From Cellulomonas fulva (GTDB taxonomy: Bacteria; Actinomycetota; Actinomycetes; Actinomycetales; Cellulomonadaceae), in assembly GCF_018531375.1 (NCBI RefSeq), contig NZ_JAHBOH010000002.1, positions 310,001-374,000 of the forward strand: 64,000 nucleotides of DNA, in the 5' to 3' direction. A program made the translations under genes and the position numbers. Under the pieces are notes generated by a model. The model was not told the origin of the DNA. It searched no databases and saw nothing but the letters and a program-made list of their open reading frames with translations. Positions 1 to 64,000 of the stretch are shown here, one piece after another (the stretch's first letter is position 1; each line of letters opens with the position of its first letter).

Positions 1-2
1 CG

Positions 3-1031
3 GTGTGGCTGCCGCCGGTCGCGAGCCCGGAGGACGCCTTCCGGAACAAGGCGAAGATGGTCGTGGCCGGCACCGCGGACGCACCGACGCTCGGCATCCT
101 CGACGCCGCCGGCCAGGGCGTCGACCTGCAGGGCTGCGGCCTGTACCCGGACGGGCTGCGGGCCGCGTTCCCGGCCGTCGCGCGGTTCGTGACCCGCGCC
201 GCGATCACGCCCTACGACGTGCCCTCGCGGCGCGGCGAGCTCAAGCACGTGCTCGTCACCCAGGCGCCCGACGGCGCACTGATGGTGCGGTTCGTGCTGC
301 GCTCCCAGGAGGCCGTCGCCCGCATCCGCAAGCACCTGCCGAGCCTGCGCGCGGAGCTGCCGCGGCTCGAGGTGGCGTCCGTCAACGTGCTGCCGGAGCA
401 CAAGGCCGTGCTGGAGGGCGAGCTCGAGATCCCGCTCACCGAGCGGCAGTCGCTCACCATGGAGGTCGACGGCGTGGCGCTGCACCTGCGGCCCCGCAGC
501 TTCTTCCAGACCAACACCGCGGTCACCGCGGCGCTGTACGCGCAGGCGGCCGGCTGGGTCGCGGACACCGGCGCGCAGACGGTGTGGGACCTGTACTGCG
601 GGGTGGGCGGGTTCGCGCTGCACGTCGGCGCCCCGCACGTGGTCGGCGTGGAGACCAGCGCGGAGGCGGTCGCCTCCGCACGGCTCACGGCGGCCGAGCT
701 GGGGCACCCCGACGCCCGGTTCGTCGCGGCCGACGCCACCGCGTGGGCGCTCGCGACCGACCCGGCCCACCCCCCGGACGCGGTGGTGGTGAACCCGCCC
801 CGGCGCGGCATCGGGACGGAGCTCGCGCGGTGGCTGCAGGAGTCGACCGTGCCGCGGGTCGTGTACTCCAGCTGCAACGCGGTGTCGCTCGCGGCCGACC
901 TCGCCGCGATGCCCGCGCTCGTGGTGCGCGAGGCGCGCGTGTTCGACATGTTCCCGCAGACGACGCACTACGAGGTGGCGGTCCTCCTCGAGCGCGCGGC
1001 CCCCGGCGGTGCAGCCTCCTCCACCGCGTGA
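3..1031 (+). CDS. rlmC: 23S rRNA (uracil-C5)-methyltransferase RlmC, 5' partial
   Basis: SAM-dependent enzyme of the TrmA/RumB family that makes 5-methyluridine in 23S rRNA (U747 in E. coli); cytoplasmic. The visible part opens with NKAKMVV, the segment that follows the N-terminal Fe-S cysteines in RlmC, so the true start and the cysteine cluster lie left of the window. Near residue 195 is the SAM-binding YCGVGGF motif, then NPPRRGIG and the catalytic-cysteine motif SSCN near residue 296, and the C-terminal FDMFPQTTHYEV typical of RumB rather than RumA. No neighbour to the left can be seen. The family call is strong; the exact target base is taken from the family. Confidence 0.93.
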   Translation: MWLPPVASPEDAFRNKAKMVVAGTADAPTLGILDAAGQGVDLQGCGLYPDGLRAAFPAVARFVTRAAITPYDVPSRRGELKHVLVTQAPDGALMVRFVLRSQEAVARIRKHLPSLRAELPRLEVASVNVLPEHKAVLEGELEIPLTERQSLTMEVDGVALHLRPRSFFQTNTAVTAALYAQAAGWVADTGAQTVWDLYCGVGGFALHVGAPHVVGVETSAEAVASARLTAAELGHPDARFVAADATAWALATDPAHPPDAVVVNPPRRGIGTELARWLQESTVPRVVYSSCNAVSLAADLAAMPALVVREARVFDMFPQTTHYEVAVLLERAAPGGAASSTA

Positions 1032-1072
1032 CGAAACGGACGCGGCACCTGGGTGGCGCCGCTACAGTCACG

Positions 1073-1078
1073 ACGAGG
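1073..1078 (+). promoter_or_regulatory. -10 element (TACAGT) of the 1156 gene
   Basis: TACAGT matches the TANNNT -10 form repeated across the window. No start codon lies 6-7 nt after it, so the transcript would carry a leader of about 70 nt ending at a good Shine-Dalgarno (GGAGG at 1141). Inferred from pattern only. Confidence 0.4.
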
Positions 1079-1155
1079 CTGGTGCGCCGCAGCGCGAACG
1101 CGTGCGGGACGGCGACCGGGTGACCACGGCTCGACGACACGGAGGCCAGACGACG

Positions 1156-3207
1156 ATGAGCGACCCGGACGAGGTCAGGGTGCCCGACGGCCGGAGCGAC
1201 GGCCTGCCCCACGCGAGCGCGCGCCGGCCCGGCCCGTTCAGCAGCGTCCCCGTGCGCGACTACGTCACGGACGTCCTCGCCATCGTGCTCCTGTGCGTCG
1301 CGCTCGGGCTCGGCTGGGACGCGCGGAGCTCCGCGACCGACCGGGTCGAGGTCGTGCTCACGACGGTCGTCTCGATCCTGTCGCTGTCCCTGTTCTACCT
1401 CGCGCGTGCGGGCGCCATGCCGCCGGGATGGACCAACCGCACGGTCGTCGCGGTGCGGGCCCTCGCCAACGTGCCGTACCTGGTCGTGGTGCTGGTCTAC
1501 GTGGTCCTCGACGTCGTCGCGGCGTTCGACGACGGCCGCCTCTCCGCCGGCGGCGGGCTCGGGCCCTCGGTCGCGATCGGCCTCGCGGGGGTCGCGCTCG
1601 TGGTGGCGCCGCGCGCTGCGGAGATCGGCGCGCCGCGCACCGCCGACCTGTTCGCCCGCGCGCTGCGCACCGCGCTCGTGGCGCTGCTCGTGATGATGCT
1701 GCTCCTGCAGGCCGTCGGGGTCGTGTCGGTGCTGGTGGACAGCCCGTCGATCCTGCGTGGCTCGGGCGGCTGGGCGTTCCTGCTGAGCTCGCTCGTCCGC
1801 GCGCTCCTGATCACTGCCGTGGCCGCGGTCCCGCTGCTCGGCACGGTGCTGCGGTCGGCGCCGTGGCGCGCGCTCCTCGTGACCGTCGCCGTCGTGGCGG
1901 CGTTCGACCTGCTGTTCCTCGGCCCGCTCAACGGTGTGGGCCGCGAGGTGCTCCTGACGATGTCGGTCGCCGGCGGGAGCGCCGCACTCGTCCTGCTGCC
2001 CGCCGCGGGAGCGCTGGCCGTCACGCCCGCGGCTCGGCGCATCCTGCGGGCCGCGCCGCTGGACGCACCCGAGCGCCCCTGGTTCACCACGGCCTCGCTC
2101 GCGTGGCTGTCGACGACGGCCGTCGCCGCCCTCTACGCCGTGGTCCTCGTGCTGTGGCTCGTGGGCGTGGCGCTGCTGAGCGGGGCGGGCGTCCCCGCCT
2201 GGTTCGTCGTGCTCGTCGTCGTGCTGGTGTTCGCCGCGGTGGCCGCGGTCATCGCCCGGACGATCTTCTTCGGCAGCCCGTCGTCGGCCCGCGTCCCCGC
2301 GCTCGCGGTGACCGGGGTGGTCGTCGTCCTCGGGGTCGTGGCGATCGCGCTGGTCGCCTCGAGCGCCGACGGGTTCGTCGGGGCCGGCGTCGGCGTGGGC
2401 ATCGAGCTCCTGCTGGTGGCGTTCGGGCTGCCGGTGCTCGCCGCGGTCGCGCTGCTGGTGCCCGCACCGGTCCGCGCGTGGTTCGTGGAGCACGCGGACG
2501 ACGAGCCGCTGCGCCGGTGGCGGGACGACGACGAGCCGACCTTCGCCGCCGCCCGCGCCGGGCAGCCGCCCGTGGCACCGCCGTACGCCGCCGCTCCGGC
2601 GACCGAGGGCGCTGCGCTCGACGAGACGCCGACGGCGGTCGCCGCGACCGACGAGCCCGCGCGTGACCTCGACCCGGTGGACATCGACCGCGTGGACATC
2701 GACACCGTGGAGCCCGACGAGACCGAGCGTGACGAGGCCGACCGCATCGAGGCCGACCGCATCGAGGCCGACCGCATCGAGCTCGTCGAGCTCGCGCACG
2801 AGGAGCCGGCGGACGAGCCGACGACGGCGCACGCGCCGGTCGCCGCGCCCGTCGTCGCCCCGACGCTCTCGCCGGAGCCGGTCGCGGGGTCGGAGCAGGA
2901 CGTCGTCGGCGCCCCGGCAGGCGACCCGGCCGTCGAGGCCACGACGCCGAGCGAGGGCCCGACCGGCAGCGTGGACCGCCCCGTGCCGCACTCCGCCGGG
3001 ACGGCGGTGCCCGCGCACCCGTTCACCGCGGAGCAGGCGCTCGACCCGACGACGGACCTCGAGGTCCTCGCCGCGATCGCCGCCCAGGCGCCGGAGCTGC
3101 GCGTCCACCTGGCCGCCAACCCGTCGACCTACCCGGACCTGCTGCACTGGCTCGGCCAGCTCGGCGACCCGCAGATCGACGCCGAGCTCGCCCGCCGCGG
3201 CGCCTGA
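1156..3207 (+). CDS. Polytopic membrane protein with C-terminal variant leucine-rich-repeat domain
   Basis: Function unknown; 683 residues. The ATG is chosen because GGAGG stands 10 nt upstream and because no good ribosome site precedes earlier in-frame codons. Residues about 35-450 form roughly ten hydrophobic segments (integral membrane). A long acidic, Pro/Ala-rich cytoplasmic-type linker follows, containing three exact copies of EADRI. The last 60 residues (EQALDPTTDLEVLAAIAAQ to the end) have the spacing of the variant leucine-rich repeat (LRV-like) domain often found at the C-terminus of actinobacterial membrane proteins, usually read as a protein-interaction surface. It stands alone, converging on the mtn-luxS pair. 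The domain call is from pattern recognition. Confidence 0.72.
   Translation: MSDPDEVRVPDGRSDGLPHASARRPGPFSSVPVRDYVTDVLAIVLLCVALGLGWDARSSATDRVEVVLTTVVSILSLSLFYLARAGAMPPGWTNRTVVAVRALANVPYLVVVLVYVVLDVVAAFDDGRLSAGGGLGPSVAIGLAGVALVVAPRAAEIGAPRTADLFARALRTALVALLVMMLLLQAVGVVSVLVDSPSILRGSGGWAFLLSSLVRALLITAVAAVPLLGTVLRSAPWRALLVTVAVVAAFDLLFLGPLNGVGREVLLTMSVAGGSAALVLLPAAGALAVTPAARRILRAAPLDAPERPWFTTASLAWLSTTAVAALYAVVLVLWLVGVALLSGAGVPAWFVVLVVVLVFAAVAAVIARTIFFGSPSSARVPALAVTGVVVVLGVVAIALVASSADGFVGAGVGVGIELLLVAFGLPVLAAVALLVPAPVRAWFVEHADDEPLRRWRDDDEPTFAAARAGQPPVAPPYAAAPATEGAALDETPTAVAATDEPARDLDPVDIDRVDIDTVEPDETERDEADRIEADRIEADRIELVELAHEEPADEPTTAHAPVAAPVVAPTLSPEPVAGSEQDVVGAPAGDPAVEATTPSEGPTGSVDRPVPHSAGTAVPAHPFTAEQALDPTTDLEVLAAIAAQAPELRVHLAANPSTYPDLLHWLGQLGDPQIDAELARRGA
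2734..2778 (+). repeat. 15-bp tandem repeat, three exact copies
   Basis: The unit gaggccgaccgcatc occurs three times head to tail in frame, encoding three EADRI pentapeptides in the charged linker of the surrounding membrane protein. Confidence 0.95.
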
Positions 3208-3228
3208 GCGCGCCCAGGACCCGGCGCG

Positions 3229-3276
3229 GCGACGATCCAGGCCTGCGACGATCGAGGCACGCGACGATCGAGGCCG
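3229..3276. repeat. 16-bp tandem repeat between convergent genes
   Basis: Three near-identical copies of gcgacgatcgaggcac lie 21 nt after the stop of the membrane protein gene and 8 nt before the stop of the nucleosidase gene on the other strand. One of several post-stop tandem repeats in the window. Confidence 0.9.
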
Positions 3277-3284
3277 TGCCGGGC

Positions 3285-4061
3285 TCAGGTCTGCCGCAGC
3301 ACCTGCGCGAGGCACGCGGCGACCACGGCCGCGGAGCGGTCGGCGGCGTCGTCGACGTGGGTCGCGAACTCGCCGGCCTCCATCGGGCTGCACAGGTCGC
3401 TGATCCCGCGCACGGCCAGGAAGGGCACGCCGAAGCGGTACGCCGTCTGGGCCAGGGCGGAGGTCTCCATGTCGGTCGCGAGCGCGTCCGGGAAGGCCGC
3501 CCGCACGGGGGCGACGCGGTCGGCGTCGACGAACACGTCGCCGGAGACCACCGCGCCGGGCAGCACCCGCACCTCGTGCGGCGCACCCGGCCAAGGGGCG
3601 AGCGAGGTGGCGGCGGTGATCGCGGCGGCGTGCAGGCGCTCGTCGGCCGGGTAGACGGCGGGCATGCCGGGCACCTGACCCAGCGCGTACCCGAACGCGC
3701 GCGCGTCCGCGCCCGCGTGGACGTGCTGCACCCCGACCACGACGTCGCCGACGCGCACGCCGGCCGCGAGACCGCCCGCGCTCCCCGCGCTGAGGAGGAA
3801 CCGGGGCGTCACGGTCGTGAGGGCGACCGCTGCGGCGGCGGTCGCGTTGACCAGTCCGATGCCGGAGCGCACCAGCAGGACGTCGGCGCCCCGGAGCCGG
3901 AGCCGACGGTGCTCGGACCCACCGGGCGCGACGACCGGCGGGTGCGCGTGCTCGGCGAGGGCGACGAACGGCTCGGCCTCGACGTCCATGGCGACGACCA
4001 CGACGGCGTCCACGGCCGGGAGCGCGCCGGGGCGCGTGGCCGTGTCGTCGGGCGACGTCAC
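3285..4061 (-). CDS. mtn: 5'-methylthioadenosine/S-adenosylhomocysteine nucleosidase (MTAN/Pfs-like)
   Basis: Hydrolyses S-adenosylhomocysteine (and methylthioadenosine) to adenine plus S-ribosylhomocysteine, the substrate of LuxS encoded just upstream. 258 residues, PNP/UDP phosphorylase fold. Visible features are the N-terminal AMDVEAEPF with its catalytic Glu, GSAGGL, the substrate-binding [11 protein letters not shown] with the ribose-binding Glu, and the catalytic Asp of RGISDLCS. The GTG start overlaps the luxS stop by 4 nt (GTGA), so the pair is translationally coupled. It could also be a related futalosine or other nucleosidase; the luxS partner favours SAH. Confidence 0.85.
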
Positions 4062-4567
4062 GCCGTCACCGTGCTCCACGCGTCGCGCTGCGCCAGGAAG
4101 GCGCGTGCCGCGTCCTGCGCGCCGGCGAGCGTGTGGTTGGCGCCCCAGCCGCACTGGACCTCGTTGGCCGCCGGCACCTCCTGCGCCGCGAGGACGTCGC
4201 GCAGCGTCGCCTCGACCAGCGCGAGCACGTCGTCGTACTCCCAGTGCCCCGCGAGCGTGAGGTAGAAGCCCGTCTGGCAGCCCATGGGCGAGAAGTCGAT
4301 CACCTGGTCGGTGTGGTTCCGCGAGTGCTCGGCGACCAGGTGCTCGAGCGAGTGCACCGCCGGCATCTCGAGGTGGGCGACGTTGGGCTGCGTGAACCGT
4401 ACGTCGTACTTCTCGATCACGTCGCCGGCCGGGAGGCGCTTGGCGTCGGCGAGGCGCACGTAGGGCGCGGCGACGGTCCGGTGGTCCAGGTTGAACGACT
4501 CCACGTTCATCCGGTCCGTGCTCGTGCCGGCGGTGTCCGTCGGTGCAGGGCTCGTGGGCTCGCTCAC
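4058..4567 (-). CDS. luxS: S-ribosylhomocysteine lyase LuxS
   Basis: Cleaves S-ribosylhomocysteine to homocysteine and DPD, the precursor of autoinducer-2; completes SAH recycling with the downstream nucleosidase. 169 residues. The Zn ligands are visible: HSLEH (His72 and His76) and Cys139 in VQCGWG, with the catalytic Cys97 in [11 protein letters not shown] at 4565-4567 is preferred because AGGAGG lies 6 nt upstream; the alternative MNVESF start has no such site and would remove a non-conserved Ser/Thr/Pro-rich N-terminus. First gene of a two-gene operon divergent from the acyltransferase gene. Confidence 0.97.
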
Positions 4568-4670
4568 GCTGTGCCTCCTGGCGCGGGGTGGTGGTGCGGT
4601 GCGTCGTGCCGTCCCATTGTCCCCGCCCGTCGCCGGTGGGTGCGACCGAGCGGGTGACGGGGCGGGTTGC

Positions 4671-4676
4671 TACCGT
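4671..4676 (+). promoter_or_regulatory. -10 hexamer TACCGT, leaderless start
   Basis: TACCGT is followed by 6 nt and then the GTG of the acyltransferase gene. Transcription starting at the normal distance would begin on the start codon; no Shine-Dalgarno is present. Confidence 0.55.
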
Positions 4677-4682
4677 CCCCCG

Positions 4683-6749
4683 GTGCAGCAGACCGAGACC
4701 CCGCCGAGCGTCGTCCGGGCGCCCGCGCGCGAGCGGACGCCCCGCCGCGCCGACGTCCAGGGTCTGCGCGCCGTCGCCGTGCTGCTGGTGCTGAGCTACC
4801 ACGCGGGCCTCCCGGTGCCGGGCGGGTTCGTCGGCGTCGACGTCTTCTTCGTCATCTCCGGCTTCCTCATCACCGGACTGCTGGTCGACGAGGCGCTGAC
4901 CACCGGACGGCTGCGCCTGGGGCGCTTCTACGCCCGACGAGCACGGCGGCTGCTGCCGGCGGCGGCGCTGACCCTCGTCGGGGTCGCGGCGGCGACGGTC
5001 GTCTGGCTGCCGGTCACGCGGTGGCGGGAGATCGCGGGCGACGTGGCCGCGACGGCGCTGTACGTCGTCAACTGGCGCCTCGCGGACCGCTCGGTCGACT
5101 ACCTGGCCGCGGGCGGCGCGGCCAGCCCCGTGCAGCACTTCTGGTCGCTCGCGGTGGAGGAGCAGTTCTACGTCGTGTGGCCGCTGCTAGTGGTCGCCCT
5201 GCTGGCCGTCGCCCGTCGGCGGGGCCGTCGCCTGAGCCGGCGCACGCTCGTCGTCGCGGTGGCCGTGCTGGGCCTCACCTCGCTCGCCTGGTCCGTGCAC
5301 CTGACGCACGACGAGCCCGCGCGCGCCTACTTCGTGACCACCACCCGGGCGTGGGAGCTGGCGGCGGGCGCCCTCCTGGCGCTCGCGGTGCCACGCGTGG
5401 CACGCCTGCCACGGCGTTGGCTGACCGCGGCCGGGTGGGTGGGGCTCGGGCTCGTCGTGCTCGCGGCCGCGACCTTCTCGGGAGCCACACCGTTCCCGGG
5501 CGTGGCCGCGGCTGTCCCGGTGGCCGGCGCGCTCCTGGTGCTCGCCTCGGGGGTCGTCGGCGCGGGGCTCGCACCGCTGCGGGCCCGCGTCCTGCAGCCC
5601 GTGGGTGCCACCTCGTACTCGCTGTACCTGTGGCACTGGCCGGCGGTCGTGGTGGCGACGAGCCTCGCGGACGGCGACCTGCCGGTCACCTGGGGCGTGG
5701 CCGCGGTGGCCGTCTCGGTGGTGCCGGCGGTCGCGTCCTACCTGCTGGTCGAGCGGCCGTTGCACGTGCGGTGGCGGGCGACCACCCGTGCCGCGGGGGC
5801 GCTCGGCGTGGTGTGCACGCTCGTCGGGCTCGGGGCGGCGGCCGCGGTGCACGGGCTGGTCACACCGACGCCGGCGACGACGCCGCCCGGGGCGCAGGTG
5901 CTGCGCGACGGCGGGTGGGACGGGCCGGACGCCGGCATGGACCTCGACACGCTCGTGCCGTCGCTCGCCGACGCGACGCAGGACGTCGCGGACCTGTACG
6001 CGGACGGCTGCCACCAGAACTCGCTCGGCGTCGAGCCGGCTGCGTGCACGTACGGTGACCCGGGCGCGTCCACCGTCGTCGCGCTGGTCGGCGACTCGCA
6101 CGCGGGGCAGTGGCAGCCCGCGGTCCGCGAGGTCGCCGAGGACAACGGCTGGCGGCTGGACACCTACACCAAGGGCAGCTGCGCGTTCACGTCCGCGACG
6201 CCCTGGCTGTCCACGATCGACGGGCCGTACGAGACGTGCGTCGAGTGGAACCGCGCGGTGCTCGACACGCTCCTGGCGGACCCGCCCGACGTCGTGGTCA
6301 CCAGCAACGACGCGGTCGAGCCCGCGGGCGACGACGGCCCGCTCACGGGAGCCGCGGGCGAGCAGGCGGTCGTCGACGGCTTCGACGCGACGTGGCAGGA
6401 GCTGGCGGCCGCGGGCACCCGGGTCGTCGTCCTCGGGGACACGCCGTGGGTCGGGATCGACGTGCCCGAGTGCGTCGCGCGGCACACCGGCAGCTGGGCG
6501 AGCGCGTGCACGGTGGGGGAGGAGGCCGCGGCGGCGCGCTCCGGTCTCGCCCAGCAGGAGTCGGCCGCCGGCACCTCGGACGTGCCGGTCCTGGACCTCA
6601 CCGACCGGTTCTGCCCGGACGGGTCCTGCCCGCCGATCATCGGGGGCGCGCTGGTCTGGCGCGACGCGCACCACATGACCGCGACCTACGCGCGCTCGCT
6701 CGCGCCGGACGTCGCGGACTGGCTGGTCCCGCTCGTCGGGTCCGGCTGA
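4683..6749 (+). CDS. Membrane acyltransferase with C-terminal SGNH domain (AT3-SGNH, OafA-like)
   Basis: Probably transfers an acyl (often acetyl) group onto a cell-surface polysaccharide or glycan; substrate unknown. 688 residues. The N-terminal acyltransferase-3 domain (about 25-400) has ten or so membrane segments with the family motifs SYHAG (active His) and GVDVFFVISGF, plus HFWSLAVEEQFY and the later SYSLYLWHWP. The extracytoplasmic SGNH domain (about 440-685) has the Ser motif GDSHAGQW near 470 and the Asp/His pair RDAHHM near 660. GTG is chosen for the leaderless -10 spacing. It converges with the glycosyltransferase gene, which could point to a shared glycan, but that is speculation. 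Confidence 0.88.
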   Translation: MQQTETPPSVVRAPARERTPRRADVQGLRAVAVLLVLSYHAGLPVPGGFVGVDVFFVISGFLITGLLVDEALTTGRLRLGRFYARRARRLLPAAALTLVGVAAATVVWLPVTRWREIAGDVAATALYVVNWRLADRSVDYLAAGGAASPVQHFWSLAVEEQFYVVWPLLVVALLAVARRRGRRLSRRTLVVAVAVLGLTSLAWSVHLTHDEPARAYFVTTTRAWELAAGALLALAVPRVARLPRRWLTAAGWVGLGLVVLAAATFSGATPFPGVAAAVPVAGALLVLASGVVGAGLAPLRARVLQPVGATSYSLYLWHWPAVVVATSLADGDLPVTWGVAAVAVSVVPAVASYLLVERPLHVRWRATTRAAGALGVVCTLVGLGAAAAVHGLVTPTPATTPPGAQVLRDGGWDGPDAGMDLDTLVPSLADATQDVADLYADGCHQNSLGVEPAACTYGDPGASTVVALVGDSHAGQWQPAVREVAEDNGWRLDTYTKGSCAFTSATPWLSTIDGPYETCVEWNRAVLDTLLADPPDVVVTSNDAVEPAGDDGPLTGAAGEQAVVDGFDATWQELAAAGTRVVVLGDTPWVGIDVPECVARHTGSWASACTVGEEAAAARSGLAQQESAAGTSDVPVLDLTDRFCPDGSCPPIIGGALVWRDAHHMTATYARSLAPDVADWLVPLVGSG

Positions 6750-6755
6750 CACGCC

Positions 6756-6777
6756 CGGGACCCGACGGACGGTCCCG
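6756..6777. terminator. Hairpin between convergent genes
   Basis: Perfect 7-bp stem CGGGACC/GGTCCCG with an 8-nt loop, between the acyltransferase stop and the glycosyltransferase stop. No U-tract, as usual for terminators in high-GC genomes; could serve both strands. Confidence 0.55.
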
Positions 6778-7839
6778 TCAGCCGAACCAGCGCCGGACGT
6801 GCTCGACGACCGCGCGGTCGAACCCGTCGTCGTCGTGCCGGGCGCGCAGCCAGCGCTGGAACGCGCCGCCCGACCCGGTGGGGTCGACGCACGCGTCGAG
6901 CTCGCGGCGGCACGCGCCCGGGTCCTGGACGGCGCGCAGGAGCAGCCGCTCGGCCTCGGTCGCGTCGCGGTACAGGAACGGGTAGCCGTCGGGGACCAGC
7001 GCGCGCGCCCACGCGCGGTCGGGCAGGACGCCGACCGCGCCGGCGACGAGGGCCTCGACGTACTCGAGCCCGTACGACTCGTCGGTCGAGGTCGCGAGGA
7101 AGGCCGTGGTGCGCGCGAGCGCCTGCCAGTAGTCGTCCCGGCTCGCGGTCAGCGGGCCGAGCCACACCCAGTCGAGCCGGGACAGCCGCATCGCCTCCTC
7201 GGAGACCAGGTGCGACTCGACCAGGCGCGCCTCGACCCGCAGCGGCGCCTGGCGGTGCACGCGCTCCACGACGTCCACGAACAGCCGCGGCTGCTTGCGC
7301 TCGGACAGGTAGATGGCCGGGTAGAGGACCACCGGCACGTCCGGCTCACGGCGCGGGTGCACGTGCTCGAGCCGGATCCCGAGGTTCACCCAGCCGATCC
7401 GCGCGTGCTCGGCGAGCTGCTGCACCACCTGCTGCCCGACGATCTCGCGGACCTCGGTCGCGGTGCGCTCCGAGTTGGCGAACGTGGGGAACAGCGCGCA
7501 CGACAGCCCGAGGGCGGCGCGCTCGACCGGGTGCGTGAACTGGGAGGTGGTCCACCACACGAAGTTCATGACGCGCGGCTCGTCGTGCGAGGCGCGCAGC
7601 GTGCGCCACACCGAGGGCGAGTCGACCACGTCCATGTTCACGACGAGCGTGTCCGCCGCGTCCACGAACTCGAGGGGCAGGACGTCGAACCCCTGGCACC
7701 GCCGCGGCCCGTCGCCCACGACGATCGAGCCGGGGAAGACCCGCAGCAGCCGGCGCACGAGCGTGGCGCCCGCGTCGTGCCCCGCGACGCGCCCGTCGGG
7801 GTCGACGAGCGCGTCGCGGTACAGCACGGCGATCCTCAT
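6778..7839 (-). CDS. GT-B fold glycosyltransferase-like protein
   Basis: 353 residues, soluble. The layout matches a GT4-like glycosyltransferase: a Rossmann-like N-terminal half starting MRIAVLYRDALV, a central segment VVLYPAIYLSERKQPRLF typical of the start of the nucleotide-sugar domain, and TSTDESYGLEYVEALVAGAVGVL, which corresponds to the family E-x7-E nucleotide-sugar binding motif. Donor and acceptor unknown. The ATG overlaps the stop of the pyrophosphatase gene by 4 nt (ATGA), so it is translated from the same message as a membrane ion pump, an odd pairing. Confidence 0.75.
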   Translation of the reverse strand: MRIAVLYRDALVDPDGRVAGHDAGATLVRRLLRVFPGSIVVGDGPRRCQGFDVLPLEFVDAADTLVVNMDVVDSPSVWRTLRASHDEPRVMNFVWWTTSQFTHPVERAALGLSCALFPTFANSERTATEVREIVGQQVVQQLAEHARIGWVNLGIRLEHVHPRREPDVPVVLYPAIYLSERKQPRLFVDVVERVHRQAPLRVEARLVESHLVSEEAMRLSRLDWVWLGPLTASRDDYWQALARTTAFLATSTDESYGLEYVEALVAGAVGVLPDRAWARALVPDGYPFLYRDATEAERLLLRAVQDPGACRRELDACVDPTGSGGAFQRWLRARHDDDGFDRAVVEHVRRWFG

Positions 7840-10430
7840 CGCGCGCCGGCCTCCTGCGGCACCTGCTCGTCGTGCGGGCTGCGGGCCGCCTCGGACCCGG
7901 CGGAGGGCGTGCTCGTCGGACCGTCCTCGACCGCGGGCTCGTCCTCGCCCTCGAGCGACGTGCGGATCCGCATGCCGTAGAAGGACCGGTGCACGAAGAA
8001 CGCGGATACGACGAAGAACGCGGCGGCGAGCGTCAGCACGAGCGTGTGCTGGCCGCGGTCGGTCAGGGACACCGCGAGGTCCACCGCGAGCATCCCGAAC
8101 AGCGTCGTGAACTTGATGACGGGGTTGAGCGCGACCGACGACGTGTCCTTGTAGGGGTCGCCGACCGTGTCACCGACGATCGTCGCGTCGTGCAGCGCGG
8201 TGCCCTTGGCGTGCAGGTCCGTCTCGACGATCTTCTTGGCGTTGTCCCACGCGCCGCCCGCGTCGGCCATGAAGATCGCCTGGTACAGCCCGAAGATCGC
8301 GATGGACACCAGGTAGCCGATGAAGAAGAACGGCTCGACGAACGCGAACGCGAGGGTCGCGAAGAAGACGCCCAGGAACATCGTGAGCATGCCCTGCTGC
8401 GCGTACTGCGTGCAGATCTCCACGACGCGCCGGGAGTCGGCCTCGCTGGCCTTCGCGGCACCGTCGAGCTTGATGGTGGTGCGGATGAACTCCACCGCAC
8501 GGTGCGCCCCGGTGGTGACCGCCTGGATGGAGGCGCCGGTGAACCAGTAGATGACCGCGCCGCCCGTGATCAGGCCGAGCAGGAACGGCGGGTGCAGCAG
8601 CGACAGGTTCTCCAGCCCCGTGGTCAGCCCTTCGGTCAGGCCCATGATGATCGAGAAGATCATCGTGGTGGCGCCCACCACCGCGGTGCCGATCAGCACC
8701 GGCTTGGCCGTCGCCTTGAAGGTGTTCCCCGCGCCGTCGTTCTCCTCGAGCATGAGCTTGCCGCGCTCCCACTGCGGCCGGAAGCCGTGGTCGCGCTCGA
8801 GCTCGTCGTCGATGCCCTCGAGGTCCTCGATCACGGACAGCTCGAAGACGCTCTGCGCGTTGTCGGTCACGGGGCCGTAGGAGTCGACCGCGATGGTCAC
8901 CGGACCCATCCCGAGGAAGCCGAACGCGACCAGCCCGAACGCGAACACCGCGGGCGCCATCATGAGGTCGGCGAGGCCGTCGAGGCTCAGCAGGTAGGCG
9001 CCGCCCATGAGGCCGACGATCGCGACGCCGAGCCAGTACGCGGAGAAGTTGCCCGCGACCAGCCCGGACAGGATGTTGAGCGACGGGCCGCCCTGGCGCG
9101 AGCTCTTGACCACCTCCCGCACGTGCCGCGACGACGTGGAGGTGAACGCCTTGACGAGCTCGGGGATGAGCGCGCCCGCGATGGTCCCGCAGGACACGAT
9201 GGTCGCGAGCCGCCACCACTGGTCGGCCGCCGCGGAGTCCGCGAGCACGAACCACGTGGTGACGAACGTCGCGACGATGCACGTGGCGGACGTGAGCCAG
9301 ACCAGGCTCGACAGCGGCTTCTCGAAGTCCATCCGCTCCGCGTCGCGGTAGCGCCGGCTCGCCACCAGGTCGTTGAGGCGGTAGCTCGCCGCGGACGCGA
9401 CGATCATCACGGCGCGCACGACGAAGATCCACACCAGCAGGCCGGCCTGCACGGCCGGGTCCGGGACGCCGAGCAGCACGAAGGTCACGAGCGCGACGCC
9501 CGTGACGCCGTACGTCTCGAAGCCGTCCGCCGACGGGCCGACCGAGTCGCCCGCGTTGTCGCCCGTGCAGTCGGCGATCACGCCGGGGTTGCGGGCGTCG
9601 TCCTCCTTGATCTTGAAGACGATCTTCATCAGGTCGGAGCCGATGTCCGCGATCTTGGTGAAGATGCCGCCCGCGATGCGCAGGGCGCTCGCGCCGAGCG
9701 ACTCACCGATCGCGAACCCGATGAAGCACGCGCCGGCGACGTCCCGCGGCAGGAACAGCAGGATCACCAGCATCATCATCAGCTCGAGGCTGATCAGCAC
9801 CATGCCGATCGACATGCCCGCCTGCAGCGGGACCCGGTGCAGCGGCAGCGCCCGGCCGCGCAGGCTCGCGAACGCCACCCGGCTGTTGGCGAGGGTGTTG
9901 ACGCGGATCCCGAACCACGCGACCGAGTACGAGCCCGCCATGCCGACGAGGCTGAACGCGATGACGATGCCGACCCGACCCCACGCGAACCCGACGAGCA
10001 CCTTGTAGTACACGACGATGACGGCGGCGATGAACCCCCACAGCACCAGCAAGAACCGGCCCTGCTGCGCGAGGTACGCACGGCACGTGGAGTAGATCAG
10101 CTCCGAGACCTCGCGCATCGACGCGTGCACCTCGAGCCGGCGCAGCTGCAGGTACGTCGCCAGGCCCATGGCCAGGCCCATCACGCACACGACGAGGCCG
10201 AGGCCCAGCAGCACGCGGCCGGACAGCCCACCGAGGACGCTCACCTGGCTCAGGTCCGGCAGGGCGAGGCTCGCCTCGCCGCGGTGCGCGCCCTCGGTGC
10301 CCGAGGCGGCCTGACCGCACGCCGCGAGCAGGGTCAGCGGCGCGGCGGCGAGCAGGGCGCGCAGCGCCCGGGGTCGTCGGCGGCGGCCGTGCGGCGGGCG
10401 GTTCTCACTGGTGCGGGCGACAGCGTCCAC
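7836..10430 (-). CDS. hppA: Membrane-embedded ion-translocating pyrophosphatase HppA
   Basis: Couples pyrophosphate hydrolysis to proton (or Na+) export across the membrane. 864 residues with about 16 membrane segments. Signature NPGVIADCTGDNAGDSVGP holds the PPi/Mg ligands. GNTFKATAKP has Lys where K+-dependent enzymes have Ala, which in this family predicts a K+-independent pump (A/K rule). The N-terminus is unusual: an arginine-rich stretch, a hydrophobic segment and LAACGQ, which resembles a lipoprotein signal with lipobox. GTG at 10428-10430 is preceded by GAGGGG about 5 nt upstream. The downstream glycosyltransferase is coupled by a 4-nt overlap. Confidence 0.95.
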   Translation of the reverse strand: MDAVARTSENRPPHGRRRRPRALRALLAAAPLTLLAACGQAASGTEGAHRGEASLALPDLSQVSVLGGLSGRVLLGLGLVVCVMGLAMGLATYLQLRRLEVHASMREVSELIYSTCRAYLAQQGRFLLVLWGFIAAVIVVYYKVLVGFAWGRVGIVIAFSLVGMAGSYSVAWFGIRVNTLANSRVAFASLRGRALPLHRVPLQAGMSIGMVLISLELMMMLVILLFLPRDVAGACFIGFAIGESLGASALRIAGGIFTKIADIGSDLMKIVFKIKEDDARNPGVIADCTGDNAGDSVGPSADGFETYGVTGVALVTFVLLGVPDPAVQAGLLVWIFVVRAVMIVASAASYRLNDLVASRRYRDAERMDFEKPLSSLVWLTSATCIVATFVTTWFVLADSAAADQWWRLATIVSCGTIAGALIPELVKAFTSTSSRHVREVVKSSRQGGPSLNILSGLVAGNFSAYWLGVAIVGLMGGAYLLSLDGLADLMMAPAVFAFGLVAFGFLGMGPVTIAVDSYGPVTDNAQSVFELSVIEDLEGIDDELERDHGFRPQWERGKLMLEENDGAGNTFKATAKPVLIGTAVVGATTMIFSIIMGLTEGLTTGLENLSLLHPPFLLGLITGGAVIYWFTGASIQAVTTGAHRAVEFIRTTIKLDGAAKASEADSRRVVEICTQYAQQGMLTMFLGVFFATLAFAFVEPFFFIGYLVSIAIFGLYQAIFMADAGGAWDNAKKIVETDLHAKGTALHDATIVGDTVGDPYKDTSSVALNPVIKFTTLFGMLAVDLAVSLTDRGQHTLVLTLAAAFFVVSAFFVHRSFYGMRIRTSLEGEDEPAVEDGPTSTPSAGSEAARSPHDEQVPQEAGAR

Positions 10431-10466
10431 GACATCCCCTCGGGCGGCGAAGTGTTCTCGCGACCG

Positions 10467-10472
10467 AACGTA
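10467..10472 (-). promoter_or_regulatory. Possible -10 element (TACGTT) of hppA
   Basis: On the minus strand TACGTT fits TANNNT and would give a leader of roughly 30 nt containing the hppA ribosome site. No convincing -35 is seen. Confidence 0.35.
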
Positions 10473-10523
10473 GGAGTGCCGGGTGCCCCGCAGGTGAGAC
10501 CAAGGTCACGCCCCCCGGGCGCA

Positions 10524-10559
10524 GCACAGGCCGCAACCCGAGCGGGCTGCGGCCTGTGC
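10524..10559 (-). terminator. Strong 12-bp hairpin after the small membrane gene
   Basis: Perfect 12-bp stem GCACAGGCCGCA/TGCGGCCTGTGC with a 12-nt loop that can itself pair (CCC/GGG). It lies about 60 nt after the stop of the minus-strand small gene and upstream of hppA, so it should insulate hppA from upstream transcription. Confidence 0.75.
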
Positions 10560-10620
10560 GGTGGTGCCGGCGCCGTGCGGCGTCCGCGCCGGTGTCGGTG
10601 CCGGTGTCGTGCCGGTGTCG

Positions 10621-10851
10621 TCAGCGGTCCTCGAGGGCCGGGACGATCGTCATCGGGATCGCGAACGCGAGCGCGATCGACGCGATGCCACCGAAGAACA
10701 CCCACGGCTTGGCGGCGTCGACCACCTCGAACGCGACCGCGAACAGCGCGAGGCCGAGGAGGAACAGCAGGAACGCGAAGAAGACGGTGACCGCGCGCTC
10801 CGGGGACCCGGAGCGGTCGTCGTCGCGGCGCTGGAGGACGGGTTCGCTCAT
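10621..10851 (-). CDS. Small two-helix membrane protein, unknown function
   Basis: 76 residues. A polar, charged N-terminus (MSEPVLQRRDDDRSGSPER) precedes two hydrophobic segments (AVTVFFAFLLFLLGLALFAV and WVFFGGIASIALAFAIPMTI) joined by a short loop, so it is an integral membrane protein with both ends probably on the same side. I recognise no family. The ATG is fixed by a TAGGCT -10 box 7 nt upstream, which implies a leaderless message. It is a single-gene unit closed by a strong hairpin. Confidence 0.7.
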   Translation of the reverse strand: MSEPVLQRRDDDRSGSPERAVTVFFAFLLFLLGLALFAVAFEVVDAAKPWVFFGGIASIALAFAIPMTIVPALEDR

Positions 10852-10858
10852 GACGCGC

Positions 10859-10864
10859 AGCCTA
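10859..10864 (-). promoter_or_regulatory. -10 hexamer TAGGCT, leaderless start
   Basis: On the minus strand TAGGCT is followed by 7 nt and then the ATG of the small membrane gene. Confidence 0.6.
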
Positions 10865-10891
10865 CCGCCGGACCCGCGTCCGACGCGGCCG

Positions 10892-11245
10892 TCACGCGGG
10901 GTTCGGCGCCTCGTCCTCGAACGGCCACGCGGCGCGCACCTCGATGCGCCCGAACCGGGCCATCGGGTGCCGGCCGGCGACCGCGACCGCCTCCTCGAGC
11001 GACGCGCACTCGAGCAGGTCGAACCCGGCGATGTGCTCACCGACCTCGGCGAACGGGCCGTCGGTCACGGACAGGTCGCCGCCGCGCAGGCGGACGGTGC
11101 GCGCCTCGGCCGCGGGGCGCAGGCGGTTGCCGATGACGTGCACGCCGCGCTGCTCGACGTCCCGCACCCACTCGCCGATGTTGTCGTCCTCGGCACGGTA
11201 CGGCTCGGCCTCGGGGTCGGTGCAGACGAGCATGAGGAACTGCAT
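10892..11245 (-). CDS. YCII/DGPF-domain protein
   Basis: 117 residues, soluble, single domain of the YCII-related (DGPF) family, named for the motif visible here as VTDGPFAEVGEHIAGF in the middle of the protein. It begins MQFLMLVCTDPEAEPY as is typical for the family and ends IEVRAAWPFED. Family members are small ferredoxin-fold proteins, often encoded near ECF sigma factors, with no settled biochemical role. The ATG has AGGGAG about 5 nt upstream. No sigma factor is adjacent here. Confidence 0.85.
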   Translation of the reverse strand: MQFLMLVCTDPEAEPYRAEDDNIGEWVRDVEQRGVHVIGNRLRPAAEARTVRLRGGDLSVTDGPFAEVGEHIAGFDLLECASLEEAVAVAGRHPMARFGRIEVRAAWPFEDEAPNPA

Positions 11246-11635
11246 GGTGGCTCCCTGGGTCGTGGGGGCCCGGGTTCCCGGGCCGTTCGTGGTGGTGACG
11301 CGCGAGCGATCACGATCTCGACACCTCATCCTGGCGGGTTCGTCGCGCTCGGCGCCGGGGAACGCGGCCACCCGTGCTCCGGCGCGCCGGACGGCCGGGG
11401 GAGTGGCCCGCGGCGAGGCGTCGTGGAGGGCCGCGAGGTTAAGCGATTCGACGGGTGTGCGGACCGCCTGACGTGCGGGACGGTACGACGAGACCACGCG
11501 CGCTCGCGCCCGCGCCGGAGGCGGTTCGACGATCCGCGAACGACGGGCGCAGCGGACGCGGGCTGCACGCTGCACACGCCAGGTGGCCGTACGCGGACGT
11601 CCGCGACGTCGCGGACCCGACGGGGGAGGACGAGC
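11246..11635. other. 390-bp gene-free region upstream of the esterase gene
   Basis: Contains a GC-rich inverted repeat (GGCCCGGG, 2-nt gap, CCCGGGCC at 11267-11284) close to the DGPF gene start. A less GC-biased patch lies around 11438-11460. I find no clear -10/-35 pair for the esterase gene and no TGGGAGCGCTCCCA-type cellulase-regulator operator. Confidence 0.5.
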
Positions 11636-12853
11636 ATGACGACGACCAGGACGACCGTCAGCGGACCGGCTGCGGACGGGCGGTCCCACCCGCGACGCTG
11701 GGCGGCGCTGCTCGCCGGCCTCGCGGTCGCGGCGCTGGCCGCGGTGATGGGGCTCGTCGCGACCTCGCCCGCCGGCGCGGCCGCCTCGCCCGTGCGGATC
11801 ATGGCGCTGGGCGACTCGATCACCGGCTCGCCGGGCTGCTGGCGCGCGCTGCTCTGGCAGCGGCTCCAGACCGCGGGGCTCACCGGCACGGACTTCGTGG
11901 GGACGCTCCCGGGCCAGGGCTGCGGGTTCGCGTACGACGGCGAGAACGAGGGCCACGGCGGCTACCTGGTGACCGACGTCGCGGCGCGGGGCCAGCTCGT
12001 CGGGTGGTTGGGCGCGACCCACCCGGACGTGGTGCTCATGCACTTCGGCACCAACGACGTGTGGTCGAACCGCTCGACGACCGAGATCCTCGCCGCGTAC
12101 ACCACGCTCGTGCAGCAGATGCGCGCCGACAACCCGGACATGGTGGTGCTCGTCGCGCAGATCATCCCGGTCGCGCCCGCGTCGTGCGCCGAGTGCCCGG
12201 CCCGCACGGTCGCGCTCAACCAGGCGATCCCCGCCTGGGCCGCCGGGCTGAGCACCGCGCGGTCGCCGGTCCGGGTGGTGGACCAGTGGACCGGCTGGGT
12301 GCCGGCGACCGACACCGGTGACGGCGTGCACCCGAACGACGCCGGCATCGTGAAGATGGCCGACCGGTGGTACGCGCCGCTCGCCGCGGTCCTCACCGGG
12401 ACGCAGCCGACGACGAGCCCGACGCCGACCCCCACACCCACCTCGACCCCCACGCCCACACCCACGCCGACGCCCACGCCCACGCCCACGCCCACGCCCA
12501 CGGTGACGCCCACGGTGACGCCCTCGCCGACCGCGAGCCCGACGTTCACCATGCCCCCGTACCTCGGCTGCACGGCGCAGTGGGTCGTCGCGAGCCGGTG
12601 GCCCGGTGGCTTCGTGGTCACCGTGCGGGTCACGGCCGGCGCCCGGCCGATCTCGTCGTGGACGGTCACCGCCACCCTGCCCGGCGGTCAGGTCGCGAAC
12701 GCGTGGAGCTCGCAGGTGACCACGGCGGGCGGCACCACGACGTTCACGCCCGCGCCGTGGAACGGCAGCCTCCCGGCCGGTGGGACCACGGAGCTCGGGT
12801 TCCAGGGCACGGGCGACCCGACGGCGACCTCGGTCACCTGCCGCGCAGCCTGA
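11636..12853 (+). CDS. Secreted SGNH/GDSL esterase (CE3-like) with Pro-Thr linker and CBM2-type domain
   Basis: Likely acetyl-xylan or related carbohydrate esterase acting outside the cell on plant polysaccharide. 405 residues. A signal peptide (basic start, hydrophobic 22-42, cleavage near AGAAA) precedes the SGNH domain: Ser in MALGDSITG, the Gly block, Asn in FGTNDVW and His in DGVHPNDAG. The order and spacing resemble CE3 esterases. A linker of about 40 residues of repeated Pro-Thr follows. The C-terminal 100 residues start with a Cys (YLGCTAQW) and end with a Cys (SVTCRAA) and contain W residues spaced as in family 2 cellulose-binding modules. GGGAGG stands upstream of the ATG. Confidence 0.87.
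   Translation: MTTTRTTVSGPAADGRSHPRRWAALLAGLAVAALAAVMGLVATSPAGAAASPVRIMALGDSITGSPGCWRALLWQRLQTAGLTGTDFVGTLPGQGCGFAYDGENEGHGGYLVTDVAARGQLVGWLGATHPDVVLMHFGTNDVWSNRSTTEILAAYTTLVQQMRADNPDMVVLVAQIIPVAPASCAECPARTVALNQAIPAWAAGLSTARSPVRVVDQWTGWVPATDTGDGVHPNDAGIVKMADRWYAPLAAVLTGTQPTTSPTPTPTPTSTPTPTPTPTPTPTPTPTPTVTPTVTPSPTASPTFTMPPYLGCTAQWVVASRWPGGFVVTVRVTAGARPISSWTVTATLPGGQVANAWSSQVTTAGGTTTFTPAPWNGSLPAGGTTELGFQGTGDPTATSVTCRAA
12418..12540 (+). repeat. Low-complexity Pro-Thr coding repeat
   Basis: Repeated 6-nt units of the form cccacg/ccgacc encode the Pro-Thr linker joining esterase and carbohydrate-binding domains. Confidence 0.95.
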
Positions 12854-12882
12854 GCCCCGGGTCCACGCGCCCGGACCGGCCC

Positions 12883-12909
12883 GCCCTGCCGCCCTCCGCA
12901 CGGCAGGGC
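12883..12909 (+). terminator. 9-bp hairpin after the esterase gene
   Basis: Perfect stem GCCCTGCCG/CGGCAGGGC with a 9-nt loop, about 30 nt after the esterase stop and just before the next gene. Confidence 0.7.
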
Positions 12910-12914
12910 AGGCT
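12909..12914 (+). promoter_or_regulatory. -10-like CAGGCT, possible leaderless start
   Basis: CAGGCT (one change from the TAGGCT form seen elsewhere) is followed by 7 nt and the ATG of the DUF72 gene; its first base overlaps the last base of the terminator stem. Confidence 0.35.
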
Positions 12915-12921
12915 GGTCCGC

Positions 12922-13779
12922 ATGGACGTGCGCGTGGGGATCTCGGGCTGGCGGTACGCCCCGTGGCGGGGTGAGTTCTACCCGCGCGGGCTGCCGCAGC
13001 GCGCCGAGCTGGAGTTCGCGGCGCAGCGCATGACGAGCATCGAGATCAACGGCTCGTTCTACGCGCTGCAGCGGCCGGAGAGCTACCGGTCGTGGGCGGA
13101 GCACGTGCCGGCGGACTTCGTCTTCTCGGTCAAGGGACCGCGCTTCGTCACGCACCTCAAGAAGCTCGCGGACGTGCGCACCCCGGTCGCGAACTTCCTG
13201 GCCAGCGGAGTGCTGGCGCTCGGCGACAAGCTGGGGCCGGTGCTGTGGCAGCTCCCGCCGAACCTCGGGTACGACGAGGCGCGGCTCGCCTCGTTCTTCG
13301 CGCTGCTGCCGCGCAGCACCGCGGCGGCGGCGGCGCTCGCGGCGGAGCACGACGAGCGCCTCGACGGCCGCGCGTGGACCACCACCGACGCCGACCGGCC
13401 GCTGCGCCACGTGCTCGAGGTGCGGCACGCGTCCTTCGAGCAGCCGGCGTTCGTGGCGCTGGCCCGGGAGCACGACGTCGGCGTCGTGGTGGCGGACACC
13501 GCGGGCCGCTGGCCGCGAATCGAGGACGTGACGTCCGACGTCGTCTACGTGCGCCTGCACGGCGACACCGAGCTGTACACGAGCGGGTACGACGACGCCG
13601 CGCTCGACCGCTGGGCCGCGCGCGTGCGGGCGTGGGCCGCGGGCGGCGAGCCCGACGACGCGCGCCGGCTCGGCCCGCCGGCCGTGGCCACGCCCCGGGA
13701 CGTCTTCGTCTACTTCGACAACGACGTCAAGGTGCGGGCGCCCGTCGACGCGCAGGGACTCATCGCACGGCTGCGGTGA
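12922..13779 (+). CDS. DUF72 family protein (YecE-like)
   Basis: 285 residues, soluble, TIM-barrel-type family of unknown biochemical role. Diagnostic features are the opening VRVGISGWRYAPWRGEFYP, the strand IEINGSFYALQRPESYRSW, FVFSVKGPRFVTH, the Q-P motif LWQLPPNL, the EVRHASF segment and the C-terminal YVRLHGD followed by VFVYFDND. Length is normal for the family. Start chosen as the ATG directly before the conserved VRVGISGW; no Shine-Dalgarno is seen. Confidence 0.88.
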   Translation: MDVRVGISGWRYAPWRGEFYPRGLPQRAELEFAAQRMTSIEINGSFYALQRPESYRSWAEHVPADFVFSVKGPRFVTHLKKLADVRTPVANFLASGVLALGDKLGPVLWQLPPNLGYDEARLASFFALLPRSTAAAAALAAEHDERLDGRAWTTTDADRPLRHVLEVRHASFEQPAFVALAREHDVGVVVADTAGRWPRIEDVTSDVVYVRLHGDTELYTSGYDDAALDRWAARVRAWAAGGEPDDARRLGPPAVATPRDVFVYFDNDVKVRAPVDAQGLIARLR

Positions 13780-13783
13780 GGTT

Positions 13784-13839
13784 CGCCGGTCGCCGGTCGC
13801 CGGTCGTCGCGCGCCGGTCGCCGGTCGCCGGTCGCCGGG
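13784..13839. repeat. 7-bp tandem repeat, eight units
   Basis: Eight head-to-tail units of CGCCGGT (six exact, one CGTCGCG, one CGCCGGG) begin 5 nt after the DUF72 stop and end just before the stop of the convergent S4 gene. Confidence 0.92.
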
Positions 13840-13845
13840 CGTGCG

Positions 13846-14220
13846 TCAGGCGCGGCCGCGCAGGCGGTCGATCTCGCGGCGCTCGCGCTTGGTCGGCCGG
13901 CCCGCGCCACGGTCGCGGACGGCCGCCACGGCGACCTGCTCACGTGGCGGCACCGCGGGGGAGCGGTCGAGGTAGCAGGTCACGGCCACCGCGGCGCCGA
14001 CGCGCTTGACGATCGTGCGCTGCACGATCACGACCCGCTCGCGCTCGCCGCCGCGCACGTGCACCTCGTCGCCCGGCACGACGATCGTCGCGGGCTTGGC
14101 GCGCTCGCCGTTGATCCGCACGTGCCCCGCGCGGCACGCGGCGCCCGCTGCCGACCTCGTCGGGAACAGGCGCACCGCCCAGCACCACGCGTCCACGCGC
14201 GCCCGTACCGCCTCCGCCAC
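13846..14220 (-). CDS. S4-domain RNA-binding protein (Hsp15-like)
   Basis: 124 residues. The S4 domain fills residues about 7-65: RVDAWCWAVRLFPTRSAA and CRAGHVRINGERAKPATIVVPGDEV are typical of the heat-shock protein 15 group, which binds stalled 50S subunits carrying nascent-chain tRNA in E. coli. The C-terminus is basic (GRPTKRERREIDRLRGRA), also as in Hsp15. I prefer the GTG at 14218-14220 because a CAGGGT hexamer stands 6 nt upstream; an upstream start six codons earlier would add non-conserved residues. Confidence 0.82.
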   Translation of the reverse strand: MAEAVRARVDAWCWAVRLFPTRSAAGAACRAGHVRINGERAKPATIVVPGDEVHVRGGERERVVIVQRTIVKRVGAAVAVTCYLDRSPAVPPREQVAVAAVRDRGAGRPTKRERREIDRLRGRA

Positions 14221-14382
14221 GCACCCACCCTGACACACCCGGCGGCACGCACCCGGCCGCGCGCACCCGGCGGCACGGCCGTGCGCCTCGTCGCGGCGAC
14301 CGGCTGCGCGCCCGGCGCCCGGGTGCGACGATCGGTGCGGCCGCCGTGGGGGTGGCCGTGGGACGACGAGGGGCGGGGCAGC

Positions 14383-14838
14383 ATGGACGTCGAGCGGGTG
14401 GAGCTCCCGGCAGTGACGCTGGTCGCGGTGCGCCGGACCGTGCGCATGGACCAGCTCGCCGGGTTCTACGACCAGGCGTACGGGCAGGTCGCGCAGGCGC
14501 TCGCGGCGTCAGGCGTGGCGCCCGCGGGACCGGCGGTCGGCTGGTACGCCGGCATGCCGACCGACTCGGTCGACGTCGCCGCGGGCTTCGCCGTCCCGGA
14601 GGGCTCGGGGCCGTTCGAGGGCGTCGACACCGTCGAGCTCCCCGCGTCCGCCGCGGTCGTGGGGACCTACACCGGCCCGTACGACGGGCTCCCCGACGCG
14701 TGGAGCGAGGTCGTCGCGTGGGCCGGCGAGCACGACGCCGCCGGCCGCGGCGACTTCTGGGAGGAGTACGTGACCGACCCGTCTCCGGACGGCGACCCGG
14801 CCGCGAACGTGACGAGGCTGGTCCTGCCGCTGCGCTGA
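14383..14838 (+). CDS. GyrI-like / AraC effector-binding domain protein
   Basis: 151 residues, soluble, without a DNA-binding domain. The pattern of ligand-binding SHS2 (GyrI-like) domains is visible: VELPAVTLVAVRRTVRM at the start, then GPAVGWYAGMP, then VDVAAGFAVPEG, a short VELPASAAVVGTYTGPYDGLPDAWSEVVAWA and the C-terminal DFWEEYVTDPSPDGDPA. Such stand-alone domains bind small molecules; the ligand here cannot be inferred. Purine-rich sequence (GAGGGGCGGGG) precedes the ATG. Confidence 0.78.
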   Translation: MDVERVELPAVTLVAVRRTVRMDQLAGFYDQAYGQVAQALAASGVAPAGPAVGWYAGMPTDSVDVAAGFAVPEGSGPFEGVDTVELPASAAVVGTYTGPYDGLPDAWSEVVAWAGEHDAAGRGDFWEEYVTDPSPDGDPAANVTRLVLPLR

Positions 14839-14850
14839 CAGTCGGTCTGC

Positions 14851-14878
14851 AGGAAGCAGACGGCAGGAAGCAGACGGC
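14851..14878. repeat. 14-bp direct tandem repeat, two copies
   Basis: aggaagcagacggc twice in a row, 12 nt after the GyrI-like stop. With the preceding gtctgc it can also fold a 6-bp hairpin (14845-14861), a weak terminator candidate. Confidence 0.85.
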
Positions 14879-14901
14879 AGTCGGCAGCAGCGAGGAGACG
14901 G

Positions 14902-15237
14902 TCAGGCCGCGCGGCGAGTGATCCGCACGGTCCACGCGTCGGGGCCGTCGACCAGGACCTCGGTGTCGATCGGCGCGCGCTCGGCGAGCTGCGCGAGCAG
15001 CGGGCGAGGCAGGTGCGGCGCGACGAGCACCAGGGACTCGCCGGGCGCGATCGCCTCGAACGCGCCGAAGACCGTCGCGTGCCGGATCGCGTGCGGGATC
15101 GTCCGGACGTCGAGGACCGGGTCGCCCTCGTCGTGGCCGCCGCACCCGCAGGTGTGGCCGCCCTCGGGCGCGCTCGCGAGGGGCGCGCTCTCGAGAGGTG
15201 GGCGGGACGTCTGGATGTCGACGTGCTGGCTGGTCAT
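14902..15237 (-). CDS. DUF2249 domain protein with Cys/His motif
   Basis: 111 residues. The C-terminal 75 residues are a DUF2249 (SirA/TusA-like) fold: VLDVRTIPHAIRHATVFGAFEAI and the later ESLVLVAPHLPRPLLAQL. The N-terminal arm carries HTCGCGGH, a potential metal site. DUF2249 proteins recur beside nitrite and NO reductase genes and their regulators; their biochemical role is unsettled. The ATG overlaps the regulator stop by 4 nt (ATGA), so it is co-translated with the regulator. Confidence 0.82.
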   Translation of the reverse strand: MTSQHVDIQTSRPPLESAPLASAPEGGHTCGCGGHDEGDPVLDVRTIPHAIRHATVFGAFEAIAPGESLVLVAPHLPRPLLAQLAERAPIDTEVLVDGPDAWTVRITRRAA

Positions 15238-16142
15238 GATGCCTCCGGTTCCTGGGCGGTGCTCCGCCCGTGGGTCGAGCGTCGGTCCTCGGCCGCGTCC
15301 GGTGCCGCCGGACCGACCGTGGAAAATCCGACCGTGGAAAAATCGAGCGTGGACACGCTGGGCGACGGTCCGGCCGTCGAGGTCCCGCCCGCTGACGACC
15401 CCTCGTCGGACGCGGCCCGGCGCAGCTCGAGCACGCAGTGCGAGCGGCCGACGAACGGCCGCAGCCGGTGCGCGGTGACGGGACCGCCGGCCGTGGCCAG
15501 GACACCGGCGGCGAGCCCCAGGTGCACGCTGCAGACCACCTCGGGACGCTGCCGCGCGAGCTCGACGAAGGGGCAGCGCCACAGGTCCACGCGCAGGCCG
15601 TCGTCGTCCCGCGCCGGGTCGAACCCCAGCCGGTCGAGGTGACCCTCGAGGGCATCGAGCTGACGCGCGGCCGCGCGGTCGGACCTGTCCTCGTCGGACG
15701 CGGCCGGCGAGCGTGACCCCAGCGCGGGCTCGAGGACGCCGCCGGGTGCCGTCAGCGCGCGGCCGGCACTGCGGGCGGCCTCGGCGGTCGGGCCCAGGTC
15801 CCGCCCGTAGCCCTCGAGCAGCACGCGCGTCAGCGCGACCTGAGCGATGGACCGCTCCAGCCGCCGCATCGTCTCCGGGTCCTCGCGCGCGTCGTCGGGG
15901 GACGCGGCGCGGTAGAGGATGCGCGGGCGCCCGCGCACGGTGCGCACCTCCGGCGCGCGCGCGGCGAGACCGTCCTGCACCAGGCGCGCCAGGTGCTCGC
16001 GCGTCGTGTTCTGGTGCAGCCCGGTCGACTGCGCCAGCTCGCTCACGGTGTGCTGGCCGCCGCGCTGCAGGAGGTGCAGCAGCTCGACGCGGCTCGCGGC
16101 CGCGAGCGTGCCCTCGAGGGGCAGGCGGCGGGTGGCGGGCAT
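15234..16142 (-). CDS. HTH regulator with C-terminal cysteine motif (SufR-like; candidate Fe-S/NO sensor)
   Basis: 302 residues. Residues about 15-75 form a winged helix: ELLHLLQRGGQHTVSELAQSTGLHQNTTREHLARLVQDGL, then VRGRPRILYR. The C-terminal half has WRCPFVELARQRPEVVCSVH and a third Cys in GRSHCVLEL, resembling the cysteine region that binds a cluster in SufR-type regulators. The last 60 residues are low complexity with two FSTVG repeats. It is divergent from the NnrS-like and nirK genes and cotranscribed with the DUF2249 gene, so it probably controls nitrite/NO genes. A CAGACT hexamer 6 nt before the ATG suggests a leaderless start. Cluster binding is inference. Confidence 0.75.
   Translation of the reverse strand: MPATRRLPLEGTLAAASRVELLHLLQRGGQHTVSELAQSTGLHQNTTREHLARLVQDGLAARAPEVRTVRGRPRILYRAASPDDAREDPETMRRLERSIAQVALTRVLLEGYGRDLGPTAEAARSAGRALTAPGGVLEPALGSRSPAASDEDRSDRAAARQLDALEGHLDRLGFDPARDDDGLRVDLWRCPFVELARQRPEVVCSVHLGLAAGVLATAGGPVTAHRLRPFVGRSHCVLELRRAASDEGSSAGGTSTAGPSPSVSTLDFSTVGFSTVGPAAPDAAEDRRSTHGRSTAQEPEAS
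15317..15341. repeat. Two CCGTGGAAAA copies inside the regulator gene
   Basis: CCGTGGAAAA occurs at 15317-15326 and 15332-15341, 15 bp apart, in the 3' part of the regulator gene, where they encode the FSTVG pair on the minus strand. The same decamer occurs twice in the regulator's own promoter region. Confidence 0.85.
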
Positions 16143-16148
16143 GCAGGC

Positions 16149-16154
16149 AGTCTG
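16149..16154 (-). promoter_or_regulatory. -10-like CAGACT of the regulator gene
   Basis: On the minus strand CAGACT is followed by 6 nt and the ATG of the regulator, the spacing of the leaderless starts found elsewhere in the window. Confidence 0.4.
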
Positions 16155-16167
16155 CGGCCCGGCCCGG

Positions 16168-16177
16168 CCGTGGAAAA
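16168..16177. promoter_or_regulatory. Candidate operator copy 1 (CCGTGGAAAA)
   Basis: Lies upstream of the regulator's -10-like box, around its expected -35 region. Identical to copy 2 on the NnrS-like gene start. Candidate binding site for the adjacent regulator; inferred from repetition and position. Confidence 0.45.
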
Positions 16178-16216
16178 GGGGACGGAGGTCCCGCGCCGAC
16201 CCTGCGCGCGGATACC

Positions 16217-16222
16217 TACGGT
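16217..16222 (+). promoter_or_regulatory. -10 hexamer TACGGT, leaderless start
   Basis: TACGGT, 7-nt spacer, then GTG of the NnrS-like gene. Confidence 0.55.
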
Positions 16223-16227
16223 CGGTT

Positions 16228-16237
16228 CCGTGGAAAA
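16228..16237. promoter_or_regulatory. Candidate operator copy 2 (CCGTGGAAAA)
   Basis: Overlaps the predicted transcription start and the first codons of the NnrS-like gene. Binding here would block initiation. Confidence 0.45.
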
Positions 16238-17435
16238 CCGCCCGCGACGCGCCGTCCCGCCCGGGCGGCTGGCGTTGCTGCTGCCCGCCGGGACCGCTCT
16301 GCTCGCCGGCCTGGACGCCGCGCTGACCCTGCTGGGCCTGCCGGCTCCGGTGCAGCTCGCGCGGCTCCCGGAGGTGCACGGTCCGCTGATGGTGCTCGGC
16401 TTCGTCGGGACGCTCGTCGCGCTCGAGCGGGCGGTGGCGCTCGCACGCGCCCAGGGCGGGACGCAGCCCGAGCGCGCGCGGCCGTGGGCCTGGGCCGCGC
16501 CCGGCCTGCTCGGGCTGGGCGCGCTGCTGCTCGTCTCGCCCGCGCCGGTGCGCGCCGGGCAGGCGTGCCAGGTCGTCGGCTCCGGCGTGCTCGTCGCGCT
16601 CTACGGCGCCGCGTGGCGACGCCGCCCCGACGCGGCCATCGCGGTGCAGGGCCTGGGCGCGCTCGCGGCGGTCGGTGCGGCCGTGCTGTGGTCGGGCGGG
16701 GTGCCGGTGCCGGACCTCTCGCCGTGGCTCGTCGCGTTCCTGGTGCTGACGGTCGTGGGCGAGCGGCTCGAGCTGATGCGGATCGTGCCGGTGCCCGCGA
16801 CGGCGGAGCACGGTCTGGTCGCCGGGGCGCTCGCGCTCGTCGCCGGGGCCGCGCTCGCGCTGCTGTGGCCGGGGCCCGGCACCGCGGTAGTGGGCGCGGC
16901 CCTCGTCGGGCTCGTCGTGGTCCTGCTGCGGTACGACGTCGCGCGGCGGACCGTGCGGGGCACGGGCCTGCCCCGGTTCATGGCGGTCGCGATGCTCGCG
17001 GCGTTCGCCTGGCTCGCGGTCGCCGGAGCCACCTGGCTCGTCGGCGGCCCCACGACCGGCGGCGTGCGGTACGACGCGGTGCTGCACGCCGTCTTCCTCG
17101 GCTTCGTCATGTCCATGGTCATGGCGCACGCGCCGGTGATCCTGCCGGCGGTGCTGCCTCGGCCGCTGCCGTACCGGGCGGCCATGTACGTCCCGCTGGC
17201 GCTGCTGCACGCGACGCTCGTGCTGCGCGTGCTCGTCGGGGACGCGCGCGGCGTCGGGTGGGCCGTCCAGGTGGGCGGGGTCGGCAACATCGTGGCCGTG
17301 CTGGCGTTCGTCGGCGTGGCGGTGACGAGCGTGCTGCGCGGCGCACCGCGACGGACGGGCCGCACCACGAGGCAAGGGCGCGTCCCGGAGGCCGCGTCGC
17401 CCGCCGGCGCCGAGCCGGTCGAGGTGACCGCGTGA
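16230..17435 (+). CDS. Polytopic membrane protein, NnrS-like
   Basis: 401 residues with about twelve hydrophobic segments and little else. Conserved-looking histidines sit inside membrane segments: EVHGPLMVLGFVGT near residue 50 and AVLHAVFLGFVMSMVMAHAPVILP near 290. These resemble the haem/copper-binding histidines of NnrS, a membrane protein that protects against NO stress. Start GTG fixed by TACGGT 7 nt upstream. The stop overlaps the next GTG by 4 nt (GTGA), coupling it to the nitrite reductase gene. The NnrS assignment is by motif and context, not by a search. Confidence 0.65.
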   Translation: MENRPRRAVPPGRLALLLPAGTALLAGLDAALTLLGLPAPVQLARLPEVHGPLMVLGFVGTLVALERAVALARAQGGTQPERARPWAWAAPGLLGLGALLLVSPAPVRAGQACQVVGSGVLVALYGAAWRRRPDAAIAVQGLGALAAVGAAVLWSGGVPVPDLSPWLVAFLVLTVVGERLELMRIVPVPATAEHGLVAGALALVAGAALALLWPGPGTAVVGAALVGLVVVLLRYDVARRTVRGTGLPRFMAVAMLAAFAWLAVAGATWLVGGPTTGGVRYDAVLHAVFLGFVMSMVMAHAPVILPAVLPRPLPYRAAMYVPLALLHATLVLRVLVGDARGVGWAVQVGGVGNIVAVLAFVGVAVTSVLRGAPRRTGRTTRQGRVPEAASPAGAEPVEVTA

Positions 17436-20221
17436 GCCGCGCGTCGTGGCACCTGCGTGCCAACGGGCTGGTGCTGGCGTGGCTCGTCGCGGCGGCGGTG
17501 CTGACCGTCGCGCACCGGTGGGTCGCGGCGGCCCAGTGGCTCATGGTGCACCTGCTCCTGCTCGGCGCGGTCAGCACCGCGATCCTGCTGTGGAGCCAGC
17601 ACTTCGCGGACACGCTGCTGCGGCAGCCGGCGCCCGGCGGGCGGCGCGGGCTCGTCGTGCGGCTCGCGGCGCACACGCTGGGCGCGGTGCTCGTGGTCGC
17701 CGGCCTCGTCGTGCCCGCCTTCGCGCTGGTGCTCGCGGGTTCGGTGCTCGTCGGTGGTGCGGGCGTCGGCCAGGCGGTCGTGGTGGGCCGGCAGATGCGC
17801 TCCGCGCTGCCGTCGCGGTTCCGGCCGCTCGCGCGCTGGTACGTCGGCGCGGGCGCGGTGCTGCCGCTCGGCGTCGCGTGCGGCGTCGTGCTCGCGCGGG
17901 GGACCGTGTCCGACGACGTGCACGGGCGGCTCTACGTCGCGCACGTCGTCCTCACGCTCGTCGGCTGGGTCGCCACCACCGTCCTGGGCACGCTCGTGGT
18001 CCTGTGGCCCACCGTCCGGCACGCTCGCATCGAGCCGTCCGACGAGGCCGCGGGGCGCCGTGCGCTGCCTGTGGTCCTGGCCGGCCTCGGCGTCGTGGTG
18101 CTCGCCGCCGCGACCGGCTGGCGCTGGCTCGTCCTGGCGGGGTGCGTCGTCGTGGCCGTCGGCGCCGGGCTGGTCGGCGCCATGATGTGGCGCCAGCACC
18201 GGGCAGCCGCTCCCGTGGTCGCCGCGAACGCCGCACGGGTGGTGCCCGCGCGGACCGCGCCGGTGCACGTGCCGCCCGTCTTCGCGCCGGGCTCGCTCGC
18301 GGCGTCCGTGGCCTGGCTGGTCGGCTCGCTCGTGGCGTTCGGCGTGGTCGTCGTCGCCGCGCCCGGCTGGGACGTCGCGGCGCTGCGGGTGCGCGGCCTG
18401 GTCGCGCCGTTCGCGGTCGGCTTCGCCGCGCAGGTGCTGCTCGGTGCGCTGTCCCACCTGCTGCCCGTGGTGCTCGGGGGCGGCCCGGCCGTCGCGCGTC
18501 GGACGGCGGCCGAGCTCGACCGCGGCGCCGTCGTGCGGCTCGTGCTGGTCAACGGCGGGCTGCTGCTGTTCTGCGCGCCGGTGCCGAGCACCGTGCGCGT
18601 GCTCGTGTCCTTCGTCGTGCTGGGCGCGCTCGTCGCGTTCCTGGTGCTCGCGGCGCGTGCGGTCCGGGTCGCTCGGCGGCCCGCGGCTGCGTCGGCACCC
18701 GCGGCTGCGCCGGCACCCGCGGCTGCGCCGGCACCCGCGCCTGCGTCGTCCGGCGCGGTCTCGTCGGCGGTGCCCGGCCCGCCCCGGCCGCCGCGCTCCG
18801 GGGCGCTCGCGGTCGGCGTGGGCGCCCTGGCGCTCGCGCTCGTCGTCGGGGTCGCGATCGACCCGCCCGCTGCCGGCATCGCGGCCGCGGGTGCCCCGGT
18901 GGACGGGGTCGGCCCGGACGTGGTCGCGACGGGCCGGACCACGACCGTCCAGGTCGAGGCGCGCGAGATGCGCTTCGTGCCCGCGCGCGTCGAGGTGCCC
19001 GCCGGGGACCGGCTGGTGCTCGAGGTGACCAACGCCGACGACGACGTGCACGACCTGGTCCTCGCGGACGGCACCACCTCGGGACGGCTGTCCCCGGGTG
19101 CGGCCGCGACGGTCGACGTCGGCGTCGTCGGTGCGGACCTCGACGGCTGGTGCTCGGTGGCCGGCCACCGGCTCATGGGCATGACGCTGCAGGTCGTCGT
19201 CACGGGTGAGGCGGTGGTAGCGGCGGGTCCGTCCGCGGACCCCGACGAGCCGGCGGAGCACTCCGGGCACGACATGTCGGGGCACGACGTCACCTCGGGC
19301 GCCACCTCGGACGGCAGCACGGACGCGGCGGACCTGCTGGACCTGATGGCGACGCCCGACGACGCGTTCGTCGCGCGCGACGCCGCCCTCAGCCCTCTCG
19401 GGCCCGACCGCGGACCCGTCACCCACCGCGTGCGCCTCGAGGTGCAGGAGGTGGTGCGCGAGGTGGCGCCGGGGGTCACGCAGCGGCTGTGGACGTTCGG
19501 TGGGGAGGCGCCCGGACCCGTGCTGCACGGGCGGGTCGGCGACACGTTCGTCGTGACGCTCGTCAACGACGGCACGATCGGCCACTCGATCGACTTCCAC
19601 GCGGGCGCGCTCGCGCCCGACGACGTGATGCGGACCATCGCGCCGGGCGAGGAGCTGACCTACACGTTCACGGCCACCCGGTCCGGCATCTGGATGTACC
19701 ACTGCTCGACCATGCCGATGTCGGTGCACCTCGCGAACGGCATGCTCGGTGCGGTCGTGATCGAGCCCGACGGGCTGCCGGAGGTCGGCCGGCAGTACGT
19801 CGTCGTGCAGTCCGAGCTGTACCTGGGCCCGCAGGGGGGCGAGGCGGACGCCGCCCAGGTCGCCGCCGCGCAGCCCGACCTCGTCGTGTTCAACGGCTAC
19901 GCCAACCAGTACCGGGACCGTCCGCTCACGGCGACCGCGGGGGAGCGGGTCCGGTTCTGGGTGCTCGACGCCGGGCCCAACCGGCCGAGCGCGTTCCACG
20001 TCGTGGGCGGGCAGTTCGACACGGTGTTCCGCGAGGGCGAGTACGCGCTCCGGGACGGCGGCTCGACGGGCAGCGGCGGCTCGCAGGTGCTCGCGCTGCA
20101 GCCCGCGGAGGGTGGCTTCGTCGAGCTGACGTTCCCCGAGGCCGGGACGTACCCGTTCGTGACCCACGCGATGTCCGACGCGGAGTCCGGCGCGCAGGGG
20201 CGCGTCGTCGTGACGCCCTGA
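17432..20221 (+). CDS. nirK: Copper nitrite reductase (NirK) fused to membrane domain and cupredoxin
   Basis: Predicted to reduce nitrite to NO on the outer face of the membrane. 929 residues in four parts. (1) About thirteen membrane segments with intramembrane His (residues 1-480), similar in style to the preceding NnrS-like protein. (2) A plastocyanin-like cupredoxin (about 500-590) with Cu ligands His in VHDLVL and Cys/His/Met in WCSVAGHRLMGM. (3) A His/Met-rich linker HSGHDMSGHD. (4) A two-domain NirK core (about 660-929): DFHAG, the type 1 and type 2 copper motif MYHCSTMPMSVHLANGM, and the second-domain His in FHVVGGQFD. The extra cupredoxin could pass electrons from the membrane part to NirK. 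NirK could instead be a related multicopper oxidase. Confidence 0.82.
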   Translation: MSRASWHLRANGLVLAWLVAAAVLTVAHRWVAAAQWLMVHLLLLGAVSTAILLWSQHFADTLLRQPAPGGRRGLVVRLAAHTLGAVLVVAGLVVPAFALVLAGSVLVGGAGVGQAVVVGRQMRSALPSRFRPLARWYVGAGAVLPLGVACGVVLARGTVSDDVHGRLYVAHVVLTLVGWVATTVLGTLVVLWPTVRHARIEPSDEAAGRRALPVVLAGLGVVVLAAATGWRWLVLAGCVVVAVGAGLVGAMMWRQHRAAAPVVAANAARVVPARTAPVHVPPVFAPGSLAASVAWLVGSLVAFGVVVVAAPGWDVAALRVRGLVAPFAVGFAAQVLLGALSHLLPVVLGGGPAVARRTAAELDRGAVVRLVLVNGGLLLFCAPVPSTVRVLVSFVVLGALVAFLVLAARAVRVARRPAAASAPAAAPAPAAAPAPAPASSGAVSSAVPGPPRPPRSGALAVGVGALALALVVGVAIDPPAAGIAAAGAPVDGVGPDVVATGRTTTVQVEAREMRFVPARVEVPAGDRLVLEVTNADDDVHDLVLADGTTSGRLSPGAAATVDVGVVGADLDGWCSVAGHRLMGMTLQVVVTGEAVVAAGPSADPDEPAEHSGHDMSGHDVTSGATSDGSTDAADLLDLMATPDDAFVARDAALSPLGPDRGPVTHRVRLEVQEVVREVAPGVTQRLWTFGGEAPGPVLHGRVGDTFVVTLVNDGTIGHSIDFHAGALAPDDVMRTIAPGEELTYTFTATRSGIWMYHCSTMPMSVHLANGMLGAVVIEPDGLPEVGRQYVVVQSELYLGPQGGEADAAQVAAAQPDLVVFNGYANQYRDRPLTATAGERVRFWVLDAGPNRPSAFHVVGGQFDTVFREGEYALRDGGSTGSGGSQVLALQPAEGGFVELTFPEAGTYPFVTHAMSDAESGAQGRVVVTP
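18680..18748 (+). repeat. 18-bp tandem repeat encoding an Ala-Pro linker
   Basis: About 3.8 copies of cccgcggctgcgccggca code for the AP-rich spacer between the membrane domain's last helices. Confidence 0.9.
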
Positions 20222-20236
20222 GGCTGGTCACGCACG

Positions 20237-20272
20237 ACGCGGGGCACCCGTCCGGGGTCGGGTGCCCCGCGT
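20237..20272. terminator. Bidirectional terminator between nirK and pgi
   Basis: Perfect 13-bp stem (core GCGGGGCACCC/GGGTGCCCCGC) with a 10-nt loop, 15 nt after the nirK stop and 21 nt after the pgi stop on the other strand. Confidence 0.82.
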
Positions 20273-20293
20273 GGTGGCGGGCGGTCGCGGGGG

Positions 20294-21973
20294 TCAGTCG
20301 CGCAGGGAGAGGTACGTCGCGATGAGCGACGCCGTCGACGGGTCCTGCGCCTCGAGCGCCGCGACGTCGCCCTCGACCGCGGGGGCGATCTCGAGCGCGA
20401 GCTTCTTGCCCAGCTCGACACCCCACTGGTCGAACGAGTCGATGCCCCAGACCACGCCCTGGACGAACGTGATGTGCTCGTACAGCGCGATGAGCTGGCC
20501 CAGCACCGCCGGGGTCAGCGACGGCGCGAGGATCGACGTCGTGGGACGGTTCCCCGAGAAGACCCGAGCGGGGACGATCTCCTCGGCCGTGCCCTCGGCG
20601 CGCACCTCGTCGGCCGTCTTGCCGAACGCGAGCGCCTTGGTCTGCGCGAAGAAGTTGGCGAGGAACAGCGCGTGCACGTCCGTGCCGCCGTCGGTCAGCG
20701 GGTGGGCCGGGTTGGCGACCGCGATGAAGTCGGCCGGGATGAGGCGCGTGCCCTGGTGGATCAGCTGGTAGAAGGCGTGCTGCCCGTTGGTCCCGGGCTC
20801 GCCCCAGAACACCTCGCCCGTCGCCGTGGTGACCGGCGTCCCGTCCCAGCGCACGGACTTGCCGTTGGACTCCATGGTGAGCTGCTGCAGGTACGCCGGG
20901 AAGCGGTGCAGGTACTGGGCGTACGGCAGGACGGCGTGCGTGTGGGCGCCCAGGAAGTTGACGTACCAGACGTTGAGCAGGCCCATCAGCACGGGCACGT
21001 TCTGCGCGAACGGCGTGCTCGCGACGTGCTCGTCGACCGCGTGGAAGCCCGCGAGGAAGTCGCGGAAGGCGTCCGGGCCGATCGCGATCGCGAGCGAGGT
21101 CCCGATGACCGAGTCCACCGAGTACCGGCCGCCGACCCAGTCCCAGAACCCGAACGCGTTGGCGGGGTCGATGCCGAACGCGGCGACCTTGTCCAGCGCG
21201 GTGGAGACCGCGACGAAGTGCTGGGCGACGGCGGCCGTGCGGGCGTCGTCGGAGTCCTCGAGGTGGCCCGCGGCCGCCAGTCGCTCCCACAGCCACGTGC
21301 GCGCGAGCCGCGCGTTGGTGAGCGTCTCGAGCGTGCCGAACGTCTTGGAGGCGACGATGAACAGCGTCGTCGTCGGGTCCAGGTCCTTGACGGTCTCGGC
21401 GAGGTCCGTGGGGTCGATGTTGGAGACGAACCGGACCTCGAGGCCCTCCTGCACGTACGGCTTGAGCGCCTCGTACGCCATGACCGGGCCGAGGTCCGAG
21501 CCGCCGATGCCGATGTTCACGACCGTGCGCACGCGCTCGCCCGTGACGCCGGTCCAGGCACCCGAGCGGACGCGCTCGGCGAACGCGAACATCTTCTCGA
21601 GCTCCGCGTGGACGTCGGCGTCCACGTCCTGCCCGTCGACGACGAGCGGCGGCTGCGCACCCGCGGGCCGACGCAGCGCCGTGTGCAGCACGGCGCGATC
21701 CTCGGTGACGTTGATGTGCTCGCCGCGCAGCTGCGCCTGCAGGCGGCCGGCCAGGTCGACCTCGTCGGCCAGGCGCACCAGGAGGGCGAGCGTCTCGTCG
21801 GTCACCAGGTTCTTGGAGAGGTCCACGTGCAGGTCCGCGAGCCGCAGCGAGAGTCGCTGGGCGCGGCCCGGGTCCGCGGCGAACCAGCCGCGCAGGTCGG
21901 GCGTGAGGGTCGACTCGTGCGCGGACAGGTCCTGCCACGCGCTCGTCGTCGTGGCGTCGATGGGGCTGGTCAC
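20294..21973 (-). CDS. pgi: Glucose-6-phosphate isomerase
   Basis: Interconverts glucose-6-P and fructose-6-P; cytoplasmic. 559 residues, normal length. Both PGI signatures are visible: [15 protein letters not shown] near residue 210 (family D-x-T-x-S-K-T block) and [21 protein letters not shown] near 515. The phosphate/substrate segment [11 protein letters not shown] is at about 155 and the catalytic Glu region is in [21 protein letters not shown] is chosen because GGAGG lies 7 nt upstream. NagB encoded nearby feeds fructose-6-P into the same node, but pgi is a separate unit on the opposite strand. Confidence 0.98.
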
Positions 21974-22074
21974 GATGGTTCCTCCGGATGACTGGGACCG
22001 GCTGCTTGAGCGGGGCGCGCGGCGCTCCGGGCGCGGTGCGCTCCGGCTGCGCGCGAACCTTCCCAACCTACTGG

Positions 22075-22080
22075 CCCGGC
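22075..22080 (-). promoter_or_regulatory. Possible -10 (TAGGTT) of pgi
   Basis: Minus-strand TAGGTT fits TANNNT and would leave a leader of about 95 nt before the pgi GTG. Confidence 0.35.
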
Positions 22081-22163
22081 GCGACGGCTCGCTCGGGACG
22101 TCCGTGGGACCACGAGGGCGTCGGGGTGCTCTGACGACCTCACGAGCTCGACGGCCCGGCGCC

Positions 22164-22169
22164 TAGGGT
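22164..22169 (+). promoter_or_regulatory. -10 hexamer TAGGGT, leaderless start
   Basis: TAGGGT, 7-nt spacer, then GTG at 22177. Confidence 0.55.
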
Positions 22170-22176
22170 GTGGCGC

Positions 22177-22512
22177 GTGTCCCGACGAGCCCTGACCGCC
22201 CTGATCGCCGCGCTCACCCTCGTCGTGGGCTTCGGGGTCGCCCAGCTGACCGACGTCCGGGCGCTCGGGGGAGCGGTCCTCGTGCTCGGGGCTGCCTGGT
22301 GCGCGTGGCGCTCGCGGCCGGCGGTGGCGTGGTGGCGGATCGCGGCCGTCCTGGCGCTCGGTGGTGTCGGCTTCGTGGCCACCCACCTCCTCGCCCGGAC
22401 CGCTCTCGGCGCCTGGCCCTCGGTCCTCCTGACCGCGGCCGCCCTAGCAGCAGCGACCTACGCCCTCCTCGCCCCCCGCCCCAGCGATCCCTCCGCCTCC
22501 CGGCCCGCGTGA
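22177..22512 (+). CDS. Small membrane protein with three to four helices, unknown
   Basis: 111 residues. Hydrophobic segments TALIAALTLVVGFGVAQL, GGAVLVLGAAWCAW, IAAVLALGGVGFVATHLLA and VLLTAAALAAATYALLA span most of the chain; the tail is Ser/Pro-rich. I recognise no family. An earlier in-frame GTG exists three codons upstream, but it lies inside the -10 box, so the second GTG is taken as the leaderless start. It is divergent from pgi and stands alone. Confidence 0.65.
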   Translation: MSRRALTALIAALTLVVGFGVAQLTDVRALGGAVLVLGAAWCAWRSRPAVAWWRIAAVLALGGVGFVATHLLARTALGAWPSVLLTAAALAAATYALLAPRPSDPSASRPA

Positions 22513-22587
22513 CCGGAGCGCCGGCCGGGTCGTCGCCGAGCGGCGGGGCGGTGGCGGTGTTCCGGAGGTGTGAACGGGGGGTCACGA

Positions 22588-22603
22588 TGTGATCACGGTC
22601 ACG
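22588..22603 (+). promoter_or_regulatory. Candidate CRP-family site upstream of the ROK regulator
   Basis: TGTGA-N6-TCACG matches nine of ten positions of the CRP/GlxR half-sites (TGTGA-N6-TCACA). It lies just upstream of a -35 box, centred about 53 bp before the predicted start, where a catabolite activator could act. Confidence 0.5.
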
Positions 22604-22611
22604 GATGGTGC

Positions 22612-22641
22612 TTGACATTGGATTAGTAAGGAACGTCTACT
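22612..22641 (+). promoter_or_regulatory. Promoter of the ROK regulator gene (-35 TTGACA, -10 TCTACT)
   Basis: TTGACA at 22612-22617 and TCTACT at 22636-22641, spacer 18 nt, with the GTG 7 nt after the -10. This is the only clear consensus -35 I see in the window and implies a leaderless message. Confidence 0.6.
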
Positions 22642-22643
22642 AA
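22623..22643. promoter_or_regulatory. Inverted-repeat operator candidate TTAGTA-N9-TACTAA
   Basis: Perfect 6-bp arms in a strikingly AT-rich patch, overlapping the -10. The shape fits ROK/NagC-type operators (TTAGT...ACTAA), so autoregulation by the downstream ROK protein is likely. Confidence 0.6.
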
Positions 22644-22648
22644 CAAAC

Positions 22649-23818
22649 GTGACCACGACGACCCGCCACTCCGGTGCCCGCGCCGGCCGCGCCCTGCGGC
22701 CGACGGACAAGGCGCTGCCGGAGCACGCGCGGGCCCACAACCGGTCGCTCGTGCTGGGGCACCTGTTCCACACGGGGCCGTCGTCGCGCGCCGATATCGC
22801 GCGGTCCACGGGCCTGACCCGCGTCACGGTGTCCGGCCTGGTGGGGGACCTGCTCGAGGAGGGTCTGGTCGAGGACCTGGGGATCCGCGCGGAGGGCAAG
22901 GTGGGCAAGCCGGCCACGCTCGTCGGGATGCGGACCGAGTCCTTCCAGGTGGTCGCGGTGGACCTGACGGACGACGCGACGATCCACGGTGCCGTGCTCA
23001 CGCTGGTGCGCGACGTCGTCGCACGGCGGGAGGTGCCGCTCGACGGCCGCTCCGGGGACGCGGCGGTGCGGGCGCTCGAGGACCTGTGCCGGGACCTGCT
23101 CGCCGCGGCGACGCGGCCGGTGATCGGCGTCGGCATCGCCTCCCCGGGCGTCATCACCACGGACGGCCACGTCGTCCAGGCACCCAACCGCGGCTGGTAC
23201 GACCTGCCGCTGGCCGCGCGGCTCACCGAGAGCCTGGGCGTGCCGGTGCACGTGGCCAACGACGCCAACACCCGCGCGCTGGGCGAGTTCACCTTCGGCA
23301 CCGCGTCGGGCTCGGGCTCGATGGTGCTGACGGTGGGCGAGGGCGTGGGCGCCGGGCTCGTCGTGGACGGAGCGCTGGTGCTGGGCCGCAACAACGCGGC
23401 CGGCGAGCTCGGCCACGTGACCGTCGTCGACGTCACGACCGCCGGAGAGGTGCCCGCGCCCTGCGCGTGCGGGCGCGCCGGCTGCCTCGAGACCGTGCTG
23501 AGCGTGCCGGCGCTGCGCCGCCGCGTCGCCGGTCTCGCCCCCGAGGAGTCCGACGCCGCCCTGGCGTCGGTCGGACGGCTGCTGGGCATCGCCCTCGCAC
23601 CCGTCGTCAGTGCGCTCGACCTCGCGGAGGTCCTGCTCTCCGGCCCCCCGGAGCTGCTGGACGGCCCACTGCGCGATGCGGCGCTCACCGCCATCCGGAC
23701 CCGGACCATGCCCGTCATCGGGCGTGACCTCTCGGTCCGCATGGGCTCGCTCGACGAGGACGGGGTGCTGTCCGGCGCGGCAGTCCTGGTCCTGTCAGGG
23801 CAGCTCGGGGTCACGTGA
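22649..23818 (+). CDS. ROK-family transcriptional regulator (NagC/XylR type)
   Basis: 389 residues. Winged-helix DNA-binding domain at about 25-85 (LVLGHLFHTGPSSRADIARS and STGLTRVTVSGLVGDLLEEG), then a ROK sugar-binding domain with GVGIASPGVI, NDANTRALGEF, the glycine turn GEGVGAGLV, and the ROK zinc-type motif CACGRAGCLE near residue 270. It heads an amino-sugar import and catabolism gene set on the same strand, so it is probably the local repressor responding to an amino sugar or its phosphate. Promoter carries an inverted repeat over the -10. Ligand is inferred from context. Confidence 0.88.
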   Translation: MTTTTRHSGARAGRALRPTDKALPEHARAHNRSLVLGHLFHTGPSSRADIARSTGLTRVTVSGLVGDLLEEGLVEDLGIRAEGKVGKPATLVGMRTESFQVVAVDLTDDATIHGAVLTLVRDVVARREVPLDGRSGDAAVRALEDLCRDLLAAATRPVIGVGIASPGVITTDGHVVQAPNRGWYDLPLAARLTESLGVPVHVANDANTRALGEFTFGTASGSGSMVLTVGEGVGAGLVVDGALVLGRNNAAGELGHVTVVDVTTAGEVPAPCACGRAGCLETVLSVPALRRRVAGLAPEESDAALASVGRLLGIALAPVVSALDLAEVLLSGPPELLDGPLRDAALTAIRTRTMPVIGRDLSVRMGSLDEDGVLSGAAVLVLSGQLGVT

Positions 23819-23906
23819 CGACCCCGAGCCGCCCCCTTGCAGGTCGAAGCACCATCCCGGCGACCGCCGCCCCGGCGTTCGCCTCGCTCACGGGAGGAAC
23901 CCCAAC

Positions 23907-25241
23907 GTGAAGATGCTACGGTTCGCCGCTCTCGGCGTGGCGGCGACGCTCGCACTGACCGCGTGCAGCTCCGGCGACGACGACCCCACCGACCCGGCCA
24001 CCAACGGCGGTGGCGAGACGACGGCCGCCCCCGAGGCCGCCGACATCACCCTCTGGCTGGCCGGTGGTGACACCAACGACGACCTCCGCCAGTACCTCAA
24101 GGACACGTTCGCCGCGGAGAACCCGGGCTCGACGCTGACCATCGAGGAGGTCGCCTGGGGCGACCTGGTGCCCAAGCTCACGACCGCGCTGCCCGACGAG
24201 GCGAACACCCCCGACGTCGTCGAGATCGGCAACACGCAGGCCCCGACGTTCTCGACGGTGGGCGCCTTCCGTGACCTGACGCCCATGTACGACGAGCTGG
24301 GCGGCGACAAGCTGCTCCCGTCGTTCGTCGAGGCGGGCGACTACGACGGCAAGCACTACGCGCTGCCGTACTACTTCGGCTCGCGCTACATGTTCTTCCG
24401 CAAGGACATCTGGACGGACGCCGGCCTCGAGGTGCCCAAGACGCTCTCGGAGTTCTCGGAGGCCGTGAAGTCGCTGAAGACGGACAAGCTGTCGGGCTTC
24501 GCCATGGGTGGCCAGGACTGGCGCAACGGCATCTCGTGGGTCTTCGCCAACGGCGGCGAGCTCGCCACGGTCGACGGCACCACCTGGACCTCCACGCTCT
24601 CCGACCCCAACACGATCAAGGGCCTCGAGCAGTGGCAGGACGTGTACGAGGGTGCGTCCAACCTGCCCTCGACCGAGCGTGACGTCGCGTACTGGGACTT
24701 CCTGAACGACGACCCGGACGCGCCGGCCGCCGCGACGATCATGGCGCCGGGCTGGGCCCGTTGGTCCATCGGTGACATGACGAAGAACGACGAGGGCGAC
24801 GAGGTGCGCGACGGCATGGCCGACGACACCAAGTTCGACATCTTCGCCCTGCCGGGCGTGGACGGCGGCGTCGCGCCGGTGTTCGCCGGTGGTTCGAACA
24901 TCGCGGTGTCCGCGAAGTCGCAGCACCCGGAGCTGGCCGAGAACCTGATGCGGATCATCTTCTCGCAGGAGTACCAGGAGATGCTGGGCGGTGCGGGCCT
25001 GGGCCCGGGCAACTCCGACTACGTGTCCTCGCTCGGTGACGACAAGTTCGCCACCACGATGATCGAGACCGCGCAGGCCTCCAAGCTCACCCCGGCGGCG
25101 CCGGGCTGGGCCGCCATCGAGGGCGCGTTCGTCTACGAGGAGCTGTTCCAGAAGATCGCCGACGGCGGCGACGTCACGGAGCTGGCGAAGGAGTACGACG
25201 CCAAGCTGACGCCGATGCTCAACGGCGGCGCCGCGGGCTGA
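23907..25241 (+). CDS. ABC sugar-binding lipoprotein (carbohydrate SBP)
   Basis: Captures a sugar outside the membrane for the two permeases that follow. 444 residues. Lipoprotein signal with lipobox LTAC (Cys near residue 20), then an acidic Gly/Thr spacer and a family-1 extracellular binding fold: DITLWLAGGDTNDDLRQYL, the DVVEIGNTQAPTFS segment, YFGSRYMFFRKDIW and a C-terminal AEKxAxE-like region. GTG is chosen because GGAGG lies 9 nt upstream. Likely ligand is GlcNAc, chitobiose or another amino sugar, because a ROK kinase and NagB lie downstream; this is inference. Confidence 0.9.
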   Translation: MKMLRFAALGVAATLALTACSSGDDDPTDPATNGGGETTAAPEAADITLWLAGGDTNDDLRQYLKDTFAAENPGSTLTIEEVAWGDLVPKLTTALPDEANTPDVVEIGNTQAPTFSTVGAFRDLTPMYDELGGDKLLPSFVEAGDYDGKHYALPYYFGSRYMFFRKDIWTDAGLEVPKTLSEFSEAVKSLKTDKLSGFAMGGQDWRNGISWVFANGGELATVDGTTWTSTLSDPNTIKGLEQWQDVYEGASNLPSTERDVAYWDFLNDDPDAPAAATIMAPGWARWSIGDMTKNDEGDEVRDGMADDTKFDIFALPGVDGGVAPVFAGGSNIAVSAKSQHPELAENLMRIIFSQEYQEMLGGAGLGPGNSDYVSSLGDDKFATTMIETAQASKLTPAAPGWAAIEGAFVYEELFQKIADGGDVTELAKEYDAKLTPMLNGGAAG

Positions 25242-25251
25242 GCCCGCCCCG

Positions 25252-25279
25252 GGTGGGCCGGGCCACGGCCCGGCCCACC
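25252..25279 (+). terminator. Intercistronic hairpin 1 after the SBP gene
   Basis: 12-13-bp GC stem (GGTGGGCCGGGCC/GGCCCGGCCCACC) with a tiny loop, 10 nt after the SBP stop. A smaller hairpin (GCGGGC-TGA-GCCCGC, 25233-25247) encloses the stop codon itself. Position fits partial termination or mRNA-end protection that raises SBP over permease. Confidence 0.75.
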
Positions 25280-25295
25280 TGATGCACAGACCCGA

Positions 25296-25334
25296 TCGTC
25301 CGCGGGGCGCGACCCCCCCGCGCCCCGCGGACGA
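25296..25334 (+). terminator. Intercistronic hairpin 2 after the SBP gene
   Basis: Perfect 16-bp stem (core GTCCGCGGGGCGCG/CGCGCCCCGCGGAC) with a 7-nt C-rich loop, 17 nt after hairpin 1 and 60 nt before the permease ATG. Confidence 0.78.
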
Positions 25335-25393
25335 CGCCACCCGGGGCACCGCCTCGGCACCGATGCCGCGCCGCCCCGGCGCCAGGAGAACCC

Positions 25394-26365
25394 ATGTCCC
25401 AGAACGCTGCCCTCGGCGTGCCCGCCGGTGCGCCGGCCGCACGCCGGCCAGGCACCGCGCCCGCGCCGGTCGTCCGTCGGCGCCGGACCCCGGCCAGCCC
25501 GTACGTGCTGCTGGTCCCCGCGGTCGTCGCCCTCCTCCTCGGGCTCGGCTACCCCGTCTACTGGCAGATCGTCACCTCGCTGCAGGAGTACGGTCTGGCT
25601 CAGCAGTTCGGCCAGCCGCCCACGTTCATCGGGCTCGACAACTTCGCCCGCATCTTCTCCGAGGACGCGTTGTGGGCCGTCGTGGCCCGCTCCGTCGCCT
25701 TCTGCCTGGTCAACGCCGGCCTGACGGTGCTCATCGGACTCGGCTTCGCTCTCCTGATGCGGGCGGTCGGCACGACCATCCGCATCGTCCTGCAGGTCTC
25801 GCTCCTGCTGGCGTGGGCCATGCCCATGGTCGCCGCGGTCACGGTCTTCAAGTGGCTGTTCGACTACCGCACGGGTGTCGTGAACTGGTTCCTGGTGCAG
25901 GTCGGCTTCGCCGGCATGGACGGGTTCTCGTGGCTCTCGCAGCCGCTGACCTTCTTCCTGGTCGCGACGCTGGTCATCGTGTGGATGTCCGTGCCGTTCG
26001 TGGCGCTGTCCCTCTACGCCGGGCTCACGTCCGTGCCCGAGGAGGTGCTCGAGGCGTCGCGCATCGACGGCGCCAGCGGCGCCCAGCAGCTCTGGCACAT
26101 CCTGCTGCCCATGGTCCGGCCCGTGCTCTCGATCGTGCTCCTGCTGCAGATCATCTGGGACCTGCGGGTCTTCGCCCAGATCCGGCTGCTGCAGGACGCC
26201 GGTGCCCCCGTCTCCGAGACCAACCTCCTGGGCAACTTCATCTACGAGCTCGGGATCAGCCGCCAGGACTTCGGCGGCGCCGCTGCCGTTTCGATCTTCG
26301 TCCTGCTGCTCACGATCGTGCTGAGCTGGCCGTACGTCCGCAGCCTTCTGAAGGAGGACGCATGA
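25394..26365 (+). CDS. ABC sugar permease (MalF-like)
   Basis: Inner-membrane subunit of the importer. 323 residues, six membrane segments, with the first at about 38-60. The EAA loop that docks the ATPase is EASRIDGASGAQQLWHILLP near residue 225. AGGAG lies 6 nt upstream of the ATG. The stop overlaps the next permease ATG by 4 nt. There is no ATP-binding gene in the cluster; in many actinobacteria one shared MsiK-type ATPase serves several sugar importers, which is the likely explanation. Confidence 0.93.
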   Translation: MSQNAALGVPAGAPAARRPGTAPAPVVRRRRTPASPYVLLVPAVVALLLGLGYPVYWQIVTSLQEYGLAQQFGQPPTFIGLDNFARIFSEDALWAVVARSVAFCLVNAGLTVLIGLGFALLMRAVGTTIRIVLQVSLLLAWAMPMVAAVTVFKWLFDYRTGVVNWFLVQVGFAGMDGFSWLSQPLTFFLVATLVIVWMSVPFVALSLYAGLTSVPEEVLEASRIDGASGAQQLWHILLPMVRPVLSIVLLLQIIWDLRVFAQIRLLQDAGAPVSETNLLGNFIYELGISRQDFGGAAAVSIFVLLLTIVLSWPYVRSLLKEDA

Positions 26366-27276
26366 GCGCCATCGCACCGCCCGCCACGGCGCCGGTCACC
26401 ACGCGCCAGGCGGCCCGCAAGCAGCACGCCCCGGGCGCGCGCCGCAGGCTCGTCGGGAAGATCCTGGTGAGCGCCCTCGGGATCGTCGCCGCCGTCGTCT
26501 GGGTGTTCCCGGTCTACTGGATGGTCCTGTCGGCGTTCACGCCCGCGGCCTACCTGCGGCGCTCGACGCCGGAGTTCCTGCCGATGCACGCCACCTGGTC
26601 GAACTTCAGTCGCGTGATGACGGGGGACAGCTTCCTGTCGGCGCTGCGGATGAGCCTCGCGATCACGCTGCTGACGCTCGTCGTGGTGCTCGCGTTCGCC
26701 TTCCTCGCGGCGCTCGCGATCAGCCGCTGGCGGTTCCGGGGGCGCAAGTCGTTCATCCTGGCCGTGCTGTTCATCCAGATGCTGCCGGCCGAGGGCCTGT
26801 TCATCGCGCAGTACAAGATGCTGTCGAGCGCGAACCTCCTGAACTCGGTGATCGGCGTCTCGGTGCTGTACGTCGCGGCGATCATCCCGTTCACGGTGTG
26901 GATGCTGCGCGGGTTCGTCGCGGGCGTGCCCGCCGAGCTCGAGGAGGCCGCGATGGTGGACGGTCTGTCCCGGACCCAGGCGTTCCTGCGGATCACGTTC
27001 CCGCTGCTCGCACCCGGCCTGGTCGCCTCTGGCGTGTACGCCTTCCTGCAGGCGTGGAACGAGTTCACGGTCGCGCTCGTGGCGCTGCCCTCCGAGACGT
27101 CGCAGACGCTCCCGATCTGGCTGCGCAGCTTCCTGGCCGCGTCCGCCAACCGCGGAGTCGACTGGGGCCAGGTCATGGCCGCCTCCACGCTCATCGCGAT
27201 CCCCGTGATCGTGTTCTTCCTGTTCGTGCAGGGCCGGATGACCTCCGGCCTGGTCTCCGGCGCGGTCAAGGGCTGA
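26362..27276 (+). CDS. ABC sugar permease (MalG-like)
   Basis: 304 residues, six membrane segments after a basic N-terminus. The EAA loop is EEAAMVDGLSRTQAFLRITF near residue 195. Begins at ATG with GGAGG upstream and overlaps the previous stop (ATGA), so the two permeases are made in equal amounts. The C-terminus (QGRMTSGLVSGAVKG) is the usual end of MalG/LacG proteins. Confidence 0.94.
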   Translation: MSAIAPPATAPVTTRQAARKQHAPGARRRLVGKILVSALGIVAAVVWVFPVYWMVLSAFTPAAYLRRSTPEFLPMHATWSNFSRVMTGDSFLSALRMSLAITLLTLVVVLAFAFLAALAISRWRFRGRKSFILAVLFIQMLPAEGLFIAQYKMLSSANLLNSVIGVSVLYVAAIIPFTVWMLRGFVAGVPAELEEAAMVDGLSRTQAFLRITFPLLAPGLVASGVYAFLQAWNEFTVALVALPSETSQTLPIWLRSFLAASANRGVDWGQVMAASTLIAIPVIVFFLFVQGRMTSGLVSGAVKG

Positions 27277-27289
27277 GGCGCGAGCGGAC

Positions 27290-28255
27290 ATGCAGACCAG
27301 CACAACGGCGGACCTCTCCGCCGGCTACACCGTGGGCGTGGACGTCGGCGGCACCAAGACCGCGACGATCCTGCTCGACGCGGCGGGCCACGTCGTCGCC
27401 CACGACCGCACCCCCACCCGCAAGGGGGCCACGTCCGTCGCGGCCGACGCCGCGCAGGCGGTCGACCGCGTCCTGGCGGAGGCGGGCGTCCCGCGTGCCG
27501 CGCTCGCGGGCGTCGGGATCGGGGTGCCGGGTGTCGTGGACCCCGGCCCCGGCTCGGTCGCGAACGCGGTGAACCTCGGGATCGGGGGCCGGGTGCCGCT
27601 CGCGGACCTGGTCGCCGAGCGGCTGGGCGACGGCGTCGCGGTACGCCTCGAGAACGACCTCAACGCGGCGGTGCTGGGTGCGGCCCACCACCTCGCGGAG
27701 TCGGGGGAGGGCCCGGTCGACGACCTCGCGTTCGTCGCGCTCGGCACCGGCCTGGCGGCGGGGATCATGCTCGACGGGCGGCTGCGGCGCGGGCCGCACC
27801 AGGCGGCCGGCGAGATCGGCCACCTGCAGTACGTGCCCGACGGCCTGCCCTGCAAGTGCGGGCAGGCCGGCTGCCTCGAGCGCTACGCCTCCGGGTCGGC
27901 GATCGACGCGCTCTGGCCCTCGCGAACCGGCCGGCCCGCCCCCGTGGAGCTCTTCGAGGCCGCGGCCGCGGGAGACGGCGTCGCGCGGCGGGTTCGGGAC
28001 GAGTTCGTCGCCGCCGTGGCCGCCGCGGTGCGCGTGCTCGTGCTGACGTGCGACGTGGGTCGCATCGTGATCGGCGGCGGGGTGAGCCAGCTCGGCGAGC
28101 CGCTGCTGCGCGCGCTCGTCGCCGAGCTGGACCGGCGCGCCGCGTCGTCGCCGTTCCTGCGGGCCGCGGACCTGCCGGGCCGCGTGCGCCTGGCGCCGGT
28201 CGGCGTGCCCGTCGGCGCGGTCGGCGCGGCGCTCGTCGGACGAGGAGGGATCTGA
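27290..28255 (+). CDS. ROK-family sugar kinase (GlcNAc/glucose kinase)
   Basis: Phosphorylates the imported sugar at C6 with ATP. 321 residues. The phosphate motif DVGGTKT is at about residue 18, the catalytic Asp lies in LENDLNAA near 122, GTGLAAGIMLDG follows, and the ROK zinc motif is CKCGQAGCLE near 187. Glucokinase, GlcNAc kinase and related enzymes share these motifs; nagB directly downstream makes an amino sugar the more likely substrate. Upstream ribosome site is weak (GCGAGCGG). Gap to the permease stop is 13 nt; overlap with nagB is 1 nt (TGATG). Confidence 0.88.
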   Translation: MQTSTTADLSAGYTVGVDVGGTKTATILLDAAGHVVAHDRTPTRKGATSVAADAAQAVDRVLAEAGVPRAALAGVGIGVPGVVDPGPGSVANAVNLGIGGRVPLADLVAERLGDGVAVRLENDLNAAVLGAAHHLAESGEGPVDDLAFVALGTGLAAGIMLDGRLRRGPHQAAGEIGHLQYVPDGLPCKCGQAGCLERYASGSAIDALWPSRTGRPAPVELFEAAAAGDGVARRVRDEFVAAVAAAVRVLVLTCDVGRIVIGGGVSQLGEPLLRALVAELDRRAASSPFLRAADLPGRVRLAPVGVPVGAVGAALVGRGGI

Positions 28256-29037
28256 TGGAGGTCGTCATCGCCCCGGGGCCGGAGACGGCCCGGATCGCGG
28301 CGGACGCGATCGAGAAGCTGCTGCGGGCGCGCCCGCAGGCCGTGCTGGGTCTGGCGACCGGCTCGAGCCCGCTCGCGGTGTACGACGAGCTCGCGCGGCG
28401 GCACGACGAGGACGGCCTGTCCTTCGCGCACGCGCGCGCGTTCATGCTCGACGAGTACGTCGGCCTGCCCGCCGAGCACCCCGAGCGCTACCGCAACGTC
28501 ATCGAGAAGGAGATCGCGTCCCGCGTCGACCTGGCACCCGGCGCGGTGCAGGGTCCGGACGGCCTCGCCGACGACCTGGTGGCGGCGTGCGCGGCGTACG
28601 AGCGGGCGATCCTCGACGCGGGCGGGGTGGACCTCCAGATCCTGGGGATCGGCACGGACGGGCACATCGCGTTCAACGAGCCCGGGTCCTCGCTCGCCTC
28701 GCGCACGCGGATCAAGACGCTGACCCGGCAGACCCGCGAGGACAACGCGCGGTTCTTCGACGACGACGTGGCGCAGGTGCCCACGCACTGCCTGACCCAG
28801 GGCCTCGCGACGATCATGTCCGCGCGCCACCTGGTGCTGCTCGCGCAGGGCCGGGGCAAGGCGGAGGCGGTGCACCAGCTGGTCGAGGGCCCGGTGTCCG
28901 CGATGTGGCCGGCGACGGTCCTGCAGCACCACCCGCACGTCACCGTCCTGGTCGACGACGGCGCGGCGAGCCGCCTGCAGCTCGCGGACTACTACCGCGA
29001 GACGTACGCCGCGAAGCCGGGCTGGCAGGGGCTGTGA
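28255..29037 (+). CDS. nagB: Glucosamine-6-phosphate deaminase
   Basis: Converts glucosamine-6-P to fructose-6-P and ammonia, sending amino sugar into glycolysis. 260 residues, full length. Visible motifs: ATGSSPLAVYDEL (phosphate binding), MLDEYVGL with the catalytic Asp near 65, and GIGTDGHIAFNEPGSS with the Asp/His pair near 135. GAGGAGGG precedes the ATG. Last gene of the operon, followed by a hairpin. No deacetylase gene (nagA) is present nearby, so GlcNAc-6-P would need NagA encoded elsewhere. Confidence 0.97.
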   Translation: MEVVIAPGPETARIAADAIEKLLRARPQAVLGLATGSSPLAVYDELARRHDEDGLSFAHARAFMLDEYVGLPAEHPERYRNVIEKEIASRVDLAPGAVQGPDGLADDLVAACAAYERAILDAGGVDLQILGIGTDGHIAFNEPGSSLASRTRIKTLTRQTREDNARFFDDDVAQVPTHCLTQGLATIMSARHLVLLAQGRGKAEAVHQLVEGPVSAMWPATVLQHHPHVTVLVDDGAASRLQLADYYRETYAAKPGWQGL

Positions 29038-29068
29038 CGCGTGCGCCGGGCCGGGCGGGAGCGGCCGA

Positions 29069-29094
29069 CGCGCCTCCTGCGTGTCGGAGGCGCG
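29069..29094 (+). terminator. Terminator hairpin of the nag operon
   Basis: 9-bp stem CGCGCCTCC/GGAGGCGCG with an 8-nt loop, about 30 nt after the nagB stop and immediately before the next promoter. Confidence 0.7.
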
Positions 29095-29097
29095 ACG

Positions 29098-29103
29098 TAG
29101 ACT
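29098..29103 (+). promoter_or_regulatory. -10 hexamer TAGACT, leaderless start
   Basis: TAGACT, 7-nt spacer, then ATG of the DUF3039 gene. Confidence 0.6.
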
Positions 29104-29110
29104 TCCCGGC

Positions 29111-29497
29111 ATGAGCGAACCGCAGTTCCCCGCCGCACCCGACGAGCCGTTCGGCCCGGACCAGGGCACGGGGACCAGCGTCCTCGAGCGCACGGAGACC
29201 ACCGAGCAGGTCGAGCCGGGGGACCACGAGCGCTTCGCGCACTACGTGCGCAAGGAGAAGATCACCGAGTCCGCGTTCACCGGCAAGCCCGTGGTCGCGC
29301 TGTGCGGCAAGGTCTGGGTGCCGGGCCGGGACCCGAACAAGTTCCCCGTGTGCCCCACGTGCAAGGAGATCTACGAGGGCCTGCGCCCGCCGCAGGACGA
29401 CGGTGACGGCTCGGGCGGTGGTAGCGGTGGTTCCGGCGGTTCCGGTTCCGGCGGCGGCCGCCGCTGGGGCTTCGGCCGCGGCTCGTCGGCTCGTTGA
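29111..29497 (+). CDS. DUF3039 family protein
   Basis: 128 residues; actinobacterial family of unknown function. The conserved core is about residues 38-90: ERFAHYVRKEKI, then PVVALCGKVWVPGRDPNKFP and VCPTCKEIYEGL. The spacing Cys-x18-Cys-x2-Cys looks like a metal-binding or knuckle element. The C-terminal 30 residues are Gly/Ser-rich. Its stop overlaps the TTG of the helicase gene (TTGA), and the two families are commonly neighbours, so they may act together. Confidence 0.88.
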   Translation: MSEPQFPAAPDEPFGPDQGTGTSVLERTETTEQVEPGDHERFAHYVRKEKITESAFTGKPVVALCGKVWVPGRDPNKFPVCPTCKEIYEGLRPPQDDGDGSGGGSGGSGGSGSGGGRRWGFGRGSSAR

Positions 29498-31302
29498 GCG
29501 CCTGGCAGGAGCCCTCCACCACCCACGCGTCCACGTCGGCGGCGTCGCACCTCCCGCCGGCGTTCCCGTCGCGTGCGCCGTGGGGGACGGCCGGCAAGCT
29601 GCGCGCGTGGCAGGCGGAGGCGCTCGAGGCGTACCGGGCGCGCTCGCCGCGGGACTTCCTCGCGGTGGCGACCCCCGGGGCCGGCAAGACGACGTTCGCG
29701 CTGCGCATCGCCACGGAGCTCCTCGAGGCGCGCGTGGTGCGCCGGGTGACCGTGGTCGCACCCACCGAGCACCTCAAGCGGCAGTGGGCGGACGCGGCGG
29801 CGCGGGTCGGGATCCGGCTCGACCCGAACTTCTCGAACGCGCAGGGCCGGCACGGGCACGGGTTCGACGGCGTCGCCGTGACGTACGCGCAGGTCGCCAA
29901 CAAGCCCGCGCTGCACGCCGCGCGCACGACGGCCGCACCGACGCTCGTGATCCTCGACGAGGTGCACCACGGCGGTGACGCGCTGTCCTGGGGCGACGGC
30001 GTCCGGGAGGCGTTCGAGGGCGCTGCGCGCCGGCTCGCGCTGACGGGCACCCCGTTCCGGTCGGACACGGCCGCGATCCCGTTCGTCACCTACGAGCGCG
30101 ACGCCGAGGGCATCCGGCGCTCGGCGGCGGACTACACCTACGGCTACGGCGACGCCCTGCGCGACCACGTGGTGCGTCCGGTGATCTTCCTGTCCTACAG
30201 CGGCGACATGCGGTGGCGGACCCGGTCGGGCGACGAGGTCAGCGCGCGCCTGGGCGAGGCGATGACCAAGGACATGACGGCGCAGGCGTGGCGCACCGCG
30301 CTGGACCCCGGCGGCGAGTGGATCCCCTCGGTGCTCCAGGCGGCCGACCGCCGGCTCACCGAGGTGCGGCGCACGGTCCCGGACGCCGGCGCCATGATCA
30401 TCGCCACCGACCAGACCGACGCGCGCGCGTACGCGGGGCACCTGGCCCGCATCACGGGGAGCTCGCCCACGGTCGTGCTGTCCGACGAGGAGGGCGCGAG
30501 CGACAAGATCGACGAGTTCTCCGCGGGGGACTCGCGCTGGCTCGTCGCGGTGCGGATGGTCTCCGAGGGCGTGGACGTGCCGCGCCTCGCTGTGGGGGTG
30601 TACGCGACGAGCACGGCGACGCCGCTGTTCTTCGCCCAGGCCGTCGGGCGGTTCGTCCGGGCGCGGCGGCGCGGTGAGACGGCCTCGGTGTTCCTGCCCT
30701 CGGTCCCGCAGCTGCTCGCGCTGGCGAACGGCCTCGAGCTCGAGCGCGACCACGCGCTCGACCGGCCGCGTACCGCCGAGGAGGAGGGTGCCGAATACAG
30801 CCCGGAGGACGCGCTCCTCGCGGCCGCGAACAGCGAGCGCAACGGGCCCGACGCGGTCGGTCCCGACGGGCTGCAGGGCACGTTCGAGGCGCTCGAGGCG
30901 CAGGCCTCGTTCGACCGGGTGCTGTTCGACGGCGGCGAGTTCGGCACCGGCGCCGAGGTCGGCTCCGAGGAGGAGCTCGACTTCCTGGGCCTGCCGGGGC
31001 TCCTCGACGCCGACCAGGTCTCGGCGCTGCTGCGGCAGCGGCAGGCCGACCAGCTCAAGGGGCGACGGTCCGTGCGGACCGAGCCGGACCTCGCGGAGAT
31101 GGACCACCGCAAGCAGGCGGAGCTGCGCAAGGAGCTCGCGCAGCTGGTGGGTGCCTGGTCGCGGCGCAGCGGGCAGCCGCACGGCGCGGTGCACACCGAG
31201 CTGCGGCGTCGGTGCGGCGGTCCCGAGGTGGCGCTGGCGGACCCGGGTCAGCTCGAGGCCCGCGTCGCCATGCTCCGCGGCTGGTTCGTGGGCAAGCGCT
31301 AG
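29494..31302 (+). CDS. Superfamily II DEAD/DEAH-type helicase
   Basis: 602 residues. Q-like entry KLRAWQAEALEAY, Walker A ATPGAGKTT near residue 58, Walker B ILDEVHHGG near 154, motif III LTGTPFRS near 185, motif V VSEGVDVPRL and motif VI QAVGRFVRARRRGE near 385. This is the ERCC3/XPB-like group found downstream of DUF3039 in actinobacteria. Substrate (DNA repair or RNA) is not known. Start TTG is inferred from the 4-nt TTGA overlap with the upstream stop and the lack of a better codon before the conserved region. Confidence 0.9.
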   Translation: MSAWQEPSTTHASTSAASHLPPAFPSRAPWGTAGKLRAWQAEALEAYRARSPRDFLAVATPGAGKTTFALRIATELLEARVVRRVTVVAPTEHLKRQWADAAARVGIRLDPNFSNAQGRHGHGFDGVAVTYAQVANKPALHAARTTAAPTLVILDEVHHGGDALSWGDGVREAFEGAARRLALTGTPFRSDTAAIPFVTYERDAEGIRRSAADYTYGYGDALRDHVVRPVIFLSYSGDMRWRTRSGDEVSARLGEAMTKDMTAQAWRTALDPGGEWIPSVLQAADRRLTEVRRTVPDAGAMIIATDQTDARAYAGHLARITGSSPTVVLSDEEGASDKIDEFSAGDSRWLVAVRMVSEGVDVPRLAVGVYATSTATPLFFAQAVGRFVRARRRGETASVFLPSVPQLLALANGLELERDHALDRPRTAEEEGAEYSPEDALLAAANSERNGPDAVGPDGLQGTFEALEAQASFDRVLFDGGEFGTGAEVGSEEELDFLGLPGLLDADQVSALLRQRQADQLKGRRSVRTEPDLAEMDHRKQAELRKELAQLVGAWSRRSGQPHGAVHTELRRRCGGPEVALADPGQLEARVAMLRGWFVGKR

Positions 31303-31393
31303 TACGCCTGAGCCGGATGGGGCGCAAGGCCCGTCTCACGATGTGGACACCCGCCTAGAGCGGACCGGGCGTGAGAACTCGCAGGTCAGGGCC

Positions 31394-31409
31394 GTGGACG
31401 CGTGTCCAC
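31394..31409. repeat. Inverted repeat GTGGAC-GCGT-GTCCAC
   Basis: 6-bp arms in the gene-free stretch between the helicase and the small peptide gene. Another GTGGACAC lies 50 bp upstream. Could be an operator; nothing else supports it. Confidence 0.35.
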
Positions 31410-31565
31410 ATACCAGCGACTCTCTCCGACGCAACTGCTCTCTCGACGTGCCGAGCGACGCCGACCGCGGGAACGTTGGGGGGTGCTCGAGGGCCCCGGT
31501 ACCGCCGGAGCCCCGCCCCTCTGGAACGGCGGGATGATCCCCGCCCCCGACGAAAGGGTTATGCG

Positions 31566-31712
31566 ATGTCCGCCTGGCTCATCCTCATCATCATCGGTGT
31601 CGTCCTCCTCATCCTGGGCTTCGCCGGTGTCGGGCAGTTCCTCATCTGGATCGGTATCGCGGTCCTCGTCGTCAGCCTGATCCTGGCGCTCGTCGGCCGC
31701 CGCCGCGTGTAG
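31566..31712 (+). CDS. 48-residue membrane peptide (DUF6131-like)
   Basis: MSAWLILIIIGVVLLILGFA, a short loop GVGQF, a second helix LIWIGIAVLVVSLILALV and a basic end GRRRV. Two-helix hairpin peptides like this are common in actinobacteria and tentatively resemble DUF6131; function unknown. Of two nearby ATGs (31561 and 31566), only 31566 is in this frame; AAAGGG lies about 9 nt upstream. Stop is TAG. Confidence 0.7.
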   Translation: MSAWLILIIIGVVLLILGFAGVGQFLIWIGIAVLVVSLILALVGRRRV

Positions 31713-31724
31713 CGGTCGCCACCA

Positions 31725-31740
31725 GGCAGCGTGAGCTGCC
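31725..31740 (+). terminator. Short hairpin after the membrane peptide gene
   Basis: GGCAGC-GTGA-GCTGCC, 12 nt after the stop; likely terminator. Confidence 0.55.
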
Positions 31741-31750
31741 CGCAGTCCCC

Positions 31751-31793
31751 GACGCCGGTCGGGCCCGCCTCACGGTGCGGCCCGGCCGGCGTC
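31751..31793. terminator. Long imperfect hairpin between convergent genes
   Basis: GACGCCGG-TCGGGCCCGC pairs with GCGGCCCGGCCGGCGTC over about 16 bp with one wobble and one bulge; placed between the membrane peptide gene and the convergent pncB gene. Confidence 0.55.
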
Positions 31794-31840
31794 GTCGCGC
31801 CCGGGATGACCGAGCGTGCTCGACCCGGACAGGTCAGGGG

Positions 31841-33268
31841 TCAGGCGGGCAGGGTGAGCGCGGTGGTCGGGACGCAGGCCTCGTCGGCCGAGAGCCGACG
31901 TGCACCGCGGGGCAGCTCGGCGCGCGACGCGTGGTGGCGCTCGGCCGCCGCCACGACGCCGCCGGCGCCGGTCCAGCGCGCGTCCACCACGCCGTCCGTC
32001 ACCAGCGGCACGTGCAGCGGCCGCAGCTCGCCCGCACCCCGGTCGGGTCCCAGGGCGCCGGGGTCCGGGTCGGCCACCCACGCGGCCACGCGCTCGTCGG
32101 CCCCGCCGACCAGCACCTCCTCGACGGCGCGCCCGTCCACGACGCGCCGGGCCGCGCCCTTGCGGCCGCCGACGCTGGTCTTGGCGGCCGAGGCCTTGGC
32201 GACCGGGGCGAGCCGCCCGTCGGCGCCCTCCCGGGCGACGAGCTTGTAGACCATGCCGCAGGTGGGCGCCCCGGAACCGGTGACCACCGACGTGCCGACG
32301 CCGTAGGAGTCGACGGGCGCGACGGCGAGCGCCGCGATGGCGTGCTCGTCGAGGTCGGAGGTCACGGTGATCCGCGTGCCGGTGGCCCCCGCGGCGTCGA
32401 GCTGCGCCCGCACCTCGTGCGCCAGCACGCCCAGGTCCCCGGAGTCCAGGCGCACGGCGCCGAGGCCGGTTCCCGCCACCGCCAGTGCCCGCTCGACCCC
32501 GCGGTGCACGTCGTAGGTGTCGACCAGCAGGGTGGTGCCGGTGCCCAGCGCCGCGACCTGCGCCGCGAAGGCCGCCTCCTCGTCGTCGTGCAGCAGCGTG
32601 AACGCGTGCGCCGCCGTGCCGATCGTCGTCAGCCCGTACCGCCGCCCGGCCTCGAGGTTCGACGTGCCCGCGAACCCGGCCACGACGGCCGCCCGTGCGG
32701 CCGCGACGCCCGCGTGCTCGTGCGCCCGACGCGACCCCATCTCGAGGCACGGCCGGTCCACCGCGGCGCTCGTCATGCGGGACGCGGCGGACGCCACGGC
32801 CGAGTCGTAGTTGAGGACCGAGAGCGTGAGCGTCTCGAGGAGCACGGCCTCGGCGAAGGTCCCGGACACGACGAGCACGGGCGACGACGGGAAGAACGTC
32901 TCGCCCTCCGCGTACCCGACGACCGACCCCGTGAACCGGTAGCCCGCCAGGTACTCGAGCGTCGCGTCGTCGACCACGCGCTCGTCGGACAGCCAGTCCA
33001 GCTCGGGCGTGCCGAACCGGAACCGCTCGATCTCCTCCAGGACGCGGCCCGTGCCCGCGACCACGCCGTACCTCCGCCCCGGCGGCAGCCGGCGCGTGAA
33101 GACCTCGAACACGCAGCGCCGGTGCGCGGTGCCGTCGCGGAGCGCGGCCTGCAGCATGGTCAGCTCGTACCGGTCCGTGAGCAGCGCCGGGGACCCCGCG
33201 CCGGGGCCGGGGTCGGGTGCGCTCCCGGCCGTGCGATCGGTGGTCCACCCAGCGGACGGCGTCGTCAT
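31841..33268 (-). CDS. pncB: Nicotinate phosphoribosyltransferase
   Basis: Makes nicotinate mononucleotide from nicotinate and PRPP in NAD salvage; cytoplasmic. 475 residues. N-terminal [15 protein letters not shown], phosphoribosyl region [35 protein letters not shown] near residue 205, and [12 protein letters not shown] near 265 are all family signatures. ATG at 33266-33268 is chosen because TACCGT lies 6 nt upstream; the in-frame GTG two codons earlier directly abuts the -10 box. Confidence 0.95.
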
Positions 33269-33274
33269 GGCCAC

Positions 33275-33280
33275 ACGGTA
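33275..33280 (-). promoter_or_regulatory. -10 hexamer TACCGT, leaderless start
   Basis: On the minus strand TACCGT, 6-nt spacer, then the pncB ATG. Confidence 0.55.
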
Positions 33281-33308
33281 GGCCGAAGCGCGGCGCTCGC
33301 GCGCTGCC

Positions 33309-33314
33309 TACAGT
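33309..33314 (+). promoter_or_regulatory. -10 hexamer TACAGT, leaderless start
   Basis: TACAGT, 7-nt spacer, then GTG of clpS; back to back with the pncB promoter. Confidence 0.6.
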
Positions 33315-33321
33315 GGGGCGC

Positions 33322-33618
33322 GTGAGGATGTCCGTGCCCCAGCTGGACGAGGTCGTCGAGGCCGCCGCCGAGGCGTCCGTCGACGACCCCTGGGTGACGA
33401 TCGTCTGGAACGACCCGGTGAACCTCATGACCTACGTGACGTACGTCTTCGAGACCTACTTCGGCCACCCGCACGAGGTCGCGACGCGGCTGATGCGGCA
33501 GGTGCACCAGGAGGGCCGGGCGGTCGTCTCGCGCGGAACGCTCGAGGCGATGGAGGTCGACGTGCAGGCGATGCACGGGTTCGGCCTGTGGGCGACCCTG
33601 CAGCGCAGCGGCCAGTGA
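33322..33618 (+). CDS. clpS: ATP-dependent Clp protease adaptor ClpS
   Basis: Delivers N-degron substrates to the Clp unfoldase. 98 residues. The family signature is [20 protein letters not shown], followed by [23 protein letters not shown] with the conserved His and the [14 protein letters not shown] helix. GTG at 33322 has the leaderless -10; an ATG two codons later is an alternative. It overlaps the next gene by 1 nt (TGATG). Confidence 0.95.
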
Positions 33619-34328
33619 TGCGGCGGTTCGTGGCCCGGCAGGGCGAGTACGTGGTGCGCCTGGGGTCCGACGAGCGCGAGGTCCTGGCGACGGTCGCGTC
33701 CGACGTCGCGCGGATGCTCGGGGCCGCCCCGTTCGACGCGGCGCCCGAGCCGGCGGCCGGTCGGGCCGGGGCGGGCGACGAGCCTCCCGCGGGCTCCGGC
33801 CGCCCGACGAGCGAGCGCGCGGCGGACCCGCACGGCGCGTGGCCGTGGTCCCAGGCCGTCGACCCGCCCGAGGACCCCGCGGTCCGCCGGCTGCTGCCCG
33901 ACGGCTCGCTGGACCCCGAGCAGGCCGCCGAGTTCCGCCGGTTCACGGAGGGCGACCTGCGCGAGCGCAAGATCGCCGGGCTGCGCACCTGGTGGGCCGC
34001 GCTGACGACGCCCGGCGGCCGGCAGGGCGACGCGGTCGCGGTGACCGAGGCGGAGGCGCCCGCGGTGGCGGCGGCCATGACGGACGTCCGGCTGGTGCTC
34101 GCCGAGCGGCTGGGCGTGCGCACCGACGACGACGGCGACCGGCTCTACGCGGAGCTCGCGCAGGACCCGGCGGAGGACCGGGCCGCGCAGGTGCGGCACG
34201 CCTTCGTCGGCGTGTACGCGGTGCTCTCGGAGCTGCAGGAGTCGCTGGTCGGCGCGATGCTGACGGCCGCGCGGGCGCGGGGCACCTCACACCGGCGCGG
34301 GGGCGGCACCCCGGGCGCCGCGGGCTAG
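33618..34328 (+). CDS. DUF2017 family protein
   Basis: 236 residues; conserved actinobacterial partner of clpS, function unknown. Begins [23 protein letters not shown], has a variable Pro/Ala-rich insert (about 45-90), then the conserved [20 protein letters not shown] and a helical C-terminal half ending in [13 protein letters not shown]. The TAG stop forms the first three bases of the murI -10 box. Confidence 0.88.
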
Positions 34329-34331
34329 GCT
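34326..34331 (+). promoter_or_regulatory. -10 hexamer TAGGCT of murI, overlapping the upstream stop codon
   Basis: TAGGCT, 7-nt spacer, GTG of murI. Its first three bases are the DUF2017 stop. Confidence 0.6.
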
Positions 34332-34338
34332 CGGCTGC

Positions 34339-35154
34339 GTGAACGACGCGCCCATCGGGATCTTCGACTCCGGCGTCGGGGGCCTGACCGTCGCGCGGGC
34401 GATCCTCGACCAGCTCCCGAACGAGTCGACGCTCTACATCGGGGACACGTTCAACACCCCGTACGGCACCAAGCCGCTCGCGGTGGTGCGGGCGTTCGCG
34501 CTCCAGGTCATGGACGACCTGGTGGACGCGGGCGTCAAGGTCCTGGTCATCGCGTGCAACACCGCGTCCTCGGCGATGCTGCGGGACGCGCGCGAACGGT
34601 ACACGCTGCGCCGCGGCATCCCGGTGGTCGAGGTGATCCTGCCCGCGGCACGCCGCGCCGTCGCGGCCACCCGGACCGGGCGGATCGGCGTGATCGCCAC
34701 GCGCTCGACCGTCGAGTCGCTCGCGTACGACGACGCGTTCGCCGTGGCGCCGGGCGTCGAGCTGGTCACGCAGGCCTGCCCCCGGTTCGTCCCGCTCGTC
34801 GAGGCCGGCGTGACGTCCGGGCCCGAGGTGCTCGCGGTCGCGCACGAGTACCTGGACCCGGTGCGGGCTGCCGGCGTCGACACCCTGGTGCTCGGGTGCA
34901 CCCACTACCCCCTGCTCACCGGCGCGATCTCCTACGTCATGGGGGAGGGCGTCACGCTGGTCTCGAGCGCGGAGGAGACCGCCAAGGACGTGTACCGCAC
35001 GCTCGTCGCGCACGGCCTCGAGCGGTCGGCCGACGCCGGCCCGCCCGAGCACCGGTTCCTCGCCACGGGCGACCCCGACTCGTTCCGGGCGCTCGCACGG
35101 CGGTTCCTCGGGCCCGAGGTCGGCACCGTCGAACCGGCGGGGGCGCTGCGATGA
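34339..35154 (+). CDS. murI: Glutamate racemase
   Basis: Makes D-glutamate for peptidoglycan; cytoplasmic. 271 residues. The two catalytic cysteines are in [12 protein letters not shown] near residue 75 and LGCTHYPLL near 187; the N-terminal [16 protein letters not shown] is the substrate-binding start. GTG is fixed by the leaderless -10 spacing. The stop overlaps the next ATG (ATGA), coupling it to the hydrolase gene. Confidence 0.97.
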
Positions 35155-35936
35155 GGCTCGTCGTGCTGGGCTGCGCCGGCTCGTACCCCTCGTCGACGTC
35201 CGCCGCCTCGTCGTACCTGGTGCAGGCCGACGACGCGACGGGCCGGACCTGGACCGTGCTCCTGGACCACGGCAACGGCGCCCTCAGCGCGCTGCAGCGG
35301 TACGGCGACCCCACCGCGCTCGACGCGGTCGCGCTGTCCCACCTGCACGCGGACCACGTCGCCGACCTGGTGGTGCTCAACGTGCTGCGCCGCTACCGGC
35401 CGGACGGTCCGCTGCCGCCCGTGGACGTCTGGGGCCCGTCCGGCACCGCCCAGCGGCTCGCGGAGATGGCCGGCAAGGACCCCGCGACGGAGGTCGACGG
35501 CCAGTTCCGGTTCCGGACGTGGGACCCCGCCGCGCCCGTGCGCGTGGGGCCGCTCACGCTGCAGGCCGTGCCGGTGAACCACCCCGTGGAGGCGTACGGG
35601 GTGCGGGTCACGGGGCCGTCCGACGACGAGCCGGCGCGCGCCGTGACGCTCGCGTACACCGGCGACACCGACGAGTGCCCCGGCCTCGACCAGCTCGCCG
35701 CGAGCGACCTGCTGCTGTGCGAGGCGGGTTTCCGGGACGGGCACGACGACGCGATCCGCGGGGTGCACCTCAACGGCGCCCGGGCGGGGGCCGCGGCCGC
35801 GCGCGGCGGGTCCGGGCGCCTGGTCCTGACCCACCTCACGGCCTGGGAGGACCCGGCGGACGTGCTCGCGCACGCCCGCTCGTCGTACCGCGGCGACGTG
35901 ACGGTCGCGGAGCCCGGGGCGACGTACGTGCTGTGA
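35151..35936 (+). CDS. MBL-fold metallo-hydrolase (RNase Z/phosphodiesterase-like)
   Basis: 261 residues. The metal motif [11 protein letters not shown] near residue 63 (HxHxDH), a His in [14 protein letters not shown], the Asp in [12 protein letters not shown] and a C-terminal VLTHLTAW complete the zinc site of the RNase Z-like branch. Substrate not known; the gene commonly sits between murI and rph in actinobacteria. Confidence 0.88.
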
Positions 35937-35967
35937 CCCGCCGCGCGGAGGTGTCCGCGCGGCTCGT

Positions 35968-35973
35968 TAGGCT
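35968..35973 (+). promoter_or_regulatory. -10 hexamer TAGGCT, leaderless start
   Basis: TAGGCT, 6-nt spacer, then ATG of rph. Confidence 0.6.
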
Positions 35974-35979
35974 CGGGGC

Positions 35980-36810
35980 ATGTCTGCTGCTGCCGTGACC
36001 CCCGCACGCCCCGACGGCCGCCAGGCCGACGAGCTGCGCCCCGTGACCCTCACCCGCCGCTTCCTCACCGCCGGGGAGGGCAGCGTGCTGGTCGAGTTCG
36101 GCGGCACCAAGGTGCTGTGCGTCGCGTCCTTCACCGAGGGCGTGCCGCGGTGGCGCAAGGGCTCGGGCCAGGGCTGGGTCACCGCCGAGTACTCGATGCT
36201 GCCGCGCGCCACCGACAGCCGCTCCGACCGCGAGTCCGTGCGCGGGAAGATCGGCGGCCGGACGCACGAGATCTCGCGCCTGATCGGCCGCTCGCTGCGC
36301 GCGATCATCGACGTCTCGGCGCTCGGCGAGAACACGATCGTGCTGGACTGCGACGTGCTGCAGGCCGACGGGGGCACGCGCACCGCGGCCATCACCGGCG
36401 CCTACGTGGCGCTCGCGGACGCCGTCGAGTGGGCGCGCGAGCGCGGGATCGTGCGCGCCGGGCGCACCGTCCTCACGGACTCGGTCTCCGCGGTCAGCGT
36501 CGGCATCGTCGACGGCGTCCCGGTGCTCGACCTGCCCTACGTCGAGGACGTCCGCGCCGAGACGGACATGAACGTCGTCGTGACCGGATCGGGCACGTTC
36601 GTCGAGGTGCAGGGGACCGCCGAGCACGCGCCGTTCGACCGGGCGGAGCTGGACTCGCTGCTCGACCTCGCGGTCGCCGGCACCGCCCGCCTGGCCGAGC
36701 TGCAGCGCGCCGCGCTCGCGGCGCCGGCCGGGGACGGTTCCGCCACGCGGTCGACGGGCGGGCCGGCGGGTGGGTTGGCGGACGGGCCGACGCACGGGAC
36801 CGACGCGTGA
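35980..36810 (+). CDS. rph: Ribonuclease PH
   Basis: Phosphorolytic 3'-to-5' exoribonuclease that trims tRNA 3' ends. 276 residues. Signature segments: [34 protein letters not shown], the phosphate-site [21 protein letters not shown], and [22 protein letters not shown]. The last 35 residues are a Gly/Ala-rich tail. The stop overlaps the GTG of rdgB by 4 nt. Confidence 0.97.
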
Positions 36811-37431
36811 GCGGCCCGGTCGGCGCGCGGCTGGTCCTGGCCACCCACAACGCGCACAAGGTCGGCGAGCTGCGCGCGATCCTGGCGCCGCTGCTGCCGG
36901 GGCTCGACGAGCGCGCTGTCGTCGGGGCGCGCGACGTCGCGGCGCCCGAGCCGGTCGAGGACGGCGTGACGTTCGCGCAGAACGCGCTGCTCAAGGCGCG
37001 CGCGCTCGTCGCGTTCACCGGTCTGCCCGCGGTCGCCGACGACTCCGGCCTCGCCGTCGACGTGCTCGGCGGTGCGCCCGGCATCTTCTCGGCGCGCTGG
37101 GCGGGCCGCCACGGCGACGACGCGGCGAACCTGGAGCTCCTCGTCGCGCAGCTCGCGGACATCCGCGACCCGCACCGGGGCGCCCGCTTCGTGTGCGCGG
37201 CCGCGCTCGTGACGCCGGACGGGTTCGAGCACGTCGAGGAGGGCGCGCTCGTCGGGACCCTGGCGACCGCGCCCCGCGGGGCCGGCGGGTTCGGGTACGA
37301 CCCGCTGCTGGTGCCGACGGGCGAGACCCGCACGTGCGCCGAGCTGGCACCCGACGAGAAGAACGCGATCAGCCACCGCGGCCAGGCGTTCCGCGCGCTG
37401 GCGCCGTACGTGGTACGCGTGCTCGCCCCGG

Positions 37432-37445
<14 letters not shown>
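36807..37445 (+). CDS. rdgB: XTP/dITP pyrophosphatase RdgB (Ham1 family)
   Basis: Hydrolyses non-canonical purine nucleoside triphosphates to prevent their incorporation. 212 residues. The signature opens with [18 protein letters not shown], followed by [32 protein letters not shown] and the C-terminal [11 protein letters not shown] and [17 protein letters not shown] start overlaps the rph stop (GTGA). Confidence 0.96.
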
Positions 37446-39204
<1,759 letters not shown>

Positions 39205-39210
39205 CGCGGG

Positions 39211-39765
39211 TCAGCCGAGGCGGCCGACGTGCGCCATCGCCTGGCGCAGCAGCACGCCCTGGCCGCCGTTCATCTCGACCTGCACCTGCTCCGCGCACGC
39301 CTCCTCCGGCGTGAGCCAGGCCAGGTCGATCGCGTCCTGCTGCGGCCGGCAGTCGCCGAGCACCGGCACGACGTAGGCGAGCGACACGGCGTGCTGGCGC
39401 GGGTCGTGGTAGCTCGTGATGCCCGGGGTCGGGAAGTACTCCGCGACGGTGAACGGCTGCGGCGCGGCGGGGATCTGCGGCAGCGCCACGGGGCCGAGGT
39501 CCTTCTCGATGTGCCGCACCAGGGCGTCGCGCACCCGCTCGTGGTACATCACCCGGCCGGAGACCAGCGCCCGGGACATCACGCCCTCCCGGGTCACGCG
39601 CAGCAGCAGCCCGACCGCCACCACGTCGCCCGAGTCGTCGACGCGGACCGGCACCGCGTCGACGTAGACGAGCGGCATGATCCCGCGCACCCGCGCGATC
39701 TCCTCGGGCGGGAGCCAGCCGGCGGGGCGCTCGCGGTCAGGGGGGAAGTCGGCCGTCTCGGTCAC
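39211..39765 (-). CDS. NUDIX hydrolase-family protein (DUF4916-like)
   Basis: 184 residues. GWLPPEEIARVRGIMPLVYVDAVPVR followed by VGLLLRV, a modified NUDIX-like region VMYHERVRDALVRHIEKDLG and the C-terminal WLTPEEA resemble actinobacterial DUF4916 proteins. The canonical G-x5-E-x7-REUxEExGU box is not intact, so catalytic activity is uncertain. The GTG start has TAGAAC 6 nt upstream, an imperfect leaderless pattern. Its stop is 7 nt from the convergent ABC-F stop. Confidence 0.75.
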   Translation of the reverse strand: MTETADFPPDRERPAGWLPPEEIARVRGIMPLVYVDAVPVRVDDSGDVVAVGLLLRVTREGVMSRALVSGRVMYHERVRDALVRHIEKDLGPVALPQIPAAPQPFTVAEYFPTPGITSYHDPRQHAVSLAYVVPVLGDCRPQQDAIDLAWLTPEEACAEQVQVEMNGGQGVLLRQAMAHVGRLG

Positions 39766-39890
39766 CGTGCCGTTCTACCCCGACGAGCGCGGCGACGCCC
39801 ACAGGCGCGCAGGCGGGCGCGCGGGTCCGCGGGAATACTGGTGCGCGCACGGACGCTCCACCTGGCGGACCCCGAGACGAAGGAGGCCTG

Positions 39891-40262
39891 ATGGCCACCA
39901 CCACGCTGACCGCCGAGACGATCGGTCAGACCATCAACGACAACGGCATCGTGCTCGTCGACTTCTGGGCCGAGTGGTGCGGACCGTGCAAGCGGTTCGG
40001 CCCGGTCTTCGAGGCGTCGTCGGACACCCACCCGGACGTCGTCCACGCCAAGGTCGACACCGAGGCCGAGCAGCAGCTCGCCCAGGAGCTGCAGATCTTC
40101 TCGATCCCGACGCTCATGGCGTTCCGCGACGGCATCCTGGTCTTTAACCAGGCCGGCGCGCTCCCCGCGCCCGCGCTCGAGCAGGTCGTCCAGGCCGTCA
40201 AGGACCTGGACATGGACGAGGTCCGCGCCAAGATCGCCGCGACCTCCGACACCGAGTCCTGA
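39891..40262 (+). CDS. Thioredoxin
   Basis: Disulfide reductase, cytoplasmic. 123 residues; active site WAEWCGPCKRFGP near residue 30, cis-Pro in FSIPTLMAF near 75. The C-terminus extends past the usual thioredoxin length by about 15 residues (MDEVRAKIAATSDTES). AAGGAGG lies 4 nt upstream of the ATG. A probable electron donor for the Bcp peroxiredoxin encoded 0.3 kb downstream on the other strand. Confidence 0.95.
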   Translation: MATTTLTAETIGQTINDNGIVLVDFWAEWCGPCKRFGPVFEASSDTHPDVVHAKVDTEAEQQLAQELQIFSIPTLMAFRDGILVFNQAGALPAPALEQVVQAVKDLDMDEVRAKIAATSDTES

Positions 40263-40278
40263 CCGACTCACCACGCAC

Positions 40279-40316
40279 GACGAGAGGGCTGGTCCACGCG
40301 GACCAGCCCTCTCGTC
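40279..40316 (+). terminator. Perfect 17-bp terminator after the thioredoxin gene
   Basis: GACGAGAGGGCTGGTCC pairs with GGACCAGCCCTCTCGTC around a 4-nt ACGC loop, 16 nt after the stop. The most canonical hairpin in the window. Confidence 0.88.
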
Positions 40317-40407
40317 ACGTCGGGGCAGGCGCCGCGAGATCGTGAGCTGCGGGCCACCTCGTGACCGCGGAGCCACGAGGTCGCCCGGAGGTCACGGACC
40401 CGCTGGG

Positions 40408-40490
40408 TGCGGGAGACGGGAGTCGAACCCGCACGCCCGTGAGGGCACCAGGACCTAAACCTGGCGTGGCTGCCGTTTCACCACTCCCGC
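40408..40490 (-). tRNA. tRNA-Leu (anticodon UAG)
   Basis: Class II tRNA. Acceptor GCGGGAG/CTCCCGC pairs perfectly; anticodon stem CCAGG/CCTGG frames TTTAGGT with anticodon TAG; a long variable arm (TGCCCTCACGGGCG region) pairs; T arm GCGGGTTCGACTCCCGT. CCA is not encoded. Confidence 0.96.
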
Positions 40491-40535
40491 GAGACCGCCG
40501 ATCCTTCCACACGGGGCCGGACCGGCGGCCGGGCG

Positions 40536-41000
40536 TCAGACGCCGAGGTCCCGGCGCAGCTTCGCGACGTGCCCCGTGGCGCGCACGTTGTACTGCGCGA
40601 GCTCCACGTACCCCTCGGCGTCGAGCACCACGGTCGAGCGGATCACGCCCGTGACGGTCTTCCCGTACAGCGGCTTCTCGCCGTAGGCGCCCCACGCCTC
40701 GAGCACCTCCCGCGACTCGTCGGACACGAGCGGGAAGGTCAGCTCCTCGTCGGCCGCGAACCGCGCGAGCTTGGCCACCGGGTCCGGCGAGACGCCGACG
40801 ACCGCGAAGCCGGCGCCCTGCAGCGACGCGAGCGAGTCCCGGAAGTCGCACGCCTGCTTGGTGCAGCCGGGCGTGCCGGCCGCGGGGTAGAAGTACACGA
40901 TGACGCGCCGTCCGCGCAGGTCGGACAGCGTGAGGCTGCCGCCGTCCGCGGTGGGCAGCGTGAAGTCGGGGGCGGTGTCGCCGACGGCGAGGCGGGGCAC
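40536..41000 (-). CDS. bcp: Thiol peroxidase Bcp (peroxiredoxin Q type)
   Basis: Reduces hydroperoxides using thioredoxin. 154 residues. Peroxidatic Cys in AAGTPGCTKQACDFRD with the resolving Cys five residues later, the standard Bcp pair; LAVGDTAPDFTLPTADG at the start. GTG is preferred because AAGGAG lies 5 nt upstream. Confidence 0.95.
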   Translation of the reverse strand: MPRLAVGDTAPDFTLPTADGGSLTLSDLRGRRVIVYFYPAAGTPGCTKQACDFRDSLASLQGAGFAVVGVSPDPVAKLARFAADEELTFPLVSDESREVLEAWGAYGEKPLYGKTVTGVIRSTVVLDAEGYVELAQYNVRATGHVAKLRRDLGV

Positions 41001-41111
41001 GGGGTCTCCTTCGGGGACGTGCCGGAGCGGGTCCGGGCGGGCTGCGCCAGGGTACGACGAGACGGTCGGGCCCGGTCGCTGCGCGCGGCGCCGACCGTGC
41101 CGGGACCCGGG

Positions 41112-41117
41112 TACGGT
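41112..41117 (+). promoter_or_regulatory. -10 hexamer TACGGT, leaderless start
   Basis: TACGGT, 6-nt spacer, then GTG of the GroES-like gene. Confidence 0.55.
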
Positions 41118-41123
41118 CGGCGG

Positions 41124-41498
41124 GTGAGCACGACTCCCGACCCGCGACCCGCGGCCGCGCCGGACGCGGCCGCCGCCACCGCGCGCGAGCTGCCGATCCG
41201 CATGCTCAACGACCGCCTGCTCGTCGAGCTCGACGCCGACGCGTCGGAGCGACGCTCGTCGGCCGGCATCGTCATCCCCGCGACGGCGGTGGTCGGCAAG
41301 CGGCTCGCCTGGGCGCGCGTCCGCGCGGTCGGGCAGCACGTGCGCCAGGTCGAGGTCGGCGACCGCGTCCTGTTCGACCCGGAGGACCGCGCGGAGGTCG
41401 AGCTCGACGGGCAGACGTTCCTGCTGCTGCGGGAGAAGGACGTGCACGCCGTCGCCGCGCCGCGGCCCGGCGGTCAGGGCACCGGCCTGTACCTCTGA
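41124..41498 (+). CDS. GroES-like co-chaperonin domain protein
   Basis: 124 residues. After a 25-residue Ala/Pro-rich arm comes a GroES fold: RMLNDRLLVELD, SSAGIVIPATA, the variable mobile-loop region, VEVGDRVLFDPEDRAEVELDGQTFLLLREKDVHAV. No GroEL lies next to it and sequence identity to typical GroES looks low, so it is probably a divergent paralogue rather than the main co-chaperonin. Confidence 0.75.
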   Translation: MSTTPDPRPAAAPDAAAATARELPIRMLNDRLLVELDADASERRSSAGIVIPATAVVGKRLAWARVRAVGQHVRQVEVGDRVLFDPEDRAEVELDGQTFLLLREKDVHAVAAPRPGGQGTGLYL

Positions 41499-41507
41499 CG
41501 ACCGGCC

Positions 41508-41543
41508 GTCGATCCAGCCGTCCGTCCAGCCGGCGGTCCAGCC
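41508..41543. repeat. 12-bp tandem repeat, three units, after the GroES-like gene
   Basis: Units gtcgatccagcc, gtccgtccagcc and ggcggtccagcc begin 9 nt after the stop. Confidence 0.8.
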
Positions 41544-41551
41544 GCGTGCTT

Positions 41552-41579
41552 GTCGAGGCGCCCTGCACGCCTCGTCGAC
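41552..41579 (+). terminator. Hairpin after the GroES-like gene
   Basis: GTCGAGGCG pairs with CGCCTCG(T)CGAC (one bulge), 7-nt loop. Confidence 0.55.
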
Positions 41580-41626
41580 CACCGTCGAGGTGAGCGGGAC
41601 GGGACCGCGTTGTGAAGGGTTCGTCA

Positions 41627-41670
41627 GGACCTGGCCGCCCGGGCCGTGGCAGGTTGCCACGCACAGGTCC
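41627..41670 (+). promoter_or_regulatory. Structured leader upstream of a 65-residue gene
   Basis: Outer stem GGACCTG/CAGGTCC encloses a second stem GTGGCA/TGCCAC with a 3-nt loop plus a C/G-rich side element. Lies about 55 nt before the small gene's ATG. No known riboswitch recognised. Confidence 0.35.
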
Positions 41671-41723
41671 GGGTGATGGTGTGTGCTGACCGGGCGCAGT
41701 CCCACCCGGTGTGGAGGTGCACC

Positions 41724-41921
41724 ATGAAGCAGTCCGGAGGACGGCCGCTCGAGCCGGTCCCGCCGCGCGGCCGGACCGGCCGCCCGGAGGACGTCGACGT
41801 GAGCCCCGAGCGCATCCGCGCCCTGGTGGCCGGGCGGGTGCCGCACGCGCTCCTGCTCGACCTCGCGCCCGGCGCCGCGACGGGCGAGCAGATCCTGCGG
41901 CAGGAGCGGCTCGGCGAGTGA
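41724..41921 (+). CDS. Small protein of unknown function (65 aa)
   Basis: Basic, Pro/Arg-rich N-terminal third followed by an amphipathic stretch SPERIRALVAGRVPHALLLDL and an acidic end. No membrane helix, signal or known motif. Supported mainly by GGAGG 7 nt before the ATG and by codon use with G/C in nearly every third position. It sits between a structured leader and the tRNA-Lys gene. Confidence 0.55.
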   Translation: MKQSGGRPLEPVPPRGRTGRPEDVDVSPERIRALVAGRVPHALLLDLAPGAATGEQILRQERLGE

Positions 41922-42016
41922 CGGCGTCCCGGCCGGCCGTCCCGTGTCCGAGCGGGTCGGCTCGTGAGCCTCGTCACGGTGGCGGATCCGGTTCGCCTCC
42001 GGCGCCCGGGGGCTGC

Positions 42017-42022
42017 TAATCT
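42017..42022 (+). promoter_or_regulatory. -10 (TAATCT) of tRNA-Lys
   Basis: TAATCT ends 10 nt before the tRNA 5' end. Confidence 0.5.
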
Positions 42023-42032
42023 TCTGCACCGC

Positions 42033-42108
<76 letters not shown>

Positions 42109-42111
42109 CCC

Positions 42112-42149
42112 CGGAAGGCCCTCGACGCTCGTGCGTCGGGGGCCTTCCG
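42112..42149 (+). terminator. 16-bp terminator after tRNA-Lys
   Basis: CGGAAGGCCCTCGACG pairs with CGTCGGGGGCCTTCCG (one U-G) around a 6-nt loop, starting 4 nt after the CCA. Confidence 0.85.
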
Positions 42150-42253
42150 CGTCCCGCGCCGTCGGCGCCCTGCGCTCCAGCGTCGTACGCCGAGCGGGAC
42201 CGCGGCGGCTCACGTGACGAGCGTCACCAGGGTCGCGCTCGTCGTCGCGCCGG

Positions 42254-42259
42254 TAGCCT
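42254..42259 (+). promoter_or_regulatory. -10 hexamer TAGCCT, leaderless start
   Basis: TAGCCT, 7-nt spacer, then GTG of the ATP-grasp gene. Confidence 0.55.
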
Positions 42260-42266
42260 TCCGAGG

Positions 42267-43211
42267 GTGACGACATCACCCGACGGGCAGCACGCGCGCC
42301 TCGCCCTCGCCACGTGCGCCGAGCTCCCCGAGCTGGACCCGGACGACGTCCCACTGCGGACCGCTCTCGAGGCGCGCGGCATCGCCACCGACGTCGTCGT
42401 GTGGGACGACCCCACGGTCGACTGGGGCACGTACCAGCACGTCCTGATCCGCTCGACGTGGGACTACACGCAGCGGCCGCTGCGCTTCACCCAGTGGACC
42501 AAGCAGGTCGAGGCGTCGAGCGTCCTGCTCAACCCGGCCGGCGTGGTCGCGTGGAACGTCGACAAGACCTACCTGCGGGACCTCGAGGCGCGAGGGATCG
42601 CCACGGTCCCGACGATCTGGCTGGACCCAGCGCGCAACTTCGACTCCCGCGCGATCCACACGCGCTTCCCGGCGTTCGGTGACTTCGTGGTGAAGCCGAC
42701 GGTGAGCGCGGGGTCGCGGGACACCGGGCGCTACCGCGCGGACGAGACGCCGCAGCGCTCGCAGGCGATCATGCACGCCAAGAACCTCCTGGGCGTCGGG
42801 CGTTGGGTCATGATCCAGCGCTACCTGACGCAGGTGGACTCGGCGGGGGAGACGGCGCTCGTCTTCGTCGAGGGCGAGTTCAGCCACGCGGTGCGCAAGG
42901 GGCCGCTGCTGCAGGGTCCGTACCGCGAGGGTGACCAGGAGGGCCTGCTCTACCGCGAGGAGGTCATGACCCCGCGGGACGCGAGCGAGGCCGAGCTCGA
43001 GCTGGCGCGCCGGATCATCGGCCTGCTGCCGGAGGTGCTGGGGCTCGACGGGCCGCTCCTCTACGCGCGGGTCGACCTCATCCCGGACGACGAGGGCAAC
43101 CCCGTGCTCCTGGAGCTCGAGCTCACCGAGCCGTCCCTGTTCTTCGAGCACGCCCCGGGCGCGGTCGACCGGTTCGCGGACGCCGTGGCCGCGCGGGTGA
43201 CCGCGGGCTGA
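42267..43211 (+). CDS. ATP-grasp family ligase-like protein (RimK/glutathione-synthetase-like)
   Basis: 314 residues. An N-terminal Rossmann-like half (VWDDPTVDWGTYQHVLIRSTWDYTQRP) is followed by an ATP-grasp half: NVDKTYLRDLEARGIATVPT, DFVVKPTVSAGSRDTGRY with the ATP-binding Lys and glycine loop, MIQRYL, and the metal-binding acid cluster YARVDLIPDDEGNPVLLELELTEP. These enzymes join a carboxylate to an amine or thiol; the partner substrates are unknown. Stand-alone gene between two tRNA genes. Confidence 0.8.
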   Translation: MTTSPDGQHARLALATCAELPELDPDDVPLRTALEARGIATDVVVWDDPTVDWGTYQHVLIRSTWDYTQRPLRFTQWTKQVEASSVLLNPAGVVAWNVDKTYLRDLEARGIATVPTIWLDPARNFDSRAIHTRFPAFGDFVVKPTVSAGSRDTGRYRADETPQRSQAIMHAKNLLGVGRWVMIQRYLTQVDSAGETALVFVEGEFSHAVRKGPLLQGPYREGDQEGLLYREEVMTPRDASEAELELARRIIGLLPEVLGLDGPLLYARVDLIPDDEGNPVLLELELTEPSLFFEHAPGAVDRFADAVAARVTAG

Positions 43212-43259
43212 CGACAGGCCCCTGCGCGGATCGTGTTCGAGGGGTGTACGACGAGCAGG

Positions 43260-43265
43260 TACACT
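43260..43265 (+). promoter_or_regulatory. -10 (TACACT) of tRNA-His
   Basis: TACACT fits TANNNT and precedes the tRNA by 38 nt, leaving a short 5' leader. Confidence 0.4.
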
Positions 43266-43303
43266 TCTCGTCGGCCCGGTCCGCCGGGTCGTGCGCACGG
43301 CAT

Positions 43304-43377
43304 GGTGGCTATAGCTCAGCAGGTAGAGCACCTGGTTGTGGTCCAGGGGGTCGCGGGTTCAAGTCCCGTTAGCCACC
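43304..43377 (+). tRNA. tRNA-His (anticodon GUG)
   Basis: Starts GGTGGCTATAGCTCAG with the extra G(-1) encoded and facing C73; anticodon loop GTTGTGGT; T arm GCGGGTTCAAGTCCCGT; acceptor TAGCCACC. CCA is not encoded. Confidence 0.97.
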
Positions 43378-43384
43378 CCGACGA

Positions 43385-43442
43385 GGGCGAGGCCCGCACC
43401 GCGGGACCGGAGGACACTCCGGCCGCGGGGCGGGCCTCGCCC
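43385..43442 (+). terminator. Long hairpin after tRNA-His
   Basis: 13-bp stem GGGCGAGGCCCGC/GCGGGCCTCGCCC enclosing a second stem (CCGCGG and CCGGA/TCCGG), beginning 7 nt after the tRNA. Confidence 0.78.
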
Positions 43443-43488
43443 CATTGCGGGGCTCTCGGCCCGGGTGCGGACCGGCCACGGACCGCCG

Positions 43489-44220
43489 TCAGGAGCCCCG
43501 GGTCGCCTCGGCCGCGATCAGGTCGGCCAGGTCGACCGGGCGGGACAGCATCGGCCAGTGGCCCGTCGGGAGATCGACCAGGGTCAGGTCGGTCAGGGCC
43601 GCCACGGGTGCGAACATCCCCTCACCCGATCCGGCCAGCTCGCGCACGGTCGCGCTCGGGATCGAGCAGCACACGAGCGTCGTCGGCACCGCGTCGCGCC
43701 GCGCGTCGTGCAGCGCCACCCGGTCGCGGACCGCGCCCGCGGGATGCGGGACCGCGAGCGTCTCGAGCCGCGACCTGTCCGCGGCCGTGAGCCCCTCGGG
43801 GCTCGCACCCTGCTCGCCGAGCGCCTCGAGACCGGGGAAGGGGACGTCGACCTGGTCCGCGGGCAGGTCCGCGTCCGGCACGTGGCCGTCCGCGACCGGG
43901 CCCGAGTCGACGTAGACCACGCGCGCGAGCGCGTCCGGTGCGCGGTCGGCGACGGCGGTCGCGACCGCGCCGGCACCGCTGTGCGCGACCAGCACCGTGC
44001 CGCGCCCCGGCGGGACGTGCTCGGCGACGTGCGCGACGTGGTCGGCGAACCGGACGCCCGCGCGCGTGGCGCCCGGGGCCAGTCCGGGCAGGGTCAGCGC
44101 GGTCGCGTCCAGGCCGCGCTCGGCGAGCCGTGCGACCACGGCGTCCCACACCCACGCGCCGAGCCAGTAGCCCGGGACGAGGACGATCGGGGGCGGGGTG
44201 GCGGACGTCGTCGTGGCCAT
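43489..44220 (-). CDS. Alpha/beta-fold hydrolase
   Basis: 243 residues. IVLVPGYWLGAWVWDAVVARL (oxyanion region), nucleophile elbow VAHSGAGAV near residue 82, a Cys-rich VPTTLVCCSIPS before the acid, and His in DLPTGHWPMLSRP near 222 form the usual triad. Substrate unknown. The nucleophile elbow reads S-G-A-G-A, as in EstX-like esterases. ATG with AGGAAG 9 nt upstream. Confidence 0.82.
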   Translation of the reverse strand: MATTTSATPPPIVLVPGYWLGAWVWDAVVARLAERGLDATALTLPGLAPGATRAGVRFADHVAHVAEHVPPGRGTVLVAHSGAGAVATAVADRAPDALARVVYVDSGPVADGHVPDADLPADQVDVPFPGLEALGEQGASPEGLTAADRSRLETLAVPHPAGAVRDRVALHDARRDAVPTTLVCCSIPSATVRELAGSGEGMFAPVAALTDLTLVDLPTGHWPMLSRPVDLADLIAAEATRGS

Positions 44221-44264
44221 GGCCACGATCTTCCTGCGCACCGCGCACCCGCGCACGGCGGGTG

Positions 44265-44330
44265 TCAGCGTGCGGCGGGTCTCAGCGTGCGATGGGTCTC
44301 AGCGTGCGATGGGTCTCAGCGTGCGGCGAC
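44265..44330. repeat. 17-bp tandem repeat over the orn stop codon
   Basis: About 3.9 copies of tcagcgtgcgatgggtc; the last copy contains the orn stop and its final codons, so every copy carries the same in-frame TGA on the minus strand. Confidence 0.92.
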
Positions 44331-44966
44331 CGACGTCGCGGTGACCTCGGCCGCGATCTTGCGCGCCGTGGCGGAGTCCGGGCCGGGGAGCGCGGGGAAC
44401 AGCGCCGCCCGGTAGTAGCGCAGCTCGTCGATGCTCTCGAGGATGTCCGCGAGCGCGCGGTGGCCGCCCTGCTTGCTCGGCGAGGCGAAGTACACCCGCG
44501 GGTACCAACGGCGGGCGAGCTCCTTGATCGAGGAGACGTCGACCACGCGGTAGTGCAGGTGCCCGACGAGCTCCGGCATGTCCCGCTCGAGGAACGCCTT
44601 GTCGGTGCCGACCGAGTTCCCGGCCAGCGGCGCCTTGTTCGCCTCCGGCACCCACTGCCGCACGTAGGCGAGCACCTGCTCCTGCGCGTCCGCGAGCGTG
44701 GTGCCGTGGGCGAGCTCGTCGAGCAGGCCCGAGGTCGTGTGCATGGTGCGGACGAAGTCGCCCATCTGCTCGAGGGCCGCGGCCGGCGGCGCGATCAGGA
44801 CGTCGACACCCTCGCCGAGGACGTTGAGCTCGGAGTCGGTCACGACGACGGCGACCTCGACCAGCGCGTCGGCGGCCAGGTCCAGCCCGGTCATCTCGCA
44901 GTCGATCCAGACGATCCGGTCCGCGCTCTCGTGCCCGTTGCCCGGGCTGGTGCTGCTGCTGGTCAC
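44316..44966 (-). CDS. orn: Oligoribonuclease
   Basis: Degrades 2-5-nt RNA and cyclic-di-nucleotide-derived pGpG. 216 residues. DEDDh exonuclease motifs: IVWIDCEMTGLDL (Asp/Glu) near 20, LAGNSVGTDKAFLERDMPEL near 118 and GGHRALADI (His/Asp) near 170. The GTG start is fixed by TAGGCT 7 nt upstream. The C-terminus lies in a tandem repeat and could differ between strains. Confidence 0.97.
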   Translation of the reverse strand: MTSSSTSPGNGHESADRIVWIDCEMTGLDLAADALVEVAVVVTDSELNVLGEGVDVLIAPPAAALEQMGDFVRTMHTTSGLLDELAHGTTLADAQEQVLAYVRQWVPEANKAPLAGNSVGTDKAFLERDMPELVGHLHYRVVDVSSIKELARRWYPRVYFASPSKQGGHRALADILESIDELRYYRAALFPALPGPDSATARKIAAEVTATSVAAR

Positions 44967-44973
44967 GGGGGCC

Positions 44974-44979
44974 AGCCTA
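44974..44979 (-). promoter_or_regulatory. -10 hexamer TAGGCT of orn, overlapping the upstream stop codon
   Basis: Minus-strand TAGGCT, 7-nt spacer, orn GTG. Its first three bases are the TAG stop of the preceding small membrane gene, as at murI. Confidence 0.6.
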
Positions 44980-45243
44980 GGGCTCCTCGTCGTGCGGCGC
45001 GGCGGCCCGTCCACCGTCGTCGGGCGGACCGGGGACCGTGCCCGCGAGCCAGGCCGCCAGCGGGACGCCCGCCAGCACCGCCGCGCCGAGGAGGAGGCTC
45101 GCGGACCAGGACCAGCCGGTCCACCGCAGGACCAGGGCGAGGACGGCCCCCGCGACGAGCCCGGTCGCGGCGCGTTCCAGCCACACGGAGCGGCGTCGCG
45201 GGGCGTCCGGCGCCGGCACGGGCGCGTCGGCGTGCCGCCCCAT
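44977..45243 (-). CDS. Small membrane protein with two helices, unknown
   Basis: 88 residues. Basic N-terminus, then ATGLVAGAVLALVLRWTGWS and ASLLLGAAVLAGVPLAAWLAG as two membrane helices, and an acidic tail. No family recognised. Ends 10 nt before the orn start and ends in TAG. A 34-codon reading frame just upstream stops one base into its ATG (TGATG). Confidence 0.6.
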   Translation of the reverse strand: MGRHADAPVPAPDAPRRRSVWLERAATGLVAGAVLALVLRWTGWSWSASLLLGAAVLAGVPLAAWLAGTVPGPPDDGGRAAAPHDEEP

Positions 45244-45347
45244 CAGGGGGCGTCCGCGTCGCCGCCGCCGGTCCGGGGCGTCGGATCGCGCAGCGCGGTG
45301 CGCTGCGGCTCGTCGCGCTCGTCGCGCCCGTCGCGCCGGTCATGCAT
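45243..45347 (-). CDS. Possible 34-residue peptide upstream of the small membrane gene
   Basis: MHDRRDGRDERDEPQRTALR and a Gly/Asp tail; highly charged. The only support is the TGATG junction with the following gene. No ribosome site or clear -10; may not be a gene. Confidence 0.25.
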   Translation of the reverse strand: MHDRRDGRDERDEPQRTALRDPTPRTGGGDADAP

Positions 45348-45376
45348 GGCGACATCGTGGCACGGCGCCGGGACGA

Positions 45377-45423
45377 CGACGGGCGCGGACCCGTCCCGTG
45401 AGGGAGAGGGTCCGCGCCCGTCG
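45377..45423 (-). terminator. 16-bp terminator after the 51-residue gene
   Basis: CGACGGGCGCGGACCC pairs with GGGTCCGCGCCCGTCG; the loop holds a further TCCC-GTGA-GGGA hairpin. Lies 22 nt after the stop. Confidence 0.78.
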
Positions 45424-45444
45424 AGCGCGCAGGAGCCGGTGGGC

Positions 45445-45600
45445 TCAGGACGCGCGTGCGTAGGCCGCCCGGGGATCCGGAGGATGGCTCGGGGCGTGCT
45501 CGCGTGGTTCGGCGGCACGGTCGTGCGCCTGGTCGGCCAGCCGGTCGGTGAGGCGCTGGACGAGGTGCGTGCGGTTGAGGTCGAGCTCGTAGGCGTGCAT
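45445..45600 (-). CDS. Small charged protein (51 aa), unknown
   Basis: MHAYELDLNRTHLVQRLTDR followed by LADQAHDRAAEPREHAP and a Pro/Ala tail. No membrane segment. Good support for being real: CAGGAG 6 nt upstream of the ATG, its own strong terminator, and a long structured leader. No family recognised. Confidence 0.65.
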   Translation of the reverse strand: MHAYELDLNRTHLVQRLTDRLADQAHDRAAEPREHAPSHPPDPRAAYARAS

Positions 45601-45659
45601 GACGGACTCCTGCTGCGTGGGTGGGGTGGGTGCGGCACCGGGCCGCGAGATCGTCGTGA

Positions 45660-45697
45660 CCGTGGTCCGACGAGGTAGCAGGAGCACTCGACCACGG
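45660..45697 (-). promoter_or_regulatory. Structured leader of the 51-residue gene
   Basis: 8-bp stem CCGTGGTC/GACCACGG with a 22-nt loop, about 60 nt before the ATG. On the minus strand a GTGACA (-35-like) and a TATCTG lie further upstream (about 45710-45740) as a tentative promoter. Confidence 0.3.
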
Positions 45698-45781
45698 GAC
45701 AGATACCCACGTCACGGCATTTGTCACCACCTGCAACCCGGCCGCACCCGGGCCGCCCGTCGGACCGGGGGAGGGAGCCGG

Positions 45782-45787
45782 TAACCT
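45782..45787 (+). promoter_or_regulatory. -10 (TAACCT) of tRNA-Arg
   Basis: TAACCT ends 11 nt before the tRNA 5' end. Confidence 0.5.
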
Positions 45788-45798
45788 GCGGCGCACAG

Positions 45799-45871
45799 GC
45801 CCCCGTAGCTCAGTGGATAGAGCAGCCGCCTTCTAAGCGGCCGGTCGCAGGTTCGAGTCCTGCCGGGGGCG
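45799..45871 (+). tRNA. tRNA-Arg (anticodon UCU)
   Basis: Acceptor GCCCCCG/CGGGGGC, D arm AGCTCAGTGGATAGAGC, anticodon stem CCGCC/GGCGG-type with loop TTCTAA (TCT), T arm GCAGGTTCGAGTCCTGC. CCA is not encoded. Confidence 0.97.
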
Positions 45872-45878
45872 CCGCACG

Positions 45879-45923
45879 CGCCGATCCGCCGGCGTCCGGA
45901 CATACCCGGCGCGCGGATCGGCG
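45879..45923 (+). terminator. 11-bp hairpin after tRNA-Arg
   Basis: CGCCGATCCGC/GCGGATCGGCG with a 23-nt loop, 8 nt after the tRNA. Confidence 0.7.
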
Positions 45924-45980
45924 GACCGTCCCCCGCGTGGCGCGTTTGTCCTGGTCATCCGGGGCCCCGACAATGTCACC

Positions 45981-47750
45981 GTGAGCGCCCAGGGAACCGA
46001 CTCGGCGCGACAGGTGCCCCACGTCGCGCGGGACGTCGCGTCGGCCGCGTCGTCGGGCAGCACGGGCGGCGGGTCACCGGTGCACGCCGGCCGGCACACG
46101 GCCGACGACCCGCGCTCGATCCTCGCCCGGCCGCTGGCCGCCGGCTCGCTGCTCGACGCGGTGCGCGACCTGCGCCGCGACGTCGACGACACCGCCTTCC
46201 CGCTCGACCTGCCGGGCGTCGAGCGCGCCCGCGCCTCGCGTGCGCGCCTGGTGGACCAGCTCACGGAGCACCTGGTGCCGCGGCTCACCGAGCTCTCGGC
46301 CCCCGCGGTCGTCGTGGTCGCGGGGTCGACCGGGGCCGGCAAGTCGACGCTCGTGAACTCGATCGTGGGCCGCGAGGTGACGACGGCGGGCGTGCTGCGC
46401 CCGACGACCCGCGAGCCCGTGCTGGTGCACCACCCGGGTGACGCCGACCTCCTGGCCGCGCACCCGCTCGTCGGGTCCGCGCGCGCCGTCGCCGACGAGG
46501 CCGTGCCCCGCGGGGTCGCGCTGCTGGACGCACCGGACCTGGACTCGCTGCTCGAGGCCAACCGGGCCTCGGCGCACCGGCTGCTCGAGGCCGCGGACCT
46601 GTGGCTCTTCGTCACCACCGCGGCGCGGTACGGCGACGCGCTGCCGTGGCGCGTGCTGGAGGACGCCGTCGCCCGGGGCGCGTCCATCGCGATGGTGCTC
46701 AACCGCGTGCCCCCCGCGTCGCTGCCCGCGGTCCGCGGCGACCTGCTCGAGCGGCTGCGCGAGCACGGCCTCGCCGGGTCGCCGCTGTTCGTCGTGCCGG
46801 ACCGCGGACCCCACAGCGGCCCGCTCGACGCGGCGACGGTCGCCCCGGTCACGCGATGGCTGCTCATGCTGGCCGGCCCGGACCGCGCGCGCACGGTCAT
46901 CGGGCGGACGCTGCGCGGCTCGCTGGCGGCCCTGCGCGTGTGGGTCGACGAGCTCGCGGAGGCGGTGCAGGAGCAGGCCGACGCGGCGCAGAGCGTGGGC
47001 ACCCTGCTCGACGAGGCCCTCGCCGAACCGGTGCGCGCGGCCGTGGCCGCGGTCGAGCGGGGTGACGTGGCCGACGGCGCGGTCGGGGTGCGGTGGGCGG
47101 AGCTGACGTCGCCGGCCGGGCCGCTCGGCGGCGTGGTCGACCGGACGGGCGCACCGACCGGCAAGGTCAAGGGCTCGCCGCGCGGTCGGGCGGAGCGCGA
47201 GGCCGGGGTGCAGCCGCTGCGCGACGAGGTGACGCGCGCGGCCACCACGGTGCTCTCGGCCGCCGCCGACGACGCCGAGGAGGCCCTGCGCGCCGCGCTC
47301 GAGTCGGGCTCCGCCGGTGCTCACGCCGTCCTCGCCCGGTGGACCGTGCAGCCACCCGGCCCGGACCCCGCCGCCGAGCAGCACGCCCGGGCGTGGGCCG
47401 GGCAGGGTGTCCGTGCCGTCACCGCGGCGCTCCAGGCGCCGCTCGCGGACAAGGCGGCCGCTCGTCGTCGCGACAAGGCCGTCCGCGTCCTGGGGGAGCA
47501 GACGCTCGCGACGATCGGGCTCACGGCCGCGGCGGGCGTCGCCGGGGCGGGGGACCTCCTGGTCGCGCTCGTCGGACCCGCCGGCCGGACCGCGGTCGAC
47601 GACCTGCGCGCGGACCTCGCCGCGCACGCGGCCACCCGCGTGGAGCAGGTGCGTGCCGAGGCGGCACAGCCGCTCGCCGATCCCGACCTGGCCGCCGACG
47701 CCGCCGCCCGGCTGCGCGTGCGCCTGGCCGTCATCAAGGGGCTCACATGA
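45981..47750 (+). CDS. Dynamin-like GTPase, first of a pair
   Basis: 589 residues. GTPase domain at about 105-290: P-loop AGSTGAGKSTLVNS near 113, switch region RPTTREP, LDAPDLDS as the Walker B/G3 and NRVPP in place of NKxD. Long Ala/Glu/Arg-rich helical C-terminal region with a hydrophobic patch TIGLTAAAGVAGAGDLLVAL near 520, possibly a membrane-touching hairpin. Tandem dynamin-like GTPases remodel membranes in other actinobacteria (the Streptomyces DynA/DynB pair acts in division). Stop overlaps the next ATG (ATGA). Confidence 0.82.
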   Translation: MSAQGTDSARQVPHVARDVASAASSGSTGGGSPVHAGRHTADDPRSILARPLAAGSLLDAVRDLRRDVDDTAFPLDLPGVERARASRARLVDQLTEHLVPRLTELSAPAVVVVAGSTGAGKSTLVNSIVGREVTTAGVLRPTTREPVLVHHPGDADLLAAHPLVGSARAVADEAVPRGVALLDAPDLDSLLEANRASAHRLLEAADLWLFVTTAARYGDALPWRVLEDAVARGASIAMVLNRVPPASLPAVRGDLLERLREHGLAGSPLFVVPDRGPHSGPLDAATVAPVTRWLLMLAGPDRARTVIGRTLRGSLAALRVWVDELAEAVQEQADAAQSVGTLLDEALAEPVRAAVAAVERGDVADGAVGVRWAELTSPAGPLGGVVDRTGAPTGKVKGSPRGRAEREAGVQPLRDEVTRAATTVLSAAADDAEEALRAALESGSAGAHAVLARWTVQPPGPDPAAEQHARAWAGQGVRAVTAALQAPLADKAAARRRDKAVRVLGEQTLATIGLTAAAGVAGAGDLLVALVGPAGRTAVDDLRADLAAHAATRVEQVRAEAAQPLADPDLAADAAARLRVRLAVIKGLT

Positions 47751-49291
47751 CCGAGACGCCGCAGCAGGTACCGGCAGGACCTGGCCCGACGCCCGCGGAA
47801 CGCACCGACGTGGCTGTCGGCGAGGAGACGCGGGCGCTCGAGGCGCGGGTCGCCTCCCTCGAGGACGCGATCGAGCTGGGCGGCGACCGCCTCGACGCCG
47901 ACGCCGTCCAGGACGCCCGCACGGCGGTCGAGCGGCTGCGCGAGCGGCTGCGGCTGGGCGTGGACCACACGGTCGTCGCGCTCGTCGGCGGCACCGGCTC
48001 CGGCAAGTCCAGCCTCTTCAACCGGGTCAGCGGGCTGGACTTCGCCGACGTGGGCGTCCGCCGGCCGACGACGTCGCAGGTCACGGCGTGCGTGTGGGGC
48101 AGCGGCGGCGGTGCCGTCCTGGACTGGCTGGGCGTCGACCCCGAGCGCCGCATCGAGCGCGAGAGCCTGCTCGACGGCGAGACCGAGGCGCCGTTGCGAG
48201 GGCTGGTGCTGCTCGACCTGCCGGACCACGACTCGGTCGAGCCCACCCACCGCGAGGTCGTGGACGCGCTGCTGCCGCAGGCCGACCTCCTGGTGTGGGT
48301 GGTCGACCCCCAGAAGTACGCCGACGACGCGCTGCACACCGGGTACCTGCAGGGCCTCGTGGGTCAGGACACCTCGATGCTCGTCGTGCTCAACCAGGTG
48401 GACACCGTGCGGCCCGACGAGCGCGACGCGCTGGTCCGCGACGTCGGCCGGCTCCTGGCGGCGGACGGTCTGCCCGGGGTGCCCGTGCGGCCCGCGTCCG
48501 CGGCGACGGGCGAGGGCATCGCCGAGCTGCGGTCCGGGCTCGCGGCGGTCGTCGCCGGGCGGTCGCTGGCCGCGCGCCGGGCCGAGGCCGAGGTCCGTGC
48601 GGCGACCGACCGCGTGGGGCAGGGGCTGGCCGAGCGCGAGCCCGGGCCGACGGCGTTCGCGACCGGCCCGCTGGTCGACACGCTCGCCGCGGCGTCGGGG
48701 CTCGACGCCGTGCGGGACGCGGTGGTCGCGGTGCTGCGCGGGCGCGGCCGGCGCTCCGGCGTCCCGGCGCTCGCGGCCGTGCACCCGGACGCCGTCCGGC
48801 TCGCTCGCTCCTCATGGCTCGCCGCCGCCACCGCGGGGCTGCCGCGGCCGTGGGTCCGGTCGGTCGACGAGCGCGTCGTCCCCGCGGACCGGGTCGGCAC
48901 CCACCTCGCGGACGCCCTCGGCGAGGTCACCGTCAGCGCGCGCCGCTCGGGCGTGGTGTCCGTGCTCGGCTGGCTGGCCGTCGCGCTGGGCGCGGGCGCG
49001 CTCGTCGTCGGGGGCGTCGCCGGGGGACGGATGCTGGGACCGGACGGCGCCGGCGGGTCCGGCGCCGGGCTGCTGTGGACGGCCGTGGTGCTGGCCGTGC
49101 TCGCCGTGCTGGCCGGTGCGGCCTCCGGCATCCTGCGCCGGACCGCCGCGACCCGGGCGGGCGCCCGCGTGCACGAGCAGGGCCGCGCGGCGATCGAGGC
49201 GGTCGCGCGGCGCGACCTCGTCGACCCCGCGACGCAGGTGGTCGCGGAGCACCGGCGCGTCCGCGGGCTCCTCGAGGCCGCGCGCGCCTGA
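47747..49291 (+). CDS. Dynamin-like / Era-type GTPase with C-terminal membrane helices
   Basis: 514 residues. P-loop GGTGSGKSSLFN near 82, RRPTTSQVT (G2), LDLPDHDSVEP (G3) and LNQVDTV (G4) are well formed, followed by an SAATGEGI-like G5. Two strong membrane segments near the C-terminus (SVLGWLAVALGAGALVVGG and LLWTAVVLAVLAVLAGAAS), then a basic end. Translationally coupled to the preceding GTPase, which suggests a heteromeric pair, this member being the membrane anchor. Confidence 0.85.
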   Translation: MTETPQQVPAGPGPTPAERTDVAVGEETRALEARVASLEDAIELGGDRLDADAVQDARTAVERLRERLRLGVDHTVVALVGGTGSGKSSLFNRVSGLDFADVGVRRPTTSQVTACVWGSGGGAVLDWLGVDPERRIERESLLDGETEAPLRGLVLLDLPDHDSVEPTHREVVDALLPQADLLVWVVDPQKYADDALHTGYLQGLVGQDTSMLVVLNQVDTVRPDERDALVRDVGRLLAADGLPGVPVRPASAATGEGIAELRSGLAAVVAGRSLAARRAEAEVRAATDRVGQGLAEREPGPTAFATGPLVDTLAAASGLDAVRDAVVAVLRGRGRRSGVPALAAVHPDAVRLARSSWLAAATAGLPRPWVRSVDERVVPADRVGTHLADALGEVTVSARRSGVVSVLGWLAVALGAGALVVGGVAGGRMLGPDGAGGSGAGLLWTAVVLAVLAVLAGAASGILRRTAATRAGARVHEQGRAAIEAVARRDLVDPATQVVAEHRRVRGLLEAARA

Positions 49292-49370
49292 CGGCTCGCA
49301 CCTGACCGTGCGCGCCTGACCGTCCGCGCCTGGCCGTGCGCTCCTGGCCGTGCGCGCCTGACCGTGGTGG
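49287..49370. repeat. 14-bp tandem repeat over a stop codon, six units
   Basis: Six imperfect copies of cctgaccgtgcgcg; the first contains the GTPase stop codon. Confidence 0.9.
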
Positions 49371-49507
49371 GGCCCGCGACCCGACCCCAGCCCCCTGACC
49401 GAGCGCGGTCCTCCACAACCGGTCGGCGCGCGGCTCTCGGCGCCCCGCGACGCGCGACGCTCGGCCGGACGCGTCCCACGCAGGGGCGCCCTGGCACGGG
49501 AGGCAGC

Positions 49508-50119
49508 ATGAGCAACGGGACCCTCGACATCACGGTCACGGGATTGGTGGGCAGCGACGTCACGACCCTGCCCGCGCAGGACGGGCGGGCGGCGTACACG
49601 ACGTTCCGCCTGGGCAGCACGCGGCGCTGGTGGAACCGTGCCACCGGCGCGTGGCAGGACTCGCAGACCGAGTGGTTCCAGGTCAAGGCCTGGCGCGCGC
49701 TCGCGGTGAACGTCGGCCTCTCGCTGCGCAAGGGCGTGCCGGTGGTGGTGCAGGGCCGGCTCTCGACGCGCGAGTGGCAGGACGCGGGCGGCGCGCTGCG
49801 CACGTCGCTGGTGCTCGAGGCGACGTCCGTCGGCATCGACCTCAGCTACGGCACGGTGGGGCAGTTCCAGCGCACGCTGTCCGGCGCGGCCGCGCAGAGC
49901 CCGCAGGAGGAGCGTGCCGAGCGGCCGCCCGTGGACCTCTCGGCCCTCACGGCGGTGGACGGGGTGCACGAGGACGAGCGCGGCGGCGAGGACGAGGGTC
50001 TGGTCGAGGCGGGCGACGTGCTCGCGGACGACCGGGCGCCGGGCGAGGACGGGTTCGACGAGTACGACGACGACCTCGAGGAGGCCGGCGCGGGCGTGCT
50101 GGCGGCGTCCCGCGCCTGA
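49508..50119 (+). CDS. ssb: Single-stranded DNA-binding protein (paralogue)
   Basis: 203 residues. OB-fold at about 1-115: MSNGTLDITVTGLVGSDV, TFRLGSTRRWWNRATGAW, EWFQVKAWRALAVNVGLSLRKG and VVVQGRLSTREWQDAGG. The acidic C-terminal half lacks the D-D-x-I-P-F tip that recruits repair proteins and ends AGVLAASRA, so this is probably not the main replication SSB. GGGAGG lies 4 nt before the ATG. Gene order ssb-ettA is usual in actinobacteria. Confidence 0.9.
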   Translation: MSNGTLDITVTGLVGSDVTTLPAQDGRAAYTTFRLGSTRRWWNRATGAWQDSQTEWFQVKAWRALAVNVGLSLRKGVPVVVQGRLSTREWQDAGGALRTSLVLEATSVGIDLSYGTVGQFQRTLSGAAAQSPQEERAERPPVDLSALTAVDGVHEDERGGEDEGLVEAGDVLADDRAPGEDGFDEYDDDLEEAGAGVLAASRA

Positions 50120-50124
50120 GCGTC

Positions 50125-50130
50125 TAGGCT
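50125..50130 (+). promoter_or_regulatory. -10 (TAGGCT) of ettA with a long leader
   Basis: TAGGCT just after the ssb stop; no start codon at the leaderless position, so ettA would have a leader of about 165 nt that includes short GCACCCGA repeats near 50265-50286. Confidence 0.4.
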
Positions 50131-50303
50131 GGTGCATCGCGATCCCGACGACGCCCGGCCGCGGTCCAGCGGCGCGCACGCGCACGCCGCACGTGCCGCG
50201 GCCGGCGTCGGCGGGGATCGCCGCGCGGCCCGCGTGCAGCGGGGCCGGCGGGCGATCGCACGCGCACCCGAGCACCCGAGCACCGAGGCGGAGTACCGAG
50301 CCA

Positions 50304-51986
<1,683 letters not shown>

Positions 51987-51992
51987 CGCCCG

Positions 51993-52493
51993 GTGGCCCG
52001 GCTCGAGGTGTCCGTCCAGCTCCGCTGGTCGGACATGGACGCGTACCAGCACGTCAACAACGTCGAGATGCTGCGCCTCCTGGAGGAGGCGCGCATCGAG
52101 GCGTTCTGGCAGCACCCGCCGGGGCCGGACGGCGTCCGTCCGGAGCCCCGGTGGGCCACCGCGGTGATCGACGCCGGCCCGGGGGCGACCGTCTCGACGC
52201 TCGTCGCGCACCAGGAGATCCAGTACCTGCGGCCGCTCGGCTACCGCCGGGCACCGGTCGTGGTCGAGATGTGGCTCGGCCACCTGGGCGGCGCGAGCCT
52301 CGACGTCTGCTACCAGGTGCGGGACCTGCCCGCGGCGGACCCCGCGTCGGTCGTCCACGCGCGGGCGGTCACCACGCTGGTGCTCGTCGACCCGGCGACG
52401 GGATCGCCCACGCGGATCGGGGCGGCCGAACGGGCCGTGCTCGAGACGTTCCTCGAGGAGCCGGTCGCGATCCGGCGCCGCGGCGCGCGCTGA
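51993..52493 (+). CDS. Hotdog-fold acyl-CoA thioesterase (4HBT-like)
   Basis: 166 residues. The 4-hydroxybenzoyl-CoA thioesterase signature is RWSDMDAYQHVNNVEMLRLLEEAR, with the catalytic Asp; HQEIQYLRPLGYRRAPVVVEMW follows. Substrate not known. GTG 6 nt after the ettA stop implies co-transcription with ettA. Confidence 0.9.
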   Translation: MARLEVSVQLRWSDMDAYQHVNNVEMLRLLEEARIEAFWQHPPGPDGVRPEPRWATAVIDAGPGATVSTLVAHQEIQYLRPLGYRRAPVVVEMWLGHLGGASLDVCYQVRDLPAADPASVVHARAVTTLVLVDPATGSPTRIGAAERAVLETFLEEPVAIRRRGAR

Positions 52494-52515
52494 GCCAGGG
52501 AGCCGGGGCCGCTCG

Positions 52516-52550
52516 TCAGGACCCCGGGGCGCCGGGTCAGGACGCCGGGT
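52516..52550. repeat. Imperfect 20-bp duplication over the SDR stop codon
   Basis: gtcaggaccccgggg and gtcaggacgccgggt, 20 bp apart; the second includes the stop of the SDR gene (minus strand). Confidence 0.6.
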
Positions 52551-54207
52551 GCTCGTCGGCGGGCGTCGACGACGCGGGTGCCGGGGCCGGCGGCGGCGCG
52601 GTCTCGCGCCGGACCATGGCGCGCTCGGCGCTCATCGCCGCCGCGGCGATGTTGCGCTGCATCCCGCCGAACACGACGCCGTGGAAGGGCGCGACGGACC
52701 ACCAGTACAGCTGGCCCGCGAGCCCGCGGGGGTGGAACAGCGCGCGCTGCGCGTAGGTCACGCCGCGCGTGGTCCACGCCGTGGCCGGGTCGGCGCCCTC
52801 CGCGGGCTCGACCCGCAGCTCCAGCCACGCGAGGCCCGGCACCCGCATCTCGGCGCGCAGCCGCAGCAGGCGGCCGTGCTCGATCGCCTCGACTCGCCAG
52901 AAGTCGACCGCGTCGTCCACCAGGAGCCGGCCGGGGTCGCGGCGGCCGCGGCGCAGGCCCGGCCCGCCGACCAGCCGGTCGAGCAGCCCACGGACCCGCC
53001 ACGCGAGCGCCCACGAGTACCAGCCGCGCTCGCCACCGACCGCCTCCAGCACGCGCCACAGCGCCGCCGGCGAGGCGTCGACCTCGACCCGGCGCTCGTC
53101 GACGTACAGCGACCCGCCGGCCCAGTCCGGGTCGCTCGGGAGCGGGTCGGACGGCGCGCCGGGCACGGCGGCCGAGGACCACCGGGTCGCGACGGCGGCC
53201 TCCTGCACGCGGCGCAGCGCCAGCCGCACGGCGCGCTCGAACCCGACGAGCCCGCCGGGCGGGTCCGGGACGTGCTGCGCGATGTCGTGCTCCTGGCACA
53301 CCACCTCGTGCACCAGCGAGTCGACGAGCGGGCGCGCCAGCCCGCTCGGCACGGGGGTGACCAGCGACACCCACAGGCTGGAGAGGCGCGGCGTCAGCAC
53401 GCCCACGCCGACGATCAGGCGCCGGGGCAGCCCCGCGACGGCCGCGTACCGCTGCATCATGTCCCGGTAGGTCAGGACGTCCGGGCCGCCGATGTCGAAG
53501 GTCCGGGACACCTCCGCGGGCATCGCCGCCGACCCGACGAGGTAGCGCAGCACGTCCCGGATCGCGACCGGCTGGATCCGGTTCTCCACCCACCGCGGCA
53601 CCGTCATCGCCGGGAGCCGCTCGGTCAGGTAGCGCATCATCTCGAACGACGCGGAGCCGGAGCCCAGGATCACCGCGGCGCGCAGCACCGTCGTCGGGAC
53701 ACCGCTGGCGAGGAGGATCTCGCCGACCTCCGTGCGCGAGGCCAGGTGAGGGGAGAGGTCCTCGTCGTCCGGGATCAGGCCACCGAGGTACACCACGCGG
53801 CCCACGTCCGCGGCCCGGGCGGCGTCGGCGAACGTGGTCGCGGTGCGCCGGTCGCGCTCGGCGAAGTCGCGCCCGGAGCCGAGGGAGTGGATCAGGTAGT
53901 AGGCGACGTGCGCCCCCCGCAGCGCCGGACCGATCTGCTCGCGGTCGGACGCGTCGGCGGCGACCACCTCCACCTCGTCGTACCAGGGACGGCTGCGGAG
54001 ACGGTCGGGGTGCCGGGCGAGCGCGCGCACGCGGTAGCCGGCGGCGAGCAGCTCGGGGACCAGGCGGCCGCCGACGTAGCCGGTGACGCCCGTGACGACG
54101 GCGAGGGGCGCGTCGGCACGCGGGCGCCCGTCGGGGCCGGTCCCCGGGACCAGGCCCTGCAGGGTGCGGGCGACGGGCTCGGGGGCGAGATCGGCGTCGG
54201 ACGTCAT
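52537..54207 (-). CDS. NAD(P)-binding SDR fused to a DUF2867/SRPBCC-like domain
   Basis: 556 residues. N-terminal atypical short-chain dehydrogenase: VVTGVTGYVGGRLVPELLAAGYRVRAL near residue 38, with the family's YYLIHSLGSG, RVVYLGGLIPD and TVLRAAVILGSGSASFEM. From about 320 onward a second domain (RRVEVDASPAALWRVLEAVGGERGWYSW through YWWSVAPFHGVVFGGMQRNI) matches DUF2867, an SRPBCC-like fold common at the C-terminus of these SDRs. Reaction unknown; may act on lipids or quinones. CAGACT 6 nt before the ATG suggests a leaderless start. Confidence 0.85.
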   Translation of the reverse strand: MTSDADLAPEPVARTLQGLVPGTGPDGRPRADAPLAVVTGVTGYVGGRLVPELLAAGYRVRALARHPDRLRSRPWYDEVEVVAADASDREQIGPALRGAHVAYYLIHSLGSGRDFAERDRRTATTFADAARAADVGRVVYLGGLIPDDEDLSPHLASRTEVGEILLASGVPTTVLRAAVILGSGSASFEMMRYLTERLPAMTVPRWVENRIQPVAIRDVLRYLVGSAAMPAEVSRTFDIGGPDVLTYRDMMQRYAAVAGLPRRLIVGVGVLTPRLSSLWVSLVTPVPSGLARPLVDSLVHEVVCQEHDIAQHVPDPPGGLVGFERAVRLALRRVQEAAVATRWSSAAVPGAPSDPLPSDPDWAGGSLYVDERRVEVDASPAALWRVLEAVGGERGWYSWALAWRVRGLLDRLVGGPGLRRGRRDPGRLLVDDAVDFWRVEAIEHGRLLRLRAEMRVPGLAWLELRVEPAEGADPATAWTTRGVTYAQRALFHPRGLAGQLYWWSVAPFHGVVFGGMQRNIAAAAMSAERAMVRRETAPPPAPAPASSTPADEHPAS

Positions 54208-54213
54208 CGCCGC

Positions 54214-54219
54214 AGTCTG
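54214..54219 (-). promoter_or_regulatory. -10-like CAGACT, possible leaderless start
   Basis: Minus-strand CAGACT, 6-nt spacer, ATG of the SDR gene. Confidence 0.35.
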
Positions 54220-54240
54220 CGTGCCCGCGCGCGGCCGCGC

Positions 54241-54280
54241 ACCCGGAGCCGCGGTCGCGAACCCGGAGGCGCGGTCGCGC
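54241..54280. repeat. 20-bp tandem repeat, two copies
   Basis: acccggagccgcggtcgcga repeated with two mismatches, 14 nt downstream (minus strand) of the topoisomerase stop. Confidence 0.8.
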
Positions 54281-54294
54281 CGGCCGGGCCGGGG

Positions 54295-55290
54295 TCAGGA
54301 CAGCAGCGCGAGGGTCTCGCGCTCGGCCACGGCCTGCGAGCGCGTGGGCCGGATGGTCTGGCCCCGCTCCCAGAGGTCGATGACGCGCGGGTCGATGTAG
54401 GACGCGCGGCAGACCGCCGGGGTGTTGCCGAGCTCCTCGGCGACGTCCTTCACCACCTGCGTGACGACGCGTCGTCGGCCGCGGTCCGACGAGGGTGCGG
54501 CCCCCGCCGCCGCGAGCCCGCGTGCGGCGAGCACGGTCGCGTGCCACGTCCGGAAGTCCTTGGGGCTCGCGTCCTCGCCGAGCCGCTCCTTCACGTACGA
54601 CGAGACGTCCGCGCTGGTCACGTCGTGCCAGCCGGCCTCGTCGCGCCACGCGAGCAGCTCCGGGCTCTCGTCGCGTCGCCGCACGAGCGTGCGTACCAGC
54701 TCCGCCACGTCGTCGTCCTCCACGACGGTGTCCCGCACCTGGCCGGACTTCGCGGGGAAGTGCAGGTGGACACGGCCCGGGTCGGCGTCGTCGGCCGGAG
54801 CCAGCACGCGCACGTGGTCCTTGCGCAGCGTCGCCAGGCCGTACGAGCCGTGGCGCAGCGCGTACCCCTCGCCGCCGACCCGCAGGTAGGCCAGGTCGAG
54901 CAGCCGGAACGCGAGCGCCAGGGCCTTGTTCCGCGGGAACCCGTCGAGCGCGAGGTCCCGGCGCACGCGGCGGCGCGCCGCGGGCAGCCGGCGGCCCACC
55001 TCGAGCACGTGGTCGTGCTTGAGCCGGTCCCGGCGGGCCCGCCACTGCTGGTGGTACAGGTACTGCCGCCGTTGCGCGTCGTCCAGCCCCGCCGCCTGGA
55101 TGTGGCCGTGGGGCAGCGGGCAGATCCACACGTCCTGCCACGCGGGCGGGATCGCGAGCCCGACGATCCGGCTCAGGTGCTCCTCGTCGACGATCCGGGC
55201 ACGGTCGAGGTCGAGGTAGACGAACCCCGAGCCGGACCGCCGCCGCGACCAGCCGGGGTCGTCGATGCGGACACGACGCAGACGGACCAT
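54295..55290 (-). CDS. DNA topoisomerase IB (poxvirus-like)
   Basis: Relaxes supercoils through a 3'-phosphotyrosine; cytoplasmic. 331 residues, the compact bacterial/viral form. Entry motif DDPGWSRRRSGSGFVY, AIPPAWQDVWICPLPHGHIQA, the catalytic Arg/Lys region YGLATLRKDHV, SPKDFRTWHATVLAA and the active Tyr in RASYIDPRVIDL near residue 310. Lies 10 nt after the MMPL stop, so these two genes may be co-transcribed. Confidence 0.94.
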   Translation of the reverse strand: MVRLRRVRIDDPGWSRRRSGSGFVYLDLDRARIVDEEHLSRIVGLAIPPAWQDVWICPLPHGHIQAAGLDDAQRRQYLYHQQWRARRDRLKHDHVLEVGRRLPAARRRVRRDLALDGFPRNKALALAFRLLDLAYLRVGGEGYALRHGSYGLATLRKDHVRVLAPADDADPGRVHLHFPAKSGQVRDTVVEDDDVAELVRTLVRRRDESPELLAWRDEAGWHDVTSADVSSYVKERLGEDASPKDFRTWHATVLAARGLAAAGAAPSSDRGRRRVVTQVVKDVAEELGNTPAVCRASYIDPRVIDLWERGQTIRPTRSQAVAERETLALLS

Positions 55291-55300
55291 GCGGGCAGTC

Positions 55301-57673
55301 TCACCCGGCCGTTCGCGGACCGCTCGCCGGGTCGCCCGGCTGCGGCCCGCCCGGGCGAGGCTCGCCCGACCGGTCCGCGACCGGCGCGTCGGGCGTGGCG
55401 TGCGCGGGCTGGTGCGTGGCGCCGCCGATGCGCGAGGGCCACCAGGTCCGGTCGCCCAGGTCGTGCACCAGGGCGGGGACCAGGAGGCTGCGCACGACGA
55501 ACGTGTCGAGCAGGACGCCGAACGCGACGATGAACGCGATCTGCACCAGGAACAGCAGCGGGATCACGGCGAGCGCGGCGAACGTCGTCGCGAGGACCAC
55601 GCCGGCCGACGTGATGACCCCGCCCGTCACCGCGAGCCCGCGCACCACCCCCAGCCGGGTCCCGGAGTGGACGGACTCCTCCCGCACCCGGGTCATCAGG
55701 AAGATCGAGTAGTCGACCCCCAGCGCGACCAGGAACACGAACGCGAACAGGGGGACCGTGGGATCGGCGCCGGGGAGGTCGAGGACGTGGTTGAACAGGA
55801 TCGCCGAGACGCCGAGCGACGCCGCGAAGGACAGCACGTTGGCGACCAGAAGGACCAGCGCCGCGACCACCGAGCGCAGCAGCAGCATGAGGATCAGGAC
55901 GATCACCGTCAGCACCACCGGGACGATGACCCGCAGGTCGCGCTGCGCGGCGTCGACGGTGTCGACCTGCTCGGCCGCCGCGCCGCCCACGAGCGCGTCG
56001 GGCGAGACGGCGTGGACCGCCTCGCGCACGTCGCGCACGGCGTCCTGCGCGGCCAGCGAGTCGGAGGGCGCGCTCGTCGTGACGTCCAGGCGCACCCGGC
56101 CGTCGACGACCACGGGCTCGGCCTCCTGCCCGCCCCCGCCCGGGCCTGCGCCCGCCGGCGCGCCCGTGTACGGCGCGACGGCGTCGACGCCGGCGACGTC
56201 CTGCGCGGCCTGCGTCGCGGCCTGCGCGTCCTCCTGCGGCACGACGACGGTGATCGGCTGGACCGCGCCCGCCGGGAAGTGCTCGGCGAGCACCTCCTCA
56301 CCCGCGACCGCGTCGACGTCGGTCCGGAAGACGTCGGACTCGCTGGTCCCGGACGCCTGGAAGGTGGGCAGGAACGCGGCGAAGCCGAGCAGGACCACCG
56401 CGGTCACCACCCAGACCGGGCGTGCGCGGCGCGCGACCCAGCGGGCGAGGCGGCCCCACAGGCCGGTGGACTCGGCCGGGTCCTGCGCCGGCGCGGCGTG
56501 CTGCCCGTGCGCGTCGGAGGTGAGGCCGTCGGAGGTGAGGTCGGACGTCGGCGCGGCGGGCCGGGGGATCCGCGGCCAGAAGTAGAACCGCGAACGCCGC
56601 CCGCCGAGCAGGAGGAGCGCGGGGAGCAGCGTGAGCGCCGCCAGGAAGGCGGACGCGATGCCGATCGCGGCCACGGGGCCCAGGCTGCGGTTGGAGCCCA
56701 GGTCGGACAGCAGCAGGCACAGGACGCCGGCGATGACCGTCCCGGCGGACGCGGCGACCGGCTCGAGGCACGCGCGCCAGGCACGCCGCATCGCGGTCGC
56801 CGGGTGCTCCGCGCGGCGCAGCTCCTCGCGGTAGCGGGCCACCAGCAGGAGCGCGTAGTCCACGCTGGCGCCGACGACCAGGATCGACAGGATGCCCTGC
56901 GCCTGGCCGTTCAGCACGATCGTCCCGGAGTCCGCGAGGTGGTAGACGACGAGGCCCGCGAGGCACAGGCCGAACACGGCCGTGAGGATCACGACGAGCG
57001 GCAGCAGCGGCGAGCGGTACACCACCACGAGGATGAGGAGCACCGCCGCGAGCGCGACGAGGAGCAGGATGCCGTCGATCCCGCCGAACGCGGTGACCAG
57101 GTCGGCGACGAAGCCCGCGGGCCCGGTCACCCAGGCGTTCAGCCCCAGCTCGCCCGCGGAGTCCGCGGTGGCACCGAGCTCGTCGTCGAAGGTCTGGCGC
57201 AGATCGGCGACGAACGCCTCGGTGACCGACTCCTCGTCCGCCCCGACGAGCTGGTCCGCCGCGTCAGCGTCGAGCGAGTAGACGACCAGCAGCGCCTCGC
57301 CGTCGTCCGACGGCGTCACCACCGGGTCGGCGGTGAGGAACGACGCCCACGTGTCCTGCGTCCCGGGTACCTCGCCGTCGGGCACGGCCTGGGCGACCTC
57401 GGTGACCCCCGCGACCTGCTCGTCGGACACGGCGCCGCCGTCGGCGGGGGTCAGGACGACGAGCGCGGGCAGGGTCGGGGTCTCGACGAAGGCGCGGCTC
57501 GCCTCGGCCGCCAGGGTCGACTCCGCCGACGACGGGAGGAACGCCGCCGCGTCGTTGGTCTGGACCTGCGAGAGCTTGCCCTGGGCCATGCCACCGAAGG
57601 AGCCGATGGCGAGCCAGGCGACGACGGCGACGGCGACGAGAACGGCGCGCACGAGAGCGGGGCGTCGGGACAT
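55301..57673 (-). CDS. MMPL/RND-family membrane transporter
   Basis: 790 residues. Two related halves, each with a large extracytoplasmic loop (residues about 40-190 and 400-560) followed by a helix bundle. Hallmarks are DAAAFLPSSAEST in loop 1, GASVDYALLLVARYREELRR in the first bundle and FVFLVALGVDYSIFLMTRVREE in the second; the conserved GxSVDY and GVDYSI carry the proton-relay Asp/Tyr. Family members export lipids or confer drug tolerance; cargo unknown. Disordered C-terminal tail. Confidence 0.92.
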   Translation of the reverse strand: MSRRPALVRAVLVAVAVVAWLAIGSFGGMAQGKLSQVQTNDAAAFLPSSAESTLAAEASRAFVETPTLPALVVLTPADGGAVSDEQVAGVTEVAQAVPDGEVPGTQDTWASFLTADPVVTPSDDGEALLVVYSLDADAADQLVGADEESVTEAFVADLRQTFDDELGATADSAGELGLNAWVTGPAGFVADLVTAFGGIDGILLLVALAAVLLILVVVYRSPLLPLVVILTAVFGLCLAGLVVYHLADSGTIVLNGQAQGILSILVVGASVDYALLLVARYREELRRAEHPATAMRRAWRACLEPVAASAGTVIAGVLCLLLSDLGSNRSLGPVAAIGIASAFLAALTLLPALLLLGGRRSRFYFWPRIPRPAAPTSDLTSDGLTSDAHGQHAAPAQDPAESTGLWGRLARWVARRARPVWVVTAVVLLGFAAFLPTFQASGTSESDVFRTDVDAVAGEEVLAEHFPAGAVQPITVVVPQEDAQAATQAAQDVAGVDAVAPYTGAPAGAGPGGGGQEAEPVVVDGRVRLDVTTSAPSDSLAAQDAVRDVREAVHAVSPDALVGGAAAEQVDTVDAAQRDLRVIVPVVLTVIVLILMLLLRSVVAALVLLVANVLSFAASLGVSAILFNHVLDLPGADPTVPLFAFVFLVALGVDYSIFLMTRVREESVHSGTRLGVVRGLAVTGGVITSAGVVLATTFAALAVIPLLFLVQIAFIVAFGVLLDTFVVRSLLVPALVHDLGDRTWWPSRIGGATHQPAHATPDAPVADRSGEPRPGGPQPGDPASGPRTAG

Positions 57674-57752
57674 GGTGCGAGCATGGACGACGACGCGCCA
57701 CCGCGCTCGTCGAACCGCAGGTCAGGCGCGTCGGCGTGTCGTCGGAGCCGCC

Positions 57753-57805
57753 GTGACCCGAGTGCCCCTGTGACCCCTGTGACCCGCGTGACCCGCGTGA
57801 CCCCC
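57753..57805. repeat. 9-bp tandem repeat after tesB
   Basis: Six units of the form gtgacccgc (one is 8 nt), ending 7 nt from the tesB stop. Confidence 0.88.
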
Positions 57806-57812
57806 GGTCCGG

Positions 57813-58697
57813 TCAGGGCAGCCGGACCATCCCCTCCTGGGCGATCGAGGCGACCAGCTCGCCGGACCGCGTGAAGACGCGGGCCGCGCCCAGACCGCGC
57901 CCGCCCTGCGCGCTCGGCGAGGACTGGACGAACAGCAGCCACTCGTCGACGCGGACGTCCCGGTGCCACCACATCGCGTGGTCCAGGCTCGCGATCGACA
58001 TGCCCCGGGTCATCCAGGACTGGCCGGCGCGGCGCAGGACGGGCTCGAGCATCACCTGGTCGCAGGCGTAGGCCAGGAGCGCGCGGTGCAGCAGCCGGTC
58101 GTCCGGCAGCGGGTCGAGCGCGCGGAACCAGACCATCTGGTGCCCCGACGGCTCGGCCGCCGGACCGAGGTAGAGCGCGCCCTCGACGTGCCGCACGTCG
58201 AACGCCGCCTCCTGCGTCCAGAACTTCGCGACGGGGTGGTCGATGTGGCCGATCACGTCGTACGCCGAGCGCACATCGTCGGGACCCGGGACGCCCGCCG
58301 GCATCGGGTCCGCGTACTCGTGCCCGTCCTGCTCGGCCTGGAAGGAGGTGATCATCGACAGGATCGGCGCGCCGCCCTGCAGCGCGTGGGTCCGTCGGGC
58401 CGTGAACGACCGCCCGTCCCGCAGCCGCTCGACGGCGAACGTGATCGGCTCGTCGACCACACCGGCGCGCAGGAAGTAGCCGTGCAGCGAGTGGGGGAGC
58501 CGGTCGTCGGGCACCGTGGCCCCCGCGGCCAGCAGGGCCTGCGCGAGCACCTGACCGCCGAAGACGCGTCCGTTCGGCTGCGGCAGCGAGCGACCCTGGA
58601 ACAGGTCCGGGTTCGCGGGGTCGTCCGTCAGGCGGAGCACGTCGAGCACGGGCGCCATGCGTCCGGTGCGGGGGGTCGCAGCGGGGTCCGAGGTCAT
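57813..58697 (-). CDS. tesB: Acyl-CoA thioesterase II (TesB family)
   Basis: Hydrolyses acyl-CoA; cytoplasmic, double hotdog. 294 residues. DLFQGRSLPQPNGRVFGGQVLAQAL at the start, LHGYFLRAGV, RTHALQGGAPILSMITSFQ and the catalytic-Asp region SLDHAMWWHRDVRVDEWLLF, with SGELVASIAQEGMVR at the end, all typical of TesB. Start at the ATG; the spacing to GAGAGT upstream is 8 nt, so no clear start signal. Confidence 0.95.
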   Translation of the reverse strand: MTSDPAATPRTGRMAPVLDVLRLTDDPANPDLFQGRSLPQPNGRVFGGQVLAQALLAAGATVPDDRLPHSLHGYFLRAGVVDEPITFAVERLRDGRSFTARRTHALQGGAPILSMITSFQAEQDGHEYADPMPAGVPGPDDVRSAYDVIGHIDHPVAKFWTQEAAFDVRHVEGALYLGPAAEPSGHQMVWFRALDPLPDDRLLHRALLAYACDQVMLEPVLRRAGQSWMTRGMSIASLDHAMWWHRDVRVDEWLLFVQSSPSAQGGRGLGAARVFTRSGELVASIAQEGMVRLP

Positions 58698-58779
58698 GAC
58701 CGCAGACTCTCACGCGGCCCCGGTCCGGCGTCGCGTCCGCGCGGACCCCGCGGCGGTGGCGTCCGCCTCAGTCGTCGCC

Positions 58780-59163
58780 TCAGTCGTCGAACGTGTTGAG
58801 CATCGAGTGGGCGGCCCGCTCCAGGTAGTCCCACAGCTCCGCCTTGTGCAGCGGCGCGAGGTCGAGGGAGTCGACCGCGTCGCGCATGTGCGCGAGCCAG
58901 CGGTCGCGGGCGTCCGGGTTGACCTTGTACGGCGCGTGCCGCATCCGCAGTCGCGGGTGGCCGCGCTGGTCGGAGTACGTCGTCGGCCCGCCCCAGTACT
59001 GCTCGAGGAAGAGCGTGAGGCGCTCGGCGGCGGGCCCCAGGTCCTCCTCCGGGTACATCGGCTTCAGCACCGGGTCCGCCGCGACGCCCTCGTAGAACCG
59101 CGCGACGAGCGCGACGAACGTCTCGTGCCCGCCCACGGCGGCGTAGAACGAGTCGGGTCTCAC
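58780..59163 (-). CDS. glbO: Group II truncated haemoglobin (GlbO-like)
   Basis: Small haem protein that binds O2 and NO. 127 residues, same length as mycobacterial Glb[45 protein letters not shown], the proximal-His segment [12 protein letters not shown] and the group II Trp in DRWLAHM. The GTG start is chosen to match the family N-terminus ([11 protein letters not shown]). In Mycobacterium it aids O2 use and NO tolerance; no nir genes are adjacent here. Confidence 0.95.
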
Positions 59164-59216
59164 CGGCCCATCCTCACACGGAGGCACGGCGGTCCCGGAC
59201 GTCGCACGCGCGCCGG

Positions 59217-59260
59217 CCGGACGTCAGCCGGACGTCAGCCGGACGTCAGCCGGGCGTCAC
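59217..59260. repeat. 11-bp tandem repeat over the ptsI stop codon
   Basis: Three exact copies of ccggacgtcag and a fourth, ccgggcgtcac, that contains the ptsI stop. Confidence 0.92.
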
Positions 59261-60948
59261 AGCCCCAGCTCGGCGAGCACGGGGAGCGCCGCGCGGACCA
59301 GCTCGCGGGCGTCGGCAGCGGTGGGGGCCGCCAGCGCCCGCTGCGCCAGGCGCGCGCACTCGTCGGACGTGGTCGCACCCAGCACGGCCGCGACGTCGGC
59401 GAGGGCGCGCGGCGTCATCGACAGCGACGTGACACCGAGCCCGACGAGCACGACGGCGAGCGCCGGCACCGCGGCCGCCTCACCGCAGACCCCCACCGGC
59501 CGCCCCTGCGCGGCGCCGCCGCGGCACGTCTCGGCGACCAGGCGCAGCACGGCGGGGTGCCAAGCGTCGGACAGGTGGGCGACCGAGCCGAGCAGCCGGT
59601 CCGCCGCCATCGTGTACTGCGTGAGGTCGTTGGTGCCGATGCTCGCGAAGGCCGCGTGCGCCAGGATGCGGTCCGCGACCAGCGCCGCGCTCGGCACCTC
59701 GACCATGACCCCCGCGGTGCCGAGCCCGTGCCGGGCGCAGCGCGCGACGAAGTCCTCGGCCTCGTCGACGGTCGACACCATCGGCGCCATGACCCACACC
59801 ACGGCCGACTCGGCGTCCGCGGCGCGCGCGATCGCGGTGAGCTGGTCCTCGAGCACGTCGGCGTGCAGCGCCGCGGTCCGCAGACCGCGCACGCCCAGCG
59901 CCGGGTTCGCCTCGTCGTCGCTGGTCAGGAACGGCATCGGCTTGTCCGCGCCCGCGTCGAGCGTGCGGATGACGACTTTCCGGCCCGCGAACGCCGCGAA
60001 CACGCGCCGGTAGGCGGTGACCTGCTCGTCGATCGTCGGCGGCTCGTCCCGGTCGAGGAACTGGAACTCGGTGCGGAACAGCCCGACGCCCTGGGCGTGC
60101 GCCGCGGCGGCCGCCTCCGCGTCGGCGGGGTCGCCGACGTTGGCCAGCAGCTCGACGCGGTGCCCGTCGGCGGTCCGGCCGTCGCCGTCGAACGTCCGCG
60201 CCTGGGCGGCGAGCGCGCGGGCCGCCTCCACCTGCTCGTCGTCCGGGTGCACGACGACCGTGCCCGCGCCGCCGTCGACGATCACCACGTCGCCCGCCGT
60301 GACGGCGGTCTCGAGCCCGCGCGCCGCGACGACCGCGGGGATGCCGCGCGCGCGGGCGAGGATCGCGGTGTGCGCGGTCGGACCGCCCTGCGAGGTCGCG
60401 ATCGCGAGCACGCGAGCGGTGTCGAGCGTCGCGACGAGCGCGGGTGCCAGGTCCGGCGCGACGAGCACGAACGGCTCGTCCTGGTCCGGCACGCCCGGCG
60501 CGGCCCGGCCCGTGAGGTCGGCGACCAGGCGGTCGCGGACGTCGGCGATGTCGCGCGTCCGCTCGGCGAACAGCCCGCCGAGCGCCGCGAACTGCTCGGC
60601 GACGGACTCCGCCGCCTCCCAGACGGCACGCTCGGGCACCAGGTGGTCGGTCATCACGCGCTGCACGGCGTCCGCGACCAGCGTCGGGTCGGCCGCGATC
60701 GCCGCCGTCGCGTGGAGCACGTCCGCCGCGTCGCCCTGCGCCCGGTCCGCCGCCGCGTCCAGGGCGGCGCGCACCCGCTCGGACGCGGCGGCGATCTGCG
60801 CCGCTGCGGCCTCGTGGTCCGCGCCGGGGGCGAGCCGCCGACCGGACGGGGGTTCGGTGATGGGCTCCGGCATGAGCACGACGGGCGCGACCACGCGCCC
60901 GGGGCTCACGCCGAGGCCGGGCACCACCGTGGGGGGCTGGGCGTTCAC
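59257..60948 (-). CDS. ptsI: Phosphoenolpyruvate-protein phosphotransferase (PTS enzyme I)
   Basis: First phosphotransfer step of the sugar PTS: moves phosphate from PEP to HPr; cytoplasmic. 563 residues. Phosphorylated His in TSQGGPTAHTAILAR near residue 190; the PEP-binding barrel has GVGLFRTEFQFLDRDE, RTLDAGADKPMPF, GVMVEVPSAALVADR and SIGTNDLTQYTMAADR. GTG start has GGAGG 8 nt upstream. Divergent from PTS EIIB and EIIA genes. HPr is not in the window. Confidence 0.97.
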   Translation of the reverse strand: MNAQPPTVVPGLGVSPGRVVAPVVLMPEPITEPPSGRRLAPGADHEAAAAQIAAASERVRAALDAAADRAQGDAADVLHATAAIAADPTLVADAVQRVMTDHLVPERAVWEAAESVAEQFAALGGLFAERTRDIADVRDRLVADLTGRAAPGVPDQDEPFVLVAPDLAPALVATLDTARVLAIATSQGGPTAHTAILARARGIPAVVAARGLETAVTAGDVVIVDGGAGTVVVHPDDEQVEAARALAAQARTFDGDGRTADGHRVELLANVGDPADAEAAAAAHAQGVGLFRTEFQFLDRDEPPTIDEQVTAYRRVFAAFAGRKVVIRTLDAGADKPMPFLTSDDEANPALGVRGLRTAALHADVLEDQLTAIARAADAESAVVWVMAPMVSTVDEAEDFVARCARHGLGTAGVMVEVPSAALVADRILAHAAFASIGTNDLTQYTMAADRLLGSVAHLSDAWHPAVLRLVAETCRGGAAQGRPVGVCGEAAAVPALAVVLVGLGVTSLSMTPRALADVAAVLGATTSDECARLAQRALAAPTAADARELVRAALPVLAELGL

Positions 60949-60969
60949 GGGGCGACCTCCTCGTCGTTC

Positions 60970-60987
60970 GGGGGCAGTCTGGCCCCC
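60970..60987. promoter_or_regulatory. Inverted repeat in the ptsI/EIIB divergent promoter
   Basis: GGGGGC-AGTCTG-GCCCCC; the centre reads CAGACT on the minus strand and could be the ptsI -10. Placement suggests an operator, but it does not match the DasR consensus well. Confidence 0.35.
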
Positions 60988-61044
60988 GCGCGACCCGCGC
61001 CGCCAGCCGGACACGCGGGGACGTGCACGGCTCTCCCCGCGCGT

Positions 61045-61050
61045 TAGGCT
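61045..61050 (+). promoter_or_regulatory. -10 hexamer TAGGCT of the EIIB gene
   Basis: TAGGCT, 7-nt spacer, then an in-frame GTG (61058) that would start a 17-residue-longer EIIB; otherwise the message has a 51-nt leader to the TTG. Confidence 0.5.
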
Positions 61051-61108
61051 GGTGCAGGTGCGCGGCGACCCCGCCGCGCCGTTCTCGCCTGGACCTCGGG
61101 GAGTGGCA

Positions 61109-61339
61109 TTGAGCAAGGCAGAGCAGATCCTCGCCGCACTGGGTGGCGACGGCAACGTCGTCGACCTGGAGCCGTGCATCACGCGACTGCGTGTCGAGGT
61201 GAGCGACGCCCAGCTCGTCGACGAGGCGGCGCTCAAGGCCTCGGGCGCGTTCGGCGTCGTGCGGTCCGGCCGCATCGTGCAGGTCATCGTCGGCCCGGAG
61301 GCCGACAACCTGGCCGCCGAGCTCGACTCCCTGCGCTGA
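61109..61339 (+). CDS. PTS EIIB component, glucose/GlcNAc type
   Basis: Carries phosphate from EIIA to the sugar on EIIC. 76 residues. The phosphorylated Cys is in DLEPCITRLRVEV, the glucose-family signature; LSKAEQILAALGG and GAFGVVRSGRIVQVIVG complete it. TTG is preferred because GGGGAG lies 5 nt upstream; a GTG at 61103 (MALSKAE, as in Streptomyces EIIB) and the leaderless GTG at 61058 are alternatives. Stand-alone EIIB proteins like this serve GlcNAc uptake in Streptomyces. No EIIC gene here. Confidence 0.85.
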   Translation: MSKAEQILAALGGDGNVVDLEPCITRLRVEVSDAQLVDEAALKASGAFGVVRSGRIVQVIVGPEADNLAAELDSLR

Positions 61340-61376
61340 CCGGCCGCCGGTCGGCACCCCGCGCAGCCGCCCGCCG

Positions 61377-61838
61377 ATGAGCGAGCTCCGCATCCTGGCC
61401 CCCGTCGCCGGCACGGTCGTCGCCCTGACGGGCGTGCCCGATCCCGTCTTCGCCGGCGAGATGGTCGGCCCCGGCGCCGCCGTCGAGCCGGACCGCGTGC
61501 AGAGCCTCACGGCCGTGGCACCGTGCGACGGCGTCGTCGGTGCGCTGCACCCCCACGCGTTCGCCCTCGAGGTCGACGGCGGCCGCTCCGTCCTGGTGCA
61601 CCTCGGCATCGACACCGTGAGCCTCGCCGGGCTGGGGTTCGAGCTGCACGTGGACCGCGGCGCCGAGGTGCACGCGGGCCAGCGGATGATCACGTGGTCA
61701 CCCGTGGACGTCGCCGCGTCCGGGATGCCCACCGTGTGCCCCGTGATCGCGCTGCAGGCCGAGCCCGCGGTGGTCGAGCAGGCCGCGCCCGTGGGCGCAC
61801 ACGTCGCCGCCGGCGACCACCTGCTGACCTGGCACTGA
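61377..61838 (+). CDS. crr: PTS EIIA component, glucose type (Crr-like)
   Basis: Accepts phosphate from HPr and passes it to EIIB. 153 residues, soluble. ILAPVAGTVVALTGVPDPVFAGEMVGPG, TAVAPCDGVVGALHPHAFAL and the active His in SVLVHLGIDTVSLAG near residue 83, with the C-terminal CPVIAL and AGDHLLTW. Begins 37 nt after the EIIB stop, same strand, so the two are an operon. Confidence 0.95.
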   Translation: MSELRILAPVAGTVVALTGVPDPVFAGEMVGPGAAVEPDRVQSLTAVAPCDGVVGALHPHAFALEVDGGRSVLVHLGIDTVSLAGLGFELHVDRGAEVHAGQRMITWSPVDVAASGMPTVCPVIALQAEPAVVEQAAPVGAHVAAGDHLLTWH

Positions 61839-61865
61839 GACCTGGCACTGAGATCCGGCGCTGAG
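61827..61865. repeat. 13-bp tandem repeat over the crr stop codon
   Basis: acctggcactgag twice exactly and atccggcgctgag once; the first copy contains the stop. Confidence 0.92.
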
Positions 61866-61918
61866 ACCGTCGACACCGCGCGATCCGCGACCCCGGATCC
61901 CCGGCCCGGCGTCCGTCG

Positions 61919-63100
61919 TCAGGGGCGCGCCGGCGGCTCCGGGGCGGGCGGGTCCAGGGCCTCCTCGACGGGGGTGGCGTGCGGGTCGCGCGGGCGTCGC
62001 GCGTCGTCCGCGGACTGCGGCGCGTCCTCGGCGGGCTCCTCCTCGGCCGTGGACCCGCCCGCCTGGTCGTCGGCCCCGCCGGACGCCGCCTCCTGCGCGC
62101 GGGCGCGGTAGGCCGTGAGCGCGTCGCGCTGGCCCGCGAGCGGGACGCCGGCCTCCTCGAGGGTGCTGCGGACCGCGGTCCGCAGCGCGCGGGCGACCTC
62201 CCACTGCATCGCCGGCGAGGTGCGCACCCGCATCCGCAGGGTGACGGCGTCGGCCGTGAGCTTCTCGATCCCCGTGATCCGCGGCGCGCCCAGGACGGCG
62301 CCCTCGAGCGACGGGTCGGCGGCCACCGCGCGGGCCGCGCGGGTCAGCAGGGACCGGGCCTCGTCGAGGTCGACCCAGTAGTCGACGTCGACCTCGACCA
62401 CGGCGGTCGCCCAGCCCTGGGTCTTGTTGCCGACGCGCAGCATCGTGCCGTTGGGCACGTACCAGAGCGTGCCGTCGTCGTCGCGGATCTTCGTCACCCG
62501 CAGCGTGACGGCCTCCACGGTCCCGTTGGCCGGCCCGACGTCGACGACGTCGCCGACGCCGTACTGGTCCTCGAGCAGCATGAACGTGCCGGTGAGGAAG
62601 TCCTTGACGAGGCTCTGGGCGCCGAAGCCGAGGGCCACCCCGACGATGCCGGCGGAGGCGATGAACGGTGCGACGTTCACGCTGAGCGCGTCGAGCACCA
62701 GGATGACCGCGATGCTGCCGACCAGGATCGTGGCGGTCGAGCGCAGGACCGAGCCGAGGGTCCGGGCGCGCTGCGCGCGACGAGCGGTCGCGATCGGGTC
62801 CGCCTTGAGCAGCGTCGCGCCCACCGCGCTGTCGCCGATCGGCTTGAGCACGCCCCGCCGCAGCGCGGGCGTGCCCTCCGCGACGTGGTCGGTCACGCGG
62901 CGGATCGCGGACCGCAGCACGACGAGCACGATCGCGCTGACCACCACGATGATCGCGATGCGCAGCGGGACGCCCAGCAGCCAGTCCCACCACGCGCTCG
63001 CGGACGTCAGGTCGCCCGGCGCCAGGTCCGAGTCGGTGGGGCCGGGGCTCGGCGTCGTGGTGGCCAGTGCGGTGGCCAGGGTGGCGGCAGTCATCGTCAC
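61919..63100 (-). CDS. MscS-family mechanosensitive ion channel
   Basis: Stress-gated channel that vents solutes. 393 residues. Membrane segments at about 40-60, 120-145 and 150-175; the pore helix motif IVGVALGFGAQSLVKDFLTG is typical of MscS TM3; YGVGDVVDVGPANGTVEAVTLRVTKIRDDDGTLWYVPNG is the beta domain. Acidic, Pro-rich C-terminal tail of about 80 residues. Start GTG overlaps the peptidase stop (GTGA); an ATG two codons later has CAGGCT 7 nt upstream and is an alternative. Confidence 0.92.
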   Translation of the reverse strand: MTMTAATLATALATTTPSPGPTDSDLAPGDLTSASAWWDWLLGVPLRIAIIVVVSAIVLVVLRSAIRRVTDHVAEGTPALRRGVLKPIGDSAVGATLLKADPIATARRAQRARTLGSVLRSTATILVGSIAVILVLDALSVNVAPFIASAGIVGVALGFGAQSLVKDFLTGTFMLLEDQYGVGDVVDVGPANGTVEAVTLRVTKIRDDDGTLWYVPNGTMLRVGNKTQGWATAVVEVDVDYWVDLDEARSLLTRAARAVAADPSLEGAVLGAPRITGIEKLTADAVTLRMRVRTSPAMQWEVARALRTAVRSTLEEAGVPLAGQRDALTAYRARAQEAASGGADDQAGGSTAEEEPAEDAPQSADDARRPRDPHATPVEEALDPPAPEPPARP

Positions 63101-64000
63101 GAGCCTGCCAGGCCGGTGTGGCGCGCCGCGAACTGGAGCTGCTCCACCGTCAGACCGATGGTGCGCGACAGCGCCCGGCCGCCGTGGCCCACGCCCGTCT
63201 CCCGGCGCACCAGGACGGGACGGTCCTCGACGGTGGCCGAGGTCGCGTGCTGCAGCGCCGCGGCCAGCTTGCGCGCGTGCAGCGGGTCGACGCGCGTGTC
63301 GCCCTCGAACACCGTGAACAGCGTGGCGGGGTAGCGCGTGCCCGTGACGACGCGGTGGTAGGGGGAGTACCCCAGGAGCCAGGCGAGCTCCTCGGGGACG
63401 TCGGCGTCGCCGTACTCCTCGGTCCAGGTCACGCCGAGGCCGAACCGCTGGTAGCGGACCATGTCGAGGAGCGGGGCGGAGCACACGGCCGCGGCGAACA
63501 GGTCCGGCCGCTGCGTGATCGCCGCCCCCACCAGGAGGCCGCCGTTGGAGCCGCCCCAGCACGCGAGGCGGTCCGGCGTGGTCCAGCCCTGCGCCACGAG
63601 CGCCTGCGCGACCGCGTGGAAGTCGTCGAACACGTTCTGCTTGGCGCCGCGCATGCCGTCGCGGTGCCACTGCTCGCCCTCCTCGCCGCCGCCGCGCAGG
63701 TTCGCGACGACGTACGCGCCGCCGGCCTCCACCCACGCGAGCGTGGACGCGGAGTACGCGGGGTCCAGCGAGATCTGGAAGCCGCCGTAGCCGTACAGGA
63801 TCGTCGGCAGCGCGGCGAGGGGACGCACGTCCTCGTCGTCCCCGGAGGCGCCCGGGCGCACCAGGTCCGCCCGCACCACGACGAACGCGCGCACGGTGGT
63901 CCCGTCCGCGGACGGCACCGCGTGGCGCAGGACGCGCACGTCCGGGACGTCGGCGACCGCACCCGGGGGAGCGGCCCACAGCGTCACCTCCCGCGTCGTC
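63097..64000 (-). CDS. Prolyl oligopeptidase family serine peptidase, partial
   Basis: C-terminal alpha/beta-hydrolase part (about 300 residues) of an S9 peptidase; the N-terminal propeller continues off the right edge. TILYGYGGFQISLDPAY, VANLRGGGEEGEQWH, nucleophile ACWGGSNGGLLVGA, catalytic Asp in FEGDTRVDPLHARK and His in ETGVGHGGRALS form the expected triad. An internal Met near 63987 is not the start, because the family is about 700 residues. Confidence 0.93.
   Translation of the reverse strand, partial: TTREVTLWAAPPGAVADVPDVRVLRHAVPSADGTTVRAFVVVRADLVRPGASGDDEDVRPLAALPTILYGYGGFQISLDPAYSASTLAWVEAGGAYVVANLRGGGEEGEQWHRDGMRGAKQNVFDDFHAVAQALVAQGWTTPDRLACWGGSNGGLLVGAAITQRPDLFAAAVCSAPLLDMVRYQRFGLGVTWTEEYGDADVPEELAWLLGYSPYHRVVTGTRYPATLFTVFEGDTRVDPLHARKLAAALQHATSATVEDRPVLVRRETGVGHGGRALSRTIGLTVEQLQFAARHTGLAGS

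What the first reader, a model, noticed from the sequence alone, without database searches (positions are those of the whole stretch)
17432..20221. Nitrite reductase fused to a polytopic membrane domain and an extra cupredoxin
One reading frame joins about thirteen membrane helices with intramembrane histidines, a plastocyanin-type cupredoxin (WCSVAGHRLMGM), a His/Met-rich linker and a full NirK core. The order suggests electrons pass from the membrane (quinol or haem) through the cupredoxin to NirK in a single polypeptide, removing the need for a soluble donor. The coupled upstream gene is a similar NnrS-like membrane protein. Known NirK variants have extra cupredoxin or cytochrome domains; whether this exact membrane-cupredoxin-NirK arrangement is described I cannot check.
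Basis: partly seen in the sequence, partly recalled or inferred. Interest (0 to 1): 0.62.

Follow-up and report, generated by a model that had tools for sequence, protein, structure and literature searches.

The report
Membrane-fused copper nitrite reductase
This is a copper enzyme that turns nitrite into nitric oxide, built in one chain with a large membrane part and a small copper electron carrier; the build is already known from related bacteria, but relatives shuffle its parts in ways that suggest the membrane proteins feed it electrons.

Summary
Window 17432-20221 (+) is one 929-codon gene: 12 membrane spans, an anchor helix, a type-1 copper cupredoxin, a flexible linker and a NirK core with every type-1, type-2 and catalytic residue present. 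It is no artefact: the 80 relatives kept of 442 found span the whole fusion, nearly all from actinobacteria. The architecture is in print (PMC4770552: Propionibacterium acnes NirK, with a 400-residue membrane domain "of unknown function" plus a cupredoxin), so this is a new member of a known kind.

I can add to the unknown membrane domain. The coupled upstream protein (16230-17435) has, in its predicted model, the heme-copper-oxidase subunit I fold (Z 27), lacks the catalytic copper ligands and is not Pfam NnrS. The fused domain is its distant, collinear homologue. Other genomes rearrange the parts: in one the upstream protein is fused to cupredoxin-NirK and the membrane domain stands alone; in another all three are separate in one nar cluster. 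This suggests one membrane assembly. Favoured route: menaquinol to heme b to cupredoxin to NirK (inferred, about 0.45). Main rival: an NnrS-like nitric oxide role, since three genomes hold the membrane domain with no NirK match.

The parts
17432..20221 (+). Full fusion gene, 929 aa: membrane domain, anchor, cupredoxin, linker, NirK core
   Evidence: Open frame; the 80 relatives kept of 442 match essentially its whole length
17432..18691 (+). Polytopic membrane domain, residues 1-420, 12 spans, invariant H40 and H171
   Evidence: AlphaFold2 model; 81-row alignment; same domain occurs alone in other genomes
18794..18859 (+). 13th helix (residues 455-476), which by position would carry the chain to the outer face
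   Evidence: Model helix 455-476; a single such helix also precedes the short cupredoxin-NirK of G052
18938..19204 (+). Cupredoxin, residues 503-591, type 1 copper ligands H540 C574 H579 M584
   Evidence: PF13473 E 3e-10; ligands 81 of 81
19205..19366 (+). Flexible linker with His/Met residues, residues 592-645
   Evidence: pLDDT below 50 at 605-627; H610 in 68 of 81
19367..20218 (+). NirK core, residues 646-929
   Evidence: Z 32.6 to Neisseria AniA, 271 residues, rmsd 2.0; ligands and catalytic residues
16230..17435 (+). Coupled upstream 12-helix membrane protein (P0002), heme-copper-oxidase subunit I fold in the model, invariant H50 H286 H300; overlaps NirK start by 4 bases
16179..16192 (+). 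Palindrome GGGAC-N4-GTCCC just upstream of the P0002 start, possible operator (DosR/DevR-like, consensus recalled)
15234..16142 (-). Divergent winged-helix regulator (P0003) with a Cys/Cys/His/Cys pattern like SufR-type iron-sulfur regulators (likeness recalled)
   Evidence: HTH_5 E 1.2e-8; C190 C204 H207 C236 in 24 of 24 rows
14902..15237 (-). DUF2249 protein (111 aa, start chosen by reading), overlaps the regulator's end by 4 bases
   Evidence: PF10006 E 4.9e-23; a DUF2249 or hemerythrin-DUF2249 family gene in 18 of 34 sampled loci

Best explanation
An extracytoplasmic copper nitrite reductase held on the membrane of a high-GC, Cellulomonas-like actinobacterium that also carries nitrate reductase (narG). 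SHOWN BY SEQUENCE: NirK with complete type 1 and type 2 copper sites; an extra type 1 cupredoxin; a 12-span membrane domain with two invariant histidines; an overlapping upstream gene for a second 12-helix protein whose predicted model has the heme-copper-oxidase subunit I fold. INFERRED: the two membrane proteins are homologous heme-b proteins that partner each other and the cupredoxin-NirK part. They oxidise menaquinol and pass one electron at a time through heme b to the cupredoxin, which swings on its flexible linker to the NirK type 1 copper; nitrite is reduced to NO at the type 2 copper. In form it resembles an oxidase subunit I plus a cupredoxin subunit II run in the opposite direction, with NirK as the terminal acceptor. 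Estimates: NirK is an active nitrite reductase, about 0.9; the membrane proteins and NirK work as one assembly, about 0.7; the electron route as described, about 0.45.
For: Ligands complete. P0002 fold: Z 27.0 to cbb3 CcoN, 356 residues, rmsd 4.0, and 25.1 to NorB; all 50 rows shown are oxidase or NO-reductase entries. A P0002 homologue is present in 68 of 80 loci; in 67 it spans at least 300 of 401 residues and directly precedes NirK, overlapping it in 41 of 67 and otherwise at most 146 bases away. The membrane domain is homologous to P0002: profile comparison probability 44-55 over 307-339 columns, against 0.1-0.3 for reversed profiles and at most 2.2 for 20 block-permuted ones. Domain swap: one genome (G070) has P0002-anchor-cupredoxin-NirK in one 899-residue open frame (stop to stop) and the membrane domain alone about 11 kb away on the same contig, with narG and narH genes between; another (G052) has all three separate within about 14 kb, with nar genes among them, all copper ligands and the P0002 signature kept. 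For a Bacillus NirK, cupredoxin donors appeared to be absent, and menaquinol as well as cytochrome c were proposed as donors (PMC3475470 passages).
Against: No heme, quinol or electron transfer was tested. Three genomes (95, 80 and 98% complete) hold the membrane domain with no cupredoxin-NirK match, so it seems to have a role without NirK. P0002 was found nowhere in 6 of the 12 genomes that lack it next door (their completeness was not given), so it is probably not essential to the fusion. Short cupredoxin-NirK forms lack the polytopic part. For Hyphomicrobium NirK, PMC4770552 reports that the N-terminal cupredoxin lies too far from the core for effective transfer and that its copper-site mutant was more active. 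The match of residues 501-929 to that structure has rmsd 12.3-12.6, so the cupredoxin-NirK arrangement is not settled by it. TIGR02376 score is below its curated cut-off. The fused membrane domain's fold was not searched by itself. The Foldseek E-values for P0002 are weak (best 4.8e-3), and direct profile comparison with single oxidase sequences gave nothing.
Confidence: 0.45

Rival explanations
1. The membrane domain and P0002 are NnrS-like nitric-oxide proteins: they bind or channel the NO that NirK makes, protecting the cell, and electrons reach NirK from elsewhere. The fusion puts the NO handler beside the NO source.
For: Proteobacterial P0002 relatives (4 annotated stretches of 8 plasmid records found) lie among DUF2249, metal-sulfur assembly factor, NnrS, Rrf2, hemerythrin/YtfE, NO reductase and Hmp genes. 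The membrane domain stands alone without a NirK match in 3 genomes; in one of them it lies beside a P0003-like regulator and a hemerythrin-DUF2249 gene (L118). The own genome has narG and NirK, but its only PF00115 match is an actinobacterial aa3 oxidase, so no known NO reductase was found.
Against: Neither protein matches the Pfam NnrS model. It does not explain why an extra cupredoxin sits between membrane part and NirK with its ligands invariant in 81 of 81.
Confidence: 0.3
2. The membrane domain is a passive anchor or assembly/copper-loading platform; the donor is the cytochrome bcc-aa3 complex or another membrane cytochrome.
For: Short cupredoxin-NirK forms exist (G052 L130:4048-5541 with a single helix; second copies in the Streptomyces loci L075 and L080, matching from residue 418 or 413 on), so the polytopic part is dispensable for some NirKs.
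Against: H40 and H171 are invariant in 81 of 81 fusions and kept in 6 of 6 stand-alone copies, which a mere anchor would not need.
Confidence: 0.2
3. Artefact: two genes joined by a sequencing error or a chance long frame.
For: High GC makes long spurious frames common in this window.
Against: Same fusion in the 80 relatives kept, at 48-82% identity.
Confidence: 0.01

Closest known systems
Propionibacterium acnes-type actinobacterial NirK (PMC4770552, section 5 part 1 and passages read)
   Same: About 900 aa; N-terminal ~400-residue predicted membrane domain; extra cupredoxin CX4HX4M; NirK core
   Different: Nothing in architecture as the paper words it (the P. acnes sequence itself was not compared here). 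The paper gives the membrane domain no function; the parts I read mention neither a coupled oxidase-fold gene nor swapped forms
Hyphomicrobium denitrificans three-domain NirK (PDB 2dv6, 6tfd, 6tfo)
   Same: N-terminal cupredoxin plus NirK; best solved match that includes the cupredoxin, over residues 501-929
   Different: No polytopic membrane domain; rmsd 12.3-12.6 over both parts, so the relative domain placement differs from the model
Heme-copper oxidase / NO reductase subunit I (CcoN, NorB, CtaD)
   Same: Fold of the P0002 model and, by homology to P0002, probably of the membrane domain; a TM2 and a TM10 histidine in P0002
   Different: No conserved TM6/TM7 copper-site histidines in P0002; the invariant histidines of the membrane domain are in TM2 and TM6 only
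NnrS (PF05940)
   Same: 12-helix membrane protein (recalled) of nitric-oxide gene clusters; near P0002 relatives in Proteobacteria
   Different: No match of P0002 or the membrane domain to the NnrS profile

Membership tests
Copper nitrite reductase (NirK) | Type 1 copper ligands His, Cys, His, Met | tested here: met
   H718 C758 H766 81 of 81; M771 79 of 81
Copper nitrite reductase (NirK) | Type 2 copper ligands, three His | tested here: met
   H723 H757 H912 81 of 81
Copper nitrite reductase (NirK) | Catalytic Asp and His | tested here: met
   D721 H856 81 of 81
Copper nitrite reductase (NirK) | Fold of solved NirK | tested here: met
   Predicted model: Z 32.6 to AniA, 271 residues, rmsd 2.0
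Copper nitrite reductase (NirK) | Score on NCBIfam equivalog TIGR02376 | tested here: inconclusive
   E 5e-47 over 660-925 but 160.8 bits, below the cut-off of 296.3; a model threshold, not a biochemical criterion
Copper nitrite reductase (NirK) | Trimer and nitrite reduction | not testable with these tools
   Needs protein
Actinobacterial membrane-cupredoxin-NirK (P. acnes type) | ~900 aa, ~400-residue membrane domain, extra cupredoxin CX4HX4M, NirK | tested here: met
   929 aa; C574-X4-H579-X4-M584 (description from PMC4770552)
NnrS (PF05940) | Match to the NnrS profile | tested here: not met
   No match for P0001 or its membrane part at E up to 10, nor for P0002 at E up to 10; 1 of 68 P0002-family members at E 0.08; positive control from pSymA E 1.9e-113
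Heme-copper oxidase subunit I (for P0002) | 12-helix subunit I fold | tested here: met
   Predicted model: Z 27.0 CcoN, 25.1 NorB
Heme-copper oxidase subunit I (for P0002) | Active-site copper (or iron) histidines of TM6 and TM7 | tested here: not met
   Only H50, H286, H300 are invariant histidines in 68 rows; none lies in TM6 or TM7, and the one TM7 histidine of P0002 (H194) is not conserved (ligand positions recalled)
Heme-copper oxidase subunit I (for the fused membrane domain) | Same fold | tested here: inconclusive
   Profile homology to P0002; the domain was not searched by itself, the NirK part filled the fold search

The most novel reading that the evidence does not exclude
Three exchangeable parts - membrane protein A (fused here), oxidase-fold membrane protein B (P0002) and anchor-cupredoxin-NirK (C) - form a dedicated menaquinol:nitrite oxidoreductase of actinobacteria. 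It is built from two diverged heme-copper-oxidase-fold heme proteins that lost oxygen/NO chemistry and now export electrons through a cupredoxin to NirK. Nature tests the partnership by permuting the fusion: B | A-C in the window, A | B-C in G070, A | B | C in G052. A and B matched no Pfam or NCBIfam model above its cut-off in the scans made here.
Probability: 0.35. Interest if true: 0.72.

Novelty: new member of a known kind. Interest (0 to 1): 0.47.

Why it matters
How NirK gets its electrons in Gram-positive bacteria is not settled: for Bacillus azotoformans both menaquinol and cytochrome c were proposed, and whether menaquinol acts directly remained unclear (PMC3475470 passages). The published description of the actinobacterial fusion leaves its membrane domain 'of unknown function' (PMC4770552). 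Finding that this domain and its coupled neighbour are homologous, that the neighbour is predicted to have the oxidase subunit I fold, and that they trade places in fusions gives a concrete, testable candidate for a membrane route to NirK, in a widespread group of bacteria.

Tried and rejected
Chance or sequencing artefact: rejected. NnrS membership: rejected for both membrane proteins, and direct profile comparison with single NnrS sequences gave nothing. Direct profile comparison of either membrane protein with single NorB, cbb3 or qNOR sequences also gave nothing, so the oxidase relationship rests on predicted structure, plus weak sub-threshold hits of two stand-alone membrane proteins (COX1 E 0.0029; ccoN E 0.012). 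A first profile comparison of membrane domain and P0002 was not convincing (probability 5.9); it rose only after stand-alone and distant copies were added. The controls were reversed and block-permuted columns of the same family; another real 12-helix family was not used as a control. NosZ, laccase and similar hits are taken as shared cupredoxin folds. No PDB chain matched the P0002 profile by sequence. No membrane-domain match on plasmids. Fold searches of the whole fusion listed only NirK and multicopper-oxidase rows, so they tell nothing about its membrane part. The GGGAC-N4-GTCCC palindrome was not found in the 6.7-kb narG stretch and has a second copy inside the fusion gene at 19081; 7 of 100 shuffles of the window hold at least two. 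Stretches of an Agrobacterium plasmid and of S. meliloti pSymA were fetched as comparators; only the second was used.
Full report
OBSERVATION. Window 17432-20221 (+) is one open frame of 929 codons, with one match in its 3.74-Mb genome. The predicted model (pLDDT 88.2, pTM 0.66) has 12 membrane spans up to residue 415, a further helix 455-476, a cupredoxin 503-591, a linker that is partly disordered and a NirK fold. Its NirK part superimposes on Neisseria AniA (Z 32.6, 271 residues, rmsd 2.0); residues 501-929 match the Hyphomicrobium cupredoxin-NirK over about 365 residues but at rmsd 12.3-12.6, so the placement of the cupredoxin differs. All copper ligands and the catalytic Asp and His are present; in 81 aligned proteins each is invariant except M771 (79 of 81). 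A scan of a collection with one genome per species gave 508 candidate stretches and 442 relatives; the best 80 were kept, and they match essentially the whole length. By their titles they come from actinobacteria, apart from one record labelled 'unverified Bacillus'. The fusion is therefore real.

ALREADY KNOWN. PMC4770552 (passages and section 5 part 1 read; [quoted passage not shown] The window protein fits that description (C574-X4-H579-X4-M584). PMC8756737 (passages) describes other nitrite reductase fusions in Chloroflexi, and the abstract of PMC7775769 (among passages) mentions a four-domain heme-CuNiR in Bradyrhizobium. In the listings of my ten paper searches and the parts of papers I read, I saw no description of the coupled gene or of the swapped forms reported below; most subscription papers are not in that library.

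THE OPERON. The upstream gene P0002 (16230-17435) overlaps the NirK start by four bases. A homologue is found in 68 of the 80 loci; in 67 it spans at least 300 of 401 residues and directly precedes NirK, overlapping it in 41 of 67 (mostly by 4 bases) and otherwise lying at most 146 bases away. Of the 12 genomes without it next door, 6 have it elsewhere (one of these, L007, is a contig edge) and 6 have no match. Divergently transcribed lie a winged-helix regulator (P0003) with C190, C204, H207 and C236 in 24 of 24 rows, a pattern like SufR-type iron-sulfur regulators (recalled; TIGR02702 matches only the DNA-binding part, below its cut-off), and a DUF2249 protein. In 34 sampled loci of 24 groups (of 80 loci; genes called by a simple codon-composition rule), the regulator family occurs in 22, DUF2249 or hemerythrin-DUF2249 genes in 18 and NarG in 8 (one member of each of the last two families checked). 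A palindrome GGGAC-N4-GTCCC stands just before the P0002 start (16179-16192). It is at the same place in 7 of 9 Cellulomonas loci with that stretch (71 loci examined of 80, 17 sites in all); the genome has 19 sites against 3 for the reversed pattern. It resembles the DosR/DevR box (recalled).

WHAT THE MEMBRANE PARTS ARE. P0002 has no Pfam match at E up to 10 and no NCBIfam match above cut-off. Its model (pLDDT 91.9, pTM 0.90) has 12 helices; Foldseek's best hits are cbb3, NO-reductase and aa3 subunits I with weak E-values (best 4.8e-3, TM-scores about 0.5-0.67), and VIA-align gives Z 27.0 to CcoN over 356 residues and fills all 50 rows with this superfamily. Invariant histidines are H50 (TM2), H286 and H300 (TM10) in 68 rows; TM2 and TM10 are where the low-spin heme ligands of oxidases lie (recalled), and no conserved histidine is in TM6 or TM7. 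H50, E66, R67, E178, R179, E181, D236, H286, H300 and R333 are invariant in 21 rows that include four proteobacterial relatives. These four (of 8 plasmid records found) lie in nitric-oxide clusters with DUF2249, metal-sulfur assembly factor and, variously, NnrS, Rrf2, hemerythrin/YtfE, NO reductase and Hmp genes. The fused membrane domain keeps H40 (TM2) and H171 (TM6) in 81 of 81. With distant members added, its profile aligns collinearly with P0002's (probability 44-55, E 1-2e-4, 307-339 columns), while reversed profiles give 0.1-0.3 and 20 block permutations at most 2.2; before that addition the probability was 5.9. I take them as homologous; the fold of the fused domain was not searched separately.

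REARRANGED FORMS. In 98 genomes of the class, 20 match the membrane domain. Besides the own genome, 11 are fused to cupredoxin-NirK, 2 are cut by contig ends or fragmented, and 6 are stand-alone proteins, all 6 keeping H40 and H171. Of these 6 genomes, 3 show no cupredoxin-NirK (G032, G035, G023; 95, 80 and 98% complete), 1 shows only a weak partial match (G046, 28% identity) and 2 have a true one. In G070 that one is an 899-residue frame (stop to stop) in which the P0002 domain is fused to anchor-cupredoxin-NirK, with the membrane domain alone about 11 kb away on the same contig and narG and narH between. In G052 the short cupredoxin-NirK, P0002, regulator, narG and narH, a DUF2249 protein and the membrane protein are separate genes within about 14 kb. 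Both stand-alone membrane genes lie within a few kb of a response regulator with a LuxR-type DNA-binding domain. All copper ligands and the P0002 signature are kept in both genomes. Exchange of fusion partners among three co-located parts is strong, though indirect, evidence that they act together.

MECHANISM. Shown: complete NirK and cupredoxin sites, conserved histidines, gene overlap and swaps. Inferred: heme b in both membrane proteins, menaquinol oxidation, transfer to the cupredoxin and by linker movement to NirK. For: an oxidase subunit I paired with a cupredoxin subunit II is an established electron-transfer geometry (recalled), and menaquinol has been proposed as one donor of a Gram-positive NirK (PMC3475470 passages). 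Against: the membrane domain exists without a NirK match, P0002 can be absent, and in Hyphomicrobium the cupredoxin seemed dispensable (as told in PMC4770552). The NnrS-like NO-handling rival is serious, also because the own genome has narG but its only PF00115 match is an actinobacterial aa3 oxidase; a known NorB and a qNOR do match PF00115, so no known NO reductase was found.

VERDICT. A real, well-conserved gene of an already described kind. The new content is in the surroundings: a partner with a predicted oxidase fold, homology of the two membrane parts, and permuted fusions that make the role of the membrane domain testable.

Noticed in passing
15315-15365: Short direct repeats with GTGGAAAA (15319, 15334) in the 3' end of the regulator gene P0003, whose tail is absent in most of the 24 rows aligned.
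   Followed up: no
11636-12853 (+): By reading of the translation only: a secreted SGNH-type esterase-like protein with a long Thr-Pro linker and a carbohydrate-binding-like tail, as expected of a cellulose degrader.
   Followed up: no
20297-22066 (-): Glucose-6-phosphate isomerase gene directly downstream, convergent with the NirK fusion (NCBIfam E 1e-239).
   Followed up: partly
L075:3508-5001 and L080:3423-4928 (-): Two Streptomyces loci hold a second cupredoxin-NirK frame without the polytopic domain within a few kb of the full fusion.
   Followed up: partly
L123:7704-8933: A divergent stand-alone membrane-domain relative that keeps H40 and H171 but lacks Q334 and N374, in a genome with no clear NirK.
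   Followed up: partly
L086:8235-9590 (-): Sinorhizobium meliloti pSymA frame of 452 aa, hydrophobic, with no Pfam match (best E 2.4), about 2 kb from an NnrS gene; weak profile resemblance to the membrane domain (probability 3.2), possibly another member of the same fold group.
   Followed up: partly
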